From Planctomycetales bacterium (GTDB lineage: Bacteria; Planctomycetota; Planctomycetia; Pirellulales; Pirellulaceae): 58,682 nt of DNA. Below the pieces are notes generated by a model. It saw only the letters and a program-made list of their open reading frames with translations, was not told the DNA's origin and ran no database searches. The stretch lies in contig JAGQPF010000016.1 in NCBI GenBank assembly GCA_020426845.1, forward strand, positions 1-58,682. Reading direction: 5' to 3'. Shown here piece by piece: positions 1 to 58,682 of the stretch (position 1 is the stretch's first letter; every line of letters starts with the position of its first letter). Made by a program: the position numbers and the translations under genes.

Positions 1-1
1 C

Positions 2-1657
2 GCGGAGTCTCAAGCGAGGCCGCCCAGTCGCCGAACGGGAATGCTTGTTGCTTGCCTGTTGGCTGCCGCCGGCCTGACGTGGGCCGCCGGAATTCTGCTG
101 AAGGTGGAGACCAAGGTTGGCACCATTGTGCTGGAGATCAATCAACCCGAACTGGCGGGCGCGGAGGTTTCCGTGGATGATCGCAAGGTGATCACGATCA
201 GGAGTGGCCAAGGCAATGAGCCGATCGAGGTCAAGGCGGACGAGGTCACCCACAAGCTGAAGGTCACCAAGGGCGGCTTTGAGGCGTTTGTCACCGAATT
301 TGTTGTGAGAGCAGGTAAGCAGCAGACGATCGAAGTGCATCTGGAGCCAAGCGAAACGCCGAGCGGGCCTGCTGCTGTCGAATCCTCCCAAACCTGGGCC
401 CTGGAGTTTGACGGGGTCGATGATTATGTGGAAGTCCCGGGCGTGGCCTGCGTCCCCGCCCGGCCTTTGACGTATGAAGTTTGGTTTACGGCGGACCCGG
501 GGGAGCAAAAGGTCGAGTCCTTGATTTCCGCCTTCGACATGGACCAAAAGTGCCACGTTGGATTGCAACTCGATCGCCCCAAGGAAGCTTGGTATTTCTC
601 TGTTGGCAGCGACCGTCTGCACACGGCGAGTCACTACTGGTTCACTCGCAGTGAGACTCCGCGCACGGACCTTTATCGCACGCGGCATCATGGCGCATTG
701 GTCTGGGACGGGGCTGAAGTCCACATTTATGTGGATGGCAAGCGGCAGCACAGTGGGGCAACTCGGCTGGAGATCGGGGACGACTTCGTCCCTGAGCAAG
801 ACCTGTCCAAGCTCCTGGCCTCTGCCATGTTGATCGGCGCGCGATTGAACGTCCCCGCGCCGGATCAATTCTTCAAAGGACGGATCGACGAAGTTCGCAT
901 CTCGAACGTCTCGCGTTACTCGGCGGATTTTGATCCCGCAACACGCTTTGTGGCGGATGAGCACACAACGGCTTTGTATCACTTCGACGACGGTGGCGGA
1001 GAGGGCATTTTTGACTCATCCGGCAATGGGCATCACGGAGAGATCCATGGGGCAAAATGGGTGTCTCATCCCGCGTCGCCAGAGGATCTGGAGCAACAGC
1101 GTAAGAACGACGCAGTGGCCCAGTGGGTGTTGTCGATTGGCGGTTGGGTTGCCACGCCTGACGCGAAATTCGAGGAGACACAGGCGCTGAAGCCCGGGCT
1201 GACGTTAGTGTCCGTGATGTTGTACGCGAACGCTCGTGTCTCCAACGAGGATCTGGGTCGCCTCGTCGAGTTGGAGAATCTAGGGGTGGTCGCTCTGGCC
1301 AACACCAACATCTCCGATGCAGGGATGACGCATGTCGCCAAGATCAAGACACTTGTCCGTTTGGACGTGCAGTCCTCGGGCGTCACGGGCAAGGGGCTTC
1401 GTGAACTTGCGTCACTGCGGTCATTGAAGACGTTGTGGGCAAACGGCCTGGCGGTCTCGAACGCCGACATAGAATACTTGTCGAGGTGCCCTCAGCTTGA
1501 GCAACTCTCGTTAAGCGACCCCGCCATTACGGACGCCGCGGTGGAGCACTTTAGCAAGATGAAGTCGCTGCAGACCCTTACCTTGAGCGGGACCAGCGTA
1601 TCGGCCGAAGGCAGGGCGAACATCCAGGCCGCGATTCAGGGGTGCCGGGTCAATTGA
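2..1657 (+). CDS. LamG and leucine-rich-repeat protein, 5'-truncated by the window edge
   Basis: The reading frame is open from base 2 with no stop before the ATG at 41, so the true N-terminus probably lies outside the window. From that ATG there are 538 residues. A hydrophobic segment (residues 1-20) is followed by a small beta-rich module (GTIVLEI, GAEVSVDD) of the kind often found after the membrane helix in planctomycete kinase-like proteins. A concanavalin-like LamG domain spans about 120-335 (EFDGVDDYVEV, GRIDEVRISN, DSSGNGHHG). Degenerate leucine-rich repeats span about 370-538 (TNISDAGMTHV, SLKTLWANGL). The layout suggests an extracytoplasmic binding or scaffold role. The missing upstream part could be a kinase domain, which is inference from common planctomycete architecture. 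Domain calls are firm; completeness is not. Confidence 0.75.
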   Translation, partial: AESQARPPSRRTGMLVACLLAAAGLTWAAGILLKVETKVGTIVLEINQPELAGAEVSVDDRKVITIRSGQGNEPIEVKADEVTHKLKVTKGGFEAFVTEFVVRAGKQQTIEVHLEPSETPSGPAAVESSQTWALEFDGVDDYVEVPGVACVPARPLTYEVWFTADPGEQKVESLISAFDMDQKCHVGLQLDRPKEAWYFSVGSDRLHTASHYWFTRSETPRTDLYRTRHHGALVWDGAEVHIYVDGKRQHSGATRLEIGDDFVPEQDLSKLLASAMLIGARLNVPAPDQFFKGRIDEVRISNVSRYSADFDPATRFVADEHTTALYHFDDGGGEGIFDSSGNGHHGEIHGAKWVSHPASPEDLEQQRKNDAVAQWVLSIGGWVATPDAKFEETQALKPGLTLVSVMLYANARVSNEDLGRLVELENLGVVALANTNISDAGMTHVAKIKTLVRLDVQSSGVTGKGLRELASLRSLKTLWANGLAVSNADIEYLSRCPQLEQLSLSDPAITDAAVEHFSKMKSLQTLTLSGTSVSAEGRANIQAAIQGCRVN

Positions 1658-1661
1658 ATCG

Positions 1662-1680
1662 CGTGAAACAGCCTTTCACG
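1662..1680 (+). terminator. possible hairpin after the LamG/LRR gene
   Basis: A 7-bp inverted repeat (CGTGAAA / TTTCACG, loop CAGCC) begins 5 nt after the stop codon. There is no T-run, so it is at best a weak terminator or an mRNA 3' end stabiliser. Confidence 0.3.
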
Positions 1681-1791
1681 GAACGCTTGCTTGCACGCCC
1701 GACCATCGATGATAATTGATGGGTTGTCGGCCGGTGGCAAAGATGCTTCAAGTTCCGCGTATGGTTCGAGCGATCATGGGAGCCTCGAAGG

Positions 1792-4644
1792 ATGGATGGG
1801 CGTTTTCCGTTGCGAAGTGCAGTTGCGCTAATCGGCTGCTTGGCCGCAGTTTCGGCGAGCTTTGTCATTGGCCAAGAATCGCCATCTGACGGCGTGCTGC
1901 GCGGGCATCAAGGCTCCGTGTTCATGGGGGTGTTCACCCCTGACGGCGATCGAGCGATTACGGCCAGCTCCGATCAAACGGCGCGTTGCTGGGATTGGAA
2001 GACTGGCGCGGAAGTGCAGCGATTCAGGGCGCACACGGGGCCGGTGTATTCGCTTGCCGTCAGCGGCGATGGGCGAACGTTGGTAACGGGCGCGCAAGAC
2101 AATACGTTGCGATTGTGGGATGTGCCGCAGTCACGGCCGGTGCTCGCGCTGGCGGGCCAACAGGGGGAGTCCGCCGCGGTGGCCGTCAGCCCCGACGGGC
2201 GAATGCTCGTCTCCGGCGCAGCGGACAAGTCGGTGCGTTTGTGGAACTTGACCGAAGTGGCCAAGTCGATCGTGGCGAAGAAGGAGTTCGCCGTGGGCAG
2301 TGACTTTAGCCAGCGGCAGGGGCACCTCGCCGCGGTGACAGCCGCAGCTTGGCGGAACGACGGGGCCTTCTTTGCGACGGCGGACGCCGACGGTCGAATC
2401 CTGATCTGGAGCCCATTTCTGGACGCGCCGCAAGGTGAAGTGGGCCTGCATCCGGGCGGAGTTCGGACACTGGCCTTTCCCACGAATAACCAACAACTGC
2501 TTTCAGCCGGAGCGGACGGAGTGGTTCGTTTCTGGCAGCTACCGATCCCGCCGGATCGTAGCCTAACGGGTGTGACTGCCGCGGTGGCCGATGTGGCCAT
2601 TCCCGTCAACCAGCGAGTCGCCCTCGTGGGCGCTGCCGACGGGACGCTGCGGCTGTTTGATATCAACAGCGGCAGCGTCGCGCGTGAATTCCCCAAAACG
2701 GATCGCCCGCTCATAACCGTCGCGGTGCAGCCGAACAATGCGCTCGTGGCCACCGCCGACGAGGCGGGCCGGGTGCGGCTTTTGAACCTTGCTGACGGCG
2801 CCGAGCGAGGCGCCATTGCTGCACATGGTCAAGCGATCAGCTGCATCGCGTTTCTTCCCGATAATCAACGCTTTGTGACCTCCGGAATCGACGGGGCGGT
2901 CAAACTCTGGAATCTTGAGACGGTCCTTCAGCCGAAAGAAGGCGAGACGCCGCAGCCGGAACGCGCGTGGGAGGGTCTCGAGGGCGGGGCGACGGCGGTC
3001 GTGCTCTCGCCCAACGGCGGGCAGGTTTTTGGCGGAGGGAAAGATGGCAAGATCCGTCAGTGGAAAGCCGGCGACGACGGCGCTCTGGAACGGACTTTGG
3101 AAGGGCACACGCAGGCGATCACCGAACTGGCGGTCACACCCAACGGACAGCAATTGCTAAGCGTCAGCGAAGACAAGACGTTGCGCGTCTGGAATCTGAG
3201 CGACGGCGCATTGGTTCGCAGCATCGAACATCCCGTGCCGCTGCGAAGTGTGACCGTGCGGGCGGACAGTTTGAGAGCCGCGACCGCGGCGGATGACGGA
3301 CAGGTGCGAGTGTGGGATTTGGCGACGGGCGTGTTGTTGCAGTCGTTCGCGCCACACAAGGCGGCGGCCCATGCGGTTCGCTGGCTCAACGACGGCGTGA
3401 CATTGGTGTCCGGGGCAAGCGATCATTCGCTCGCCGCCTCGCAGACCTCCATCATTCGCGCGATGACGGCCCACGAAGGTCCGTTTGCGGACATGACGAT
3501 GTTTGCCGGCGGCGGGCAGGTGGTGACCTGCTCCCGCCAGGTACCGGCCTCACCAGGGGCGCCTGCGCTGGAGGCCCGACCAGTGGTCATGCTGGACGTC
3601 AACAATGGCAACATCGTCCGGCAGTTTGCTGGGTTCGAAGGCGAGGCAACGTGTGTCGCCGCTCGTCTGGACAACCAACGCGTGGCAGTCGGAACCTCGG
3701 CCGGGAAGCTGCTGATTTACAACGCCGGCAACGCCGAACTGTTGCAGACGATTGAACTTGGCGCTGCGGCGACGTCCTTGGCGTACAGTCCGGACAATCA
3801 AAAGCTGGCGGTCGTCGACGATGGCAACACGCTGCGGATTTATGGTCCTGTCACGCCGCCCGATCCTCCGAAACCCGGCATCGAGTTGTATTTGCATCAA
3901 GCAGTTCGCTCCGAGCACCCGCTCACGCGAATCGAATTCGCTCGTGACAATCGCAGCGTCTGGGCCGCGCAGCGTGACGGGCAGGTCGGCGAATGGGCAT
4001 ATGCGTCGCCGACGCCGCTCCGACAGTTCAACCACGGTGGCCCGGTGTTCGGCGTGGCGATCAGCCGCGACGGCAAAACCGTGGTCTCCTGCAGCGCCGA
4101 TCAAACGGTTCGCATCTGGGACGCGACCAATGGTCAGCAGCGAGCGCAGCTCAATGGCCATACCGGGCAGGTGCTCGCCGTGGCGCTCAGCCCCGACGAG
4201 TCGTTGATTGTTTCTTCCGGCGCCGACCGCACCGTTCGGCTGTGGGATGTCACCGGTGGCAAGCAATTAAAGCAGTTGGCAACGCTCGATGAAACCGCGT
4301 ACACGTTGGCGTTCCATCCCAATGGACGCACGGTCGCGGCGGGCGGCGCAGACAAGAATGTGCACTTGTTCAACGTGTTGAGCGGCGCCACGGAACGCAT
4401 GCTGGAAGGACATACGGACTACGTCCACGCGGTATGTTTCAACGCCAGCGGCTCGAAGTTGTTGTCGTACAGTTACCAAGGTGAGCTGCGGGCATGGAAC
4501 ACGTCCGACGGCCAGTCGACCATGCGGCAGCAAACTGGCCGAGTCGGCAACTACGCCTGCTACTCGCCGGACAACTCGCGGGCGTTGTTGTCCAATGCTG
4601 ACGACACCGCCCGTGTGATTGAGTTGCCCGTCGAGGCCCGCTAA
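1792..4644 (+). CDS. exported WD40-repeat beta-propeller protein
   Basis: 950 residues. The N-terminus (residues 1-27) is a signal peptide with a hydrophobic stretch and an ASFVIGQ end. From about residue 30 to the C-terminus it is a chain of WD40 repeats, with many R(L/F/V/I)W(D/N) signatures (RLWDV, RFWQL, RVWNLSDG, RIWDATNGQQ) spaced about 40 residues apart, enough for two propellers. There is no catalytic domain. WD40 propellers serve as protein-interaction platforms, so this is probably a periplasmic or surface scaffold. It is the first gene of a same-strand run; the next start lies 79 nt beyond its stop. Repeat identity is certain; function is inferred from family and context. Confidence 0.9.
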   Translation: MDGRFPLRSAVALIGCLAAVSASFVIGQESPSDGVLRGHQGSVFMGVFTPDGDRAITASSDQTARCWDWKTGAEVQRFRAHTGPVYSLAVSGDGRTLVTGAQDNTLRLWDVPQSRPVLALAGQQGESAAVAVSPDGRMLVSGAADKSVRLWNLTEVAKSIVAKKEFAVGSDFSQRQGHLAAVTAAAWRNDGAFFATADADGRILIWSPFLDAPQGEVGLHPGGVRTLAFPTNNQQLLSAGADGVVRFWQLPIPPDRSLTGVTAAVADVAIPVNQRVALVGAADGTLRLFDINSGSVAREFPKTDRPLITVAVQPNNALVATADEAGRVRLLNLADGAERGAIAAHGQAISCIAFLPDNQRFVTSGIDGAVKLWNLETVLQPKEGETPQPERAWEGLEGGATAVVLSPNGGQVFGGGKDGKIRQWKAGDDGALERTLEGHTQAITELAVTPNGQQLLSVSEDKTLRVWNLSDGALVRSIEHPVPLRSVTVRADSLRAATAADDGQVRVWDLATGVLLQSFAPHKAAAHAVRWLNDGVTLVSGASDHSLAASQTSIIRAMTAHEGPFADMTMFAGGGQVVTCSRQVPASPGAPALEARPVVMLDVNNGNIVRQFAGFEGEATCVAARLDNQRVAVGTSAGKLLIYNAGNAELLQTIELGAAATSLAYSPDNQKLAVVDDGNTLRIYGPVTPPDPPKPGIELYLHQAVRSEHPLTRIEFARDNRSVWAAQRDGQVGEWAYASPTPLRQFNHGGPVFGVAISRDGKTVVSCSADQTVRIWDATNGQQRAQLNGHTGQVLAVALSPDESLIVSSGADRTVRLWDVTGGKQLKQLATLDETAYTLAFHPNGRTVAAGGADKNVHLFNVLSGATERMLEGHTDYVHAVCFNASGSKLLSYSYQGELRAWNTSDGQSTMRQQTGRVGNYACYSPDNSRALLSNADDTARVIELPVEAR

Positions 4645-4723
4645 TCCCAATAGGAATACAACGCGTCCGCGCTCCTATCATCGCCCCGAAAGCGAGGGAC
4701 CGGATTCATCGAAGGAGTTTTGT

Positions 4724-7234
4724 ATGGCTGGCAAGATTTGCCGGAGCGTCAGGTCGCTGCTGGTGTTGTCGTTCGTGTTCGTGTTCGTTGTCTGCCGGGG
4801 TGGGATGGATCCGCTGGCTGCTGCCGAGTATCCCGGCCTGGGAGACAAGGGGCAATTGGTGTCCCTGGAGTTCGAACAGGCTGGTCAGGCAATTTTGCGA
4901 GGCAAGAACGCCCGTCGGCAGCTGGTGGTGACAGGGGTCTACTCGAGCGGCCAGCGGCACGACTTGTCGCATGACGTCAGTTATGCCAACAGCAACCCGC
5001 AGGTGTTGGGCGTCGCGGATGGCGGCTTTGTGACGCCGCTGACCGACGGACAAGCGACGGTGACGGCTCAAGGGCCGGACGGCAAAAAGGCGGAGATTGC
5101 GTTGACGGTCGAGCGTTGCAACGAGCAATTGCCCGTCAGCTTCGAGGACGAGGTGGTGCCGATTTTCACGCGGCTAGGGTGCAACGCCGGTGGCTGCCAC
5201 GGCAAGTCGGATGGTCAGAACGGGTTCAAACTTTCGCTGTTGGGATTTTATCCCGATGAGGATTACGAGTTCCTGGTGCATGAATCCCGTGGGCGTCGCG
5301 TCTTCCCGGGCGATCCCGACTTCAGCCTGCTGCTGTTGAAGCCCGCGAACACGCTGCCGCACGGAGGTGGCAAACGCATGTCACCCGGCACGTACGAGTG
5401 GGAACTGGTTGCCGAGTGGATTCGCCAAGGCATGCCGGCCGGAGCCGAGGACGCGCCAACGCTGCAGCGGATCGAGACGGTGCCGCCAGTCCGTGAAATG
5501 AACTTTGGCGGCAAGCAGCAGCTAGCGGTGGTCGGGCATTACAGTGACGGCACGACGCGCGACGTGACACGGCTGGCCTCCTATGAAGCCAACCAGCCGG
5601 AGATGTCCGATGTCAACACTAATGGCCGCGTCACCGTCTATGACACGCCGGGCGAGGCGGCGGTGATGGTGCGATTTCAGGGACAGGTCAGCGTGTTCCG
5701 CGCGGTGATTCCGCAGGGCTCGCCCGTCACCAGCGCGCCGCCCGAAAAGACGATCGTGGATCGCTTCGTTTTGGGAAGACTCAAGCAGCTTGGCATTCCT
5801 GCCTCTCCTCTCTGTGACGATGCAGCCTTCATTCGCCGAGTGACAATTGACGTCGCCGGTCGGCTGCCGACATTGGACGAGACGCAGGCATTCCTTGCCG
5901 ACGCCAACCCGAACAAGCGAGATCAGCTGGTCGACCGGCTGGTCGACAGCCCCGGCTATGCGGACCACTTCGCCAACAAGTGGGCCGCGGTGCTGCGGAA
6001 CAAACGCCGCAACGGCAACGACATTCCCTACACCTATCGCTTTCACGCTTGGATTCGCGATGCGCTGGCGGCCAACACGCCTTACGATCAATTCGTTCGC
6101 GGGGTGCTGACGGCGGCTGGCGACGCCGAGAGCTATCCGCCCGTGGCTTGGTACCGCGAGGTCGCCACATCGTCGGAGCAAATGGAGGACACCGCCCAGC
6201 TGTTTCTCGGCATGCGGCTGGCGTGCGCAAAATGTCATCACCACCCGTTTGAACGGTGGAGCCAGCAGGACTACTACGGCTTCGAAGCGTTCTTCACGCA
6301 GGTGGGGCGAAAGTCCAGTCGCTTCAATCCACAAACGAACCTGCCCGACATGGTGTATCTGAATGGAAACGCGCCGCAGTCGACCAACCCGCGCACCAAC
6401 CAGCCGGTGAAGCCGACCGGGCTGGGCGGCGAGCCGCTGGACATCCCCGCTTGGGAAGATGCGCGGCACGCGCTGGTGGATTGGATGGCCGCCAAGGACA
6501 ACCCGTTCTTTGCCAAGGCGCTGGTGAACCGCTATTGGAAGCACTTCTTCGGCCGCGGCATCGTGGATCCCGAAGACGACTTGCGGGTCACCAATCCCCC
6601 TTCCAATCCCGAGTTGCTTGATGGTTTGGCGAAGCACTTTGTCGAACACAAGTTCGATATCAAGGATTTGGTGCGCACGATCTGCAAGTCCAGCGTCTAT
6701 CAGCTGAGCTCCGAGCCCACCGAGCTGAACGAGCGGGATGAACAGAACTTCTCGCGGTTCTATCCGCGCCGGATGCCGGCCGAGATTTTCTACGATGCCA
6801 TCAATCTCGTGATTGGCGTGCCCGCCGGCTTTGGCGGCGTGCCGCAAGGGACGACGGCTGTGCAGTTGCCCGACAACGGCTTTAGCAATTACTTCCTGCA
6901 AGTGTTCGGCAAGCCCGAGGCGGAGAGCGCCTGCGAATGCGAGCGCAGCATCGAGGCGAACCTGGCGCAATCGCTGCACCTGTTGAACTCACCGGACGTG
7001 CAAGGCCGGCTGCAAAACGGCAATGGCACGGCGGCGGTGCTGAACCGCGATCAAGAGCGGGCCGATGACGCAAAGATCACGGAGGTTTACTTGCGAGCGT
7101 TTTCACGCCTGCCGACCCCGGCCGAGCTGAAGGCGCTGGGAGACCACGTCGCGGTCACGGCCAATAAGCAACAGGCGTGGGAAGACGTGTTGTGGGCGGT
7201 GCTCAATGCCAAAGAGTTCCAATTCGTGCGATAG
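4724..7234 (+). CDS. DUF1549/DUF1553 planctomycete cytochrome-type protein with Ig-like N-terminus
   Basis: 836 residues. The ATG at 4724 is chosen over upstream in-frame starts because AAGGAG lies just before it and a signal peptide follows. Order: signal peptide; bacterial Ig-like (Big2) segment (about 35-130); a cytochrome-like segment with CNAGGCHG near residue 152 (Cx4CH) and FPGDPDFSLL; a second Ig-like segment; DUF1549 (about 340-510, VDRFVLGRLKQLG, FIRRVTIDVAGRLPT) with a canonical CAKCH heme motif near 501; DUF1553 (about 600-830, ALVNRYWKHFFGRGIV). These families are typical of planctomycetes, where they are encoded beside DUF1501 and PSCyt proteins; their biochemistry is unresolved. 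Likely periplasmic. The spacing of the first motif is non-canonical for c-type heme. Confidence 0.92.
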   Translation: MAGKICRSVRSLLVLSFVFVFVVCRGGMDPLAAAEYPGLGDKGQLVSLEFEQAGQAILRGKNARRQLVVTGVYSSGQRHDLSHDVSYANSNPQVLGVADGGFVTPLTDGQATVTAQGPDGKKAEIALTVERCNEQLPVSFEDEVVPIFTRLGCNAGGCHGKSDGQNGFKLSLLGFYPDEDYEFLVHESRGRRVFPGDPDFSLLLLKPANTLPHGGGKRMSPGTYEWELVAEWIRQGMPAGAEDAPTLQRIETVPPVREMNFGGKQQLAVVGHYSDGTTRDVTRLASYEANQPEMSDVNTNGRVTVYDTPGEAAVMVRFQGQVSVFRAVIPQGSPVTSAPPEKTIVDRFVLGRLKQLGIPASPLCDDAAFIRRVTIDVAGRLPTLDETQAFLADANPNKRDQLVDRLVDSPGYADHFANKWAAVLRNKRRNGNDIPYTYRFHAWIRDALAANTPYDQFVRGVLTAAGDAESYPPVAWYREVATSSEQMEDTAQLFLGMRLACAKCHHHPFERWSQQDYYGFEAFFTQVGRKSSRFNPQTNLPDMVYLNGNAPQSTNPRTNQPVKPTGLGGEPLDIPAWEDARHALVDWMAAKDNPFFAKALVNRYWKHFFGRGIVDPEDDLRVTNPPSNPELLDGLAKHFVEHKFDIKDLVRTICKSSVYQLSSEPTELNERDEQNFSRFYPRRMPAEIFYDAINLVIGVPAGFGGVPQGTTAVQLPDNGFSNYFLQVFGKPEAESACECERSIEANLAQSLHLLNSPDVQGRLQNGNGTAAVLNRDQERADDAKITEVYLRAFSRLPTPAELKALGDHVAVTANKQQAWEDVLWAVLNAKEFQFVR

Positions 7235-7307
7235 CAGCCTGAAGACCCACAAGTGACATCGAATGGGGAGATCACTTCCCGGTTCGCGAATAAACCATAA
7301 GGACGAA

Positions 7308-10300
7308 ATGATGAAAGCCAATCGTGCATTGGCGCCTCTTGCCGTGCTGCTGTCGCTGCTCGCCGTCGGCCAGCTTGCCGCGCAGCTGCCGGCCACCCGG
7401 CTGGACGGAATCTTCCCGCCAGCCGCTGCGCCCGGGCAAACATTGGAGCTGACTTTGTTCGGCGCCGACTTGGACGATGTGGACAAGCTGCATTTCTCGC
7501 ATCCCGGCATCACCGCCGCGCAGAAGCAGGCTGACCCCAGGCCGTTCGACGAGGGCCAGCAGCCGGTCGAGAATGTATTTGTCGTCACGGTGAAAGGGGG
7601 TGTCCCGCCCGGCCATCACTCGGTGAGGTGCCAGGGCAAATATGGTCTGTCCAACCCCCGGACCTTTGTCGTCGATAGCTCGCCCGCCGTCGCGGAGACC
7701 GAGCCGAACAATGAGTTGGAGCAGGCTACCGAAATTGAGGCTTTGCCGGCTGCTGTCAACGGTCAGCTGAATGGCGGAGCCGACATCGATTGGTACAAGT
7801 TCACCGGTCAAGCCGGTCAACGACTGTTGATTGACGGCTTGGCTCGCCGGATCGATTCGCGAGCCGATGCGGTGGTCACTCTGACAGCGGCGGACGGGCG
7901 GATCCTGGCGGCCAGCCGGCAGGCTCGAGCGGGCGATCCATTCATCGATGTAGTGCTGCCGGCGTCCGGCGTCTATTTCGTCAAGGTTCACGAATCGTTG
8001 TACGCAGGAGGCGGCGACTATCCGTATCGCTTGACGATCGATTCTCGGCCGGTGGTCGACTTCGTCTTTCCGCCAGCCGGCCTGCCGGGTTCGAACGATG
8101 AGTACACGATCTACGGCCGGAACCTGCCGGGTGGGAAGGTGACCGACCTGACTCGTGAAGGCCGCCCCCTGGAACAACTCACCGTGCGGATTCCCCTTCC
8201 CGCTGATGCGGTGGACCAGTTGCGGTTTAGCGAACGTCTCGATCCACATCAATTCTCCATCGATGGAGTTGAATACCGCGTCAACTCGCCGTCCGGGCCA
8301 TCGAATCCGGCGCTGGTGACGGTTGCCACGGCTCCGGTGGTGCGTGAACAAGACAACAACGATTCGCCGCAAGCAGCTCAGCAGCTGACGATCCCCTGCG
8401 AAGTGGCCGGCCAGTTCTATCCGCAGCGCGACGTCGATTGGTACACGTTTGACGCCAAGGCAGGCGATGACTTCTGGATCGAGGTCTACTCGCATCGGTT
8501 GGGCGTACCCACCGATCCGCTGCTGGTGGTGTTGCGAGTGGAAAAGAACGAGGCAGGGGAAGAAAAGATCACGCAACTTGGTTGGGTCGACGATGGGGGC
8601 AGGCGCGAAGGCGGACATGAGTTCGACGAACGTTCTCACGATCCGCTCTTCCACTTTTCGGCTCCGGCCGATGGCACTTACCGAGTTCTGGTTCGCGATG
8701 GTTACGCGACGCTGGTCAGCGATCCTCGTCTGGTGTATCGGCTGGCAATTCGGCAGGCTAAGCCGGACTTTCGCCTGGCGGCCGTGCCGACCGACTCGTC
8801 GGGGGCGGTGTTTCTCCGCAAAGGGGGACGCGAAGCGATCCGCGTGATCGCGTATCGCCAGGACGGATTTGACGGCGAGATTCGCGTTTCGGCCAGCGGT
8901 TTGCCCGGCGGCGTGACTGCCTCCGAGTTCGTCATCGGCCCCGCGTCCTTCGTGGGGACGTTGGTGTTGTCGGCCGACGCGAACGCTCCGGGCGGAATCG
9001 GGCAACTGCGGGTGACGGGGAAAGCGACGGTGGGTGGCGCCGAGGTGACGCGCGTCGCGCGGCCGGCGCACCCCTTGCAGCCGGTTCCGTTCGCGCAGCC
9101 GAACAACCCCGGCCAACCAAGTCTGACCGGACGCTTGGCGGCTGATCTGCCTGTGGTCGTCTCGGAGGGCGAGACGGCCCGGGTCGTCATGAAGTTGGAG
9201 GACCCCGCCGTGGTCGAGACGGCTCGCGGCGGTGTTGTGAAGTTCAAGTACAGTGTCACTCGCCAGGATGGAGCGGGCGGCAACATCAACGGCTTCCCCA
9301 TCGGGCTTCCACCCAACATGGGCGTCCCGCAAGTCGGCATCGGCGGCAACGCCAGCGGTGAGTTTGAATTACGGTTGCAAGCGAACACGCCTCCTGGCGC
9401 GTATTCATTTTGTCTGGCCGGCATGCTGCAGGGGATGAACTACAGTCGCAACCCGGAGGCTGCCGAGCAGGCCAAGCAGCGCCAAGAGCGGATCAATAAG
9501 ATCTTCACCGACTCGCAGCAGAAGGTGACCGCCGCTCAACAGGCGGCCCAAAAGGCGCAAAACGATCTCAACCAGGCCAATGCCGAAGTGAATCAAGCCA
9601 CGACGGCCAAGAGCCAAGCGGATCAACTCTCCAGCAATGCCGCGAATGCGGCCAAGGCCGCGGCCGACGCATTGACCGCGGCCCTGCAGCAGTCCGACGC
9701 CAAACCGGACGACGCCGGCTTGAAGCAACAATTCGAAGCGGCTCGGACCAAGTCGGATGAAGAGGCGAAGAAGGCGAAGGACGCGTCCGACGCCGCTGCC
9801 GTTGCGGCCAAGAAATTGGAAGAGGCAATGGCCAAGCAAAAGGCCACTCAAGAGGCGAAAACGAAGGCGGACCAGGACGTGCAAGCGGCTCAGCAATTCC
9901 AGCAGCAGGCGCAGCAGGAAAAACAACGCACCGACCAGCGCGCACAGCAGCTGCAACAACAGGCCAATCTGCGCGGCTTCAACCTGATCATTCCTTCAAC
10001 ACCGGTCACGCTGCGAATTGCCGAGTATCCGATCACCCTGACCAGCCCCGAAAAGGCGGCCGTCAAGCAAGGCGAAAAGGTCGACATCCCGCTCAAGATC
10101 GAGCGGCTGTATGGCTTCGATCAACAGGTCAACACCCAGCTGATCGTGCCGGGGGGCGTCGGAGGCTTGCAGATCCAGAATCTCAATATTGCCCAGAATC
10201 AAACCGACGGCCCCGTGGTCGTAACGGCTCAGCCTACTGCGACTCCCGGTGACCACAGTCTGACACTTCGCGTCACCATGAACTTCAATGGCCAAGGCCT

Positions 10301-10355
10301 TACTCTCGATCGACAGGTTGTGCTGACGGTCGAGAAGGTCGAAGCAAAACAGTGA
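7308..10355 (+). CDS. exported PPC-domain protein with long coiled coil
   Basis: 1015 residues. Two adjacent ATGs (7308, 7311) follow AAGGAC; the first is used. A signal peptide (LAVLLSLLAVGQLAAQ) is followed by Ig/TIG-like and pre-peptidase C-terminal (PPC) modules, recognisable by ETEPNNELEQATEI and DIDWYKFTGQAGQ near 125-160 and by EQDNNDSPQAAQQL and DVDWYTFDAKAG near 345-385. Residues about 719-886 form an Ala/Gln/Lys-rich coiled coil, and the last 130 residues return to beta-sandwich sequence. PPC domains commonly occur in exported proteins as binding modules. It lies 73 nt after the DUF1549 gene and is probably co-transcribed. The coiled coil is similar in composition to that in the cytochrome/WD40 protein downstream, which suggests but does not prove co-assembly. 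Confidence 0.85.
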   Translation: MMKANRALAPLAVLLSLLAVGQLAAQLPATRLDGIFPPAAAPGQTLELTLFGADLDDVDKLHFSHPGITAAQKQADPRPFDEGQQPVENVFVVTVKGGVPPGHHSVRCQGKYGLSNPRTFVVDSSPAVAETEPNNELEQATEIEALPAAVNGQLNGGADIDWYKFTGQAGQRLLIDGLARRIDSRADAVVTLTAADGRILAASRQARAGDPFIDVVLPASGVYFVKVHESLYAGGGDYPYRLTIDSRPVVDFVFPPAGLPGSNDEYTIYGRNLPGGKVTDLTREGRPLEQLTVRIPLPADAVDQLRFSERLDPHQFSIDGVEYRVNSPSGPSNPALVTVATAPVVREQDNNDSPQAAQQLTIPCEVAGQFYPQRDVDWYTFDAKAGDDFWIEVYSHRLGVPTDPLLVVLRVEKNEAGEEKITQLGWVDDGGRREGGHEFDERSHDPLFHFSAPADGTYRVLVRDGYATLVSDPRLVYRLAIRQAKPDFRLAAVPTDSSGAVFLRKGGREAIRVIAYRQDGFDGEIRVSASGLPGGVTASEFVIGPASFVGTLVLSADANAPGGIGQLRVTGKATVGGAEVTRVARPAHPLQPVPFAQPNNPGQPSLTGRLAADLPVVVSEGETARVVMKLEDPAVVETARGGVVKFKYSVTRQDGAGGNINGFPIGLPPNMGVPQVGIGGNASGEFELRLQANTPPGAYSFCLAGMLQGMNYSRNPEAAEQAKQRQERINKIFTDSQQKVTAAQQAAQKAQNDLNQANAEVNQATTAKSQADQLSSNAANAAKAAADALTAALQQSDAKPDDAGLKQQFEAARTKSDEEAKKAKDASDAAAVAAKKLEEAMAKQKATQEAKTKADQDVQAAQQFQQQAQQEKQRTDQRAQQLQQQANLRGFNLIIPSTPVTLRIAEYPITLTSPEKAAVKQGEKVDIPLKIERLYGFDQQVNTQLIVPGGVGGLQIQNLNIAQNQTDGPVVVTAQPTATPGDHSLTLRVTMNFNGQGLTLDRQVVLTVEKVEAKQ

Positions 10356-10403
10356 TTCGTGGCACAGGCTGCCAGCCTGTTTCGGTTGACGTAGCACAGG
10401 CTG

Positions 10404-10641
10404 CCAGCCTGTGTTGATTGTGGTTATGCACAGTTTGCAGGCTGGCAGCCTGCACTACGACGCCAGCCTGTGTTGATTGTGGTTATGCACAGTTTGCAGG
10501 CAGGCAGCCTGCACGACGACGCCAGCCTGTGTTGGTTGTGGTTATGCACAGTTTGCAGGCTGGCAGCCTGCACTACGACGCCAGCCTGTGTTGATGGTGG
10601 TTTCGACCACAGTTTGCAGGCTGCCGGCCTGCACCATAGAG
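10404..10641. repeat. four-copy 59-bp palindromic tandem repeat
   Basis: Four near-identical units start with CCAGCCTGTGTTG at 10404, 10463, 10522 and 10581, a constant period of 59 bp; the last unit is about 2 bp longer. Each contains the inverted motif CAGGCTGGCAGCCTG, and two partial palindromes of the same type (CACAGGCTGCCAGCCTGTG-like) lie just upstream at 10360-10413. The block fills the gap between the PPC gene and the cytochrome/WD40 gene. The open frame through it is a by-product of repeats lacking stops. Confidence 0.9.
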
Positions 10642-10655
10642 CCCGAGAACATCAC

Positions 10656-13600
10656 ATGCGTTCCAACTTGTTCACCGTGTTCACCGCTTTGGTGTGCTTG
10701 ATCCCGTGTTCGACCGCATTCGCTGAGCCGTTGCCGATTGCCAACATCCAACGCACCGACCCGGTGGTGTTCGAGAAGGACATTTTGCCGATCCTGCAAC
10801 GCAGTTGTCTGGCCTGCCACAGCGCCAGCGAGCGGCAAGGCGAGCTCGTGTTGGAATCGCCCGACGCGATGCGCAAGGGCGGCGATGCCGGACCTGCCAT
10901 TGTGCCGGGACGCGGAGCCGCGAGCTTGTTGCTCAAGTTGGCGGCGCACCAACAGGAGCCGCTGATGCCGCCGCCGAATAACGATGTCAACGCGACGCCG
11001 CTGACGGCAGAAGAGCTTGGCCTGCTGCGATTGTGGATTGACCAAGGTGCTCGTGGAACCGGCGGCGTGGCGATGCTTTCCCCGAAGCAATGGTTGCCCC
11101 TGCCCAGCGCGATCGGTCCCGTGTACGGCGTCGCGCTTTCCGTCGATGGGCAGTACGTCGCAGCGACCCGAGCCAATCAGCTGTTTCTCTATCACGTCCC
11201 GACAGGCAAAATGGTGACCCGTTTGGTGGATCCGTCGCTCGATTCGCCCGTCGCGCATCGCGACCTGATTCAATCGCTGGCGATGAGCGTCGACGGCGAC
11301 CTGCTTGCTTCCGGCGGCTTTCGTGAAGTGAAGCTGTGGCGTCGGCCGAGCGACGTCCAACTGGCCAGCATGGATGCGGGAGACGCGATCACCGCGGCTG
11401 CGGTGAGCTCCGATGGCAAGCAACTGGCGACCACCGGCGCGAACAACTCGGTGCGAATCTGGAACACGGAGACTGGCCAGCCAGTCGCGACGATGAGCGG
11501 CCATGGCGATGTGGTGACCTCGTTGCGGTACCTGCCGGATGGCAAGCAACTCGTCTCGGCATCACGCGACCAGACTATTCGCATCTGGAACGCTACGGAT
11601 GGAACACTGGCGGGCTTGATTGAAACGTCGGCGATTGTGAATGCGGTAGAGCTCGTTGCCACGAGCGATCCCGGTCAGCCCTCTCAGACGCCGCCACTTA
11701 TCGTTTCGGGCGGCGCCGACAATTTCGTTCGCACCTGGACGGTGCCGACAGCTCCGCCAACGCGATGGGGCGCATCGCTGCCCGACGCAGACCGGTTCGC
11801 TATCAGCCGTAGCGGAGAGCTGCTGGCAATGAGCCGTCCCGACGGCACGATTCGCGTTGTGTCTCGCAAAGCCTCGCAGCCAGGCGCCGTGGGCCCACCG
11901 ACCGAGCCGCAGACGGTGGCAGATTGGAAGGCGGGGAAGACGGACGTTGGTGACGCCCTGCCGATTGCCAGTATGGCGTTTGTGCCGGTGAAAGCAGGTG
12001 AAGGTGCCGAGGCGAAACTTGAGCTGCTGGCCACAACGGCTGCCGATGGCTCCATCTCGCTCTGGCAATTGCAAGCGGATTCGACCAATCCTCAACTCCT
12101 GGCGCGTTGGCGCGGCGGCAGTGTTTCCGTCACCGCGCTGGCGGTGTCCGGCGATGGTGCAACACTCGCGTCGGGTGGAAATGATGGCGGCATCGCGCTC
12201 TGGAGCTTGGGAGTTGAAGCGACGAAGGCATTCGAAGCTCCGTCCGGCGCCGCCGTCACGGGCGTGACATTGAACGCCCAGCGCACTCTCTGCGCGATCA
12301 TTGGCCTCAATGGCGGCAAGCCGTCCGTATTTGTGAGGAATCCGGAAAGCGGCCAAGTGACGCATACGCTCATGGGACATGAGGCTGCGATTCGCTGCGT
12401 CAACTTCACGGCCGATGGCAAGCGGCTGGTCACCGGCTCGGACGACAAGTCGGTGCGAGTCTGGAATCTGGACAACCCACAGCAGCCCGAGCTGGCGAAA
12501 CTGGAGGGCCACTCGGCCGCGGTCACCGCGGTGGCGTTTAGCCCGGACGGCCAACAAGTGTTGTCGGGCACGTCGGACAACGTTGTGCGGCTGTGGAATC
12601 TCGCGGACGGCCAGCCACTGAAGGACTTCGCCGGCCACACGGGCGCGGTGATCAACGTGGGCTTCTTCAACAACCAGCCATTCTCGGTCGCGGCCGATCG
12701 TAGCGTGCGGTTCTGGAACCCGGCGGACGGCGCACAGACGAGGGTGTTCAACGACCAAGCAGCCACCGTCCTGGCGGCCCTGCGGCCCGATGGGCAGCGA
12801 CTTGCGTTGGCAGGCGACGACAAGCAAATTCGCATCTACCAAACGGACAACGGACAACTGCTACAGACCCTAACGGGTCACGTTGGCGTTGTCAGTACTC
12901 TCGGATATTCGGCGGATGGTCGGCGACTGGCCTCGACCGCTCTGGTGGAGGGGCAACCTGGCGAAACGATCGTCTGGGACGTCGAACTGAACCCGCCCCG
13001 ATCGCTCGAGCGGTTTTCGGATCGGTCACTCACCGCGGCCGCCTTTGCAGCGCAGGCGGATCGGCTGCTGGTTGGCGATGCCGGCGGAACGCTCGCCGTT
13101 CGCCCGTTGCGCTTTCTACGACACATCGACGGAAATCAGCAGCCGATTACGGCGATGACTTTCCATTCAAACGGACAGACGTTGTTCACGGCTGCTAAGG
13201 ACGGCTCGCTGCGAGGATACTCGACGGCCAACGGCCAGCAGGCGTTTTCGGCAAGTCACGGAGCCGCGATCAACTCGCTGGCGCTCTCGCCGAACGAGCA
13301 GGTGTTGGCGACAGCCGGAGATAACGCTGTGGCGCGACTGTGGCAAACCAATGGCGCCGCCTTTGGGCCGCAACAGTTGACTGGGCTGACGGGGCCAGCA
13401 ATCAGTGTCGCGTTTTCGGCAGATGGGACGAAGGTTGTCGTCGGCAGTGGCGGTGACAAGCCGCAAGTGACTGCGTTTGATCTGCAGACAGGTGTGCAGC
13501 AACAGCGATTTGCTTCGCAATCGAAGCCGGCGGTGTTGCTTGCCAGTGGCTCCAGCGACGCCTCCAGTCCCGAGGTGATCTCGGCAGCGGCGGATGGAGT

Positions 13601-15554
13601 TTGGCAATGGACGTTGCATGGTCTGCGGCACATTCCGGGGCATGGCGCCGCCGTGACTTCGCTGGCGGCCGTCCCGAACTCGCCGCGGCAAGTATTTTCC
13701 GGCAGCCTCGATGCGACGATCCGTCGCTGGAATCTCGACAACGGTCAACAGCTCGCGCAGTTCAATCACGGCGGCGCCGTGCACGGCATCGATGTGAGGC
13801 CCGACGGCCAGCGGCTGGCGTCGGTCAGTGATAACCACACCGCCAAGTTGTGGAATATCAATGGCCAGCAGATTGCCGAGTTGCGAGGCGATGTCCGTCG
13901 CAAAACGCAGGCCGCTCGTCTCACTCAGCAACTCAACGCCGCCAACCAACGCGTCAATATCGCGAAGCAGCAGCTTGATGTCGCGGAGAAGGATGTGCCG
14001 GCGAAAACCGAGGCCGAGAACAAGGCGTCCGAGACGCTGGCTGCTGCGAACAAGGATGTGACGGAGAAGCAGTCCGCGCTGGCAAAGGCGGAGGCCGAAA
14101 AGGTGGCTGCGGAAAAAGTAGCCATCGAGGCCGCGGCAGTTGCCCGCAAAATGTTGCTGGCGAAGACGGAGGCCGAGACGCTGGCGAAACTGGCCGCTGC
14201 GGACGTGCCGCTCGTCCAACAAAAGGCGGGACAACTTGCCGCCGCCTCCGGCGCGGCTCCCAACGACGAGTCGCTTAAGCAGGCTGCGGCCGAGGCGCAG
14301 GCGGCGGTTGCCGCCGCCCAGCAAAAGGCTCAACAGCTTCAGCAAGCGGTGCAAGCGCCGACCCAAGCGGCTCAAACGGCGGTGAACGCCGCCAACGAGT
14401 CGGCTCAGAAAGTGACAACGGTGCAGAAGCCGTTCAACGACGCGCTGGTCGCGTTGCGCACCGCCGAGTCCGCACAAAACCTCGCTGCCCAGCAACAGGC
14501 CGTGGCCGCACGCGAGTTGAAGGCTTCGCAGGACGCCTTGCCTGTCGCCAAGCAAGCAGTGACCGGATCCGAAACCCATGTCGAAGAGCTGAAGAAGCTG
14601 GTCGAGACGGCGAACCAGCAGGTGAACGAGGCCGACCTGGCCATCCGTTCGGTGCGGTTCTCACCCGACGGCGCGGTGCTGGCGACGGCGGGTGATTTCA
14701 CCAGCTTGCACACCTGGGACGGAGAAACCGGCGCAGCCTTGGCGGCATTCGCGGGGCACTCCGCGGCGCTTTCGGCGGTCGCATTCCTGGACAATGGCAA
14801 GGCGGTGTCGGCGTCGGCCGATCGCACGGCTCGCATCTGGGACCTCAATCCAGCCTGGCGACTGGAACGCACCATCGGTTCGAGCGATCACCCGGAGATC
14901 ATCTCGCACCGTGTGACCTCCTTGGACTTCAATGCCGACGCCACGCAACTGCTGGTTGGCGGGGGCGTGCCGTCGAGAAACGGCGAGCTGCACGTTTTCA
15001 ACGTGGCCGACGGCGCTCGCACCATGTTCTTGCCGCAGGCTCACGACGACGTGGTCTTCTCGGCCCGCTTTTCGCCGGATGGAAAGCGAATCGCGACGGC
15101 CGCCGCGGACAAGTATCTGCGCACGTGGGATGTGGCGTCCGCTCAGTCGCTGCGGCGGTTGGAGGGGCATACGAACTACGTGCTTGACGTGAGTTGGAAG
15201 GGCGATGGCCAGACGTTGGTCTCGGCATCGGCTGACCAGACGATCAAGGTTTGGAACGCTGAGACGGGAGATCAGGACCGCACCATTCCAAATTTTGGCA
15301 AGCACGTGACAGCCGTGCGATATATTGGCGAAACGGACAATATCGTGTCAGCCTGCGGCGACAAGCTCGTTCGCATGCACAATGCTGCCAACGGTGGCAA
15401 CTTCCGCAACTTCGGCGGCGCCACACAATGGCTGCACAGTGTGTCGATCACACCCGACAGCAACGTGGTGGCCGTTGGCGCCGCCGATGGCAAACTGAGC
15501 CTTTGGAACGGCAACAATGGCCAGCAGCTGCGAGTGATCCAGGTTGGTGATTGA
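10656..15554 (+). CDS. PSCyt1 cytochrome c / WD40 / coiled-coil giant exported protein
   Basis: 1632 residues from the ATG at 10656. An earlier in-frame start at 10470 is rejected because it lies inside the tandem repeat and would bury the signal peptide (NLFTVFTALVCLIPC). Order: signal peptide (1-24); planctomycete cytochrome c domain PSCyt1 (about 35-130) with CLACH at 51-55 and LMPPP; two or more WD40 propellers (about 140-1075, RIWNTETGQP, RVWNLDNPQ, RLWNLADGQ); an Ala/Gln/Lys coiled coil (about 1078-1328) inserted inside the propeller region; further WD40 repeats to the end (RIWDLNP, RTWDVA, KVWNAETG). The CxxCH motif predicts one covalent heme. The role is probably in an extracytoplasmic electron-transfer or scaffold complex with the three genes before it; this is inferred from exported domains and gene order. 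Confidence 0.9.
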   Translation: MRSNLFTVFTALVCLIPCSTAFAEPLPIANIQRTDPVVFEKDILPILQRSCLACHSASERQGELVLESPDAMRKGGDAGPAIVPGRGAASLLLKLAAHQQEPLMPPPNNDVNATPLTAEELGLLRLWIDQGARGTGGVAMLSPKQWLPLPSAIGPVYGVALSVDGQYVAATRANQLFLYHVPTGKMVTRLVDPSLDSPVAHRDLIQSLAMSVDGDLLASGGFREVKLWRRPSDVQLASMDAGDAITAAAVSSDGKQLATTGANNSVRIWNTETGQPVATMSGHGDVVTSLRYLPDGKQLVSASRDQTIRIWNATDGTLAGLIETSAIVNAVELVATSDPGQPSQTPPLIVSGGADNFVRTWTVPTAPPTRWGASLPDADRFAISRSGELLAMSRPDGTIRVVSRKASQPGAVGPPTEPQTVADWKAGKTDVGDALPIASMAFVPVKAGEGAEAKLELLATTAADGSISLWQLQADSTNPQLLARWRGGSVSVTALAVSGDGATLASGGNDGGIALWSLGVEATKAFEAPSGAAVTGVTLNAQRTLCAIIGLNGGKPSVFVRNPESGQVTHTLMGHEAAIRCVNFTADGKRLVTGSDDKSVRVWNLDNPQQPELAKLEGHSAAVTAVAFSPDGQQVLSGTSDNVVRLWNLADGQPLKDFAGHTGAVINVGFFNNQPFSVAADRSVRFWNPADGAQTRVFNDQAATVLAALRPDGQRLALAGDDKQIRIYQTDNGQLLQTLTGHVGVVSTLGYSADGRRLASTALVEGQPGETIVWDVELNPPRSLERFSDRSLTAAAFAAQADRLLVGDAGGTLAVRPLRFLRHIDGNQQPITAMTFHSNGQTLFTAAKDGSLRGYSTANGQQAFSASHGAAINSLALSPNEQVLATAGDNAVARLWQTNGAAFGPQQLTGLTGPAISVAFSADGTKVVVGSGGDKPQVTAFDLQTGVQQQRFASQSKPAVLLASGSSDASSPEVISAAADGVWQWTLHGLRHIPGHGAAVTSLAAVPNSPRQVFSGSLDATIRRWNLDNGQQLAQFNHGGAVHGIDVRPDGQRLASVSDNHTAKLWNINGQQIAELRGDVRRKTQAARLTQQLNAANQRVNIAKQQLDVAEKDVPAKTEAENKASETLAAANKDVTEKQSALAKAEAEKVAAEKVAIEAAAVARKMLLAKTEAETLAKLAAADVPLVQQKAGQLAAASGAAPNDESLKQAAAEAQAAVAAAQQKAQQLQQAVQAPTQAAQTAVNAANESAQKVTTVQKPFNDALVALRTAESAQNLAAQQQAVAARELKASQDALPVAKQAVTGSETHVEELKKLVETANQQVNEADLAIRSVRFSPDGAVLATAGDFTSLHTWDGETGAALAAFAGHSAALSAVAFLDNGKAVSASADRTARIWDLNPAWRLERTIGSSDHPEIISHRVTSLDFNADATQLLVGGGVPSRNGELHVFNVADGARTMFLPQAHDDVVFSARFSPDGKRIATAAADKYLRTWDVASAQSLRRLEGHTNYVLDVSWKGDGQTLVSASADQTIKVWNAETGDQDRTIPNFGKHVTAVRYIGETDNIVSACGDKLVRMHNAANGGNFRNFGGATQWLHSVSITPDSNVVAVGAADGKLSLWNGNNGQQLRVIQVGD

Positions 15555-15562
15555 ACCGGAAA

Positions 15563-15592
15563 TCGCGATTCCGATCCCTCGCTGACGCTTCA
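15563..15592 (+). repeat. dispersed GATCCCTCGCT(T/G)ACGCTTC repeat, copy 1
   Basis: Short non-coding repeat with core GATCCCTCGCTGACGCTTC preceded by a CGCGATTC-like stretch. The same core recurs at 15672, 31999 (minus), 32111, 32161 and 43092. It begins just after the stop codon of the cytochrome/WD40 gene. Confidence 0.8.
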
Positions 15593-15604
15593 GGAGGCAT
15601 CGTT

Positions 15605-15668
15605 GACGGACTGGAAGTCCGTCGTACACGGTGGGATTCCGTCGTACACGGAGGGTCGTACACGGAGG
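15605..15668. repeat. short GTCGTACACGG direct repeats with inverted GGACTGGAAGTCC
   Basis: GTCGTACACGG occurs three times in about 55 bp, the first directly after the palindrome GGACTGGAAGTCC. It is non-coding and sits between copies 1 and 2 of the dispersed repeat. Confidence 0.75.
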
Positions 15669-15671
15669 CCG

Positions 15672-15705
15672 GATTCGCGAGTCTGATCCCTCGCTGACGC
15701 TTCGA
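15672..15705 (+). repeat. dispersed GATCCCTCGCT(T/G)ACGCTTC repeat, copy 2
   Basis: Contains GATTCGCGAGTCTGATCCCT followed by CGCTGACGCTTCG. Same family and orientation as copy 1, about 110 bp downstream. Confidence 0.8.
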
Positions 15706-15717
15706 AGCAGGTCCATG

Positions 15718-15752
15718 AAAACGGCCCGCGGAGCGATTGCTACGCGGGCCGT
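15718..15752 (-). terminator. hairpin terminator for the DUF1501 gene
   Basis: A perfect 10-bp stem (ACGGCCCGCG at 15721-15730 with CGCGGGCCGT at 15743-15752) is followed on the minus strand by TTTT. It lies about 70 nt past the stop of the minus-strand DUF1501 gene. The T-run is short, so efficiency is uncertain. Confidence 0.6.
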
Positions 15753-15819
15753 TGGGATTGGGCATTGGTTGATTGAGCGAGCTCGTCGGGTTGAGCGCGC
15801 TCGTGCATGCTCAAGCTCG

Positions 15820-17124
15820 TTAAACGAGCTCTTCGATCGGCTTGCCGTTTTCGACCATATAGGTTGGCCGGCCTGCCTGGTTGGTGAATTGAGTGCGGGG
15901 CTCGACGCCCAGCACGTCGAAGATCGTGGCCATCAGGTCTTGCGGCGTGATGGGTGTGGTCTTGGGGACGTCGACCTTCTCGGCCGACTCGCCCACCACC
16001 TGGCCCATCTGCAATCCGCCGCCTGCCAGGGCAAGCGTGCTGAGCGGCGCCCAGTGGTCGCGGCCGGCGCCGCCGTTGACCTTGGGCGTGCGGCCGAACT
16101 CGCCGCTGATGACCAACAGAATGTTGTCGCTCAGACCGCGCAGCTCCAAGTCCTCGACCAATGCCGCTACTGCGCGATCAACTTGCGGTCCCAGGCTATC
16201 CATCGCCTGCTTGATGTTGCCGTGCATGTCCCAGCCGCCGAAGTGCAGCGTGACGAAGCCACATCCGGCCTCGCAGAGTCGCCGAGCTTGCAACAGTTGC
16301 TGGCCAAGTCCCGGCCCGTAGCGATCGACGACCCGCGGGTCCTCGTACTTTACATCGAACGCCTGCTGGGAACGGCTGACGAGAATGTTGAAGGCTTGCT
16401 GATCGAACGAATCGAGACCCTCAATCAGGCCGCTGCGGTCAATGTCGCGACGGACATTGTCAATGCTGTTCAGCAAACTGCGGCGCTTGTCAAAACGGTC
16501 GACTTCGACCGCTAGGGACATGTTTCGCCGCGCGTCGCCGCTCGGGTCGAACGGGCCAAAGGCCGTGCCGAGAAACGCTGGGCTGTCGGCGTAAATCCCG
16601 CCTAGACGAACATAAGTTGGAATGCCGGTCTCAGGGTGATTGGTTCCGCGCACTCGAGCAACGATCGACCCGATGCTCGGCCGAACGGGCACAGCGCCGT
16701 TGTCGGCGAGCCGATGGTCGTAGCCCGTCATCACATAGTGCGTGCCGCCGGAGTGGCCGCTGTTGGTGTGCGCGAAGGAACGCACGAAGGCCATCTTGTC
16801 GGCGATCTTGGCCATCCGTTCGAAGTTGCCGCCCAGCGTGACGCCGGGCAGGCTCGTCTTCACCTCGCCGGTGACGCTACGGTATTCCGACGGAGCGGTC
16901 ATCTTGGGGTCGAAGGTCTCGACGTGAGTTGGACCGCCGCCGAGCCACAACCAAATGACGGAAGTGTCCTTGGTGGGATTGCCGGCCGCTCCTGCTTCAG
17001 CGCGGCGCCGCAGCATATCCGACAGCGTCAACGCCCCCATCCCTAAGGTGCCAACCTTGAGAAAGTCGCGACGGGATCTGCCCTCGCAGTTTCCCCGTTT
17101 GCGAAGTGACAACAAGTCAAGCAT
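15820..17124 (-). CDS. DUF1501 Tat-exported sulfatase-fold protein
   Basis: 434 residues from the ATG at 17124. A twin-arginine signal (SRRDFLKVG at 17-25, then a hydrophobic stretch) indicates export in a folded state. The body matches DUF1501, a family related to the alkaline phosphatase/sulfatase fold: WLWLGGGPTHVETFDPK, HTNSGHSGGTHYVMTGYDH, SGEFGRTPKVNGGAGRDHW. The His, Asp and Glu residues in these motifs could bind metal, but the reaction of the family is unknown. DUF1501 genes are usually partners of DUF1549/DUF1553 genes, and here the gene lies beside such a cluster on the opposite strand, facing it. The family call is firm; the substrate is not inferable. Confidence 0.93.
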   Translation of the reverse strand: MLDLLSLRKRGNCEGRSRRDFLKVGTLGMGALTLSDMLRRRAEAGAAGNPTKDTSVIWLWLGGGPTHVETFDPKMTAPSEYRSVTGEVKTSLPGVTLGGNFERMAKIADKMAFVRSFAHTNSGHSGGTHYVMTGYDHRLADNGAVPVRPSIGSIVARVRGTNHPETGIPTYVRLGGIYADSPAFLGTAFGPFDPSGDARRNMSLAVEVDRFDKRRSLLNSIDNVRRDIDRSGLIEGLDSFDQQAFNILVSRSQQAFDVKYEDPRVVDRYGPGLGQQLLQARRLCEAGCGFVTLHFGGWDMHGNIKQAMDSLGPQVDRAVAALVEDLELRGLSDNILLVISGEFGRTPKVNGGAGRDHWAPLSTLALAGGGLQMGQVVGESAEKVDVPKTTPITPQDLMATIFDVLGVEPRTQFTNQAGRPTYMVENGKPIEELV

Positions 17125-17400
17125 GAAAGCCGTCCTTGTGAAAACCGCCTAGTCGCCGACGTCGCTGCACGGGCAGCGAGCAAATATCAGCTAACTTCGA
17201 TCCGTGAGTATATCGGGCGGTGGCCAGCAGGGTCAAGAATTTGCCGACTAACTCAATTCCTCTCCGCCGAAGCAGAAGACGCCCTTGCAGGTGTTTTTCA
17301 ACAGGCCGTTCGATGGGCTCGCAATTGCAGTATGGGGCAAATGGGGGGGCTGGGGCTCCGGAAAGAAGCCCCGACCCTTACAGACAATCATTCGTTTGGG

Positions 17401-18537
17401 TTACTCGGCTGTGAACCCATAGGTCGTAAACGAGCTGAATTCCTGGCCTGGCTTGAGAATGATGCTCGGGAATTCCGGATGGTTGACGGAATCGGGGTAG
17501 TGCTGCGTCTCGAGACAGCAGGCACTGCGATGCGCGTACACTTTGCCGCCCTTGCCCTGCTGTCCCTTGAGGAAGTTCCCCGAATAGAACTGAATGCCGG
17601 GCTCGGTGGTCATGATTCGCAGTCGCCGTCCCGAATCCTTGTGGTACAGCATGGCGGCGAGGTTCAAGTCTTTGTCTTGCGGCTTCTCGTTCAAGACAAA
17701 GTTGTGGTCATATCCAATGGCGGCGGACTCGTCGTAAGTTTTGATCCGGGCGCCGATGCGTTTGGGCTTGCGGAAGTCGAGGTCCGTGTCGGCGACATTC
17801 TCAATCTTGCCGGTGGGGATCAGTGTGTCGTCGGTAGGTGTGTACTTGTCGGCGTTCAGCCGCAGCATGTGGTCCAGCACCGTCTTGCTGCCCTCGCCCG
17901 CGAGGTTGAAGTACGCGTGGTTCGTGAGGTTGACGGGAGTGGCCTTGTCGGTGGTGGCCTTGTAGCGGATGCCGATGCGGTTTGCGTCCTTGGGCACAAA
18001 GAAATTGACCGTCACCTTCAGGGCGCCGGGATAGCCTTCCTCGCCATCGGGGCTGGTGTAGGTGAAGGTGACTCCCTGCCCTTTGTCGTTCGCGTAGGCG
18101 CGGGCCTTCCAAACGACCTTGTCCAAGCTGCGCTTCTCACCGCCGTGGAGGTGATTGGGGTCGTTGTTGATCGCCAACTCGTACTCTTTTCCCTCCAACG
18201 TGAATTTGCCCTTGGCAATCCGGTTGCAGACGCGTCCCGTCGTGCAGCCGAAGTACTGGTTGTTTTCCGATTCGTAACCGGCGACGTCGTCAAAGCCGAG
18301 CAGGACGTCGGCGAGCTTGCCGTTCTTGTCGGGCACATGCAACTGCACGAGTGTGGCGCCGTACGTCATCACTTTGGCCGACAACCCCTTTTCGCTCTTG
18401 AGAGTGTAGATCTCGACGGGCGTGCCCTCTTTCGTTTTTCCGAATGCCTCGGCTTGAGGGGCTTCGGCGGCCCACGCGGGGACGCAGGCAATCGACAGCA
18501 AGAACAACGCAGCAGACATTCGACGGAACAAGTTCAT
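17401..18537 (-). CDS. galM: secreted aldose 1-epimerase (galactose mutarotase)
   Basis: 378 residues from the ATG at 18537, chosen because a signal peptide (ALFLLSIACVPAWAAEA) follows directly; upstream in-frame starts add an unsupported extension. The enzyme interconverts alpha and beta anomers of aldoses. Family motifs are present: the His-bearing NNDPNHLHGG, NLTNHAYFNLAG with the second catalytic His, and TTEPGIQFYSGNF with the catalytic Glu. Length is normal for GalM plus a leader. The export signal means it acts outside the cytoplasm, consistent with handling sugars released from polysaccharides. It faces the same way as the DUF1501 gene with a 276-nt gap, so they need not share a promoter. 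Confidence 0.93.
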   Translation of the reverse strand: MNLFRRMSAALFLLSIACVPAWAAEAPQAEAFGKTKEGTPVEIYTLKSEKGLSAKVMTYGATLVQLHVPDKNGKLADVLLGFDDVAGYESENNQYFGCTTGRVCNRIAKGKFTLEGKEYELAINNDPNHLHGGEKRSLDKVVWKARAYANDKGQGVTFTYTSPDGEEGYPGALKVTVNFFVPKDANRIGIRYKATTDKATPVNLTNHAYFNLAGEGSKTVLDHMLRLNADKYTPTDDTLIPTGKIENVADTDLDFRKPKRIGARIKTYDESAAIGYDHNFVLNEKPQDKDLNLAAMLYHKDSGRRLRIMTTEPGIQFYSGNFLKGQQGKGGKVYAHRSACCLETQHYPDSVNHPEFPSIILKPGQEFSSFTTYGFTAE

Positions 18538-18830
18538 GATGAGGACTCGGCGGCTGAGGGGCTGTTGAAGGGTATGTGTTGAAGCGAGCGGCCGTTGAAG
18601 CGGAAGACTGACTCGTCCGAAAATCACCACGCTGGCCATGGGGAAGCCTTCGTGGCGTAGCGACGTGCTCTTCGGATTGCCGGATGGGTATTTTCAACGG
18701 CAGTGACACACGAACCATCGGACCATTATTTGCACGATGCGCCCCGAGCGAAAGCGGCAGAACGCGAATCCCGACAAATCCTCGCGAATTGTCGCTCAAC
18801 CACAGTTCAACAGGTCTTGGCCGGCGGCTT
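18538..18830. other. divergent intergenic region
   Basis: About 290 bp between the epimerase start (minus) and the kinase promoter (plus). No supported gene or hairpin with a T-run was seen; it probably holds the epimerase promoter, which I could not locate. Confidence 0.4.
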
Positions 18831-18859
18831 TTGTCACGTCGGCGGCGCCCGGCTAAGAT
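18831..18859 (+). promoter_or_regulatory. candidate sigma70 promoter of the kinase gene
   Basis: TTGTCA at 18831-18836 (5 of 6 to the -35 consensus), a 17-bp spacer, then TAAGAT at 18854-18859 (4 of 6 to the -10). It lies about 54 nt upstream of the chosen kinase start at 18913 and supports that start over the longer frame beginning at 18703, which would overlap the promoter. Confidence 0.5.
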
Positions 18860-18912
18860 ACATCCTCCTTCGCCCACTCTACTGCTGCACTCTCCTGCTC
18901 TCCCCGCCTCAT

Positions 18913-20730
18913 ATGCAATCTTCCTGCCAACGATTTTTGGAGTTGCTGCTGCAAGCGGGGCAGATCAACTCGGCGCCCGATCGCGAGGCTCTGCAGCGGT
19001 TGTTGGAGAGTCCCGACGGTGTCGCGGCGGAAGAATGGGAGCAATTGACGCAGCGGCTTGCCGATTCCGGCCAGCTGACCGAATTCCAGCAACGTCAGTG
19101 GGAAAGCGGGAAACTCGAAGAGCTTTGGGTCGGCGACTACTTGCTGACGGACGTCATCGATCGAGGCGGCATGGGAATGGTCTATCGTGGCGTGCATTGC
19201 CTGATGCATCGCACGGTGGCGATCAAGTTCACGCTCTCGGACTCGAACGAGAGCCGAGATGCCGAGCGATTTATGCGGGAAGTCGAGGCCGCTTCCAAAC
19301 TTGGGCACGAGAACATTGTCGCCGCGCTTGACGCAGGCATGCGAGGCGACGCCTGCTATCTGGTCATGGAGTACGTCGACGGTCGCAATCTCTATCAACG
19401 AGTGCAACAAGACGGGCCGTTGCCGTTCGCCGTCGCGTTGGACTTGACGCTGCAGGCGGCTCGCGGCCTTGAGTTCGCGCACCGCAAGAAGGTAGTACAC
19501 CGAGACATCAAACCCAACAACTTGCTAGTCGGTTCAGACGGCGTGCTGAAGATCTTGGACATGGGGTTAGCCCGCATGGAGCTGACCTCGACCGATGGAT
19601 CGGCGGAGCTGGACTCATTCGCGACGATCGATCAGCCTCACGAGCTAACCAGCCGTGGAGAGCTGTTGGGAACGATTGATTTTATGGCGCCCGAGCAGGC
19701 CGCCGATCCGCGTGATGTCGACGGGCGAGCGGATCTGTATGGCCTCGGTTGCACCGTGTACTTTTTGCTGACAGGAGCCGCGCCGTATCGGCGCGACGGG
19801 ATGTCCTTGATGGAGCGGATCATCGCACATCGCGAGCAGCCCGTGCCGCGACTCGGCGACACTCGACAGGACATACCGCTCGAGTTCGAGGATGTGATTC
19901 AGCGAATGCTGGCGAAAAAGCGGGAACAACGTTACGAAAGCGCGACGGCATTGATTGGCGACCTCGAGAGACTGCAACGACGAATCGGCAAAGCACCCGC
20001 CGAGTTGCCTCGATTCGTGCCGTCGCCTCCCCGTCCGCGGTCCGCCTTGCGAGTCGTTGGGGTGGCTTCGCTACTGTTGGCGATGTTGATCTCGGTCGTG
20101 TGGTTTGTCGGCCGGTTGCGAGATGATCGCTCTGCAAGGCCGTTCGTGCTCCCGCCGCTGCCCACTGATCCCAAGCCTCAGCCGCCCCAGTCGCTCAACT
20201 TGCTGGCCGAGATCTGGCTGCCTCGGGATGTCGTTGCGGGCGACGGCTGGGACTTGACGGAGCATCGACTCTTGGCGCCGCCGGCTCGACCCGCCAAGCT
20301 GGCAATCCGAATTACGCCTCCGCCACAGTTCATCCTCGAGATGACGGTCGTCCGCGCCAGCGAGCCGGGCCCCTTGGTGATCGGAGTGAACGAACCCGGT
20401 CGGCGTTTCTTTTGCCGCCTTGGCGTGCCGCAAGAGAACGAGACGACCTTGACGTCGCTCGGCACGAGGGACGGCCGCATGGTGGTGAATCAACAAAGCG
20501 ACTTTCAGTTTCCGAAAGACCAGCCGGTGAAGCTGCAGTTCAAGGTGAGTGAAAGCCACGTGTCGATTCACTGCGAAGACGCGGAGTTGTTGGCTTGGGA
20601 AGGCGACTTTGCGGAGTTGGCAGTCGGCGCCGGTTGGGGCGTTGGCGAGGAGGTCTGCCTGTTCATCGGCTGCAACGAAGCAAGTTACGAGATCACCCAT
20701 TTGATGCTGCATCCTATTTCTATCCCTTGA
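18913..20730 (+). CDS. membrane Hanks-type serine/threonine protein kinase
   Basis: 605 residues from the ATG at 18913. An N-terminal helical segment (1-70) precedes the kinase domain (about 74-345): glycine loop DRGGMGMVYRG, VAIKF with the phosphate-anchoring Lys near 105, catalytic HRDIKPNN near 195-202, DMG in place of DFG near 217, and APEQA in the activation region. A single membrane helix (LLLAMLISVVWFVG) lies near 390 and the last 190 residues form a predicted extracytoplasmic beta-rich domain. The layout is a typical bacterial receptor kinase. The DMG variant keeps the Mg-binding Asp, so activity is expected. The following FAD gene starts 16 nt downstream, suggesting co-transcription. 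The signal sensed is unknown. Confidence 0.9.
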   Translation: MQSSCQRFLELLLQAGQINSAPDREALQRLLESPDGVAAEEWEQLTQRLADSGQLTEFQQRQWESGKLEELWVGDYLLTDVIDRGGMGMVYRGVHCLMHRTVAIKFTLSDSNESRDAERFMREVEAASKLGHENIVAALDAGMRGDACYLVMEYVDGRNLYQRVQQDGPLPFAVALDLTLQAARGLEFAHRKKVVHRDIKPNNLLVGSDGVLKILDMGLARMELTSTDGSAELDSFATIDQPHELTSRGELLGTIDFMAPEQAADPRDVDGRADLYGLGCTVYFLLTGAAPYRRDGMSLMERIIAHREQPVPRLGDTRQDIPLEFEDVIQRMLAKKREQRYESATALIGDLERLQRRIGKAPAELPRFVPSPPRPRSALRVVGVASLLLAMLISVVWFVGRLRDDRSARPFVLPPLPTDPKPQPPQSLNLLAEIWLPRDVVAGDGWDLTEHRLLAPPARPAKLAIRITPPPQFILEMTVVRASEPGPLVIGVNEPGRRFFCRLGVPQENETTLTSLGTRDGRMVVNQQSDFQFPKDQPVKLQFKVSESHVSIHCEDAELLAWEGDFAELAVGAGWGVGEEVCLFIGCNEASYEITHLMLHPISIP

Positions 20731-20746
20731 GATATCGATACGCTCC

Positions 20747-22945
20747 ATGAATGTTGCACCTCTTGATCACCATTCGGCATCGCCCCAGTGCTGCGTGCCC
20801 CGCCACGATGCCGAGCGATCCCGGAGTCACCGGCCGCTCCTCGGTGTCGCCTGCTGGATCGTGTTGCTGATCTGGCCGAACCAAGGCCAGGCGGCGGACG
20901 CGGGCAGCTACGACGTCGTCGTCTATGGCGGCACCAGCGCCGCGGTGGCCACCGCTGTGCAGGCTCGAAAGATGGGCAAGTCCGTCATCATTGTTTGTCC
21001 CGACAAGCATCTGGGAGGACTCACGTCCGGCGGGCTGGGCTGGACCGACTCGGGCAAAAAAGACGCGATTGGAGGGCTGAGCCGCGAGTTCTATCACCGC
21101 GTGTGGCGGCACTATCAGCAGCCGGAAGCATGGCGATGGGAAGATCAAGGCAAATTCGGCAATCGCAATCAGAGTCCGCCGAGCAAATCCGGCGATGGCG
21201 CGACGATGTGGGTCTTCGAGCCCCATGTGGCCGAGCGGATTTTCGACGACTGGGTGAAGGAGCTCGAAATCCCAGTGCGTCGAGATCGCTGGCTCGATCG
21301 CTCCACCGAGGGAAGCCCCCCGCGGTGCAAGGGTGTGCAGCTCAGGAGGGGCGACGGGGAGTCGCCTCGCATCGTCTCCATCACGATGGAGAACGGCGAG
21401 GTCTATCGCGGCGGCATGTTTGTCGACGCGACATATGAGGGTGATTTGCTCGCGGCCGCGGGTGTGGAGTATCACGTTGGCCGCGAGGCCAACTCGGTCT
21501 ATGACGAGCAGTGGAACGGCATCCAAGTCGGAACGCTCCATCACCGCCACTGGTTCATGAAGCCAGTGGATCCTTATGTGAAGCCCGGAGAACCATCCAG
21601 CGGCGTGCTTCCCCTGATCAGCAAGGATCCACCGGGAATTAAGGGAATGGGGGATCAACGGATTCAGGCGTATTGCTTCCGCATGTGCCTGACCAACATC
21701 CCGGAGAATCGCATTCCGTTTCCCCAGCCGTCCGGCTACGACCCCGGGCAGTACCAACTGTTGGCCCGTGTGTTTGCCAACGGGTGGCGCGAGACGTTCG
21801 ACAAGTTCGATCCAATGCCGAACCACAAAACGGACACCAACAATCACGGTCCGTTCAGCACCGACTACATCGGCCAGAACTACGAGTACCCGGAGGCCAG
21901 CTACGCACGTCGCCGCGAGATCATTGCGGATCACGAGCGCTACCAGCAAGGCTTGATGCACTTCATCGCCAACGACCCCAGCGTCCCGATGGAAGTGCGC
22001 GAAGCGATGTCGCAGTGGGGATTGTGCAAGGACGAGTTTCGCGACAATGGAGGCTGGCCTCATCAACTTTATGTCCGCGAGGCGCGGCGGATGATCGGCA
22101 AATACGTGATGACCGAGCACGATTGTTTGGACACAAAGGAGACGCCCGAATCGGTCGGCATGGGCTCCTACACGCTCGACTCGCATAACGTGCAGCGCTA
22201 CATCACGCCGGATGGAAAGGTGCAGAACGAGGGGGACATCGGGGTCAAAACCCCGCGGCCCTATGAAATTGCTTACGGATCCTTGGTGCCAAAGAGAAGT
22301 CAGTGCGGCAACCTTCTCGTGCCGGTGTGCATCTCGTCGAGCCACATCGCTTTCGGATCAATCCGCATGGAGCCGGTGTTCATGATTCTGGGGCAATCGG
22401 CCGCGACCGCCGCGGTTTTGAGCTTGGAAGCAGGAGTGCCGGTGCAAGACTTGCCGTACGAGCAATTGCGGCAGCGGCTGCTTGCGGACGGCCAAGTCTT
22501 AGCGCTGGAGCCGGATTACCGACACAACTCCAAACGGCTCCCCGGCGTGGTGGTGGACGATCGCGCGGCACAGCGTGTTGGACTTTGGGCGTCGTCGTCG
22601 ACCAACCAGGAGTACGTGGATGACGGCTACCTGCATGATCAAAACACCGGGCAAGGTGAGAAGTCGGCGACATTTCGAGCCCAGCTGAAGCCGGGGCGAT
22701 ATGAAGTGAGAATCTCCTACTCGCCCAACCAAAATCGCTCGTCGAAGGCGCGGGCCACGGTGCGACATGCCGATGGCGAGCAATTGCGGCTCGTGAACCA
22801 GCGACAGGCGCCCGACATCGACGGGTTGTTTGTCAGCCTCGGCGTCTTCCGGTTTGACGGCGTTGGCGCAGTCACGATCGACAATCGCGACAGCGACGGG
22901 CATGTGATTGTCGACGCCGTACAATGGCTGCCGGCCAGCAAATGA
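20747..22945 (+). CDS. exported FAD-dependent oxidoreductase with golvesin-like C-terminal domain
   Basis: 732 residues. A hydrophobic export segment lies at about 31-50. A Rossmann FAD-binding start (YDVVVYGGTSAAVATAVQA, about 55-73) is followed by KHLGGLTSGGLGWTDSG, a signature of the FAD_oxidored group. Conserved blocks continue to about residue 580 (SSSHIAFGSIRMEPVFMILG). The C-terminal 120 residues resemble the golvesin/carbohydrate-binding-like beta domain (FRAQLKPGRYEVRISY, VTIDNRDSDGHVIVDAV). Such proteins are frequent in planctomycetes near sugar-degradation genes, but the substrate is unknown. It sits 16 nt after the kinase stop. No T-run terminator on the plus strand follows directly; the hairpin downstream is oriented for the opposite strand. 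Confidence 0.85.
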   Translation: MNVAPLDHHSASPQCCVPRHDAERSRSHRPLLGVACWIVLLIWPNQGQAADAGSYDVVVYGGTSAAVATAVQARKMGKSVIIVCPDKHLGGLTSGGLGWTDSGKKDAIGGLSREFYHRVWRHYQQPEAWRWEDQGKFGNRNQSPPSKSGDGATMWVFEPHVAERIFDDWVKELEIPVRRDRWLDRSTEGSPPRCKGVQLRRGDGESPRIVSITMENGEVYRGGMFVDATYEGDLLAAAGVEYHVGREANSVYDEQWNGIQVGTLHHRHWFMKPVDPYVKPGEPSSGVLPLISKDPPGIKGMGDQRIQAYCFRMCLTNIPENRIPFPQPSGYDPGQYQLLARVFANGWRETFDKFDPMPNHKTDTNNHGPFSTDYIGQNYEYPEASYARRREIIADHERYQQGLMHFIANDPSVPMEVREAMSQWGLCKDEFRDNGGWPHQLYVREARRMIGKYVMTEHDCLDTKETPESVGMGSYTLDSHNVQRYITPDGKVQNEGDIGVKTPRPYEIAYGSLVPKRSQCGNLLVPVCISSSHIAFGSIRMEPVFMILGQSAATAAVLSLEAGVPVQDLPYEQLRQRLLADGQVLALEPDYRHNSKRLPGVVVDDRAAQRVGLWASSSTNQEYVDDGYLHDQNTGQGEKSATFRAQLKPGRYEVRISYSPNQNRSSKARATVRHADGEQLRLVNQRQAPDIDGLFVSLGVFRFDGVGAVTIDNRDSDGHVIVDAVQWLPASK

Positions 22946-23006
22946 CGCGATTCACCAGGCAGGCAGGACTCCGGAGCGTTTGCATCCTGGCGCGCGAGCA
23001 GCGCGC

Positions 23007-23046
23007 AAAAAAGAGCCTCCGACCCAGTACCCTCTGAGTCGGAGGC
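23007..23046 (-). terminator. strong intrinsic terminator of the tRNA-like RNA unit
   Basis: On the minus strand a 13-bp stem (GCCTCCGACTCAG, 23046-23034, with CTGGGTCGGAGGC, 23027-23015; one G-T pair) has the 6-nt loop AGGGTA and is followed by TCTTTTTT. It closes the transcript that carries the 246-aa gene and both tRNA-like modules. Confidence 0.88.
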
Positions 23047-23050
23047 GGTT

Positions 23051-23249
23051 GCACTGGCGCTAATGCGTCCGGTCAACGGTATCCGTTTAAGCCACTTATA
23101 AGGCTAAGGCCCGACGCGTCTTTCGATTGGACCATCCCTGCGGGAGTGCGGGTCAGCGCGGCACGGCGCTGCGAAGAGCAGGGAGCTGGAATTGAACCAG
23201 CATCTCGTCGGCGGTGTTAAGTGGCTCTCGATTTGGCCGGGGACAGTGC
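23051..23249 (-). ncRNA. circularly permuted tRNA-like RNA module 2
   Basis: Reading the minus strand 5' to 3': helix strand AGCCACTTA (23226-23218); anticodon-stem strand CCGACG (23211-23206); 4-nt variable loop; T-arm GCTGG-TTCAATT-CCAGC (23201-23185); 3' acceptor TCCCTGC (23184-23178); T (23177); 35-nt linker with its own hairpin CAGCGC/GCGCTG; 5' acceptor GCAGGGA (23141-23135); D-arm GTC/GAC (23132-23118) with A14-like and G18-like bases; anticodon-stem strand CGTCGG (23116-23111); helix strand TAAGTGGCT (23098-23090). Acceptor (7/7), anticodon (6/6) and outer (9/9) helices are all Watson-Crick. An outermost GCACTG/CAGTGC pairing (23249-23244 with 23056-23051) is possible. There is no 7-nt anticodon loop and no encoded CCA, so it is not a decoding tRNA. 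Confidence 0.82.
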
Positions 23250-23254
23250 GGTTG

Positions 23255-23379
23255 TCAGTCTGGAGCGAGAATCTGAGCTTGATGCGACGCCTCTTCCGGT
23301 TGGGCTACCTCGGCGATCGGAAAAGTGCCGAGGGCAGGGATCGAACCTGCACTGAATCGCGGGTTGAGATTCAAACTGA
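23255..23379 (-). ncRNA. circularly permuted tRNA-like RNA module 1
   Basis: Reading the minus strand from 2 nt after the upstream gene's stop: TCAGTTT (23379-23373) and GAATCT (23372-23367) as outer helix strands; GCGA (23360-23357); variable loop TTCAGT; T-arm GCAGG-TTCGATC-CCTGC (23350-23334); 3' acceptor CCTCGGC (23333-23327); discriminator-like A; 11-nt linker; 5' acceptor GCCGAGG (23314-23308); TA; D-arm GCC-CAACCGGAAGA-GGC (23305-23289) with canonical A14, GG18-19 and A21; TCGC (23287-23284); AGATTC (23274-23269); AGACTGA (23261-23255). Acceptor pairing is 7/7 Watson-Crick. The module has every cloverleaf arm, but the 3' half precedes the 5' half and the anticodon stem is opened and extended. 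A local hairpin TGAATC/GATTCA competes with the outer helix. Confidence 0.82.
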
Positions 23380-23381
23380 GG

Positions 23382-24122
23382 CTAAGTCTGCGCTCCAAAC
23401 ACAAAGTCAAAGACTTTGTTCGCAATCTGGACGTCCTGCACATCGCGCGAGTTGGCCTCCTCGCGCGCGAACTTGACGGCCTCCTGCAGCCTTCGCAGTC
23501 GCTGCAGCATTTCATTCTTCTCCTGAGCAGCCAGAGCGCTGGAGAATTTCACGGTTTTCCATTCGCCAACCTTGACGTCCTCGTGGTACATCTCGACCTG
23601 AGCGGGGTGCTCCTTCGTCGCCTCGTAGAGGATGTGACTGCGCGGCACCTTCTTCGTGCGGTTGCTGACCGTCGGCTCCGTCACGTAGCAATCCGCATTC
23701 TGGTCCCAGCGCCAAGAATCGGCTGAGTCGAGCACGGGCAAGGCGCTGACGAAGGTGTGCAAATCGGTGAGCTGCTTCTCGAGAAACAGCAGGTGGGTCA
23801 CCGGCACCTGTGACAAGAGCAGGGCCCCGTCGACACTGACATCGGCGCGAGCCTCGCAGTTGGCGTAATCTTGCGTGGCGGTGGCGTCAAACAACTCGGC
23901 AAGCGTTTCGCGAGCCTCCTGCATCGCTGTTCGAGCCCGATACTGGACATTCTTTCGCTCGGGAGGCTGGGTCTCCCCATCTTCGTCGAGCGGCTGGTAG
24001 ATTCGCGAGATGCCTTCGAAAAGCGTCTGCTTTTGAATCTGTTTGTAGATTTCGGTGAGTGCCTTCTGGCTGCGGCTCTTCTTGCCGTTGACAACGGCAA
24101 TGATCTGATTCAATTTGGCCAT
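23382..24122 (-). CDS. conserved cytoplasmic protein of unknown function, head of the tRNA-like RNA unit
   Basis: 246 residues from the ATG at 24122, where MAKLNQIIAV begins; the longer frame (from 24416) is low-complexity and runs into the divergent gene. There is no signal peptide or membrane segment. The sequence is mostly helical and charged, with the basic N-terminal block NGKKSRSQKAL, a conserved-looking core (YQPLDEDGETQPPE, CEARADVSVDG, VPVTHLLFLEKQLTDLHTF), RTKKVPRSHILYEATKEHPAQ, and a long C-terminal helix. I do not recognise a named domain. Its TAG stop lies 2 nt upstream of the first permuted tRNA-like module and there is no terminator until after the second, so the RNAs are probably made from the same transcript. 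A role in binding or maturing these RNAs is inference from position and the basic character of parts of the protein. Confidence 0.8.
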   Translation of the reverse strand: MAKLNQIIAVVNGKKSRSQKALTEIYKQIQKQTLFEGISRIYQPLDEDGETQPPERKNVQYRARTAMQEARETLAELFDATATQDYANCEARADVSVDGALLLSQVPVTHLLFLEKQLTDLHTFVSALPVLDSADSWRWDQNADCYVTEPTVSNRTKKVPRSHILYEATKEHPAQVEMYHEDVKVGEWKTVKFSSALAAQEKNEMLQRLRRLQEAVKFAREEANSRDVQDVQIANKVFDFVFGAQT

Positions 24123-24316
24123 CAATTTTTCCACTACGATGGTTGGTGCGCTTCGGCACGGCGGGCGCTCTGCGGTCAATTCAACATTATCGCTATATTC
24201 TTTCTCATGACGCGAGGCGCGGCCAATTGGTTCGCCAATTTTGGCTCGAACGGGCCAAGCAGGCGTTAATTGCGGCGAATTCTTGGGGTGAGTTCCCGAT
24301 ACGGAGGCATCGAGCC
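24123..24316. other. divergent intergenic region upstream of the RNA-linked gene
   Basis: About 190 bp between divergent starts. It must hold promoters for both genes; an AT-rich patch near 24180-24205 (ATTATCGCTATATTC) is the likeliest place, but I could not assign spaced -35 and -10 boxes. Confidence 0.4.
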
Positions 24317-25108
24317 ATGCTGCGGAAAGAACTGCAAACATTCGTCGCTTGGGCGATGGCGATCCAAATCGGCGTCGTCTCGATCGGCTGTGGGCCACGG
24401 GACGACCAGCAACCATCGATGATGGACCGCGTTTCGCAGATCGCCACCGACGCTTGGACGGTGACGCGCGACGCCGGCACGGGCGCCTGGACCTACGTCA
24501 GCAAGCAGGGCACTGCCACTTGGACCGTAATGTCGGAGCGAGCGATGTCGGGCGGGGAGGCGGCCTGGGACGCCAGCAAATCCGCTTTGCTCTGGAGCCG
24601 CGATCGCACATTGGATGGTTGGGACTGGGTGACCACCAATGTGAGCACCGCGTCTCAGTGGGCCGCCGATTCGTCTCGCGAAATGTGGCTGTTGACCCAC
24701 AAGAAGTCCGGCGAGTTTTATCTGTGGGTCAAGGTCGAGGCAGAGAGCGGTGTGGCGTACATTCGCACCGCGCTGCCGGCCGCCTGGGAGGTGACCAAAG
24801 ACGCCGCCGGTAAAACGTGGGTGTGGATCGACGAACACCGCGTGGAGGCGGCCGTCGCCGCCGCCGTTGCCGCATTGGTGGTGACGGGTCTGATTGTCGA
24901 GCCTGTCTCAACATCCACGTTGCTTGCCAAAGGCGCCCTGACCCGGACGGGCTACGAGTTTCTTGGCGGCATCTATCGCGCCAATCGCGAGCAACTGGGC
25001 GATCTCAGCGAAGAGGAGTTCGTTCAATTGGGCAAGGAAGTGCTCGAACAGAACGGCGACAATATCGAGCGGGCCATGGAGACCTCGCCTGCGCCCGCAT
25101 CGCCCTGA
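24317..25108 (+). CDS. Trp-rich repeat lipoprotein
   Basis: 263 residues from the ATG at 24317, preceded by ACGGAGG; the longer frame from 24143 lacks this site. A lipoprotein signal with lipobox VSIGC (Cys near 32) predicts membrane anchoring. Residues about 45-170 contain Trp-Asp/Trp-Thr units about 10-12 residues apart (AWTVTRDAGTG, AWTYVSKQGTA, TWTVMSERAMS, AWDASKSALLW, GWDWVTTNVST), an amphipathic repeat without a family name I can assign. A hydrophobic Ala/Val stretch near 180-200 follows, then an acidic C-terminus with LSEEEFVQLGKEVLE. It is divergent from the RNA-linked gene. Function unknown; envelope association is the only safe inference. Confidence 0.75.
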   Translation: MLRKELQTFVAWAMAIQIGVVSIGCGPRDDQQPSMMDRVSQIATDAWTVTRDAGTGAWTYVSKQGTATWTVMSERAMSGGEAAWDASKSALLWSRDRTLDGWDWVTTNVSTASQWAADSSREMWLLTHKKSGEFYLWVKVEAESGVAYIRTALPAAWEVTKDAAGKTWVWIDEHRVEAAVAAAVAALVVTGLIVEPVSTSTLLAKGALTRTGYEFLGGIYRANREQLGDLSEEEFVQLGKEVLEQNGDNIERAMETSPAPASP

Positions 25109-25153
25109 TGGCCGTGGGCCACGTCGCCCTTAACGTCTCCCTTAACGTCGCTC

Positions 25154-26239
25154 TTAGCGCATCACGCGTCCCGAGGCGCTGCCCCCCATCAGCCGCTCGA
25201 CTTCCTCTCGCGTGGAAAAGTTGAAGTCACCCACGATCGAGTGCGCCAAGCAGGAGGCAGCTACGGCGAAGTGAATGGCTGTTTGCGGATTGGCCAGCTC
25301 GGGTTGACTCATCGCGTAGATCAAGCCGGCGGCGAAGGAGTCGCCGGCGCCGACGCGATCGACGATGTTGCGAATCTCGTACGGCGAGTACTCGCCGTCA
25401 GCGCCCAGCGGCGCCAAATAGGAGCCGCTGTCTCGGCAGTGGAGCATGGCGCCCCAATTGTTGTGCGATGCCGAGAGGCTTTCGCGAAGCGTGATCGCCA
25501 CATGCGAGACATTCGGAAATTGCTTCAGCACCTCGCCGGCGACTTCCGGATAACGATCAACGGACAGGTGTCCGGATGACACATCTGTGTCAGCTGCCCG
25601 AATGCCCAGCACGGTCTCGCAGTCTTCCTCGTTGGCGATCACCACATCGACGTGCGGCAGCAGTTCGCGCATCGTGGCCTGGGCCAGCTCGCGCGGCGGC
25701 AGCTCGCCCCAACGCCAGAGTTTGGCCCGGAAATTGAGATCGCAGGACACGCGACAGCCGGCTTGGCGAGCGGCGATCACGGCGTCCAAGGCGCACTGAG
25801 AGGCGTCGGCGGAGATCGCCGGCGTGATGCCGGTCGTGTGAAACCACTTGGCTCCGTCAAAGATGGCTGGCCAGTCGTATGCGGAGGACGGCGTCACGGC
25901 GACTGCGGCGCCGTCGCGGTCGTAGACAACGTTGCTCGGGCGCTGATTGGCGCCTGTCTCGAGAAAGTAGAGGCCAAGCCGGCCCCGGTCGGTTTGCAGC
26001 ACGCGCGACGTGTCGATTCCGCGCGCCTGCAAGGAGGCCAAGCAGGCGGCGCCGAGAGGATTGCGCGGGACCGCGCTGACAAACCGCGCGGACTCGCCGA
26101 ACATCGCCAGCGATGCGGCCACATTCGCCTCGGCGCCGGCAAACGTGACATGCAACGAACCCGGCATCGCCTGGCTGAATCGCAAAAAACCCTCGGGCGC
26201 GAAACGCCCCATCACTTCGCCGAATGTAACAATGGTCAT
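25154..26239 (-). CDS. kdgK: PfkB-family sugar kinase, probably 2-keto-3-deoxygluconate kinase
   Basis: 361 residues from the ATG at 26239 (MTIVTFGEVMGRFAPEG, a usual PfkB start). These enzymes transfer phosphate from ATP to a sugar hydroxyl. The C-terminal signature RVGAGDSFAAGLIY contains the catalytic Asp and the anion hole; AGAEANVAASLAMFG is the N-terminal substrate-side motif; DLNFRAKLW and the overall layout fit KDG kinases of the Entner-Doudoroff and uronate pathways. Fructokinase or another PfkB member is possible, since specificity is not readable from motifs. Cytoplasmic. It converges with the Trp-rich lipoprotein gene (45-nt gap). Gene symbol given with moderate confidence. Confidence 0.85.
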   Translation of the reverse strand: MTIVTFGEVMGRFAPEGFLRFSQAMPGSLHVTFAGAEANVAASLAMFGESARFVSAVPRNPLGAACLASLQARGIDTSRVLQTDRGRLGLYFLETGANQRPSNVVYDRDGAAVAVTPSSAYDWPAIFDGAKWFHTTGITPAISADASQCALDAVIAARQAGCRVSCDLNFRAKLWRWGELPPRELAQATMRELLPHVDVVIANEEDCETVLGIRAADTDVSSGHLSVDRYPEVAGEVLKQFPNVSHVAITLRESLSASHNNWGAMLHCRDSGSYLAPLGADGEYSPYEIRNIVDRVGAGDSFAAGLIYAMSQPELANPQTAIHFAVAASCLAHSIVGDFNFSTREEVERLMGGSASGRVMR

Positions 26240-26389
26240 GATGTGCACGTTGCAGAATGGAAACGGATGGGACCTGAACAGCAGCGTCACCCCGAAAGTG
26301 TCCGTTGAAGGACACCTCGCCCGGCAATCACCGTGTCTTTCCGCAGAGTGAACGACGTTTCGATTGCCGGTTGGGTCTCTTTCAACAGG

Positions 26390-26992
26390 CTAGTTGGCCG
26401 GATCAACCGTCGGCGGATCAACGGCAGAAGGATCAACGGCGGGAGGATCAACGGCAGGAGGATCAACGGCAGGAGGATCAACGGCAGGAGGATCGATGCC
26501 AGGAGGATCGATGCCAGGCGGATCAATGCCGGGCAGGTCAACGGTAGGCGGTGAGTTGTCCGGACCGTCGGGAGTTTGTTGATGTTGCGCACGGTTCAGT
26601 TCGGCATCGACGTCCAAATACTGCCGATTCGGTCCTGACTCTTGCGTCTGTTTCACCTCGGCGGCGTACTTCTGTCGAACCTTCTGCGAGTAAACGGCCA
26701 GTCCGGCGGTGACGGCGCCTAGTAAGAACAGAACGACGTTCATCTGGAGTCGAGTGCACTTGCCTCGTCGCAGCAGGCGCAGACCCAGCACGGATGCAGC
26801 CAGCGAGATTGCCAGCCCGGTGATCACGATATGCGTGGGGGCCGGCAATGAGGTGTGCAGTTCGGGAAATGGTCCCGCGAGATCGGCTTTGGCCTCTGGC
26901 GCGGCCATGCTCAGGCCCGCGGCCGCTGCTGCCGCCCACCGGAAAATTCTCGCCGCCACGGAGATTGAGCCGTTTGCGTCCGTCCGAGACAT
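26390..26992 (-). CDS. membrane protein with a pentapeptide-repeat Pro/Asp tail
   Basis: 200 residues from the ATG at 26992, which has AGGA upstream at proper spacing; an ATG at 27001 is the alternative. There is a signal or first membrane segment (ARIFRWAAAAAAGLSMAA), a second (VITGLAISLAASVLGL) and a third (VVLFLLGAVTAGLAVYS), then a charged stretch and a tail of about ten DPPAV/DPPGI pentapeptides encoded by 15-bp DNA repeats. No known family. The tail is likely extended and could cross the cell wall or bind partners. The gene is isolated, with 127 nt to the next gene downstream. Confidence 0.7.
   Translation of the reverse strand: MSRTDANGSISVAARIFRWAAAAAAGLSMAAPEAKADLAGPFPELHTSLPAPTHIVITGLAISLAASVLGLRLLRRGKCTRLQMNVVLFLLGAVTAGLAVYSQKVRQKYAAEVKQTQESGPNRQYLDVDAELNRAQHQQTPDGPDNSPPTVDLPGIDPPGIDPPGIDPPAVDPPAVDPPAVDPPAVDPSAVDPPTVDPAN
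26399..26548. repeat. 15-bp coding minisatellite, ten units
   Basis: Ten consecutive 15-bp units of the form (A/C)GGATCAACGGCAGG with variants (GATCGATGCCAGG, GATCAATGCCGGG). Three central units are identical. In the minus-strand frame each unit encodes one pentapeptide (DPPAV or DPPGI), so unit gain or loss would keep the frame. Confidence 0.9.
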
Positions 26993-27177
26993 GTTCTGCA
27001 TCCTGGGAAGCTGGCAATCGGGCCGTGTCCGCGAAACGCACTGTACGCCCGGTGGTTTACGCCCTTGTTTTACCATGTGGCGCTGACTCCTCGTACCCGC
27101 CCACGAATCGATCCAGGGCAATCGCCGCGCGCATTTGCGCTGCTTGCATGATCGCGAACGCTGCCAACCCCATGTCA

Positions 27178-27966
27178 TTATTCGCAGCGTTTGGGTGGCT
27201 CCGATTGCCGCAGCAAGGGGGCGAGATGCTCGGCGGCGAACACGCGGTTTGTCCAGCCCATGTGGCCACCCCAATGCCAGCTGGAGAACATGGCGCGTCG
27301 ATACGGACGCTGCTCGAGCCGTTGGTAGCTGCTCAGATTTCGCTCGCGAAAACCGCGGAATCCCGCCGAGACGGTGTGGCGGCGATCCACTGTGCCGAAC
27401 ACGAGCGTGCCGAGCACCAGGTGAGGAATGTCCAGCGGTGAGTGGAAGCTGCGAACCAAGCTGGCGCCGCTCAGCGCGACGTCCAAATCGTAATCATGGG
27501 AGAGGGCGGCTCCGAGCAACATGGCGCTGTCGACAGGCGCGGCGCCCCGGCGCGCGAGCTCTTCCAATGCGAACACCGTGATGGCGGCGCCGCCGGAGTG
27601 GCCGACCAAATGGAGCGGCGCCGCTGGGTGCTCTGCTTGGTACGCCATCACCGCATCGGCCAGTTTGGCCGCCTGCTCGCGATTGCGCCGCAGGGCTGCC
27701 AAATGCTTCAAAGTCGCGAACACGCGGCGAGTCGTCCACTCAAACACTTCGACCGCGCCGTCGTCCACATCGCCCAGTCCTTGCGCCAGCGATTGCACAA
27801 ATGGCCCGCGGCCCTCAATCCCGGACAGCACGAGCGTCAGGCCATGGCGTCGACGTTGCGGGCTAGTCAGGTGAGACGCATCGAAATGCAAGAGCTTGCG
27901 AATCGGCATGGTGGGCAAGCCCAGCAGCGTGCCGACCCCGCGTCTCCAGCGAGGTGGCTGGCTCAT
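27178..27966 (-). CDS. alpha/beta-hydrolase-like protein
   Basis: 262 residues. The nucleophile elbow GHSGG (LHLVGHSGGAAITVFALEE, about 120-138) and the preceding strand/helix pattern (LTLVLSGIEGRGPF) fit an alpha/beta-hydrolase fold of the lipase class 3 or serine-esterase kind. The catalytic Ser is clear, a His near WHWGGH is plausible, and the Asp is not assignable. There is no signal peptide. The ATG overlaps the stop of the upstream thioredoxin gene (ATGA) with AAGGA just before it, so the two are translationally coupled. Substrate unknown. Confidence 0.75.
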   Translation of the reverse strand: MSQPPRWRRGVGTLLGLPTMPIRKLLHFDASHLTSPQRRRHGLTLVLSGIEGRGPFVQSLAQGLGDVDDGAVEVFEWTTRRVFATLKHLAALRRNREQAAKLADAVMAYQAEHPAAPLHLVGHSGGAAITVFALEELARRGAAPVDSAMLLGAALSHDYDLDVALSGASLVRSFHSPLDIPHLVLGTLVFGTVDRRHTVSAGFRGFRERNLSSYQRLEQRPYRRAMFSSWHWGGHMGWTNRVFAAEHLAPLLRQSEPPKRCE

Positions 27967-28595
27967 TCCTTGACGAGCAGCTCTCGCAATTTGACGTCGA
28001 GGTCGTCTGCCGCCAGGACGTCTTCCTTGGGGTTGGCGATTGCGCTAAAGCGATGGGTCAGCGCGCCTTCCCGGTCGTAGAGCTGGTAATGAGGAATGCC
28101 ATCCCGGATATCGAAGGCCTCGAAGGCTTCGATATAGTCGAAGTTGATCTGCAGGTTGTGCATGACGTCGGCCCCCGACTTCGTCAAGAATTGGACTGCC
28201 TGCTTTTTGCCGGTCTCGGAAGTTTCGTCGAAGCTGACAGAGATAAAGGCGACGTCCTCCTCGGGGAACTGATGCGAAAGCTCGACCATGTGCGGAAATC
28301 GCTCGACACAAGGCCCGCACCAGGTTGCCCAAAAGTCGACGACCACCACCTTGCCTTTGTGCTTGGCGAGTTCCGCCTTGAACCCGGCCACATCCACCAT
28401 TTGGACTTTGGCGGGCTCCTTCAGCGGGGCGACTGCCGAATGAGATCCGCCCGACGCCTTCGCTTCGCCCGACGCCTTCGCTTCGCTCGACCCGGTTGCC
28501 GCGACATCTCCGAGCGAGGGTGCACCGCCTGGACCGCTGCTACATCCGGAAACGCACGACAGGCCAAATAACAACGCAAAGCGTACGGATTTCAT
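27963..28595 (-). CDS. thioredoxin-like lipoprotein (TlpA/ResA type)
   Basis: 210 residues from the ATG at 28595. A lipoprotein signal (ALLFGLSCVSGC) is followed by a flexible Gly/Ser/Ala linker and a thioredoxin fold with the redox motif WCGPC (VVVDFWATWCGPC, about 98-110). Such proteins reduce disulfides or apocytochrome cysteines on the outside of the membrane. FISVSFDE and the later IPHYQLYDREG (cis-Pro region) fit TlpA/ResA. The hydrolase gene overlaps its stop. Presence in a heme-protein-rich region is suggestive of cytochrome maturation, but not specific. Confidence 0.88.
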   Translation of the reverse strand: MKSVRFALLFGLSCVSGCSSGPGGAPSLGDVAATGSSEAKASGEAKASGGSHSAVAPLKEPAKVQMVDVAGFKAELAKHKGKVVVVDFWATWCGPCVERFPHMVELSHQFPEEDVAFISVSFDETSETGKKQAVQFLTKSGADVMHNLQINFDYIEAFEAFDIRDGIPHYQLYDREGALTHRFSAIANPKEDVLAADDLDVKLRELLVKE

Positions 28596-28635
28596 CGGCT
28601 GAACTCGTTGAGTGGGAAGCATGTCGAGAATGGAA

Positions 28636-28666
28636 CAAAAACAGGGCCGCCCGAGGACGACCCTGT
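28636..28666 (-). terminator. intrinsic terminator after the peroxiredoxin-like gene
   Basis: On the minus strand an ACAGGG/CCCTGT stem with further internal pairs is followed by TTTTT. It lies about 125 nt beyond the stop of the gene at 28791-29345 and just upstream of the lipoprotein start, so the latter probably has its own promoter. Confidence 0.6.
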
Positions 28667-28790
28667 CGTGTTGCTGCGATCGAATCGCTCCGCCGGGTTG
28701 TCGAATCGATTCAGACAACCCAGTGGAATGGATTGGGCGCCACTATGCTAACTAGGCCGGACTTTTGGTCCAGTGGCTTCCCAGTCCTCT

Positions 28791-29345
28791 TTAGCGGCGG
28801 GCCGGGCGGATGCCGCAACCGACGGGACGCGAGGAAGTGACTTCGGGGGTCGAGCCCGCGAGCACGGCGTCCACGGCGTCCTGGACATAGGTCTTGTCGC
28901 CTTGGTCGAACGCGCCGACATAAGCGAGCTTCTGGCCGCCGTCCAAGACGTACAAGTGAGGAGTGACCTTGGCGCCATAAGCGCGAGCGGAGTCGCCCGA
29001 GGCGTCCTTGATGTAGGGATAGGGGAAGCCCTTCTCCTCAGCACGCTCTTTCATCGCGTCGAGGCCTTCGGGGTTCACATTGATCGCGACGAATCGGACG
29101 CCCTTGTCTTGGTACTTCTTCGCGAACGCGATGAATTTGTCCTCATAGCGGATCGCGGTCGGGCAGGCGTTGCAGGTGAAGCAGACGACGACGGCCTTGG
29201 CGTCCTTCATCCCTTCCAGGCTGTAGTCCTTGCCGTCGGTGCCAGTGCCCTTGAAGTTCGGGGCCTTGCCACCCACCTCAAGCGACTCGGCGGAAACCAC
29301 CGTGGCGGCCAGGGCGACCATCAAGAATGCGGCCTTGCGAATCAT
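28791..29345 (-). CDS. exported AhpC/TSA thioredoxin-fold protein
   Basis: 184 residues from the ATG at 29345, with AGGAG before it. Signal peptide (AAFLMVALAATVVSAES), then a peroxiredoxin-like domain: GGKAPNFKGTGTDGK, VVVCFTCNACPTAIRYED with a CxxC-type pair (CNAC), and GAKVTPHLYVLD containing the cis-Pro. The CNAC pair and TPHLYVLD are common in the planctomycete redoxin subgroup. Predicted role is extracytoplasmic thiol redox or peroxide reduction. It is followed by its own terminator, so it is probably a single-gene transcript. Confidence 0.9.
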   Translation of the reverse strand: MIRKAAFLMVALAATVVSAESLEVGGKAPNFKGTGTDGKDYSLEGMKDAKAVVVCFTCNACPTAIRYEDKFIAFAKKYQDKGVRFVAINVNPEGLDAMKERAEEKGFPYPYIKDASGDSARAYGAKVTPHLYVLDGGQKLAYVGAFDQGDKTYVQDAVDAVLAGSTPEVTSSRPVGCGIRPARR

Positions 29346-30088
29346 GCAGAAACTCCTCGTTTAAATTGGCGTTCTTCGAAAGTACGGAAACATCAACAGA
29401 GTTAGTCGGCTGAAACTTTCAACCTAAAATGAGTGGCCGGCGGAACCGAACGCGAGGCGAACGCGGTTAAGTTCGGATGAAAACCTCGTCCGCCCTCGTC
29501 AGTTAACGGAGACTACGTGGATTTTCAACAAATCGTTCGCTCGATTTTGGTTCGCTGCCACCTGCGACGGGAGCCAACGGGTCCCGTGGCTTCCCGTCAA
29601 TCGCACGCGAGTCTCCGTCCTTGTCGACACGCAGTCAGGGTCGATCAGAAGGAAGTGAGACTCCGCCGCCGAAGGCGCCAAACTCCCGTAGCGATTTCAA
29701 TCGCGGCAAAGAGATGACGGCCTCGGGTCACGAACGAATTCTCACCGTCCTTCCAACGGTGATTGGAAGATAGTTACGGTGGGATGGCCTCGTCTGTAAG
29801 TTTTGTTACAAACGGAGGTGCGAGTGGGAAGGGAATTGGCATGAGACCGCTGAACAGTGACGACTGAAGAGTGTTTGTCGGCCTCAAAACGCCCGGTATA
29901 AACTAACGTGCATTGTAGGTGCCCCCCCGGTCAAGTCAATCATCCGAGACTCGGCGCCGCTCGCGCGACCCCCCGCTCAAGAGCTGTCTTCAACGGCATC
30001 CCCACCTCGGCCACAAACCAAAACAGGCTGCCGGCCAGCGTGGTGGTAAGACAGCAAAGCTCGCAAATCCCCGATTCCCAAGACGACC
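29346..30088. other. 743-bp non-coding gap
   Basis: No supported gene. Short open frames on either strand lack ribosome-binding sites and domain content. The gap holds the promoter candidate at 29875-29902 and a small inverted repeat GTAA-GTTTTG-TTAC near 29797. No T-arm-like or other RNA signature was found. Confidence 0.5.
29875..29902 (+). promoter_or_regulatory. candidate sigma70 promoter of the molybdopterin oxidoreductase gene
   Basis: TTGTCG (29875-29880), 16-bp spacer, TATAAA (29897-29902). It would give a 5' leader of about 180 nt before the ATG at 30089. Confidence 0.42.
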
Positions 30089-30556
30089 ATGGCCAATTTC
30101 ACGATCACCGGGCAAGTCGAGACTCCAATTTCGCTGACCTTTGCCGAGCTGAGCGAGATGCCCGCCGAAGTGCAGATTGCCGACGTTCAGTCGCTCGGCG
30201 CCAAACGTTCCGGTTGTGCCGTGAAGCTGTCGGCGATCCTCGATCGCTGCCGGCCGCTGCCGGAGGCGGACCACCTGGGCCTGCACGCTACCGCGGACGA
30301 TTTCCACGCCAGCCTGCCATTGGATGCCGTGCGCGACCGCGCAGTGTTGATCTATGGCCAGGACGGCCAGCCGTTGCCGCTCGCCGCCGGCGGCCCGTTC
30401 CGGCTGTTTATCCCCGACCACTCGCAGTGCAAGGCGAGCGAAATCGATGAATGCGCCAACGTGAAGTTCATCGACCGAATTGAGCTGACGATTGGCAAGG
30501 GTCACGACAACCGTCCGCGAGACGAGGACGAGCATCGGGCGATCCACGAGCATTGA
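30089..30556 (+). CDS. small molybdopterin-dependent oxidoreductase (sulfite-oxidase fold)
   Basis: 155 residues, one compact domain of the oxidoreductase molybdopterin-binding family, shorter than full sulfite oxidases (no dimerisation or heme domain). FTITGQVETPISLTFAEL is the usual first motif; GGPFRLFIPD and ANVKFIDRIEL match the C-terminal part. The Cys that ligates Mo in sulfite oxidases is not in its normal place; the nearest Cys residues are in KRSGCAVKL and LDRC, so catalytic competence is uncertain. There is no export signal. It converges with the next gene. The function could be a Mo-cofactor enzyme or a non-catalytic binding domain. Confidence 0.78.
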   Translation: MANFTITGQVETPISLTFAELSEMPAEVQIADVQSLGAKRSGCAVKLSAILDRCRPLPEADHLGLHATADDFHASLPLDAVRDRAVLIYGQDGQPLPLAAGGPFRLFIPDHSQCKASEIDECANVKFIDRIELTIGKGHDNRPRDEDEHRAIHEH

Positions 30557-30575
30557 ACGCTCATTCTGCCAGGGC

Positions 30576-31952
30576 TCATTCGGCAAGCGCTCGCGCAGGC
30601 CAGCCGTCGTCGCGCAGCGCATGAGCGGCGGCTTTCGTGGGGGCGATGACCTCGAATTCGTCGATCGCGTCCACGCGAAGGTCGCCGATCAATCGCCACT
30701 CTTGTTCCGCTCGCCATTGAGATTGCGCACCGGCTGATTGAAAGTAGGGGCGTAGCGCCGGAGTGAGCTGGTCCCAGAGCGCATCGTCGCCATAGACGAC
30801 GGGCTGCCCGCCAAGCTGCGCGATGGCGTGGCGGGGAAACACGATGCCGTATCCTGGCCGGTCCCAGCGTCGTCGATGGCGCTGGAAGTGCGGCGAAGCT
30901 TGATCGGGCCTCAGCGAGGAGAAACAGACGACGGGCGTTCCGCAACGCAGACCCTCCGCCGATCCCAGCAGCAGCCCGGTCGCGAGAATTCTTCGCAGCA
31001 CGTCCGCGGCGCTGCGCGCCTGCTCTCGTCCCAACAGCAGCTTGATCCAGAACTGTTCGAGCGTGTCGCCCGGCCAGGGACCGCGGCAAGCTCGCGTCCA
31101 ATGCGTCAGCACGGGCGTGCGCTCCCACAGCGGACGGCCCGCGGTAGAGCGAGTGAATTGTCTCGCTCGCGGCTTGATATGCGACGCACTTCCCGCCGCG
31201 GACGAAGTTTGCTGAGCGTGTCTCAGCGGCGTCGGTGACTTACGGCACACCGCGATGGAGACAGAGCTAGCGGACAAGATCGCGTCGCCCTGCCGGAGGA
31301 ATCCGCGCAGTCCGGTGGCGTGCAGCCGGCACGTTGAAGCTCCGGGGCACGCAACCCGCGTTTCGAGCAATCGCTGCCACGTCCCGCCGGGGCGCAGATG
31401 CAGCACTTCCAAGTGATCCGCCAATGCCGCCACCAGCTGATCCCTCGGCGCTGGGCAGACGTTGTCGCTGGTGGCCAATGGCCCGTCGCCGCGCTTGTCG
31501 TCGCATTTGTCGTAGCACTTGGTAGCCGCCGCGTCCGCCGGATCATGCGGGAACTCAGGTGACAAGACTAGGTCACATTGATGTTTCGACACGAGGCGGC
31601 GATACGTTGCCGGCGTGCTGGCGACGCGCGCCGTCAGCACGGGCACTCGCGCGCGACGAGCCGCGGCTCGCAACAGCTCGGCGCCGGTCGTGCCGTCGAC
31701 AATCAGCAAACTGGCGTCGCGAGCACGCCAGTAACGCAGCAGCCATTGGACGGTGTCGAGCCAGCGGCGCAGACGTCGATGGGCGTCCCAGTGGTCCAGC
31801 GCGCAGGGCAGCCGCGAGCTGGCTATCGCCCATAACGGCACGGCGGGGCCGCGTCTCCAGAGCGTCCGCTTGGCGCCGAATAGGCTAAGCGGGCTTTCGC
31901 TCGCCCCGCCGTCGCGCTCGGGCAGTGCCTCCTCCTGCCGGTGTCGTGGCAT
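30576..31952 (-). CDS. hypothetical 458-aa protein
   Basis: 458 residues from the ATG at 31952. Not recognised with confidence. It is Arg-rich and probably cytoplasmic. An N-terminal half with a Rossmann-like stretch (SLLIVDGTTGAELLRAAARR) is followed by a central low-conservation region and a C-terminal block with LRCGTPVVCFSSLR, GYGIVFPRHAIAQLG, QPVVYGDDALW and EQEWRLIGDL. The last pattern recalls DUF2971/AbiGi-type proteins, where an EWR motif follows a VVYxD segment; this is weak and stated only as a lead. The dispersed repeat cluster begins about 50 nt upstream of its start. Confidence 0.65.
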   Translation of the reverse strand: MPRHRQEEALPERDGGASESPLSLFGAKRTLWRRGPAVPLWAIASSRLPCALDHWDAHRRLRRWLDTVQWLLRYWRARDASLLIVDGTTGAELLRAAARRARVPVLTARVASTPATYRRLVSKHQCDLVLSPEFPHDPADAAATKCYDKCDDKRGDGPLATSDNVCPAPRDQLVAALADHLEVLHLRPGGTWQRLLETRVACPGASTCRLHATGLRGFLRQGDAILSASSVSIAVCRKSPTPLRHAQQTSSAAGSASHIKPRARQFTRSTAGRPLWERTPVLTHWTRACRGPWPGDTLEQFWIKLLLGREQARSAADVLRRILATGLLLGSAEGLRCGTPVVCFSSLRPDQASPHFQRHRRRWDRPGYGIVFPRHAIAQLGGQPVVYGDDALWDQLTPALRPYFQSAGAQSQWRAEQEWRLIGDLRVDAIDEFEVIAPTKAAAHALRDDGWPARALAE

Positions 31953-31998
31953 CGGCCGCCTCCTCCTCGAATCGCCGCAACCCGTCAGTCATCCGAAA

Positions 31999-32036
31999 AG
32001 GAAACCCGAAGCGTAAGCGAGGGATCGAATCGCGAA
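31999..32036 (-). repeat. dispersed GATCCCTCGCTTACGCTTC repeat, copy 3 (inverted)
   Basis: Reverse complement of the core: GAAGCGTAAGCGAGGGATC, flanked by GGAAACCC and GAATCGCGAAA. With copies 4 and 5 it forms long inverted repeats separated by about 75-125 bp. Confidence 0.88.
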
Positions 32037-32110
32037 ACAGCACAATTCCCGAAGTCCCGCCACGCCATTCATCGACGAGTGATGGCAGGGAGAGGAGGCC
32101 TTCGGAAGCT

Positions 32111-32145
32111 CGATCCCTCGCTTACGCTTCGGGTTTCCTTCCTTA
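32111..32145 (+). repeat. dispersed repeat, copy 4
   Basis: CGATCCCTCGCTTACGCTTC followed by GGGTTTCCTTCCTTAC. Identical to copy 5 over more than 30 bp. Confidence 0.88.
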
Positions 32146-32160
32146 CTGTCGAGGGATTTC

Positions 32161-32202
32161 GCGATTCGATCCCTCGCTTACGCTTCGGGTTTCCTTCCTT
32201 AC
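32161..32202 (+). repeat. dispersed repeat, copy 5
   Basis: GCGATTCGATCCCTCGCTTA then CGCTTCGGGTTTCCTTCCTT and ACG. It ends within a few bases of the stop codon of the adjacent PQQ-type gene. Confidence 0.88.
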
Positions 32203-32203
32203 G

Positions 32204-33550
32204 CTAACGCCGCGGGTTTCCTTTTTCCTCGTCGGCGATGCAGTACAACCACTTTTCGCCTCGCAACAACAGTTGGTCGCCAACGATGGCAGCCGAGGCG
32301 CTGATCCGGTCGTCCAATGGATTGCGCGCGAGAAAGCGAGGCAACTCGCCGTGTTGCATCACCAACGTCACGCCATCGCGGTCCGTCACGTAGATGCGCC
32401 CCGCGGCCGCGACGGGCGAAGCGTAGATCTCGAACATCGCCTGCAGTCGAAACGGGCCGGTGGGCTCCTCGCCCGTCGGCGCCTCCAGGCGAGTCAAGAT
32501 GCCTTGATAGTGGCGGAGATAGTACAACGCTCCTTCATACAGCAACAGCGAAGGCACGTAGGGAGGCCGTTGGTCGCGGCGCCAGACAACTCGGTCCGTG
32601 TTCGTTAGATCGCCTTTGGCTCCGCGAATGCGAATGCCCATGATCGCGCGAGTCTCATAGCTGCTGCCGACGTAGACCATGCCGTCCGACGCGACGGGCG
32701 ACGCGACGACATTGTGCGAGAGGCCGCCGCATTCCCAGACGACGTCGCCCTTCTCGAGGTCATAGCCGCGGATACGGTTGGTTCCGGCGACCACCACCTG
32801 AGGCCGCGGCTCGGAGGTGACGATCAAGGGCGATGCCCAAGAGGTCACTTCGTCCCGGTCGCGCCGCCAAAGCGTCTTGCCGGTCGCTTTATTTAGGGCA
32901 ACCAGGAACGACTGCCCTTCATGGTCCCAGTTGACCACCAGCGTGTCGCCATGCAGGGCGGGTGTGCAGCCTTCACCATGGCCGTGCTTGGATTGCATCT
33001 TGCCGAGTTGCTGTTGCCAGATCAGTTGCCCGGCGTGATCGAGACAATACAGCCCATAGGAGCCAAAGGAGACGATCACATGCTCGCTGTCGCAGACGGG
33101 CGATGCCGAAGCAAGGCTGCCGCTGTAGTGTCCGCCCTCGTGCGGAAGCGCTTCATGTAACGCACGTTTCCAGAGCAACTGGCCCGACTTGAGATCGAAG
33201 GCCAATGCCCAAAAACGATGTCGCTGTGTGACGGGCGAATTGTCGTGGGCGCCCGGCGCCGTTTCGGGCTGCGGCGGCAACTTCTCCCCATACGGCTCGG
33301 CCGTTGTCAGAAACACCTTGTCTTGCCACACGACCGGTGTGGAGTGTCCGAGCCCAAAGAGCTGTGCGCGCCAGCGGATGTTCTTCGACTCACTCCAAGA
33401 CACGGGCGGATTGCCGTGAGGCGCGGCGCCCGTGCCCAGCGGCCCACGCCACTGCGCCCACTGTCGCATCGGATCGGACGGCTCGGCAAATGCGTTGGCG
33501 AGCAAACTCCAGCAGCCGAGGAACGCGGTTACTCCTGCCAGTTTGCGCAT
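32204..33550 (-). CDS. exported PQQ-type beta-propeller protein
   Basis: 448 residues from the ATG at 33550 (MRKLAGVTAFLG, signal peptide ending ANAFAEP). The body is an eight-blade PQQ-like propeller: WAQWRGPLGTG at the start, then repeated A(D/N)G...LLWKR-type blades (DLKSGQLLWKRAL, ATGKTLWRRD, ASPVASDGMVYVGS, SPVAAAGRIYVTDRDG). Such planctomycete proteins usually lack the dehydrogenase catalytic residues and serve as BamB-like or binding propellers. The last residues (EEKGNPRR) are read from the edge of the dispersed repeat cluster, so the C-terminus may have been altered by repeat insertion. Confidence 0.88.
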   Translation of the reverse strand: MRKLAGVTAFLGCWSLLANAFAEPSDPMRQWAQWRGPLGTGAAPHGNPPVSWSESKNIRWRAQLFGLGHSTPVVWQDKVFLTTAEPYGEKLPPQPETAPGAHDNSPVTQRHRFWALAFDLKSGQLLWKRALHEALPHEGGHYSGSLASASPVCDSEHVIVSFGSYGLYCLDHAGQLIWQQQLGKMQSKHGHGEGCTPALHGDTLVVNWDHEGQSFLVALNKATGKTLWRRDRDEVTSWASPLIVTSEPRPQVVVAGTNRIRGYDLEKGDVVWECGGLSHNVVASPVASDGMVYVGSSYETRAIMGIRIRGAKGDLTNTDRVVWRRDQRPPYVPSLLLYEGALYYLRHYQGILTRLEAPTGEEPTGPFRLQAMFEIYASPVAAAGRIYVTDRDGVTLVMQHGELPRFLARNPLDDRISASAAIVGDQLLLRGEKWLYCIADEEKGNPRR

Positions 33551-33878
33551 CTTGACACTTTTGCGTACCACGGTCGCATCCCGTGAGGTGAGGAGGCCGT
33601 TGTTGTTACAAGCCGTTCGCTCCGTTGTAACGCCGAACAGCTGGAACGCCAAATCGCCATGTCTGCCGCTGACATCCTGTGGTTCGCCCGGCAACGACTC
33701 TCATATCACGTCGAGACCCCCCTTTCTTCTTTGCCCCCACGACGCTCGCTCGGAAATCGGCTGGATTTTCTCGGTTTTTCTCGTGTGGAATCGAGCTGTT
33801 GACATTCGGCTCAAGTCGCTATGATCCCCGCCCCAGGTCGTGACCACGCCCCGTTGTCACTCCGTGACCCCAGACGAC

Positions 33879-33984
33879 TAGTGGACCGTCAAGCCTTCGT
33901 TTTGGGGTTGGAGAACTCGCGAAGTCGTGGCAAGCCACGAGGTTGGGCGGCGACCAACCCAACGTTTTAGTGTTGACGGGGCAC
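33879..33984. repeat. structured ~105-bp repeat, copy A
   Basis: Begins TAGTGGACCGTCAAG and ends TTGACGGGGCAC, so its ends are inverted (CCGTCAA / TTGACGG). The centre forms a hairpin TCGTGG-CAAG-CCACGA, and GGGGTTGG can pair with CCAACCC. It is directly followed by copy B; copy C lies at 57702. Confidence 0.85.
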
Positions 33985-34080
33985 TAGACCGTCAAGTTTG
34001 TGTTTGCGGGCTGGGAGGGCCGCTAAGTCGCGGTGAACCGCGAGTTTTGGGGCGCGGTAGTTTCAACATTGACGGGGCAC
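33985..34080. repeat. structured ~105-bp repeat, copy B
   Basis: Begins TAGACCGTCAAG and ends TTGACGGGGCAC. It is diverged from copy A, but the central hairpin is kept: TCGCGG-TGAA-CCGCGA, with a T-A pair replaced by C-G. It ends 8 nt before the DUF1207 start codon. Confidence 0.8.
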
Positions 34081-34088
34081 TTGATTCC

Positions 34089-35300
34089 ATGACCCATGTC
34101 GACCAACTTGGCCAGCGCACCACTGCTCATTTGCAGCGTGCGCACCGTCAGCGTCTTTGTGCGGCGCTGCTGGCCGCGTTGACATGGGGGCAGATCGGTT
34201 GGGGACAGGCGCCACCCCATCCCGTTGTTTCGATGAGCAGCGATGGTCCCGTCGAGTCGTTCATCGATGTCGACGGTTTGTTGGGTGGCAGTCCGCCGAG
34301 CCCTGCTCCTTCGTCCTCCGGTGGTCCGGCCGCTCGGATGGCTCAACTGCCGGCAGTGCAGTGGCTGCACGAACTGCTGCATGCTCCGGCGGCGGCATTG
34401 GACTACACCTACATCGACGAGTTCTTGATGGCCGACGAGCCGCTGGTCGGCGAGACATGGCCTGCTCCGGACGGCATGCAGCTTGGCGAAGGTCTTCGTG
34501 GCGGCGGATTGCTGGGAATTCCCGGCGCGATGCAGATCGCGGCGCAGGGGACCACGCAGGTGCTGCCGACCGGTTTGGTGTTTCGCCCGTACCTGGCGGG
34601 GCTCAAAGAGTCGCGTTTGGCCTCCACTATGTCCTATGAGGATCAAGACGGGTGGCTGTTCGACAACACGCTCGGCACGCGCGTTGGGTTGGTGAGATGG
34701 GGCAATGCCGACCCAGCCTTTCCTCAAGGCGTGCAGATAGACCTGGAAGGCTCCGCCCAGCTGCGGCTGGATATGGAGGAGGACTTTGACCTCCGATCCG
34801 CGGACTTTCGAGCGGGCGTGCCGGTCACGTTCGGCTATGGAAGGCACCGCACCAAGTTGGCGTACTATCACCTCAGCTCTCACTTGGGCGACGAGTTCCT
34901 GCTCAAGGCGATGCCGACTCGGCTGAACTATGCGCGAGACGTGATCGTGCTCGCACATGCCATCTACATGTCACCGGCTCTGCGGATTTACGGCGAGACC
35001 GGCTGGGCGTTCTACACCGACGTGTCGGAGCCGTGGGAGTTCCAGTTCGGGCTGGACTACGTGCCGGCGCGCGGAACGGGTCCGGCGGGCGCGCCTTTTC
35101 TGGGAATCAATGCGCTGCTGCGTGAAGAGTTGGACTTCAGCGGCACGCTGTCCGCTCAAGCTGGCTGGGCCTGGCGAAGTCATCCGAACGGGCGACTGTT
35201 GCGAGTCGGCGCCCACTACGTCAATGGCGCCTCGCCGCAGTTTTCATTTCTGGGACGTGACGAGCAGCTGTTTGGCTTCGGAATCTGGCTCGACAACTAA
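34089..35300 (+). CDS. DUF1207 family exported protein
   Basis: 403 residues from the ATG at 34089; the longer frame from 33927 runs through the repeats and is rejected. An N-terminal export segment (LCAALLAALTWGQIGWGQ) is followed by a variable linker and the DUF1207 domain (about 150-403): VFRPYLAGLKESR, GTRVGLVRWGN, QIDLEGSAQLRLDME, SSHLGDEFL, LDYVPARG. The alternating beta pattern and aromatic C-terminus (FGIWLDN) fit an outer-membrane-like beta-barrel, which is how this family is usually viewed. First of three tightly spaced genes; the next starts 2 nt after its stop. Confidence 0.85.
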   Translation: MTHVDQLGQRTTAHLQRAHRQRLCAALLAALTWGQIGWGQAPPHPVVSMSSDGPVESFIDVDGLLGGSPPSPAPSSSGGPAARMAQLPAVQWLHELLHAPAAALDYTYIDEFLMADEPLVGETWPAPDGMQLGEGLRGGGLLGIPGAMQIAAQGTTQVLPTGLVFRPYLAGLKESRLASTMSYEDQDGWLFDNTLGTRVGLVRWGNADPAFPQGVQIDLEGSAQLRLDMEEDFDLRSADFRAGVPVTFGYGRHRTKLAYYHLSSHLGDEFLLKAMPTRLNYARDVIVLAHAIYMSPALRIYGETGWAFYTDVSEPWEFQFGLDYVPARGTGPAGAPFLGINALLREELDFSGTLSAQAGWAWRSHPNGRLLRVGAHYVNGASPQFSFLGRDEQLFGFGIWLDN

Positions 35301-35302
35301 CC

Positions 35303-37729
35303 ATGGATACTCGCGTCACCTTGCGGTCGATCGGCACGGGCCTGCTGGCTGCCGCCAGCTGGCTGGCATGGTCCGTGGCCACGGCGGCGCCGCTGCTGAG
35401 CTGTCTGCCCTGGATACTGATGGGCTGGCGGCTGCGCCGGCCTCGGCTGTATGTGACGGCTGCTCTGTACTTGTTCTGGCCGTCGGTAGGCTTGATCGCG
35501 GCAACGGTGCTGTCGGCGGTGCTCTTCAACGACGTCAGCGGCATTCATGGCTGGGTGGAAGGCCTGGCGCCGCAAGATCCGCACTCGCTGTTGATCCTTT
35601 GGGTCGCTGTCGCGATGTGGATTGTCTCTGTGCTGAACGCGCAGCTGGAATGGCGATCGTTGCGCAGGGACCGCAGGCGTCGCAGCGAGTCGTTGGCGAG
35701 GATCGACGACGACGCGATTCCCGCGTCGCGGCCGTACTGGATCTGCCTGTTGTTTTGGGCCACGCTGGGCTGGACCGGCGCTCATCGCTTTTACACCGGA
35801 CGCTGGCTGACGGGTGCGATGTACCTGTTCACGCTGGGGCTGCTCGGCGCCGGCTGGGCCGCGGATCTGTTCCTGTTGCGGCGACTTTTGTTGGCGGCGC
35901 CGCAGCTCAACGGAGTGACGCTGAACGTTCCAGTGGCGCCGTGGGCGGTCAATGGTCAGTATCGCCATGGTTGGTTCGAGTTTGCGACGCGAGTCGCGTT
36001 TTTCCTGTTCGCTCCGTTTTTGTTCGTGCGCTTCTGTGTGACGTATGAGCATATGGAGCTGCTTGCGGTGATCATCCTGGTGGTGGTCGTCTGCGGCCTG
36101 CTGGGCAACATCGAACGGGTGATCGGTCGGCTCGACTTGCTCGAAAAAGTGCCGCTCACGCGTCCGGCGGTCGGCTTTCTTCGCGACTTGCACCGCTTCT
36201 ACTTCGAGACTCGGCCGCGGCCGTTTCTGCACTACGTGTTCTGGATGATCGCGGCGCCGCTGTCGGCCTGGACGTCGCCGAGCGTCCGCCAGGAGATGCG
36301 GCTCTACGGCCGATTCCTGCTGACGTTGTACATCGTGATCGTCGTCAAGGAGGCGCAGAGCTTCGGCACCCGCTATCAGTACATCGGAGCGTACGATGTG
36401 ACGCTTTGGCTGGGGTTTCATCTCGCTTTCGCCACGCTGGTCACGGCGACCTTCATCGTGCCGATCGTCACCACGGCGATGACGCTCAATCTGGGCGGTG
36501 AGCAGAGCCGGCTTAAAGCGCTGTCGGTGATTGTGCTTGCCATCACGTTGCCGATCACCGCCTTTTCGTTCTACTCGGTCAACCGCTTGAAGACACCGAC
36601 TTGGATGTCGTGGCAGATGCTGGAGTCGCGGATCAACTCGCCGGCGTTTCGCAGCGATCTGCAGACCGAGTCGGAGATCTTCCTGCGGCATTATATGGGC
36701 CGGATTCCGCACGCCTCCGAGCCCCACTGGTCGGCGACGCACACGGAACTGACCTCCCGCTATCAAACTCACATGCAGGCCATCCTTGAGGCCAATGAGG
36801 CCAAGTCGCTCGAGGTGCGAGTGGTCAACGAGCCGGACATGCCCCGCCCGGCACTGGCGGTTGTCGAGCAGTGGGGCAGTGGCAGCCATGACGAGGCCAA
36901 GACACTGTTCGTGATGACGAGCGATGGAGAGTTCTTTTCGCTTTGGGAGCGGCTGACTCCGTATGCGCGGGCGTTGTTCGATGCGATTCAGGCCACGCCG
37001 ACGCTGAGCACCGAATTCAAAATCGCCCTGCACTCGGTCGAGTTTGACACGCGGCTGTACGACACCATCATGGACTTTCTTTGGTCCGAGGCGGGCGATC
37101 TGGCGCTCAGCGACGACCCCGAGCGCCCCACGTTCCAGCCGGCGCTCAGCGCATCGCTTCGCGTTGCGCTGCATGCCGAAGGCGTCGAGGACGCGGGTGA
37201 GTTTCGCGTGTTCGGATGGGACGACGGCTGGCAACAATGGCTGTGTGTTCGCGATTCGAGACACGTCTGGCTGCTGGCCAACAGCGATGGCGAGTTCATT
37301 CCACAATGGGACAAGCCGAGCCTGAAGCGGCCGTCGCGCAAGGAGACCTACCTCCGCGAGCTCGAGTATTTCGACCCGGTGGCGTCGCTCGACCTCCGGC
37401 ACGAAGCTGACAAGAGCCTGGCACGCGATCTCGTGCGAGAGCACACTCGTGTGTTCCTGGTCGACGCCGCGCGGCGGCGGCACCAAGCCGACACGGTGGA
37501 GGCACTGACTCGCGCGTACCGCGATTTTGTGGCGGATATCGTGCCGGCACATCAGCGTCCGCAACTTCACGTCGTGGAGCTCGATCAGTCCGACGGCTGG
37601 CTGGGAGTGATGTATGATGAGTTGCCGCTGTTCGCCGCAGCTCCCGATGGCGGCTTTTTTGCCAGAGGCAGCCGCGCACCCGACGTCGCTCACCGCTTCC
37701 TGGCGGCCCCCGCAACCAAACTGCGTTGA
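35303..37729 (+). CDS. polytopic TM2-domain membrane protein
   Basis: 808 residues. Membrane helices fill residues about 8-450. A TM2 domain (FWATLGWTGAHRFYTGRWLTG and following LLGAGWAADLFLL, about 150-195) is recognisable; TM2 proteins are small bacterial and eukaryotic membrane proteins of unclear function. From about 470 the protein is soluble, with no recognised domain (RRMDFLWSEAGDLALSDD-like and LEYFDPVASLDLRHEADK patterns). It follows the DUF1207 gene by 2 nt and the kinase-TPR gene starts 26 nt after its stop, so the three are probably one operon. Role unknown; possibly a membrane partner of the barrel protein. Confidence 0.8.
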   Translation: MDTRVTLRSIGTGLLAAASWLAWSVATAAPLLSCLPWILMGWRLRRPRLYVTAALYLFWPSVGLIAATVLSAVLFNDVSGIHGWVEGLAPQDPHSLLILWVAVAMWIVSVLNAQLEWRSLRRDRRRRSESLARIDDDAIPASRPYWICLLFWATLGWTGAHRFYTGRWLTGAMYLFTLGLLGAGWAADLFLLRRLLLAAPQLNGVTLNVPVAPWAVNGQYRHGWFEFATRVAFFLFAPFLFVRFCVTYEHMELLAVIILVVVVCGLLGNIERVIGRLDLLEKVPLTRPAVGFLRDLHRFYFETRPRPFLHYVFWMIAAPLSAWTSPSVRQEMRLYGRFLLTLYIVIVVKEAQSFGTRYQYIGAYDVTLWLGFHLAFATLVTATFIVPIVTTAMTLNLGGEQSRLKALSVIVLAITLPITAFSFYSVNRLKTPTWMSWQMLESRINSPAFRSDLQTESEIFLRHYMGRIPHASEPHWSATHTELTSRYQTHMQAILEANEAKSLEVRVVNEPDMPRPALAVVEQWGSGSHDEAKTLFVMTSDGEFFSLWERLTPYARALFDAIQATPTLSTEFKIALHSVEFDTRLYDTIMDFLWSEAGDLALSDDPERPTFQPALSASLRVALHAEGVEDAGEFRVFGWDDGWQQWLCVRDSRHVWLLANSDGEFIPQWDKPSLKRPSRKETYLRELEYFDPVASLDLRHEADKSLARDLVREHTRVFLVDAARRRHQADTVEALTRAYRDFVADIVPAHQRPQLHVVELDQSDGWLGVMYDELPLFAAAPDGGFFARGSRAPDVAHRFLAAPATKLR

Positions 37730-37755
37730 CGGCGCGTCCGTCACTTGAGACGGAC

Positions 37756-40700
37756 ATGCCGAACCCAAACGACCCGAACCTGTTGTTGGCCGAGCTCGTG
37801 CATCGACTGCGGCTGGCCGAGCCCGCACTGCTGGCGGACGCGATTCAGCGTTGGCGCGACGAAGCCGACGCCTCCCCTGCCCCGCTCCCGCTCGCACAAT
37901 CCCTGACCCACCAGGGCCTGCTTGACGCCGAGACAGCCGAGTTGTTGGCCGCCTTGGCGAGCCGACAGCTGCAACAGTTTCAGCAGCGCGAACCACACCC
38001 TCCGGCCGAGACACCGCCGGCCGGTCAGTTGGCCACCGAGAGCTCGCCAAGCGGCGACAGCATTCGCACGGTCTACGAGTCCGCCGCGACGCGGGGCGAC
38101 TCTTTGCTGGGGTCGGGCGGCGCCGCGCAGGATGCGCGCGATGAACGAGAGGTGTGGCAGACCGTCACGCAAATCCTGCGATCGCCCGAGGTGACGTCCA
38201 CGGCGACGTCGCCGCATTCCCAAGAGAGCCCGCACTCGCGATTTCGCAAGTTGGAGGCGCATGCCGAGGGAGGACTGGGCCGAGTGTTTGTGGCGATTGA
38301 CGAGGAGCTGAATCGCCAAGTCGCGTTGAAGCAGATCAAGGATCGGCTGGCGGAGGACCCGAGCGCTCGACAGCGGTTCATGCTGGAGGCGGAAATCACC
38401 GGAGGACTGGAGCATCCCGGTGTCGTGCCCGTCTATGGGCTCGGCATCCACGAGGATGGCCATCCCTATTATGCGATGAGGTTCGTGCGCGGCGAGAGCA
38501 TGGAGGAGGCGATTGCGGCGTTGCATCACGCGAGCGTGTCGGAGCCCGATCGCTTGTTCATGCTTCGCAAGCTGCTGGGGCGGTTTGTCGATGTCTGCCA
38601 GGCAATCGGCTATGCACATAGCCGAGGCGTGCTGCATCGGGATATCAAGCCCGACAACATCATGCTCGGGAAGTTTGGCGAGACGCTTGTCGTCGACTGG
38701 GGGCTCGCCAAGGTGGCCGACGACACCGAGGGCGCCGACGTCAGTGATCCGGCATCAACCTACGAGTCCAGCGCCGCCGACTCCGAGGCGGCTCCCCTGC
38801 ATCCCGCTTCGGGACGCGGCTCTGCGCCAACGCAGCTGGGCAGCGTGATCGGCACGCCCGGATTTATGAGTCCCGAGCAGGCGGAAGGCCGCGTCGACGC
38901 GCTGGACGTGCGGAGCGATATCTATTCATTGGGCGCCACCCTCTACGCGTTGCTCGTCGGCAAGCCGGCGTTTCGCAGCGTCGACGAGCAAGGGCGCCGT
39001 CGCGCCTTGGTCGACGTGTTGGCCGCCGTGCGTGCTGGGCAATTCACGCCGCCGCGCGAGAGCCAGCCCGCCATCCCCAAGCCGCTGGCCGCCATCTGCG
39101 AGCGAGCGATGGCTCGCCTGCCGGACGCTCGGTACGGAACCGCGTTGGAGCTTGCCGACGAAGTTGAACGCTGGCTCGCCGACGAGCCCGTCGCCGCCTA
39201 TCGCGAGTCGCTCCCCGAACGCATTCGCCGTTGGATCAAACGCAGGCAAACGCTCGCCGCGTCGATTGCCGCCATTGTGCTCGTCTCCGTCGTTGGACTC
39301 AGCGTGTTCTCGGTCGTGCTACAGCAGAAGAATGATGCACTGGCGAGATTGACGCAATCCTTGCAGCACAAGAACGAGCAGCTCGACCAACGCGGCCGCG
39401 AGCTGCGGCAATCCAACGCCGATCTGCAGGTCGCCGAGGCCAAGGCCCGCCAGGAGGCGGCCACCGCCACGGCTGTCACTCAATTCCTCAACGAGGACCT
39501 GCTTGCTCAGGCGACGCCGGGCGACTTTCCCGATCCCGAACTGAAATTCCGCACGCTGCTGCAGCGCGCCGCACATAGTGTCAATGACGAGTTTGCCGAC
39601 CAGCCGTTGGTCCGTGCCAGCCTGCTGAAGACGATCGGGGTCGCCTACGGACAACTTGGCCAATACGGGCCCGCCGAACAGGCGCTTACCGAGTCCGTGC
39701 GAGTGCGCACCGAGGCCTTGGGCGCCAATGATGGGGACACGTTCGCGGCGCAAGCTGCGCTGGGGGCGTTGTATTTGCAGTCTGGCAAGTACGAGCAAGC
39801 CGAACAGCTGTTGCGAGACGTGGTGCAACGGCATTCGGCTGCGGCGGGACCGCAACGCCGCACTTGGCTCGAGGCGAAAGCCGACTTGGCAAACCTGCTC
39901 ATCTGGCTCGCCAAGTTCGACGAGTCGCGTGATCTGCTCGCGTCGGCAATTCCCGAGGCCGAGCAACTGCTCGGACCTCGCCATCGCGAGACGCTCGAGA
40001 TGCGAGCGAGCGAGGTCGACCTGCTGAAGGAGATGGGCAAATTTGACGAGGCACTGACGGCGGCGCAGCGCGTCGTCGAACTGGCAACGGAGCATCTAGG
40101 CGCCGTTCACTCCACCACGTTGTTCGCCAAATATAGCCTCGGTCAATGCTATTACGCCCAAGGCCGCCCGACGCAAGCGAGACAGGTGCTCGAGGAGACG
40201 CGTATGGGAATGGCAACGGCGTTGGGCGAGCAGCATCCCGGCACCCTGTCGGTCGAGAACGACTTGGCCCTGATCGAGGCGGACTACGGCGACCCGAATG
40301 CCGCATACCGCGAGTTCTCGCGGATTACCGATCGGTTTATCGAGATTTACGGATTGGAAAGCCGCGAGACGATCGTCATTCAGATGAACGTCGCCGACAC
40401 GCTCGATTCGCTCGAGCGATTCGTTGAGGCGATGAAACTGTTCGAAGAGCTCGTGACGCGGTCGGACCAGGTGCTCGGGCCTCGCCACATGGTGACCTTG
40501 CAGCTGCGGCATCTTTGCGCTCGCAGTTGCTTGCGAGCGGAAGACCCTCAGCGTGCGGAGGCCGTGTTGCAAGGCGCCATCTTCGACACCTCAGGAAGCT
40601 TTGACGCGGTGGCCGTTGAGGTCATGCTTGCCAAAGTGTTGCTAGCCGAGACCCGCATCAAGCAGGGCGAAACGGATCAGGCCGTCCAGTGGCTGGAGCA

Positions 40701-42642
40701 AGTCATTGCCGAGTACCCAAGTCGCGGAGCGCAGGCAGTGCGGGTCGGCCGCGATGCCGAGACGCTGTTGATGGAGACCTGGGTGCAAGCCAGCCAGCCC
40801 GAGCGCGCTGAACAGCTGTTGGAAAAGATCGCCCGGGGCGCCGGAGAGCAAAGCCATGTCGTGGCCAATGCTCGTATCCGGCTCGCCGATGCCTACATCG
40901 CCGGCGATGCGGTCGATCGAGCAGCGCCGTTGCTCGATTCGCTCTCCCAATGGGCGGAGCAGCAGCTTGCCGATTCTCAAGCGGCGACACGAAGTCCCGA
41001 AGTGCTGTACGCGTTGCAGTCGTACATCGGGACGCTTGCCGGCTTGGAGCGGCGCGAGGACGCCGTGCAACTTTCGCGGGACGTGTTGCAGGCCTGGATC
41101 GCGCTGCGCGGCGAAGATCACTTCGAGGTCGTGTTCGCTCGACGCGACCTCGCCGATGCACTCTATGAATTGGGCGAGCTCGAGGAGGCCGAGCAATTAT
41201 TCTCGGTCGTCGTCGCGAAACTTGCCGAATCGTACGGCCCACGCAGCGAATTCTCCATCTGGCCACGCGAACGGCTGGGGCATGTCTTGTATCAGCTGGA
41301 AAAATACGAGGCCGCTCTGCCAGCGCTGCAGCAGGTGCTTGAGACGCGGGCGGCACAGGGAAAGCCCGCTGCGGACCTGACGATCCTCAATTACGAGATT
41401 GCCGAGTCCTTGAAGGCATTGTCGCGCCACGCCGAGTCGATCCCGTTCTACGAGGCAACTTTGCGCGGCGAGCAACAGTCTCTGGGGTCGGAGCATGAGG
41501 ACACGCTGACCACGATGCATCAGCTCGCCTTTGCCCATGATCGCAATGGCGACTGGAATAACGCGGCGGCAGGGTATCGGCGGGTTGTCGAGATTTGGGA
41601 CCGGAAAGACCAGCCGCGCTGCGCTGGCTCGTTGCGAGCCTTGGGGAACGTCATTCAAGTGCTGACACAGGCCGGTCAGCAACAAGCGGCTTTGGCGGCC
41701 ATCGAGGACATGGAACAACGGATCGGCGAACTGCCGGCGACCGACCCGGTGCTGATTGAGTATGGCTACGAGTTGGCCCAAGCTCATCGAGACCTGAGGC
41801 AATACGACGACGCGATCCGATGGTATCGTCGAGTGTTGCAAGGCGAACGCTTGACATTGGGCGACGATGCCGCGGATGCGCTCGTGACACTGCATGAAAT
41901 CGGCAAGGTGGAGCTGCTGGCGCTGCGTCCCGACGCGGCGGCCGGAGCGTTTCGCGAGGTGCTGGAAAACCGCGACCGCACGCTGGGAAATCAGGATGCG
42001 AGGTCGTTGGAGGTCCTGGGGGACTGGGCCGCACTCGAGCATCAGCGCGAGAACATCCCCGAGGCGGTGCGGCTCTATGAGGAGCTGCTGGCACGCAAGG
42101 TCGCGGCACATGGCGCCAAGGATTGGGAAACCGTTTATCCGCGGTCGCAACTTGCCTCGCTGCACTTCTTTGCCGAACAGTACGACAAGTCGATCCGCTT
42201 GCTCAGTGAATGCCTGCGCATCGCGGAGACCGTGATCGCCGGCAAGCCGACCGATGAACAGCGCGAGGCGGTGGGGCTGCTGTTGGTCGTGCTAGCGGAG
42301 GCCGAGTCGCGCGACGATCGCCATGAGGACGCCCATAGCCATGCTCAAGAGGGGATTGAGCTGCTGAAGAAGAGCAACAACGAGTGGTTCACCCAGATGG
42401 GCCGGAGTGTGATCGGCGGCGCACTTACCTCGCGACGTCAGCTGACGGAAGCTAAGGAGATGCTGCTCGATGCGCACGCCAAGCTCGAGTCCATTGCGGG
42501 GCCGCTTGATCGGAAGGAGCTGCGGGTCCTGATCGGCAGCGGCCGACGGATCGCCCAGCTCTATCGTGAACTGGGGGACGCCGATCAGCAGAAAGCCTGG
42601 GAGCGGCGAGTGGAGGAGTGGGTGTCGCAGAAGGAACGGTAG
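37756..42642 (+). CDS. Ser/Thr protein kinase with large TPR region
   Basis: 1628 residues. The ATG at 37756 is chosen; an in-frame TTG at 37726 would overlap the previous stop. Kinase domain about 160-475: a glycine loop EGGLGRVFVA, VALKQIK with the anchoring Lys near 191, HRDIKPDNIML near 293, DWG in place of DFG (VVDWGLAKV), and TPGFMSPEQAEG. One membrane helix (AASIAAIVLVSVVGLSVFSVV) near 500-522 is followed by a coiled-coil stretch and about 1000 residues of TPR repeats (LGQYGPAEQALTESV, SGKYEQAEQLLRDVV). This matches the planctomycete group of kinases with extracytoplasmic TPR tails. Activity is expected because key residues are kept. Third gene of the operon. Confidence 0.92.
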   Translation: MPNPNDPNLLLAELVHRLRLAEPALLADAIQRWRDEADASPAPLPLAQSLTHQGLLDAETAELLAALASRQLQQFQQREPHPPAETPPAGQLATESSPSGDSIRTVYESAATRGDSLLGSGGAAQDARDEREVWQTVTQILRSPEVTSTATSPHSQESPHSRFRKLEAHAEGGLGRVFVAIDEELNRQVALKQIKDRLAEDPSARQRFMLEAEITGGLEHPGVVPVYGLGIHEDGHPYYAMRFVRGESMEEAIAALHHASVSEPDRLFMLRKLLGRFVDVCQAIGYAHSRGVLHRDIKPDNIMLGKFGETLVVDWGLAKVADDTEGADVSDPASTYESSAADSEAAPLHPASGRGSAPTQLGSVIGTPGFMSPEQAEGRVDALDVRSDIYSLGATLYALLVGKPAFRSVDEQGRRRALVDVLAAVRAGQFTPPRESQPAIPKPLAAICERAMARLPDARYGTALELADEVERWLADEPVAAYRESLPERIRRWIKRRQTLAASIAAIVLVSVVGLSVFSVVLQQKNDALARLTQSLQHKNEQLDQRGRELRQSNADLQVAEAKARQEAATATAVTQFLNEDLLAQATPGDFPDPELKFRTLLQRAAHSVNDEFADQPLVRASLLKTIGVAYGQLGQYGPAEQALTESVRVRTEALGANDGDTFAAQAALGALYLQSGKYEQAEQLLRDVVQRHSAAAGPQRRTWLEAKADLANLLIWLAKFDESRDLLASAIPEAEQLLGPRHRETLEMRASEVDLLKEMGKFDEALTAAQRVVELATEHLGAVHSTTLFAKYSLGQCYYAQGRPTQARQVLEETRMGMATALGEQHPGTLSVENDLALIEADYGDPNAAYREFSRITDRFIEIYGLESRETIVIQMNVADTLDSLERFVEAMKLFEELVTRSDQVLGPRHMVTLQLRHLCARSCLRAEDPQRAEAVLQGAIFDTSGSFDAVAVEVMLAKVLLAETRIKQGETDQAVQWLEQVIAEYPSRGAQAVRVGRDAETLLMETWVQASQPERAEQLLEKIARGAGEQSHVVANARIRLADAYIAGDAVDRAAPLLDSLSQWAEQQLADSQAATRSPEVLYALQSYIGTLAGLERREDAVQLSRDVLQAWIALRGEDHFEVVFARRDLADALYELGELEEAEQLFSVVVAKLAESYGPRSEFSIWPRERLGHVLYQLEKYEAALPALQQVLETRAAQGKPAADLTILNYEIAESLKALSRHAESIPFYEATLRGEQQSLGSEHEDTLTTMHQLAFAHDRNGDWNNAAAGYRRVVEIWDRKDQPRCAGSLRALGNVIQVLTQAGQQQAALAAIEDMEQRIGELPATDPVLIEYGYELAQAHRDLRQYDDAIRWYRRVLQGERLTLGDDAADALVTLHEIGKVELLALRPDAAAGAFREVLENRDRTLGNQDARSLEVLGDWAALEHQRENIPEAVRLYEELLARKVAAHGAKDWETVYPRSQLASLHFFAEQYDKSIRLLSECLRIAETVIAGKPTDEQREAVGLLLVVLAEAESRDDRHEDAHSHAQEGIELLKKSNNEWFTQMGRSVIGGALTSRRQLTEAKEMLLDAHAKLESIAGPLDRKELRVLIGSGRRIAQLYRELGDADQQKAWERRVEEWVSQKER

Positions 42643-42682
42643 ACACACCGCTAATCGGCAAGTCGCTAGTCGGCAAGTCGCC

Positions 42683-43015
42683 TTAATCGAGGTTGAGAGC
42701 GAACGGGATCAGCACCTCCTCGGTGTCGTACATGAAGGTGGCGCCGCCAGTCGCGAAGTTGGGCACATCGGCGACGGCCGCTTGACCCTCGGGCGTCGCC
42801 AGGATCGCTTCGATCGCCTCGCGCGACTCGCCGTAGAGACCAACGATCATGTAGTACGGCGCCGGCTCGTCGGGACTCAGCGACTCGCACTTGCCGATAG
42901 TCCAGCCCAGGAAGCCCTTCATCCGCCTCGCCAGCGGAAGATGCACTTCGTGGTAGTAACTGTCGAAGGCGGCCGGGTCTTCGGGATGGCCGTACAACAC
43001 CGTGAGTCGCACCAT
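42683..43015 (-). CDS. EthD-like dimeric alpha-beta barrel protein
   Basis: 110 residues. MVRLTVLYGHPEDPAAFDSY, then YHEVHLPLARRMKGF, is the EthD signature of ferredoxin-like dimeric alpha-beta barrels. First described with ETBE degradation, the family is widespread and mostly uncharacterised; some members act in polyketide or small-molecule metabolism. No export signal. Convergent with the kinase-TPR gene; the intergenic stretch has two copies of CGGCAAGTCG but no clear terminator. Confidence 0.88.
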   Translation of the reverse strand: MVRLTVLYGHPEDPAAFDSYYHEVHLPLARRMKGFLGWTIGKCESLSPDEPAPYYMIVGLYGESREAIEAILATPEGQAAVADVPNFATGGATFMYDTEEVLIPFALNLD

Positions 43016-43478
43016 GGTTCAACACTCGCCTTAGGTGAGGATCATTGCCGGAGCATTCTAATGCAGTTCCTTGCCATGGTGGGCGGCCTCGGCGATTCGA
43101 TCCCTCGCTTACGCGTCGGGTTACCTTCTCTGTCACCAGTGATCGGCAGTGGGCCTGTTGGTCGCTTGGCTGAATGTTCCGGTTTCGGTGACTTTGCGGG
43201 TTGGGGTGATGTTGATCCTGCGCGACATCGTCGAAAAACACTTCAACCGCTGTGAGCCGGCTCGGGAAGCCAAATCGGGAGGCTGCAGAGAAAACGAGGC
43301 AGATTTGCAGATTCGTCGAGAAAGCTGCGCGATCGTGTCGGTCGTGCCGGCGATAAATCGAATCATTGGCGGGAAGTCGCGTGGCAAGGGCGCCAAACGC
43401 TTGTGTGACTGCGAATTGCTGGTATCGTCGAACCTTGTTGGAGCTGCGGACGCCAAAGATGGTGGAGTCCGGCTCGCA
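43016..43478. other. 463-bp gap with one dispersed repeat
   Basis: Between the divergent EthD and hypothetical genes. It contains dispersed repeat copy 6 and no other supported feature; long open frames through it lack starts with ribosome-binding sites. Confidence 0.5.
43092..43127 (+). repeat. dispersed GATCCCTCGCTTACG repeat, copy 6
   Basis: GCGATTCGATCCCTCGCTTA then CGCGTCGGGTTACCTTC, one or two mismatches from copies 4 and 5. Confidence 0.8.
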
Positions 43479-44069
43479 ATGGAGAATCTGCTGACGGCGG
43501 ACGAAGCGATGCAAAACACCGACCCCACGGACGAAGTTGCTCAGTTGATGCTAAACGCAGAACTGCGCGACCAGCTAGAGCCCTTTTTGGACGAGTCACT
43601 CGACTTGCTCAACGTGCGGCGACTGCCGACGCACGCAGAGAACGAGTTCCTGGCTTCCATGCTGGCATGGGAGCGGGCTCCGACGCTCGCGATCAGCGAC
43701 TGGTTCAGCCCGTCGCTTGTGTTGCCCCACCCCGACCACTTGGACGGCGAGCAGCTGACGGCCAAGCTCTGGGATACGATCCATCAGCTCTACACAAAGC
43801 GGATCGTGCTGGAATTCACCGACCACCTGTCGGATCGCGAGCTGTATACGGTGATCTTCCGTGACATCTTGCCGTCACCCGAGAAGATGGTCGACTTGCC
43901 CAAGAATTATCTGCACTGGCACTGCTTGGATGACTCGGACCCCGAGCTCTACCTGCAGTATTACGCGACGAAAAAGGAACGCGACTTATGGGAGATCGAG
44001 AACGGCCAACCTGCGCCGCCTCCTCGCGCCCCTCGCTTCCCTCGCAAGATGCCGCGGCGCCCGGTGTAG
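43479..44069 (+). CDS. conserved hypothetical acidic protein
   Basis: 196 residues from the ATG at 43479 (MENLLTADEAMQ); the longer frame from 43149 runs through the repeat. Mostly helical, acidic, without signal or membrane segment. Blocks such as RRLPTHAENEFLASMLAWE, LVLPHPDHLDGEQL and HLSDRELYTVIFRDILP look like a folded domain, and the C-terminus is Pro/Arg-rich (PPPRAPRFPRKMP). I do not recognise the family. It ends at a bidirectional terminator. The WHC and FxRDI segments have no assignable catalytic role. Confidence 0.72.
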   Translation: MENLLTADEAMQNTDPTDEVAQLMLNAELRDQLEPFLDESLDLLNVRRLPTHAENEFLASMLAWERAPTLAISDWFSPSLVLPHPDHLDGEQLTAKLWDTIHQLYTKRIVLEFTDHLSDRELYTVIFRDILPSPEKMVDLPKNYLHWHCLDDSDPELYLQYYATKKERDLWEIENGQPAPPPRAPRFPRKMPRRPV

Positions 44070-44134
44070 TCGCTGGATCGCAAACTGAACAACCGACGCC
44101 GACACTGAACCCGAAACGCTGAACCTGATAAAGC

Positions 44135-44175
44135 AAAACGGCTCGCCACACCGATGTGGGCGAGCCGTGTTTTGT
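44135..44175. terminator. bidirectional intrinsic terminator
   Basis: A 10-bp stem ACGGCTCGCC/GGCGAGCCGT with an inner CAC/GTG extension is flanked by AAAAC on one side and TTTTGTTTT on the other. It sits between convergent genes ending at 44069 (+) and 44231 (-), and works for both. Confidence 0.82.
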
Positions 44176-44230
44176 TTTGACGCTGCGACGCTGTGAATTA
44201 GCGCCGTATTCCACTGTCAGCCGTGAGCTG

Positions 44231-44572
44231 TCAGTAGGGGTAGTAACCGTAGCTGACCACCGGACGGTAGACCGGATAGGTCGTGGGATAGGCGGGATAG
44301 GCCGCCGAGTACGGATAGTACGGCGCCACTCGGACAGGGCTCACGTAGTGAGCGTGTGGGTAGTACAACGGGGTGGTTGCCGCGCGATACGTCACGCGAG
44401 TGGCAACCGCTGCGGTTCGAACGGGCACATACGCGGCTGCTCGCGTTGCCCGAACGGCCACGCGAGCCGAACCCACTGCGACTCGCACGCCAACGGGTGG
44501 ATGAGCTTCCGCAGTTTGCGCTAGCAACGCACAGCCCAACAAGGCCGCGCCCAAGACGCCAATTCTCAACAT
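44231..44572 (-). CDS. small secreted Tyr/Pro/Val-rich protein
   Basis: 113 residues from the ATG at 44572, which has AGGAG upstream. Signal peptide (LGAALLGCALLAQTAEA), then a low-complexity mature part rich in Ala/Arg/Val (VAVGSARVAVRATRAA) that turns into Tyr/Pro repeats (YYPYSAAYPAYPTTYPVY) and ends in YGYYPY. No catalytic domain. Similar small Tyr/Pro-rich exported proteins are common in planctomycetes; a surface or wall role is only a guess. Confidence 0.75.
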   Translation of the reverse strand: MLRIGVLGAALLGCALLAQTAEAHPPVGVRVAVGSARVAVRATRAAAYVPVRTAAVATRVTYRAATTPLYYPHAHYVSPVRVAPYYPYSAAYPAYPTTYPVYRPVVSYGYYPY

Positions 44573-44918
44573 CTGTTTCTCCTGTGTCCCCGCCAAGGGA
44601 TGGAAACTGAGCACGTTGTTAGGATTGCCATTGGCGCGAGGAAGGGGAACCCTGCGGCGCGAGAATTCTTGAAAATGTCACCGCAAGTCTTTCTCTGACA
44701 AGAGCTTGAGTTTCTTCGGGAAATCCCCGTTTTTTCCCGGATGTGCATCACTCGGGCCCCTCGCCCACTGCCGCCGAGCGACGTAAGGACGCGAGAGGAT
44801 TGGACTTGAGTGGTTGGGGGAACGTGCGTAAACTCCCCGCGCTGGATGGTCCGACCGCTGCGGCGGTCGTCGATAGACGTCGGCGTCCATGCGGCGCTGG
44901 CGACAAGGAGGTCAAAGC
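44573..44918. other. 346-bp divergent intergenic region
   Basis: No supported gene; it must hold the promoters of the divergent genes at 44572 and 44919. Boxes with proper spacing were not found. Confidence 0.4.
44906..44914 (+). promoter_or_regulatory. strong Shine-Dalgarno site
   Basis: AAGGAGGTC lies 5-13 nt upstream of the ATG at 44919. It is unusually strong for this window and decides that start over the one at 44889. Confidence 0.8.
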
Positions 44919-45347
44919 ATGTGGAAGCGAATGCGCCGTCCTTGGGCTTGGACGCTGGGCATGGTGACGGTGGCGTTGTTGGGACTGCAATGTTCAGCGG
45001 CTTGGTTGCATCCAACGGTGCGGGATTCGGTCGAGCAGCCGATCTACGCGATTTGCGCACCGGACCAAGTTCAAGCGTTGGACACCGGGCGAGACGTGAT
45101 TTTGTGGGGAAGGCTGCCGCTGGGGCTCTACCAAGGCGGACGTGTCTTCGGCACGTCACGCGATGCGTTGATGCACCTTCAACAGCGCGGCATGCTTGCG
45201 CAGGGCTATGCGGTATGCCGGATGTCCGGCGACTTCTCGAAGGACACCTACCAAGTCGGCAGTCAGAGTTTCATGTCTCACACGCTGCAGGTCTCGGAGC
45301 GGATCGGTCCTGCCTCGCTGGCAAACCGGCCATTTGAAATCAGATAG
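44919..45347 (+). CDS. exported hypothetical protein
   Basis: 142 residues. An N-terminal export or anchor segment (WAWTLGMVTVALLGLQCSAAW) is followed by about 110 residues without a named domain (QPIYAICAPDQVQALDTG, DVILWGRLPLGLYQGG). It is spaced 11 nt from the next gene on the same strand, and so is probably co-transcribed with the TPR protein. Function unknown. Confidence 0.7.
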   Translation: MWKRMRRPWAWTLGMVTVALLGLQCSAAWLHPTVRDSVEQPIYAICAPDQVQALDTGRDVILWGRLPLGLYQGGRVFGTSRDALMHLQQRGMLAQGYAVCRMSGDFSKDTYQVGSQSFMSHTLQVSERIGPASLANRPFEIR

Positions 45348-45358
45348 AGGCGACTAAG

Positions 45359-47542
45359 ATGCGTTGTCGAATCTGCCTTGGGTTGCTCGCAGGCGCGTTG
45401 GTGAGTGCACCGCTATACGGCCAATCGCCGACATTGCCGACATTGCCGCCAACGCCAGAACCGCCGCTGATCGAGCCGGCGCCGTTGAGCCCGCCAACGG
45501 GTGCTCCGGCGCCTCCCCAGCCGCTGGCGCCCGCTCCGCCGTCTGCTGAAGCTCAAGTTGCCAATTCGCTAGCGGGCGACGCGCAATCCCTTGACTCACC
45601 GCCTGGTTTGGCGCCGATGGTGGCGCCGGCGCCTTCCCTGTTGCCTCGCGAGCCCGCCGCCGTGCCGCTGGCGCCTGCGGAGCCGGATGCCACGCCGGTC
45701 GTGCGCCCGCGCGACTTGGCCAAGGAGCCCCCGCTGCCGTCGATCGAACTGACCGGCGGCGACCAAGCCGCGTTGGCTGGCCTCGGAGATGAGCCGACGC
45801 GCGAACGCCCCGTCGTGCCGCTGGAGCCCACGCGGTTTCACGGTCTGCAACCGGGGAGGTCCAGCGCGTCGGACGTAATGGAGACATTGGGCGAGCCGTT
45901 GCAAAGGTCGCTGGCGAAGGCGGACGACCCCGAGGCTGCTGAACCCACTGAGTCGATCTGGGTGTATGAGGTCGCTCCCTTCCCCCGCGTCGAGATGACG
46001 TTGCGGAAGAACATCGTGCAATCGATCTTCGTCAAGGTGCCCGACCTGCCGGAGCCCGGCGTGGTCGCCAAGCAGTTGCAGATCGATTCGTTCCAACCGG
46101 GCTACGTGTTGGACCAAGGCGGCGAGCCGATCGGTGTCACCTATCCCGAGCGCGGTGTCATTCTTTCCTTGCGAAAGGCGCCGGGCGCCACGGAAGCCGG
46201 GGTGTTCAGCATCTTGCTTGAGCCGATCAGCTCGGAGCTGTTTGTGCTGCGTGCTCGCAACGCTCGGCCGGAGCACTGCACACAACGTTTGGACGACTTG
46301 GAAACGGCGCTGCGGTTGCGACCCAACAACGCGGAGGCATGTGGCCTGAAGGCGCGAATTCTGGCCTCGATTGGCGAGACTCGCGATGCCTTGAAGCTGA
46401 CCGAGGATGCGCTGCGCGCCGATCCGGACGGGCTCGAGTGGCGCCTGCTTGCGGCCCGGCTGCGCGGCCAATTAGGTGGCCTGGATGTCGCGAAACGCGA
46501 AGTGGAGTCGATGCTGCACGAGGGCGAGAACGACGCCGACGCCGACGCGGAATGGCCCGCCGTGCTGCACGCCGAGGCAGAACTGCTGCTGGGCGATTTG
46601 CTGGCCCGAGAGGCGAAGCCGGACGAAGCGCTTCCGCACCATCGCAAGGCGATTGAGTTGGCGTCGCCGTTCCGCGAAGTTCCTGCGAACGAAGTCCGCC
46701 GCGCCGCGCTTCGCGTGCTGGCCAACGCCCACTTGGCCGTGGCCAATGACATCGCGTGGGGCAACTGGCGTCGGAAAGCCGAGGTGGTGCCACAGTGGGT
46801 GAAGGCAGGGCATCATCTTGCGGATCAATTGATTTCCAATGAAGACGAGGAGTCGGTTCTTGCCCAACGCGTGCAGCGGTTGACGCTGTCCGCATACGCT
46901 GGCTTTGCGGAGTGGGTCGATCCGAGCCAGATCAGCCGGGAGGCGCTGCAACAAGGCATGGAACTGATCGCCGCCGCCAAGGACCCTTTGCACCGCCGCC
47001 GTTTGGAATGGGAATTGGCGGAGACCATGTACTACGCCATGTTGGCCGAACGGCAGCGAGGCGCCTACGCCACGGCAGTGGAGTTCGCCAAAGTCAGCTC
47101 ACCGTTGTTGCTCGCCGCCCGCCGGCAGCGCGAATTGACGCCGCGCGAGCTCTATTTGTTGGGCGAGCTGCACTTCTTGGCGGGATCCTGTCTGGCCATC
47201 GAGGCGGAACGGCATGAAGACGCCGTGCGCTGGTACGAAAAGGGAGCCATCGTGTTGTTGGACCCGTTTCCCGAGGGAGTTGTCGAAAGCCCCGCCGAAC
47301 TCGGCGACCAGCTGGTAAGCATGGGCGTTTCCTATTGGCGGACAAAGGCCTCGGAGAAGGCAATTCAACTGACGCTGCGCGGAGTGCAGTTGCTGCAGAG
47401 CGATGGCGCCGGAGAAGCAGTGCAAGCATCCCTAAGGATTGCTTACGGAAACCTCGCTGCCATGCTGAGGGCCGCCGGGCGCGAGGATGAAGCCGTGCGG
47501 TGGGACGAGCGATTGTCGAGTTTGCCACGATCCAGTCGTTAG
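45359..47542 (+). CDS. exported TPR protein with BamE/SmpA-like segment
   Basis: 727 residues. Signal peptide (ICLGLLAGALVSAPLYGQS), then a Pro-rich linker (about 25-115). Residues about 160-260 include GRSSASDVMETLGEPLQ, which resembles the BamE/SmpA pattern (GxSxxxVxxxLGxP), and a beta-rich part. From about 300 the chain is TPR-like (RLRPNNAEACGLKARIL, PDEALPHHRKAIELA, TRDALKLTEDALR). TPR regions bind partner proteins, so an envelope assembly or scaffold role is reasonable. The small gene upstream is probably in the same transcript. Neither domain is catalytic. Confidence 0.78.
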   Translation: MRCRICLGLLAGALVSAPLYGQSPTLPTLPPTPEPPLIEPAPLSPPTGAPAPPQPLAPAPPSAEAQVANSLAGDAQSLDSPPGLAPMVAPAPSLLPREPAAVPLAPAEPDATPVVRPRDLAKEPPLPSIELTGGDQAALAGLGDEPTRERPVVPLEPTRFHGLQPGRSSASDVMETLGEPLQRSLAKADDPEAAEPTESIWVYEVAPFPRVEMTLRKNIVQSIFVKVPDLPEPGVVAKQLQIDSFQPGYVLDQGGEPIGVTYPERGVILSLRKAPGATEAGVFSILLEPISSELFVLRARNARPEHCTQRLDDLETALRLRPNNAEACGLKARILASIGETRDALKLTEDALRADPDGLEWRLLAARLRGQLGGLDVAKREVESMLHEGENDADADAEWPAVLHAEAELLLGDLLAREAKPDEALPHHRKAIELASPFREVPANEVRRAALRVLANAHLAVANDIAWGNWRRKAEVVPQWVKAGHHLADQLISNEDEESVLAQRVQRLTLSAYAGFAEWVDPSQISREALQQGMELIAAAKDPLHRRRLEWELAETMYYAMLAERQRGAYATAVEFAKVSSPLLLAARRQRELTPRELYLLGELHFLAGSCLAIEAERHEDAVRWYEKGAIVLLDPFPEGVVESPAELGDQLVSMGVSYWRTKASEKAIQLTLRGVQLLQSDGAGEAVQASLRIAYGNLAAMLRAAGREDEAVRWDERLSSLPRSSR

Positions 47543-47563
47543 CAGCCGGTCAACGGCCTACTC

Positions 47564-47911
47564 CTACGAACTGATCAGCTCGATCACTGCCACAATCGCC
47601 ACCGGGGTCAGGCCCACGATCACGGCGAACCAGGTCACCGCTGCGGGCGGCTTGCTTTTGCGCAACCGCAAGACGAGCGGCGTGAGCACTACGACGACCA
47701 GTCCCGATATCAACGACACCAACAACAGCAACTGTGGCAGCGACTTCACGACCAACTGGTTGAGCAAATAGGCGAGCAGCGAGGCGCCCATCGCCATCAG
47801 CGTCGACATCGTTGCCAGCATCCAGGCGATCGTCATTGCCTCGGTCGAGCGTTCTTCGGCGGGACGAGATTCGGGAGGCGTCGGGTTGTTGCGGGAACGC
47901 GAGCGGGACAT
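47564..47911 (-). CDS. small membrane protein with two or three helices
   Basis: 115 residues from the ATG at 47911; a TTG two codons earlier is possible. A basic hydrophilic N-terminus (MSRSRSRNNPTPPES) precedes membrane segments MLATMSTLMAMGASLLAYLL, LLLLVSLISGLVVVVLTPLV and TWFAVIVGLTPVAIVAVIE. No family recognised. Convergent with the TPR gene (21-nt gap). Confidence 0.65.
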   Translation of the reverse strand: MSRSRSRNNPTPPESRPAEERSTEAMTIAWMLATMSTLMAMGASLLAYLLNQLVVKSLPQLLLLVSLISGLVVVVLTPLVLRLRKSKPPAAVTWFAVIVGLTPVAIVAVIELISS

Positions 47912-48137
47912 GGGCAAGTGGGCGGCGAGATTCCGTGGAAGGTCGGTGCGAGCGCAGCGCTGAGACAGCCGTTACGACCGGATCAATCGGCATTGTACTT
48001 CGTATCGTCGAGTTGACGAGTGCCGAATGGCGGCCAGTCGATTGCCGCGATCGCCTCCACGTCCTACGGTTCCAACAGCTCGAAGTCCTGAGAAGAACAC
48101 CCTCCCAAGCCGGGGATTGCTCGTGTCACAGAATGAA

Positions 48138-48554
48138 ATGGTGGAGTTGCTGGAACGCACGGTCGCCGAACTGGAGGCACAGCAATTGACCACTCAACAA
48201 CTGTTGGGCGAGGCACTTGGCGAACTGGAAGTGCTCTATGCGGAGTTGGAAGAGCAGGCGCAGTTGCTGGCCGATTTCGAGCCGGAAGCGGGCGCTGGCG
48301 GGGGCGCCGCCGAGCACCCGGACCAAGACAGGCTCGAGCAAGAGCTGGCTAATGCCCTGCGCGATCGAGAGCATCTCGAGTCGCAGATGATCCGCCTCCA
48401 ACGAGAGGTCGAGCAGCTCGTCGCCTCAGCCAGCGGCGTCGAAAACGGCGACGCCGCGCCGTTAGAAACCGACCTTTCTCACTTGGCCGTCCCCGGCGCC
48501 ACGCTGGTGCGGGCGCCGTTTGACCAGCTTCGCCAACAGCGAGGCGAGGCGTAG
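48138..48554 (+). CDS. short coiled-coil protein
   Basis: 138 residues from the ATG at 48138; an in-frame GTG at 48123 is also plausible. Nearly all helical, with Leu heptads (LLERTVAELEAQQL, LGELEVLYAELEEQAQLL, LESQMIRLQREVEQLV) and a Gly/Ala-rich hinge near 55. No export signal and no named family. It ends 19 nt from the TadD-like gene on the opposite strand. Confidence 0.6.
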   Translation: MVELLERTVAELEAQQLTTQQLLGEALGELEVLYAELEEQAQLLADFEPEAGAGGGAAEHPDQDRLEQELANALRDREHLESQMIRLQREVEQLVASASGVENGDAAPLETDLSHLAVPGATLVRAPFDQLRQQRGEA

Positions 48555-48572
48555 TTCGGTCGGGATCGCTTC

Positions 48573-49952
48573 CTACCGCACCACGGTGGCGGGCACTTCC
48601 GTCTTTTCAGCGTTGGATTGCGCGGTCCAAGTTGGTTGAGCCGTCGGGAATTGGCTGGTGGACCAATTGAACTGGGCGCTGGGGAGACCGCGAGTCTGCC
48701 CCGTGGCGGCCGGCGTTTCGACACGCGGGGAGGTCGCCTGCGTGGGACTGGCCTGGGACTGGGCAGTCGGCACTTGTTCGGTTGCCGACGAGCGAATCCG
48801 CAGGCTGTTTCGTTGGCGAACGGGTCCCGGAGCGGGTTGGGTCGAAGGTCCGAGGGTCACCTCCGGGTCCGCGTTCGCCTCTGGTTTGGTGCCGATGGCA
48901 CGGCGCGTGGTTCGCAACGTGCCGCCTCGGCTTTCACTGCTGCTGGACATGTTGATGCGGACCGGCTCGACGCGTTGAGCTGGCGGAGCCGGCGTCGTCT
49001 GTTCCAGGCGAGCGACGACTTGCACGTTGGAAGTGTCAACGGGCTTGCGGTCCTCGGTCGCAATGCGTGTGGCCTGACCCGCGTCATCCGCCAACGAGGC
49101 AACGGCAGCGGCGGGTTTGCTTTGCTCTGCCTCAAGTTCCTGCTGCCGCTTCATCGCCTCGGCTTGCTGGCGGATCTGCGCGGTTTGAATCAGGCCATGA
49201 GCGGCGGATTTTAGATCCTTGTCAAGCGTCAGCGCGTGGTTGAAGTAGGCCTCTGCCTTTTCGGCATATCCCATTTGGACGAGCATGAACCCCATGTTGG
49301 CATGCGCCTCAGCCGGCTCGTTGACCGATTGGAACAGCGACATGGCCTGCCGATACTGTCCCCGTTCCGCCATCAGCATCGCATAGTTGTTGGCCAGGCC
49401 TTGATGGCTTGGATCCAGTTGCAGGCCCTGTTGGTAGAGCTTCTCGGCATCATCGAGCCGATCGTTCTTGTAGTACAAGTAGCCGAGGTCACGGAGGATC
49501 TCCGGATCGCGGGGATTGAGGCCGCGAGCCTTCGTGAGCAGTTCGGCGGACGACTTGAAGTCGCCTTTGCGCGCGGCGATCACTCCGAGGCGATGATAGG
49601 GGCGAGCGTCCTTGGGATCCTCGGCGATGAGCCGCTCGTAGATGCTCTTGGCTGCGTCCGTTTGGTCGCGACGCTCCGCAAGCCGGCCCATGGAAAACTT
49701 GCCCTCGCGTTTCTGCTCGGGCGAGACCTTCTTGGGAGTGATCGGCTCGCGAGTGCTCGTGGGGTACTTCGTGTCTTTCTGCTTGTTCCAGGGCAGACGC
49801 TTGGTAAGCCAGTTGCCCTCTTCTTTCAGCTGGGGCGCTCCGAAGTTCGCGGGAACCATCGGCTGATTTGTCACCTGAGCGGAGGTTTTCGCCGTGACCA
49901 GCAGCGATGCTGCCACCAACAGTGCGATGCAAGCGGGAGTGTTGCGGTGCAT
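48573..49952 (-). CDS. TadD-like TPR lipoprotein or exported protein of a Tad pilus set
   Basis: 459 residues. Signal peptide (CIALLVAASLLVTAKTSAQ). TPR repeats at about 90-260: AKSIYERLIAEDPKDARPYH, AELLTKARGLNPRDPEIL, AEKLYQQGLQLDPSHQGLA, AEAYFNHALTLDKDLKS. The C-terminal 190 residues are low-complexity Thr/Ala/Pro. TadD proteins are TPR factors needed for Tad pilus assembly. The two genes upstream on this strand encode a CpaD-like lipoprotein and a CpaC secretin, which supports the assignment. There is no Cys lipobox, unlike many TadD proteins. Confidence 0.75.
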   Translation of the reverse strand: MHRNTPACIALLVAASLLVTAKTSAQVTNQPMVPANFGAPQLKEEGNWLTKRLPWNKQKDTKYPTSTREPITPKKVSPEQKREGKFSMGRLAERRDQTDAAKSIYERLIAEDPKDARPYHRLGVIAARKGDFKSSAELLTKARGLNPRDPEILRDLGYLYYKNDRLDDAEKLYQQGLQLDPSHQGLANNYAMLMAERGQYRQAMSLFQSVNEPAEAHANMGFMLVQMGYAEKAEAYFNHALTLDKDLKSAAHGLIQTAQIRQQAEAMKRQQELEAEQSKPAAAVASLADDAGQATRIATEDRKPVDTSNVQVVARLEQTTPAPPAQRVEPVRINMSSSSESRGGTLRTTRRAIGTKPEANADPEVTLGPSTQPAPGPVRQRNSLRIRSSATEQVPTAQSQASPTQATSPRVETPAATGQTRGLPSAQFNWSTSQFPTAQPTWTAQSNAEKTEVPATVVR

Positions 49953-50120
49953 GAGAGCTTCCTTGCAATCCTCGAAAGAGTGCCGGGCTTTGGAGTGTAG
50001 TCACGCCAAAGCGGTTGAGTCTGCCGTCGGGACACGCTGCATGGTGTTGCGACGAGAGACTAAGCCGCTCGGGGTTTCAACAGCCTCGTAACAGCTTGTT
50101 GAAGGCCTGGCCAGCGGCAT

Positions 50121-50148
50121 GGCGGACCCTGCTGGAACAGGGTCCGCC
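50121..50148. other. perfect 11-bp hairpin without T-run
   Basis: GGCGGACCCTG/CAGGGTCCGCC with the 6-nt loop CTGGAA, between the CpaD-like and TadD-like genes. It could attenuate or process the transcript, but lacks a T-tract. Confidence 0.5.
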
Positions 50149-50185
50149 GCCCGCTAGTCAACTGAAGCCGATTGGCCGGTTACGA

Positions 50186-50743
50186 TTAGAACCGGCCGCC
50201 GAATCCGCCGCCGCCGCCGAATCCGCCACCGCCGAATCCGCCGCCGCCGAATCCACTTTGCATAGCACGACCGTAGGCGCGGATCGCCTCGTTGGCGCGG
50301 TAGCCTTCGGCGAAGGCCGGCGCCACCACCACACGCTCATCCGCGTCCGAGACGCCCATTGCCGACAGGGCGCGAGCGATAATGGCACGCCGTTGCATAT
50401 CCAGCTGCGGGTTGGGGTGCACCGGATAGCGGAACTCCGTGTCGGGCCGTGCGCTGAGCATGCTGCGTTCGACGACGACCGGGAAGTCATTTCCGCGGGT
50501 CAATCGCAAGGCGATCTGCTTCACGTGGTCCTGGCCGGCCACGTTCAACCGCGCCGTGCCTTTCACGAACTCATGCTGATGCACCACGAAGTCGGATGCC
50601 TCTGCGTTATGCTCTTGCCGCTGCCAGATCGAGTCGGAGATCGACCCCAACGGGGCCTCCGGCCGATTGTGATTGTGGTTCACGCAGCCGCCTGCGGTCG
50701 TGACCGCGACAACCAGCGCGAGCAGTGTCCAATGACGTTTCAT
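50186..50743 (-). CDS. CpaD-like lipoprotein with Gly-rich tail
   Basis: 185 residues from the ATG at 50743. Lipobox TTAGGC (LLALVVAVTTAGGC) anchors it to a membrane. The body (LNVAGQDHVKQIALRL, DTEFRYPVHPNPQLDMQRRA, AIIARALSAMGVSDADERVV) fits the small CpaD-type lipoproteins that help pilus secretins, and the position directly after a CpaC-type secretin supports this. The last 20 residues are FGGGG repeats. The CpaD link rests more on context than on motifs. Confidence 0.65.
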   Translation of the reverse strand: MKRHWTLLALVVAVTTAGGCVNHNHNRPEAPLGSISDSIWQRQEHNAEASDFVVHQHEFVKGTARLNVAGQDHVKQIALRLTRGNDFPVVVERSMLSARPDTEFRYPVHPNPQLDMQRRAIIARALSAMGVSDADERVVVAPAFAEGYRANEAIRAYGRAMQSGFGGGGFGGGGFGGGGGFGGRF

Positions 50744-50887
50744 GGTTGATGTCCTTGATTGCGTCACCACGGCCAGGGGCCGGGTGCTTGGGTCTTGCCG
50801 AGTCCGAGCTGGCTGAGCCATGCGGGTGGCTCAGCCGCTGCCAGCCTTCACGAGCTCCAACGTGTGGCGTCTCGTGTCGGCCGCGAG

Positions 50888-52435
50888 CTACTCGGAGAAG
50901 CCGCTCTCGCCGTTCATGTAGAAAGCCTGGCTGGACTCGAAGCCTTGGTGAAGCTTCGGCACCAAGCCGCGTCGCATCTGCACATTCCAGACCGTGCTGC
51001 GATGGTTGCAGGTCGGATGTCCTTCGTAGTTGCCCCACAGGAAGAACTGCCAGTCGCCTGGCTCGGTCACTTCCATGCCGGGCAGAATCGTCGGCGCCTC
51101 ATCGTCGTCCAACGGATGAACCAACTCGGGGCTGACCATGATGATCAGCTCCGTCTCGTCGCGCTGAACGCTCTTCTGGCTGAACACGGAGTCGAGAATC
51201 GGAATGTCACCGAGACCGGGAACGCGCGCTTTGCTGCCGGTTTGAGAGTCCTGAATCAAGCCGGCGATCGCCAGCCATTGTCCCTCGCGAAGGTCGACAG
51301 TGGTCGTCACGGCGCGAGTGTCGAGGCCGGGGATGCCATTGACGGCGTTGGCCTGGTTCAACGAGCTGACCGAAGGAGACACCTGCAAGCGGATGAGGTC
51401 CTTGTCGATCACGGTGGGGGTGAACTGCACTTGCGTGCCGAAGCCTCGGAAGTTGGTGGTCGCCGCCGCGGCGCCCTCGACGCCCACGACGATCGGCACC
51501 GCGAACTCGCCGCCCGCGATGAAGCTGGCGGAGCGGCCGCTCAACGTGACCAAGTTCGGCTCGGCCAGGATCTTCGAGTAGCTGTTGGAACTGATTGCCG
51601 ACATGGCCAGCATCACTTCGTTGGTGTCCAGCACCGCGCGGAAGGCGCCGGCGACGCCAAGCATCTGCTCCCACATGAAGTCGCCGCCATCCACGTTCAG
51701 GTCAAAGCCCATCTGACGCAGCGCGGATCGAGTCAGCTCTGCGACGCGAACCTTGAGCATGATCTGCTTCTCGCCCGGGACGTCCAGCATGTTAATCACG
51801 CCGGAAGTCGGCAGCTCGGACTCGCCCGGATAGGGCGACGCCGCGTTGCCCAGGCGGACACCCAGCAAGCCACCGCCAAAGTTGCCGAGGGTCGAGGATG
51901 TTTGATTGGTGAGCACGGAGATGATTCGAGCCGCTTCCTCATTGTCGCGAGCCTGGCCGCGGACGATCAGCTTGTCGGCAATCGGCACCAGGTGGATGAC
52001 GCTGTTCGGAAACATCTCGGAGACCATTTTCTCGAGATCGAGATACTGTTGCTTGCGCTGGTCTTCGACGTTCGTGTCGCGCTTGACGGTCACGAGGTAT
52101 CGCAGCACCTCGTCCTCGCCGAACCAGAGCGTGAAGGTCGTCTCGCCCGCGGTCAGTCCGATCAACTCGAACTCGGACGGGCTGAATTGGACGACTTCCA
52201 AAATTTCGGGGTTGGTGATCGAGAACCGGGAAACCGGCTTCTTGGTGCGCACCAACTTGGAATGTCGCGGGTCCACTTCCAGAGTGGCCTCGGGCAGCAA
52301 GACGTCTTGAATGAGCTGGCCCACTTTTTGTTTCGCAGCTGGGCTGTCCAGCGTCGTCTGCGCATTGGCGCCGACGGCGAGCCCCAAAACTTGGCTGCAC
52401 AAGACGCTGCAGGCCAAGAGTGTGTTCCTATTCAT
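50888..52435 (-). CDS. cpaC: type II/IV-like secretin, CpaC/RcpA type
   Basis: 515 residues. Signal peptide (NTLLACSVLCSQVLGLAVGANAQ), an N-terminal pilus/secretion domain (about 40-130, LVRTKKPVSRFSITNPEILE), BON/N-like domains, then the secretin core (about 225-430, EKQIMLKVRVAELTRSALRQ, SKILAEPNLVTLSGRSASF, FTPTVIDKDLIRLQVSPSVS, REGQWLAIAGLIQDS, ETELIIMVSPELVHPL). Secretins form the outer-membrane channel through which Tad pili or secreted proteins pass. CpaC-type features (RTK, SITNPE, Tad neighbours) favour the Tad system. Pilin, CpaF ATPase and TadB/C are not in the window, so the rest lies elsewhere or is absent. Confidence 0.9.
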   Translation of the reverse strand: MNRNTLLACSVLCSQVLGLAVGANAQTTLDSPAAKQKVGQLIQDVLLPEATLEVDPRHSKLVRTKKPVSRFSITNPEILEVVQFSPSEFELIGLTAGETTFTLWFGEDEVLRYLVTVKRDTNVEDQRKQQYLDLEKMVSEMFPNSVIHLVPIADKLIVRGQARDNEEAARIISVLTNQTSSTLGNFGGGLLGVRLGNAASPYPGESELPTSGVINMLDVPGEKQIMLKVRVAELTRSALRQMGFDLNVDGGDFMWEQMLGVAGAFRAVLDTNEVMLAMSAISSNSYSKILAEPNLVTLSGRSASFIAGGEFAVPIVVGVEGAAAATTNFRGFGTQVQFTPTVIDKDLIRLQVSPSVSSLNQANAVNGIPGLDTRAVTTTVDLREGQWLAIAGLIQDSQTGSKARVPGLGDIPILDSVFSQKSVQRDETELIIMVSPELVHPLDDDEAPTILPGMEVTEPGDWQFFLWGNYEGHPTCNHRSTVWNVQMRRGLVPKLHQGFESSQAFYMNGESGFSE

Positions 52436-52793
52436 CTGGAGACTCCAGAAAGACTAGATGCGGGAAAGGGTCGATTCCTGGTTGGGTCACGCCTTGCGGC
52501 GGGGCGTCCCCAAACCGCAGAAGCAGCACTGTTGAGGACAGCAGGCCTTGGACCATTTGGGCCAACGCCCTAGGCGAGGTCCCCGGGGTGAAACTTCGCC
52601 CGAGACCGGACGGGTCGCCCATAAGAGGACGCACACACCACAACATGTGCTGCACTATGTTTCGGTGCGATTGATGCGATTTCTTTGACAATATCGATTG
52701 GAGCGAAAGTCCCGGTTTTGCTGACGGCAAGGGTTTTTCCGCAGAATTGCCCGCAAAGTTTGCGCCGCTTGTCTAGGGGCGCCTGCCAAATCG
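52436..52793. other. divergent intergenic region
   Basis: About 360 bp between the secretin start (minus) and the promoter candidate (plus). A TTGACA at 52685 has no matching -10 box. No supported gene. Confidence 0.4.
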
Positions 52794-52822
52794 TTGCAGC
52801 TCCCGCAGCTTGTACGTATTAT
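52794..52822 (+). promoter_or_regulatory. candidate promoter of the sulfatase-fold lipoprotein gene
   Basis: TTGCAG (52794-52799), 17-bp spacer, TATTAT (52817-52822, 5 of 6). It lies 45 nt upstream of the ATG at 52868. The -35 box is weak. Confidence 0.42.
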
Positions 52823-52867
52823 CAAACTTGGAAAAATTCCTCGGAACAGAATTGGCGCCGAATTCTC

Positions 52868-54457
52868 ATGACCAACTTGCCCAAACCGCTTCTCTTTCTG
52901 GTGGTGGTTGCAGTTGCGTTCACGGGCTGTGATCGCCGCCCCCCGCCAGTCGCACTGCCTCCTTCGACGGCGCCCACTGTCGTGCCCCCATGGCAACAGG
53001 CGGCAGCCGAAAAACGCCAAGACGGCGCGAGTGACGCGTTTTCGGGGGCCGATGACGCCACCAAGTTGGTGGCAGACGCAACGCGGCTGATGGACAGTCC
53101 CACGCATGCCCCGGCCGACGACGAAGCGCCTGCGAAACCGCCGATCAAGGCACGCACCCCTCTTATCAAGGGGCTTAGTGAGCTGGCGCAAAGCACGCCC
53201 CTGGATGATGAGCAGCAAAACGAGCTGCTGGACAGTCTTGCCGAGGCGGATCAGATCCTTGCCGATGTGAAGGATGAGAACCGTCGCGCAATCGCTGACC
53301 TCAACCGGCAAGTTCAACTCAAGTCCGAGAACCATCCACACATCGTGCTCGTGGTCGCCAATCAGCTTGCGCGCCATCAACTCGGTTGTTATGGCGCCGA
53401 GCGGCCGACGACGGCGATCGACAAGCTCGCTGCCGAGGGCGCCTTATTGCGGCAGTTCTATGCGGGCGGCCCGAGCGTCGAGGCATCGTTCTGGTCCCTG
53501 CTGACCGGCAGAGACACGTCTCAGGCGGGCGTGGGCGCCAAGCATCTGCCGGAGGCGATGACGTTGGCGGAAGTGCTCTGGCACGCGGGCTATCAAACTG
53601 CGTTCGTCGGCGACTGGCGACTTCCTCCGGCCGGACAACAGCGAGGATTTGACGCCTGGTTCGGGGCGGCGCCCGGACAGGATCATCTGTTTCCCGAGGC
53701 GATACTGAGCGGCACGGCAACGGTTCGAGTGCCCAAGAACGCGGATGGACAGCGTGGACAGTTCGTCGACGAACTGTACGTCGAAGAGGCGTTGTCCATG
53801 CTCGGTCGGCGCGACCGCAGTCGGCCGCTGTTCATGATCGTGTCGCTGGCGGCGCCAGGCGCTGCGAGCGAATTGGAGGTCGCTGATGTGGCCGACGGGA
53901 TGGCGGCCAAATTGGATGAGGCGATCGCCCGGATTGATGCCGAGCTGGGCAGTCAAAACATGCGCCGCTCGACTGCCCTGGTCGTGACTTCCCACTCGGC
54001 CCCGGGCGGCGGACAGCCGGCATGCAAGGGCGCGCTGGGAGAGCTCTACGAAGGCGGACTGCGAGTGCCGCTGGTGATTCGCTGGCCCCAGCGGATCCGC
54101 GCCGGCAGCGTGGTTGAGGAGCCGTTCGGCATGTGGGACCTGCTTCCCACTTGTGCTCGATTGGCGGAGGCGATTCGCGTTCCTCGAGGTCTCGACGGCG
54201 CCAGCGCTCTGCCATTCCTTGTCTCGAGTCGCAAGGCTCCCACGCCCATGCGGCGGATGCTGTATTGGGAACAAACGACGCCTGAAGGCAAAGGGCAAGC
54301 CGTGCGCATGGGAGATTGGAAGGTCGTTCGACATCCCGGACGCAGCACTCGCGAAGATGTTGAGCTCTACAATCTGGCGGAAGACCCGCAAGAGAGTCGC
54401 AACGTTGCGGACAAGTTCCCGCGCATCCTGGAAGCCTTCCTCCGCGGCTCCTCCTAG
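52868..54457 (+). CDS. sulfatase-fold lipoprotein lacking the catalytic residues
   Basis: 529 residues from the ATG at 52868. A lipobox (LVVVAVAFTGC) is followed by a Pro/Ala linker and a sulfatase/alkaline-phosphatase fold from about 155. The fold is clear (ENHPHIVLVVANQLARHQLG, CYGAERPT, LAEVLWHAGYQTAFVGDW, LYEGGLRVPLVIRWPQRI, YWEQTTPEGKG, WKVVRHPG, NLAEDPQESRNVAD). Active-site positions are lost: the ADD metal motif reads ANQ, the C/SxPxR nucleophile region reads VEASF before LLTG, GKWH reads GDWR, and the later DHG reads SHS. It therefore probably binds rather than cleaves its ligand, or has a structural role. It converges with a canonical sulfatase. Confidence 0.85.
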   Translation: MTNLPKPLLFLVVVAVAFTGCDRRPPPVALPPSTAPTVVPPWQQAAAEKRQDGASDAFSGADDATKLVADATRLMDSPTHAPADDEAPAKPPIKARTPLIKGLSELAQSTPLDDEQQNELLDSLAEADQILADVKDENRRAIADLNRQVQLKSENHPHIVLVVANQLARHQLGCYGAERPTTAIDKLAAEGALLRQFYAGGPSVEASFWSLLTGRDTSQAGVGAKHLPEAMTLAEVLWHAGYQTAFVGDWRLPPAGQQRGFDAWFGAAPGQDHLFPEAILSGTATVRVPKNADGQRGQFVDELYVEEALSMLGRRDRSRPLFMIVSLAAPGAASELEVADVADGMAAKLDEAIARIDAELGSQNMRRSTALVVTSHSAPGGGQPACKGALGELYEGGLRVPLVIRWPQRIRAGSVVEEPFGMWDLLPTCARLAEAIRVPRGLDGASALPFLVSSRKAPTPMRRMLYWEQTTPEGKGQAVRMGDWKVVRHPGRSTREDVELYNLAEDPQESRNVADKFPRILEAFLRGSS

Positions 54458-54488
54458 TCCAAGGCAGGAGGCCTTTGAAGTTTAAGGC

Positions 54489-56162
54489 TTAAGGCGCGAG
54501 CACGAAGGCCGGGGTGAAGAAGGCGCCGATTTCCTCGCGATCATTTGGCTGTTGCGTCCCCGGGTTGCTGCGCCCCGCGGCGACCTGATTCTGAAACAAC
54601 CGATACAGCTCGCGCACTCTGTCGGGATGTTCCGCAGCCAAGTTGCGAGACTCGCCGGGATCGTCTTTCAAGTTGAAGAGCTGCACAAAAGGTGCTTGCG
54701 CCAGATCCTCCTCCGATTTCGGCGCGCGCCCAAACGTTTTCCTGGCCGCTCGCCACGCGTCGACTCGCCGCGGTGTGTTGCCGAACCGGCCGTCACATCC
54801 GCTGCCGGGGCACAACGCCAATTTCCAGTCGCCGCTGCGGACGACATGGCCCGCGCTGCCTTGCATCAGCATGGAACTGCGGCGGCCCTCCGCTGCCGGG
54901 TGTTGGAGCAGCGGCAGAAAACTAATGGAGTCCACGGCTTGGTTCGCGTCGAGTTTGACGTCGGCGATCTCGGCCAGCGTGGCCATCAAGTCGATCAATC
55001 CAACCAAGCGATGGCAGCTGGCGTTGGCCGGCGTCACTCCGGGCCAACGCGCCACCATCGGCACTCTCAGTCCTCCTTCGTAGACAGAGAACTTGTAGCC
55101 GCGATAGGGCCCGCAACTGTAGTGCCCCTGTTGTTGCATCAACTGATTTTGGCCCGGAGTCGCTTTGCGATTCGCTCCGGCATAGGCCGCGGCGCCGTGG
55201 TCCGACGAGGCGATCACCAGCGTGTTCTCGGTCAGCTTGGCTCGATCGAGCGCAGTAAGAACGCGCGCGACGCAATCGTCCGTCTCCATCACGAAGTCGC
55301 CGTAGACTCCGAGCGCGCTGCGCCCCGAGAATTTGTCGCTGGGGCTGACCGGAGTATGCGGGGCGGTCAGCGCCAGATACAGAAAGAACGGTGGAGCGTC
55401 CGCGTCCTGTTGGGTAGCCTGCCCTTGTGCGGCGATGTAATGCTCCGCTCGCGTCGCCAACGTGTCCAACACCTTGGTGTCCTCGAAATCGGTGGCGGCG
55501 GGACCAACGCGGTTAAACGCGCTCCAGCCCTTTTGCGCAGTGACGTCTCCCACCCAACGATTGTTGTGCACAAACGCGTACGGAAACATATCCAGCGAGC
55601 CGGGCAAAATATAGCTCTCGGCGAACTGGAACTGCGGCGGCCCAATCTGCAGTGGCCGCGTGAAGTCGACGTTCTCGGCGGTCTGTGGCTGCTGGTCCTT
55701 GGTGGCCATTTGAGTGCCCAGATGCCACTTGCCGACATACGCGGTGCGGTAGCCCGCGTCGCTCATCATGCGTCCCAACGTGTGCTGGGTTGTCGGAAAC
55801 CGCAGGCCGAGAAATCCCCAAGGGCCGCCCGGCGATGGATCGCCGAACCGCCAGGGATAGCGTCCCGTCATGATTGCCATTCGCGTCGGCACACAGACGG
55901 AGGCGTTGACATGCGCGTCTTGGAACCGCACGCCCTCTCGAGCGAGTCGGTCGAATCCCGGAGTCGCGATGCGACAGTACGACTGGCCGAAGCAGTTGAC
56001 GTCGCCGTAGCCCAAGTCGTCTGCCAGGATGAAAACGATGTTGGGGCGCCGAGCGGAGGCGGCGAAGCAAGTCGAGGCGAAAAGCAGGACGCCCGCGAAG
56101 ACCATTGTCGCGAAGGGCGAACCAACAATCACACGGGCGTATCGAGTAGCTTCCGATGACAT
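54489..56162 (-). CDS. arylsulfatase-like secreted enzyme
   Basis: 557 residues from the ATG at 56162; an ATG at 56105 just before the hydrophobic leader is the alternative. The signal segment (MVFAGVLLFASTCFAASA) directs export. All sulfatase residues are present: PNIVFILADDLGYGDVN (metal Asp pair), CVPTR (formylglycine Cys), GKWHLG, and SSDHGA. It belongs to the broad family-1 sulfatases that remove sulfate from polysaccharides or other esters; planctomycetes carry many. The formylglycine-generating enzyme must be encoded elsewhere. Substrate not inferable. Confidence 0.93.
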   Translation of the reverse strand: MSSEATRYARVIVGSPFATMVFAGVLLFASTCFAASARRPNIVFILADDLGYGDVNCFGQSYCRIATPGFDRLAREGVRFQDAHVNASVCVPTRMAIMTGRYPWRFGDPSPGGPWGFLGLRFPTTQHTLGRMMSDAGYRTAYVGKWHLGTQMATKDQQPQTAENVDFTRPLQIGPPQFQFAESYILPGSLDMFPYAFVHNNRWVGDVTAQKGWSAFNRVGPAATDFEDTKVLDTLATRAEHYIAAQGQATQQDADAPPFFLYLALTAPHTPVSPSDKFSGRSALGVYGDFVMETDDCVARVLTALDRAKLTENTLVIASSDHGAAAYAGANRKATPGQNQLMQQQGHYSCGPYRGYKFSVYEGGLRVPMVARWPGVTPANASCHRLVGLIDLMATLAEIADVKLDANQAVDSISFLPLLQHPAAEGRRSSMLMQGSAGHVVRSGDWKLALCPGSGCDGRFGNTPRRVDAWRAARKTFGRAPKSEEDLAQAPFVQLFNLKDDPGESRNLAAEHPDRVRELYRLFQNQVAAGRSNPGTQQPNDREEIGAFFTPAFVLAP

Positions 56163-56258
56163 GGCGGTGGCAGGGGCGGAGTGATGCGAGCGGGATCCGA
56201 TTGGGACTATCGTCGGTGATGGACCAACAATTCGCAAGCCGCTCCGCCGCCCGCCCGC

Positions 56259-56447
56259 TTACCAGGGCTTCAATTTCCAGCCAAGCACGAACCCAATCCC
56301 AAAGCACCACAATGCCGCCACTTCCGGCTTTTCGCTTGCGTAGTGTTTGATGTAATCCATGAGATCCTGGCGGACGTGCAGCTCAGACGCGTCGAGAGCA
56401 TGGTGATTTCGTTCCGGACCAGCGTGATGAAGGGTGGGGGTCTGCAT
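56259..56447 (-). CDS. small single-pass membrane protein
   Basis: 62 residues from the ATG at 56447 with AAGGAG upstream. A hydrophilic helical part (DLMDYIKHYASEKPEVAALW) leads into a C-terminal membrane segment (WCFGIGFVLGWKLKPW). The layout resembles a reduced ElaB/YqjD-type tail-anchored protein, like the neighbours upstream. Last gene of the stress cluster. Confidence 0.75.
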   Translation of the reverse strand: MQTPTLHHAGPERNHHALDASELHVRQDLMDYIKHYASEKPEVAALWCFGIGFVLGWKLKPW

Positions 56448-56491
56448 GACTTGCTCCTTGGGGTAAGGTTGTTGGCTTGGTTCAATGGGGT

Positions 56492-56947
56492 TCAGTGTGC
56501 CGACCACTCATCGCGTCCGTTACGCTTGAACGATCGCTTCACCCAGGCGATGTTTTGCGATAGTTCGGCACGAGATCGATCGAATTCGTCAACGCTGCTC
56601 GCGATTCGCGCCCAGCCGAGCGCGCCTAGCGTCCCGGCAAGCAGCATTCCACCGCCAGCAGCAAGGGCCAGGGTCGCGGACTCGGGCAAACGCGTGAACT
56701 GCTGTATGGCGGAGCTCAAGGCAAACAGCATGACGGGCACGGAGCCCAATGCCAGACAGCACCCAAGCGCCACCAGGGCCGCGGGCAGCGCAACACGACG
56801 CACCGCCGCTTTGGAGTCCGCGGCCAGTAGCTTGACCTGCAGCTCGGCCAACTCCGTGACATCGTGCAGGACATCGGACACTCCGCCTGTCACGGATTCC
56901 GATGTTCCACCGGCGGGACAGGCGATCGGGTCGATCGTTATGCTCAT
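56492..56947 (-). CDS. phage-holin-like superfamily III membrane protein
   Basis: 151 residues, with GGAAGGAAG before the start. Helical N-terminus (VLHDVTELAELQVKLLAADS), then two membrane segments (VALPAALVALGCCLALGSVPVML; LALAAGGGMLLAGTLGALGW) and a charged C-terminal helix. This is the layout of the 'putative actinobacterial holin-X / phage holin superfamily III' family, found in bacteria without lysis genes and often beside ElaB/DUF883 genes. A membrane-stress role is more likely than phage lysis. Confidence 0.8.
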   Translation of the reverse strand: MSITIDPIACPAGGTSESVTGGVSDVLHDVTELAELQVKLLAADSKAAVRRVALPAALVALGCCLALGSVPVMLFALSSAIQQFTRLPESATLALAAGGGMLLAGTLGALGWARIASSVDEFDRSRAELSQNIAWVKRSFKRNGRDEWSAH

Positions 56948-56968
56948 CGGTTCTTCCTTCCACGTGAG

Positions 56969-57214
56969 TCATTTGCGCTTGATCAGCCACCCAAGCAGAA
57001 CGCCGGCGGCGAATCCGAAACCCAGGGCGACGCCGGGGCGCGCCGCCATCTGATGCTCGGCGGCTTGCACGACGCGATCTACCTGAGGCTTGATTCGCTC
57101 CATCAGCGCCGTTGCTCCGCTCTCGGCGGATGACGGCGCGGGCGAAGCTGCGGATTGGCCGTAGCCTTGTGGCGGAGAGCTGAAGATTTGTGAGACTCGG
57201 TTGTGCGGCTCCAT
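56969..57214 (-). CDS. ElaB/YqjD-like tail-anchored protein
   Basis: 81 residues. A hydrophilic, Ser/Ala-rich start, a helical segment (ERIKPQVDRVVQAAEHQMAA) and the C-terminal membrane anchor RPGVALGFGFAAGVLLGWLI with a basic end (KRK). ElaB/YqjD proteins bind the membrane by this tail and, in E. coli, associate with ribosomes in stationary phase. The next gene upstream ends 4 nt before its start. Confidence 0.78.
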   Translation of the reverse strand: MEPHNRVSQIFSSPPQGYGQSAASPAPSSAESGATALMERIKPQVDRVVQAAEHQMAARPGVALGFGFAAGVLLGWLIKRK

Positions 57215-57218
57215 TTCA

Positions 57219-57650
57219 TCACTCCCCGGTCGAGTTGCTGGAGGAGGGGACGTCGCTGTCCGGATGCCGTGCGGTGATCAGCTTGCTGACCTGTTGGCCA
57301 ACGATGTGGGTCACCGACCTCATGGCGGCCGAGGCGAGCAAGCTCATCACCGGCGCGACCATGCTGCTGCTGGGGACCGCAGGCGACTCGGCATCGTCAC
57401 GGAGCGCCTCAACTTGCTCGCTGAGTTGCGAGATGGCGCTGGCCGCGCGATGATTTGGCCGCCGAGGGGCGAGGAAGTACCCTGCCGCGGCGGCAACGCC
57501 AACCGCCAGCCATGGGCGGCGTTTGACGATATTCCGCCAGTTGACCAAGTCTCGGGCATGATCGACGACCTTGCCGACATCTTCGTCGAGCGTTTGGCGA
57601 ATGCACGCCATCTGTTGTTGCACGTCAGCTCGTTCGCTGCTCTCTGCCAT
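57219..57650 (-). CDS. DUF883-like membrane-associated protein
   Basis: 143 residues. N-terminal helix (VQQQMACIRQTLDEDVGKVVDHARDL), then RRPWLAVGVAAAAGYFLAPR, the tail-anchor motif of DUF883/YqjD proteins, here in the middle, followed by a second helical region with a weak hydrophobic stretch (VMSLLASAAMRSVTHIVGQ). It is longer than typical members. Tightly linked with the previous gene (4-nt gap), so co-transcribed. Confidence 0.75.
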   Translation of the reverse strand: MAESSERADVQQQMACIRQTLDEDVGKVVDHARDLVNWRNIVKRRPWLAVGVAAAAGYFLAPRRPNHRAASAISQLSEQVEALRDDAESPAVPSSSMVAPVMSLLASAAMRSVTHIVGQQVSKLITARHPDSDVPSSSNSTGE

Positions 57651-57701
57651 GACCGAACTCCACCTTCACTCTACGGTAGAACGTAGTGCCGATTGCCGGG
57701 T

Positions 57702-57806
57702 TAGTGGACCGTCAAGCCTTCGAGTCGGGGTAGGAGAACTCGCGAAGCCGTGGCGAGCCACGAGCTTGGGACGAAGGCCAGCCCAACGAATTGGAGTTGA
57801 CGGGCA
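57702..57806. repeat. structured ~105-bp repeat, copy C
   Basis: Starts TAGTGGACCGTCAAGCCTTC and ends TTGACGGGCAC; central hairpin CGTGG-CGAG-CCACG. About 80-85% identical to copy A. It lies between the CsbD gene and the DUF883-like gene, where it might affect the shared transcript. Confidence 0.85.
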
Positions 57807-57828
57807 CTGGGTGTTTCTCAACGGCCTC

Positions 57829-58248
57829 TTAGCGGGACCGCATCACCAGACCCAGGATCACGCCCGCGACGAGGCCGCTGCCGAACGCCGCCGCGACAGA
57901 CTCGATCGGGCGCTGCTTCACCATGTGCTGCGTCTGGTCATACCCGGCCTTCACGGTGTCGGCCACATGCTCGTAGCTCTGGTGGACTCGGTCCGTGGCG
58001 TGGTCCGTCGCCTCGCGGATGGCGGCGGCCGTGCGGCTCGCCAGTGAAGCTCCCGAGGACAGCAGTTGGTCCAACTCTTGCTCCACCTTCTCCTTCGCCT
58101 CACCGGTCTTCCGCTGAATCAGCCCGACCAGCCGCTGCGCGTTGCCTTGAACCTCCGTCAACTCGTCATCGGTGAGCTGGCCCCACCGCTCCTTGATCTG
58201 ACCCTTCAGCTCGGTCCAGCTGCCTTGCATGACTTGTTGATTGATCAC
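57829..58248 (-). CDS. CsbD domain fused to an ElaB/YqjD-like anchor
   Basis: 139 residues. The N-terminal 55 residues match CsbD (GSWTELKGQIKERWGQLTDD, EVQGNAQRLVGLIQRKTGEAK), a general-stress family. The rest is a long helix ending in the DUF883/YqjD anchor KQRPIESVAAAFGSGLVAGV and an Arg-rich end. Soluble CsbD is therefore tethered to the membrane here, a fusion seen in planctomycetes and proteobacteria. Likely induced in stress or stationary phase, by family association. Confidence 0.88.
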   Translation of the reverse strand: MINQQVMQGSWTELKGQIKERWGQLTDDELTEVQGNAQRLVGLIQRKTGEAKEKVEQELDQLLSSGASLASRTAAAIREATDHATDRVHQSYEHVADTVKAGYDQTQHMVKQRPIESVAAAFGSGLVAGVILGLVMRSR

Positions 58249-58424
58249 GACTTCACTCCTTGGATTGAATCACCGTTTCGGAAGGGAAGCTCTCTGCAGG
58301 CAATCGACTCGATTTCGGCCTTCAGGCCCTCGCGCCGAATGCCCGCAGAGGAGTTTCCCGCATGCTCACACGCAGCATGACAAACGTTCCCACTGTTGCT
58401 GATGGCAATCAGATCGTCGCCCGC

Positions 58425-58595
58425 TTACACGACGGGGCGACGAATGCCTCCGAAGACCAGGCTGATGAAGAACAGCACCAGGAAGACGAAGAACAGCAGC
58501 TTCGCGATCCCGACCGAGGCGCCGGCGATGCCGCCAAAACCGAAGACCGCGGCGATCAAAGCGATAATCAAAAACGTGACGGCCCAACTCAACAT
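58425..58595 (-). CDS. DUF1328 (YtjA-like) small membrane protein
   Basis: 56 residues from the ATG at 58595: [20 protein letters not shown], then [18 protein letters not shown], then [12 protein letters not shown] and a basic end. Two membrane helices with the [10 protein letters not shown] turn are diagnostic of DUF1328. Such proteins are stress-linked and often near CsbD genes, as here. Reported separately because its frame is very short. Confidence 0.88.
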
Positions 58596-58682
58596 GACTG
58601 ACTCCTCTGCAAATGGGTTTGAATCGTTGCGTCGCTTGACGCTTGATGCAGAGCTAACGCATGTCGCGTGCCAAACGTGAGA
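58596..58682. other. right edge, no feature seen
   Basis: The last 87 bp probably contain the promoter of the stress cluster; no gene supported. Confidence 0.3.

Follow-up and report, generated by a model that had tools for sequence, protein, structure and literature searches.

Among RNAs with a permuted tRNA-like architecture are the bacterial Y RNAs of the YrlA type, whose stem binds Rsr and whose tRNA-like domain binds PNPase (PMC8394870). Genes for Y RNAs may be paired, as in the rsr-yrlBA arrangement (PMC7790460); one genome fetched in the present work (L138) carries two YrlA copies. Two further systems share the permuted order. In permuted tRNA genes of algae and archaea the halves are swapped and a short intervening sequence lies at the acceptor end (PMC3978253), and permuted tmRNA functions as two pieces (PMC3978253 and PMC10085705). 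Here, we describe a locus that resembles each of these systems in some respects and appears to encode a distinct kind of predicted RNA, linked to proteins of the DUF7873 family.

The window is the whole stretch of DNA analyzed, 58,682 nucleotides of a Planctomycetales bacterium (assembly GCA_020426845.1, contig JAGQPF010000016.1, positions 1 to 58,682). The original prediction placed on its minus strand two tandem tRNA-like RNAs in circularly permuted order, and the pairings it named are present in the sequence: acceptor helices are complete in both modules (7/7), as are the anticodon-type stem (6/6) and the outer helix (9/9) of module 2 (Table 1). The T-stems also pair 5/5 in both modules. 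On the minus strand, both heads run from the T-arm through the acceptor 3′ strand, linker and acceptor 5′ strand to the D-arm. Some details changed on closer measurement. The linkers are there, but they are 12 and 36 nt long rather than 11 and 35 nt, and the anticodon-type stem recognized in module 2 has a 5-bp counterpart in module 1 that had been omitted. The upstream protein gene is now assigned to a specific partner family, DUF7873. The tandem pair stands as well, although not as two RNAs: a single terminator at the end, a constant order and a closing helix around module 2 make one RNA with two domains more likely.

Table 1. Features of the DUF7873 locus and the predicted two-headed RNA in the window
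Feature	Position	Strand	Basis
DUF7873 protein gene, 246 aa	23382..24122	-	PF25283, 354.8 bits, residues 1-243
Predicted two-headed RNA, ~335 nt ahead of terminator	23047..23381	-	Sequence anatomy and comparative support
Leader, piece of 6-nt periodic YUNARN track	23361..23381	-	UNA-triplet periodicity over 65 loci
Module 1 T-arm, GCAGG TTCGATC CCTGC	23334..23350	-	Sequence, detector
Module 1 acceptor 3′ strand	23327..23333	-	7/7 with 23308-23314
Module 1 linker, 12 nt	23315-23326	-	Between acceptor strands
Module 1 acceptor 5′ strand	23308..23314	-	Sequence, detector
Module 1 U8 and D-arm	23289..23307	-	Sequence, detector
Module 1 anticodon-type stem, 5 bp including one G-U	23284-23288 with 23356-23360	-	Sequence
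Conserved core separating the two heads	23255..23278	-	Alignment A4, columns 148-177
Closing helix of module-2 domain, GCACTG / CAGTGC	23244..23249 (5′ strand) / 23051-23056	-	Sequence and swapped-partner test
Conserved AUCGA internal-loop motif, opposite UUAAA 23086-23090	23228..23232	-	Alignment A3
Module 2 outer helix, 5′ strand, 9/9 with 23090-23098	23218..23226	-	Sequence; covariation
Module 2 anticodon-type stem, 6/6	23206-23211 with 23111-23116	-	Sequence
Module 2 T-arm, GCTGG TTCAATT CCAGC	23185..23201	-	Sequence, detector, covariation
Module 2 acceptor 3′ strand	23178..23184	-	7/7 with 23135-23141
Module 2 linker, 36 nt	23142-23177	-	Between acceptor strands
Module 2 acceptor 5′ strand	23135..23141	-	Sequence, detector, covariation
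Module 2 D-arm	23118-23134	-	Sequence
Module 2 U8, D-arm and anticodon-stem 5′ strand	23111..23134	-	Sequence, covariation
Module 2 outer-helix 3′ strand and conserved UUAAACG	23083..23098	-	Sequence, alignment A3, covariation
Terminator-like hairpin (23046-23015, with a 13-bp stem) and T run	23007..23046	-	Terminator scan

The predicted RNA probably begins at the stop codon of DUF7873 and extends as far as the terminator-like hairpin. A similar hairpin could be read by eye at the end of the RNA in two other loci (L002 and L006), but the terminator scan returned two such sites in the window against a shuffle mean of 1.8, a weak signal alone. General tools returned nothing for the locus: over the whole window ARAGORN reported no tRNA, and Rfam had no match at gathering thresholds. 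Folding energy alone gives a modest signal (z -1.74, with 4 of 100 shuffles folding equally well). Support for the RNA is comparative.

Regions 3′ of DUF7873 genes were drawn from genomes, IMG/VR contigs, four plasmid records and 12 of the 73 named phage records, and were scanned with a permuted-module detector that requires a T-arm, six of the seven acceptor pairs, U8 and a D-stem. Besides the window, the 117 regions comprise 116 of the loci L001-L117, among which are near-copies and, as L001, the window itself a second time; L035 was left out for an insufficient protein match. In 108 of these regions the detector found one or more permuted modules, and in 74 at least two. By comparison, first-order Markov shuffles (n = 585) yielded 0.005 modules per sequence, against two in the window, and 11 of 116 upstream control regions had a module, some perhaps because the T-arm of one tRNA gene lies beside the D-arm of the next. 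Given the shuffles and the homologous regions, the modules in the window are not due to chance. Once near-copies and short regions were dropped, 103 regions were left, 66 of which had two well-spaced modules; removal of one wrongly paired case (L012) gave the set of 65 loci used below. The nine regions in which the detector saw no module are of several kinds. Two are cut off by sequence ends (L037 and L096), five are matched by the covariance model introduced below (L016, L054, L062, L102 and L106), and the remaining two (L038 and L039) are one identical sequence, in which DUF7873 occurs without a nearby RNA. Two other loci, L029 and L036, lack module 1 as read by eye. Thus, the DUF7873 protein and the RNA travel together.

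Their distribution is sparse in bacteria. DUF7873 was found in 14 of 392 genomes of the window's own phylum and in 7 of 396 genomes of the phylum of Actinomadura, and its relatives are encoded in 73 phage records and 424 viral-contig stretches. Annotated tRNA genes are present in 9 of the 12 named-phage regions that were opened, as arrays in L007, L008 and L013. Among 14 control genomes, that of Deinobacterium chartae was the sole one with DUF7873 and also the sole one with TROVE. In a Microcoleus phage (L016:5060-5430), about 1.8 kb and another gene separate DUF7873 from the RNA, whose module 1 looks degenerate by eye, so the RNA can stand as a gene of its own. In six bacterial and phage loci (L010, L011, L024, L026, L028 and L033), module 1 has a D-arm of the form TGGYGGAA..GGYAGACRC, often with extra sequence behind it, which we take to resemble that of tRNA-Leu.

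The original prediction had named loss of the acceptor, T-arm and outer-helix pairings in relatives as evidence against it; instead, all three are kept with compensatory changes. Alignment A3 covers 57 module-2 domains, and its named structure has 30 pairs. In it, 86.5% of cells are paired, as opposed to 55.1% in shuffles and 36-48% (maximum 48.3%) with slid partners, percentages that are partly circular for the acceptor, T and D helices, as the detector demanded them. Covariation in this domain is strong, with a score of 0.802 against 0.227. The outer 8-bp helix was not a selection criterion; 80.8% of its cells are paired and all eight pairs vary on both sides. The anticodon-type stem of module 2 is paired in 65.5% of cells, and all six of its pairs vary on both sides. 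For module 1, alignment A4 holds 40 of the 49 eligible domains, the nine excluded ones mostly having other D-arms, and scores 0.393 against 0.175.

Duplex energies support a closing helix around the module-2 domain. Both flanking motifs could be located in 46 of the 65 loci, and across these the regions preceding AUCGA and following UUAAA form duplexes of -16.3 kcal/mol compared with -13.2 kcal/mol for swapped partners, the lowest of 200 swaps reaching -14.3. A triloop hairpin 3′ of UUAAA is present in 15 of 46 loci, against 5 expected by shuffling. Pairing between the leader and the core is less clear. Its mean duplex energy (-11.1) is lower than with swapped cores (-10.0), and none of 200 swaps was as low; however, this helix shows no clean covariation, since at three variable positions 24 to 29 of 40 sequences are unpaired and several pairs hardly vary. 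RNAalifold applied to 53 of 66 joined RNAs recovered the tRNA helices, but did not find clear leader pairing.

Several parts of the RNA are conserved in sequence. A UCGCUC-type stretch is conserved between the heads (A4), and AUCGA stands opposite UUAAA, flanked by two helices of the module-2 domain (A3). Within the 60 nt ahead of the first T-arm, UNA triplets recur every 6 nt: over the 65 loci, 158 were counted at lag 6 compared with 16.9 expected (maximum 27 in 200 shuffles), 97 compared with 14.8 at lag 12, and 61 compared with 12.5 at lag 18. This YUNARN track may be a binding track for DUF7873. We also considered a coding reading of the leader, in which one frame would give tag-like K/R-L repeats. 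GC-rich phages are expected to use CGN for Arg. Because +1 insertions occur within the track (8 of 40 rows) and CG stands at the head of a triplet only once in 131, this reading was rejected.

The original prediction had proposed a search of planctomycete genomes with a covariance model of both modules; the model used here, R1, covers the module-2 domain and was built from A3. R1 was run on 54 sources, of which the window is the only training-set member; the run left aside 15 further loci, namely near-copies, truncated ones, L035 and L123. It matched 52 of the 53 non-training loci at E 2.3e-4 or better, the exception without a match being L038. As for overlap with training sequences, L115 nearly repeats L103 and L118 shares one third of its 12-mers with L020, while the others share at most one fifth. 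Of the 392 genomes of the phylum, 70 were matched by R1 at E 1e-5 or better. Those ranked 1 to 13, with full-length matches at E 2.2e-10 or better, are all DUF7873-positive and account for 13 of the 14 DUF7873 genomes; the other one, G110, has a weak DUF7873 match with an internal stop. The best genome lacking DUF7873 scored E 2.0e-8, and its match is YrlA. The 15 weaker places that we fetched consist of two with YrlA at its cut-off (L138, with two matches, and L146), seven that are YrlA-like below the cut-off and six ordinary neighbouring tRNA genes. A partial TROVE match lies within 4 kb in 8 of the 9 YrlA or YrlA-like genomes, two of the eight being weak. R1 therefore separates the DUF7873-linked RNA from the Rsr-linked YrlA.

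To our knowledge, DUF7873 has no known function, and our paper search for the family found none. One search returned 7,267 matching proteins, and the closest named relatives of the window protein are planctomycetal (Mariniblastus, Pirellulaceae, Blastopirellula). The AlphaFold2 model of the window protein has a mean pLDDT of 90.8. Foldseek found no match for it in PDB or BFVD at E 0.001 or better, the best hit of a sequence search of PDB had E 0.067, and no other Pfam family matched the protein better than E 0.04; no match pointed to a function. Four DUF7873 members had no match in PHROGs and no significant one in the PADLOC defence search, where the best value (E 0.023) came from one protein. 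Around the viral loci, 129 of 259 ORFs were scanned in Pfam, and no family occurred more than twice.

We next consider the acceptor loops. NCCA directly follows the acceptor in 26 of the 65 module-1 linkers and in 18 of the 65 module-2 linkers; 32 loci have it in one or both modules and 33, the window among them, in neither. The discriminator position N73 is A in 50 of 65 cases in module 1, while in module 2 it is U (41/65), G (16/65) or A (8/65) and never C. U precedes the 5′ acceptor strand in 32 (module 1) and 38 (module 2) of the 65 loci, and in 33 of the 44 NCCA modules; G1 is found in 49 and 58, respectively. Ordinary tRNA genes are also present in 21 loci, and in 17 of these they mostly lack CCA. 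As NCCA is encoded in one or both modules of 13 of these 17, the modules have hardly copied the local tRNA style, with the qualification that several of the 17 loci come from phages related to one another and that in four the tRNA genes number just one or two. In one viral contig (L006:6002-6268), the module-1 linker carries a 267-nt insert; an intron check found no Rfam family at cut-off, and it was kept as a 267-nt linker.

What might such a locus do? We give an even chance to the explanation that DUF7873 and the predicted two-headed RNA (about 335 nt) together make up a ribonucleoprotein whose mode of action resembles that of the bacterial Ro60/Y-RNA particle. On this view, transcription of the DUF7873 gene would read through into the RNA and stop at the terminator. 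By analogy with YrlA, DUF7873 would hold those parts in which sequence rather than pairing is conserved, namely the YUNARN leader, the UCGCUC core and the AUCGA/UUAAA internal loop. Each head would sit on an anticodon-type stem that is opened and extended, and would show its acceptor/T/D surface to tRNA-binding proteins while offering no anticodon. In phages, where the RNA lies among tRNA genes, the particle might draw in, or divert, enzymes that act on tRNAs or attack them; this phage setting, together with the patchy bacterial spread, makes a role in conflicts over tRNAs plausible. In the least certain step, RNase P would open the acceptor loop and free a CCA end, which is possible considering that about half of the two-headed copies have NCCA at the start of at least one acceptor loop, often with U immediately ahead of the 5′ acceptor strand. 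We do not make linker cleavage the main claim, because CCA is missing from half of the loci. A bolder version, which we regard as doubtful, would see here a new class of ribonucleoprotein of bacteria and phages: a two-headed, anticodon-less pair of inside-out tRNAs in which RNase P opens the acceptor loops to CCA ends, giving one particle two chargeable or dockable tRNA ends that DUF7873 holds on the 6-nt track.

The alternative that we rank second, possible although we would not expect it to hold, is that the RNA is a decoy in such conflicts. Heads lacking an anticodon loop would sequester effectors that cleave or modify tRNAs, would themselves stay uncut, and so would shield phage or host tRNAs, DUF7873 serving to stabilize the RNA. 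The sparse, accessory distribution and the tRNA genes in most of the opened phage regions fit this explanation, and a related proposal, that YrlA could competitively inhibit an anticodon nuclease unable to cut it, appears in PMC7790460. On the other hand, neither a significant defence-system match nor a recurrent protein neighbour emerged, and sequence conservation in the leader, core and internal loop goes beyond what a mere decoy would require. Less probable still is a chargeable split RNA, from which RNase P and 3′ trimming would excise both linkers to leave three CCA-ended pieces that become aminoacylated, in the manner of two-piece tmRNA. The encoded NCCA, the U at position -1, the prevalent G1, the absence of C at N73 of module 2 and the tolerance of a 267-nt linker in L006 all argue for it. 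However, 33 of the 65 loci have CCA in neither module, N73 differs between the heads with no clear identity, and the tmRNA hallmarks considered below (acceptor G3-U70, an Rfam match, a tag frame) did not turn up at the RNA, the leader track being interrupted by +1 insertions.

The two remaining explanations would make the modules tRNA genes of some kind. True permuted tRNA genes, circularized and then cut into working tRNAs, would account for the order of the parts, which is that of the algal and archaeal genes (PMC3978253). Yet an anticodon loop is missing, with tens of conserved nucleotides following where the anticodon-type stems open, the outer helix and UUAAACG are kept, and ARAGORN does not see a tRNA, which makes this very improbable. 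We give the least credence to decayed tandem tRNA genes that are permuted in looks only. A T-arm beside the D-arm of the next gene does mimic a module, and six of the 15 weaker R1 places are just that. Against such remnants stand acceptor strands that pair 7/7 across the linker with compensatory change, conserved parts foreign to tRNA and a covarying outer helix, and the window contains no tRNA gene. The Ro60/Y-RNA-like particle remains our preferred explanation.

With these results, the DUF7873 family gains a predicted RNA partner, and YrlA is joined by another type of permuted tRNA mimic, one that does not depend on Rsr. As the RNA is carried by named phages of cultured hosts (Gordonia, Arthrobacter, Rhodococcus), roles of a tRNA mimic are directly testable. 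Acceptor-loop CCA in loci whose ordinary tRNA genes mostly lack it offers a pointed test of whether such a mimic is processed. The literature titles that we covered, among them few subscription papers or preprints, do not describe this RNA, and an earlier description elsewhere is possible.

Compared with permuted tRNA genes of algae and archaea, to which the original prediction had likened the modules, the order of the halves and the intervening sequence at the acceptor end are the same. The likeness ends there: the RNA has no readable anticodon, its anticodon end opens into conserved structure, and joining the halves of either window module gives no 7-nt anticodon loop. With two-piece tmRNA it shares a 3′ part encoded ahead of the 5′ part and an excisable loop between the acceptor strands, but differs in having full D-arms and two heads. 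A tmRNA acceptor carries G3-U70, which is absent from both window acceptors (GCCGAGG/CCTCGGC and GCAGGGA/TCCCTGC). No tmRNA covariance match coincided with a DUF7873 RNA in 40 sources, and no tag frame was found in the periodic leader track. Gordonia phage Phendrix does have a tmRNA-family match (89 bits; L007:2072-2600), which lies in a tRNA array separate from the DUF7873 RNA and at which the feature table of the record lists no gene.

The closest likeness is to YrlA (RF02553). The picture of an inside-out, YrlA-like cloverleaf, in tandem behind a protein gene, has been borne out and is conserved in relatives. In both RNAs, a permuted tRNA-like domain with T-arm, closed acceptor stem and D-arm sits on an extended anticodon-type stem, and the gene adjoins that of an RNA-binding protein, Rsr (TROVE) in one case and DUF7873, for which RNA binding is inferred, in the other. 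At relaxed limits, YrlA is also the best Rfam match, with 18.4 bits on module 1 against a cut-off of 69 bits, a value reached by none of the 40 scanned sources, the window included. Unlike YrlA, the RNA described here has two heads in one predicted molecule, a YUNARN leader, a UCGCUC core, an AUCGA/UUAAA loop, many acceptor loops with NCCA, and DUF7873 instead of Rsr/Ro60 as its partner. In the window's own genome TROVE has a single partial match, which covers 63 of 442 positions at 32.7 bits and lies on a different contig, thus not adjacent to the RNA, and among 14 further DUF7873 genomes TROVE is near DUF7873 in one (G065). The Ro-binding pattern GNCGAAN0-1G belongs in the basal stem; it was found anywhere in the RNA in just 6 of 65 loci. 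On the strength of score, partner and Ro site, we do not file the RNA as YrlA. In G065, the TROVE (Rsr) gene, a possible YrlA-like module (36 bits), a kinase gene and DUF7873 with a one-headed RNA occur together (L148:2214-6992), the TROVE gene, the module and DUF7873 with its RNA all within 5 kb. This contig is a possible bridge between Ro60 particles and DUF7873.
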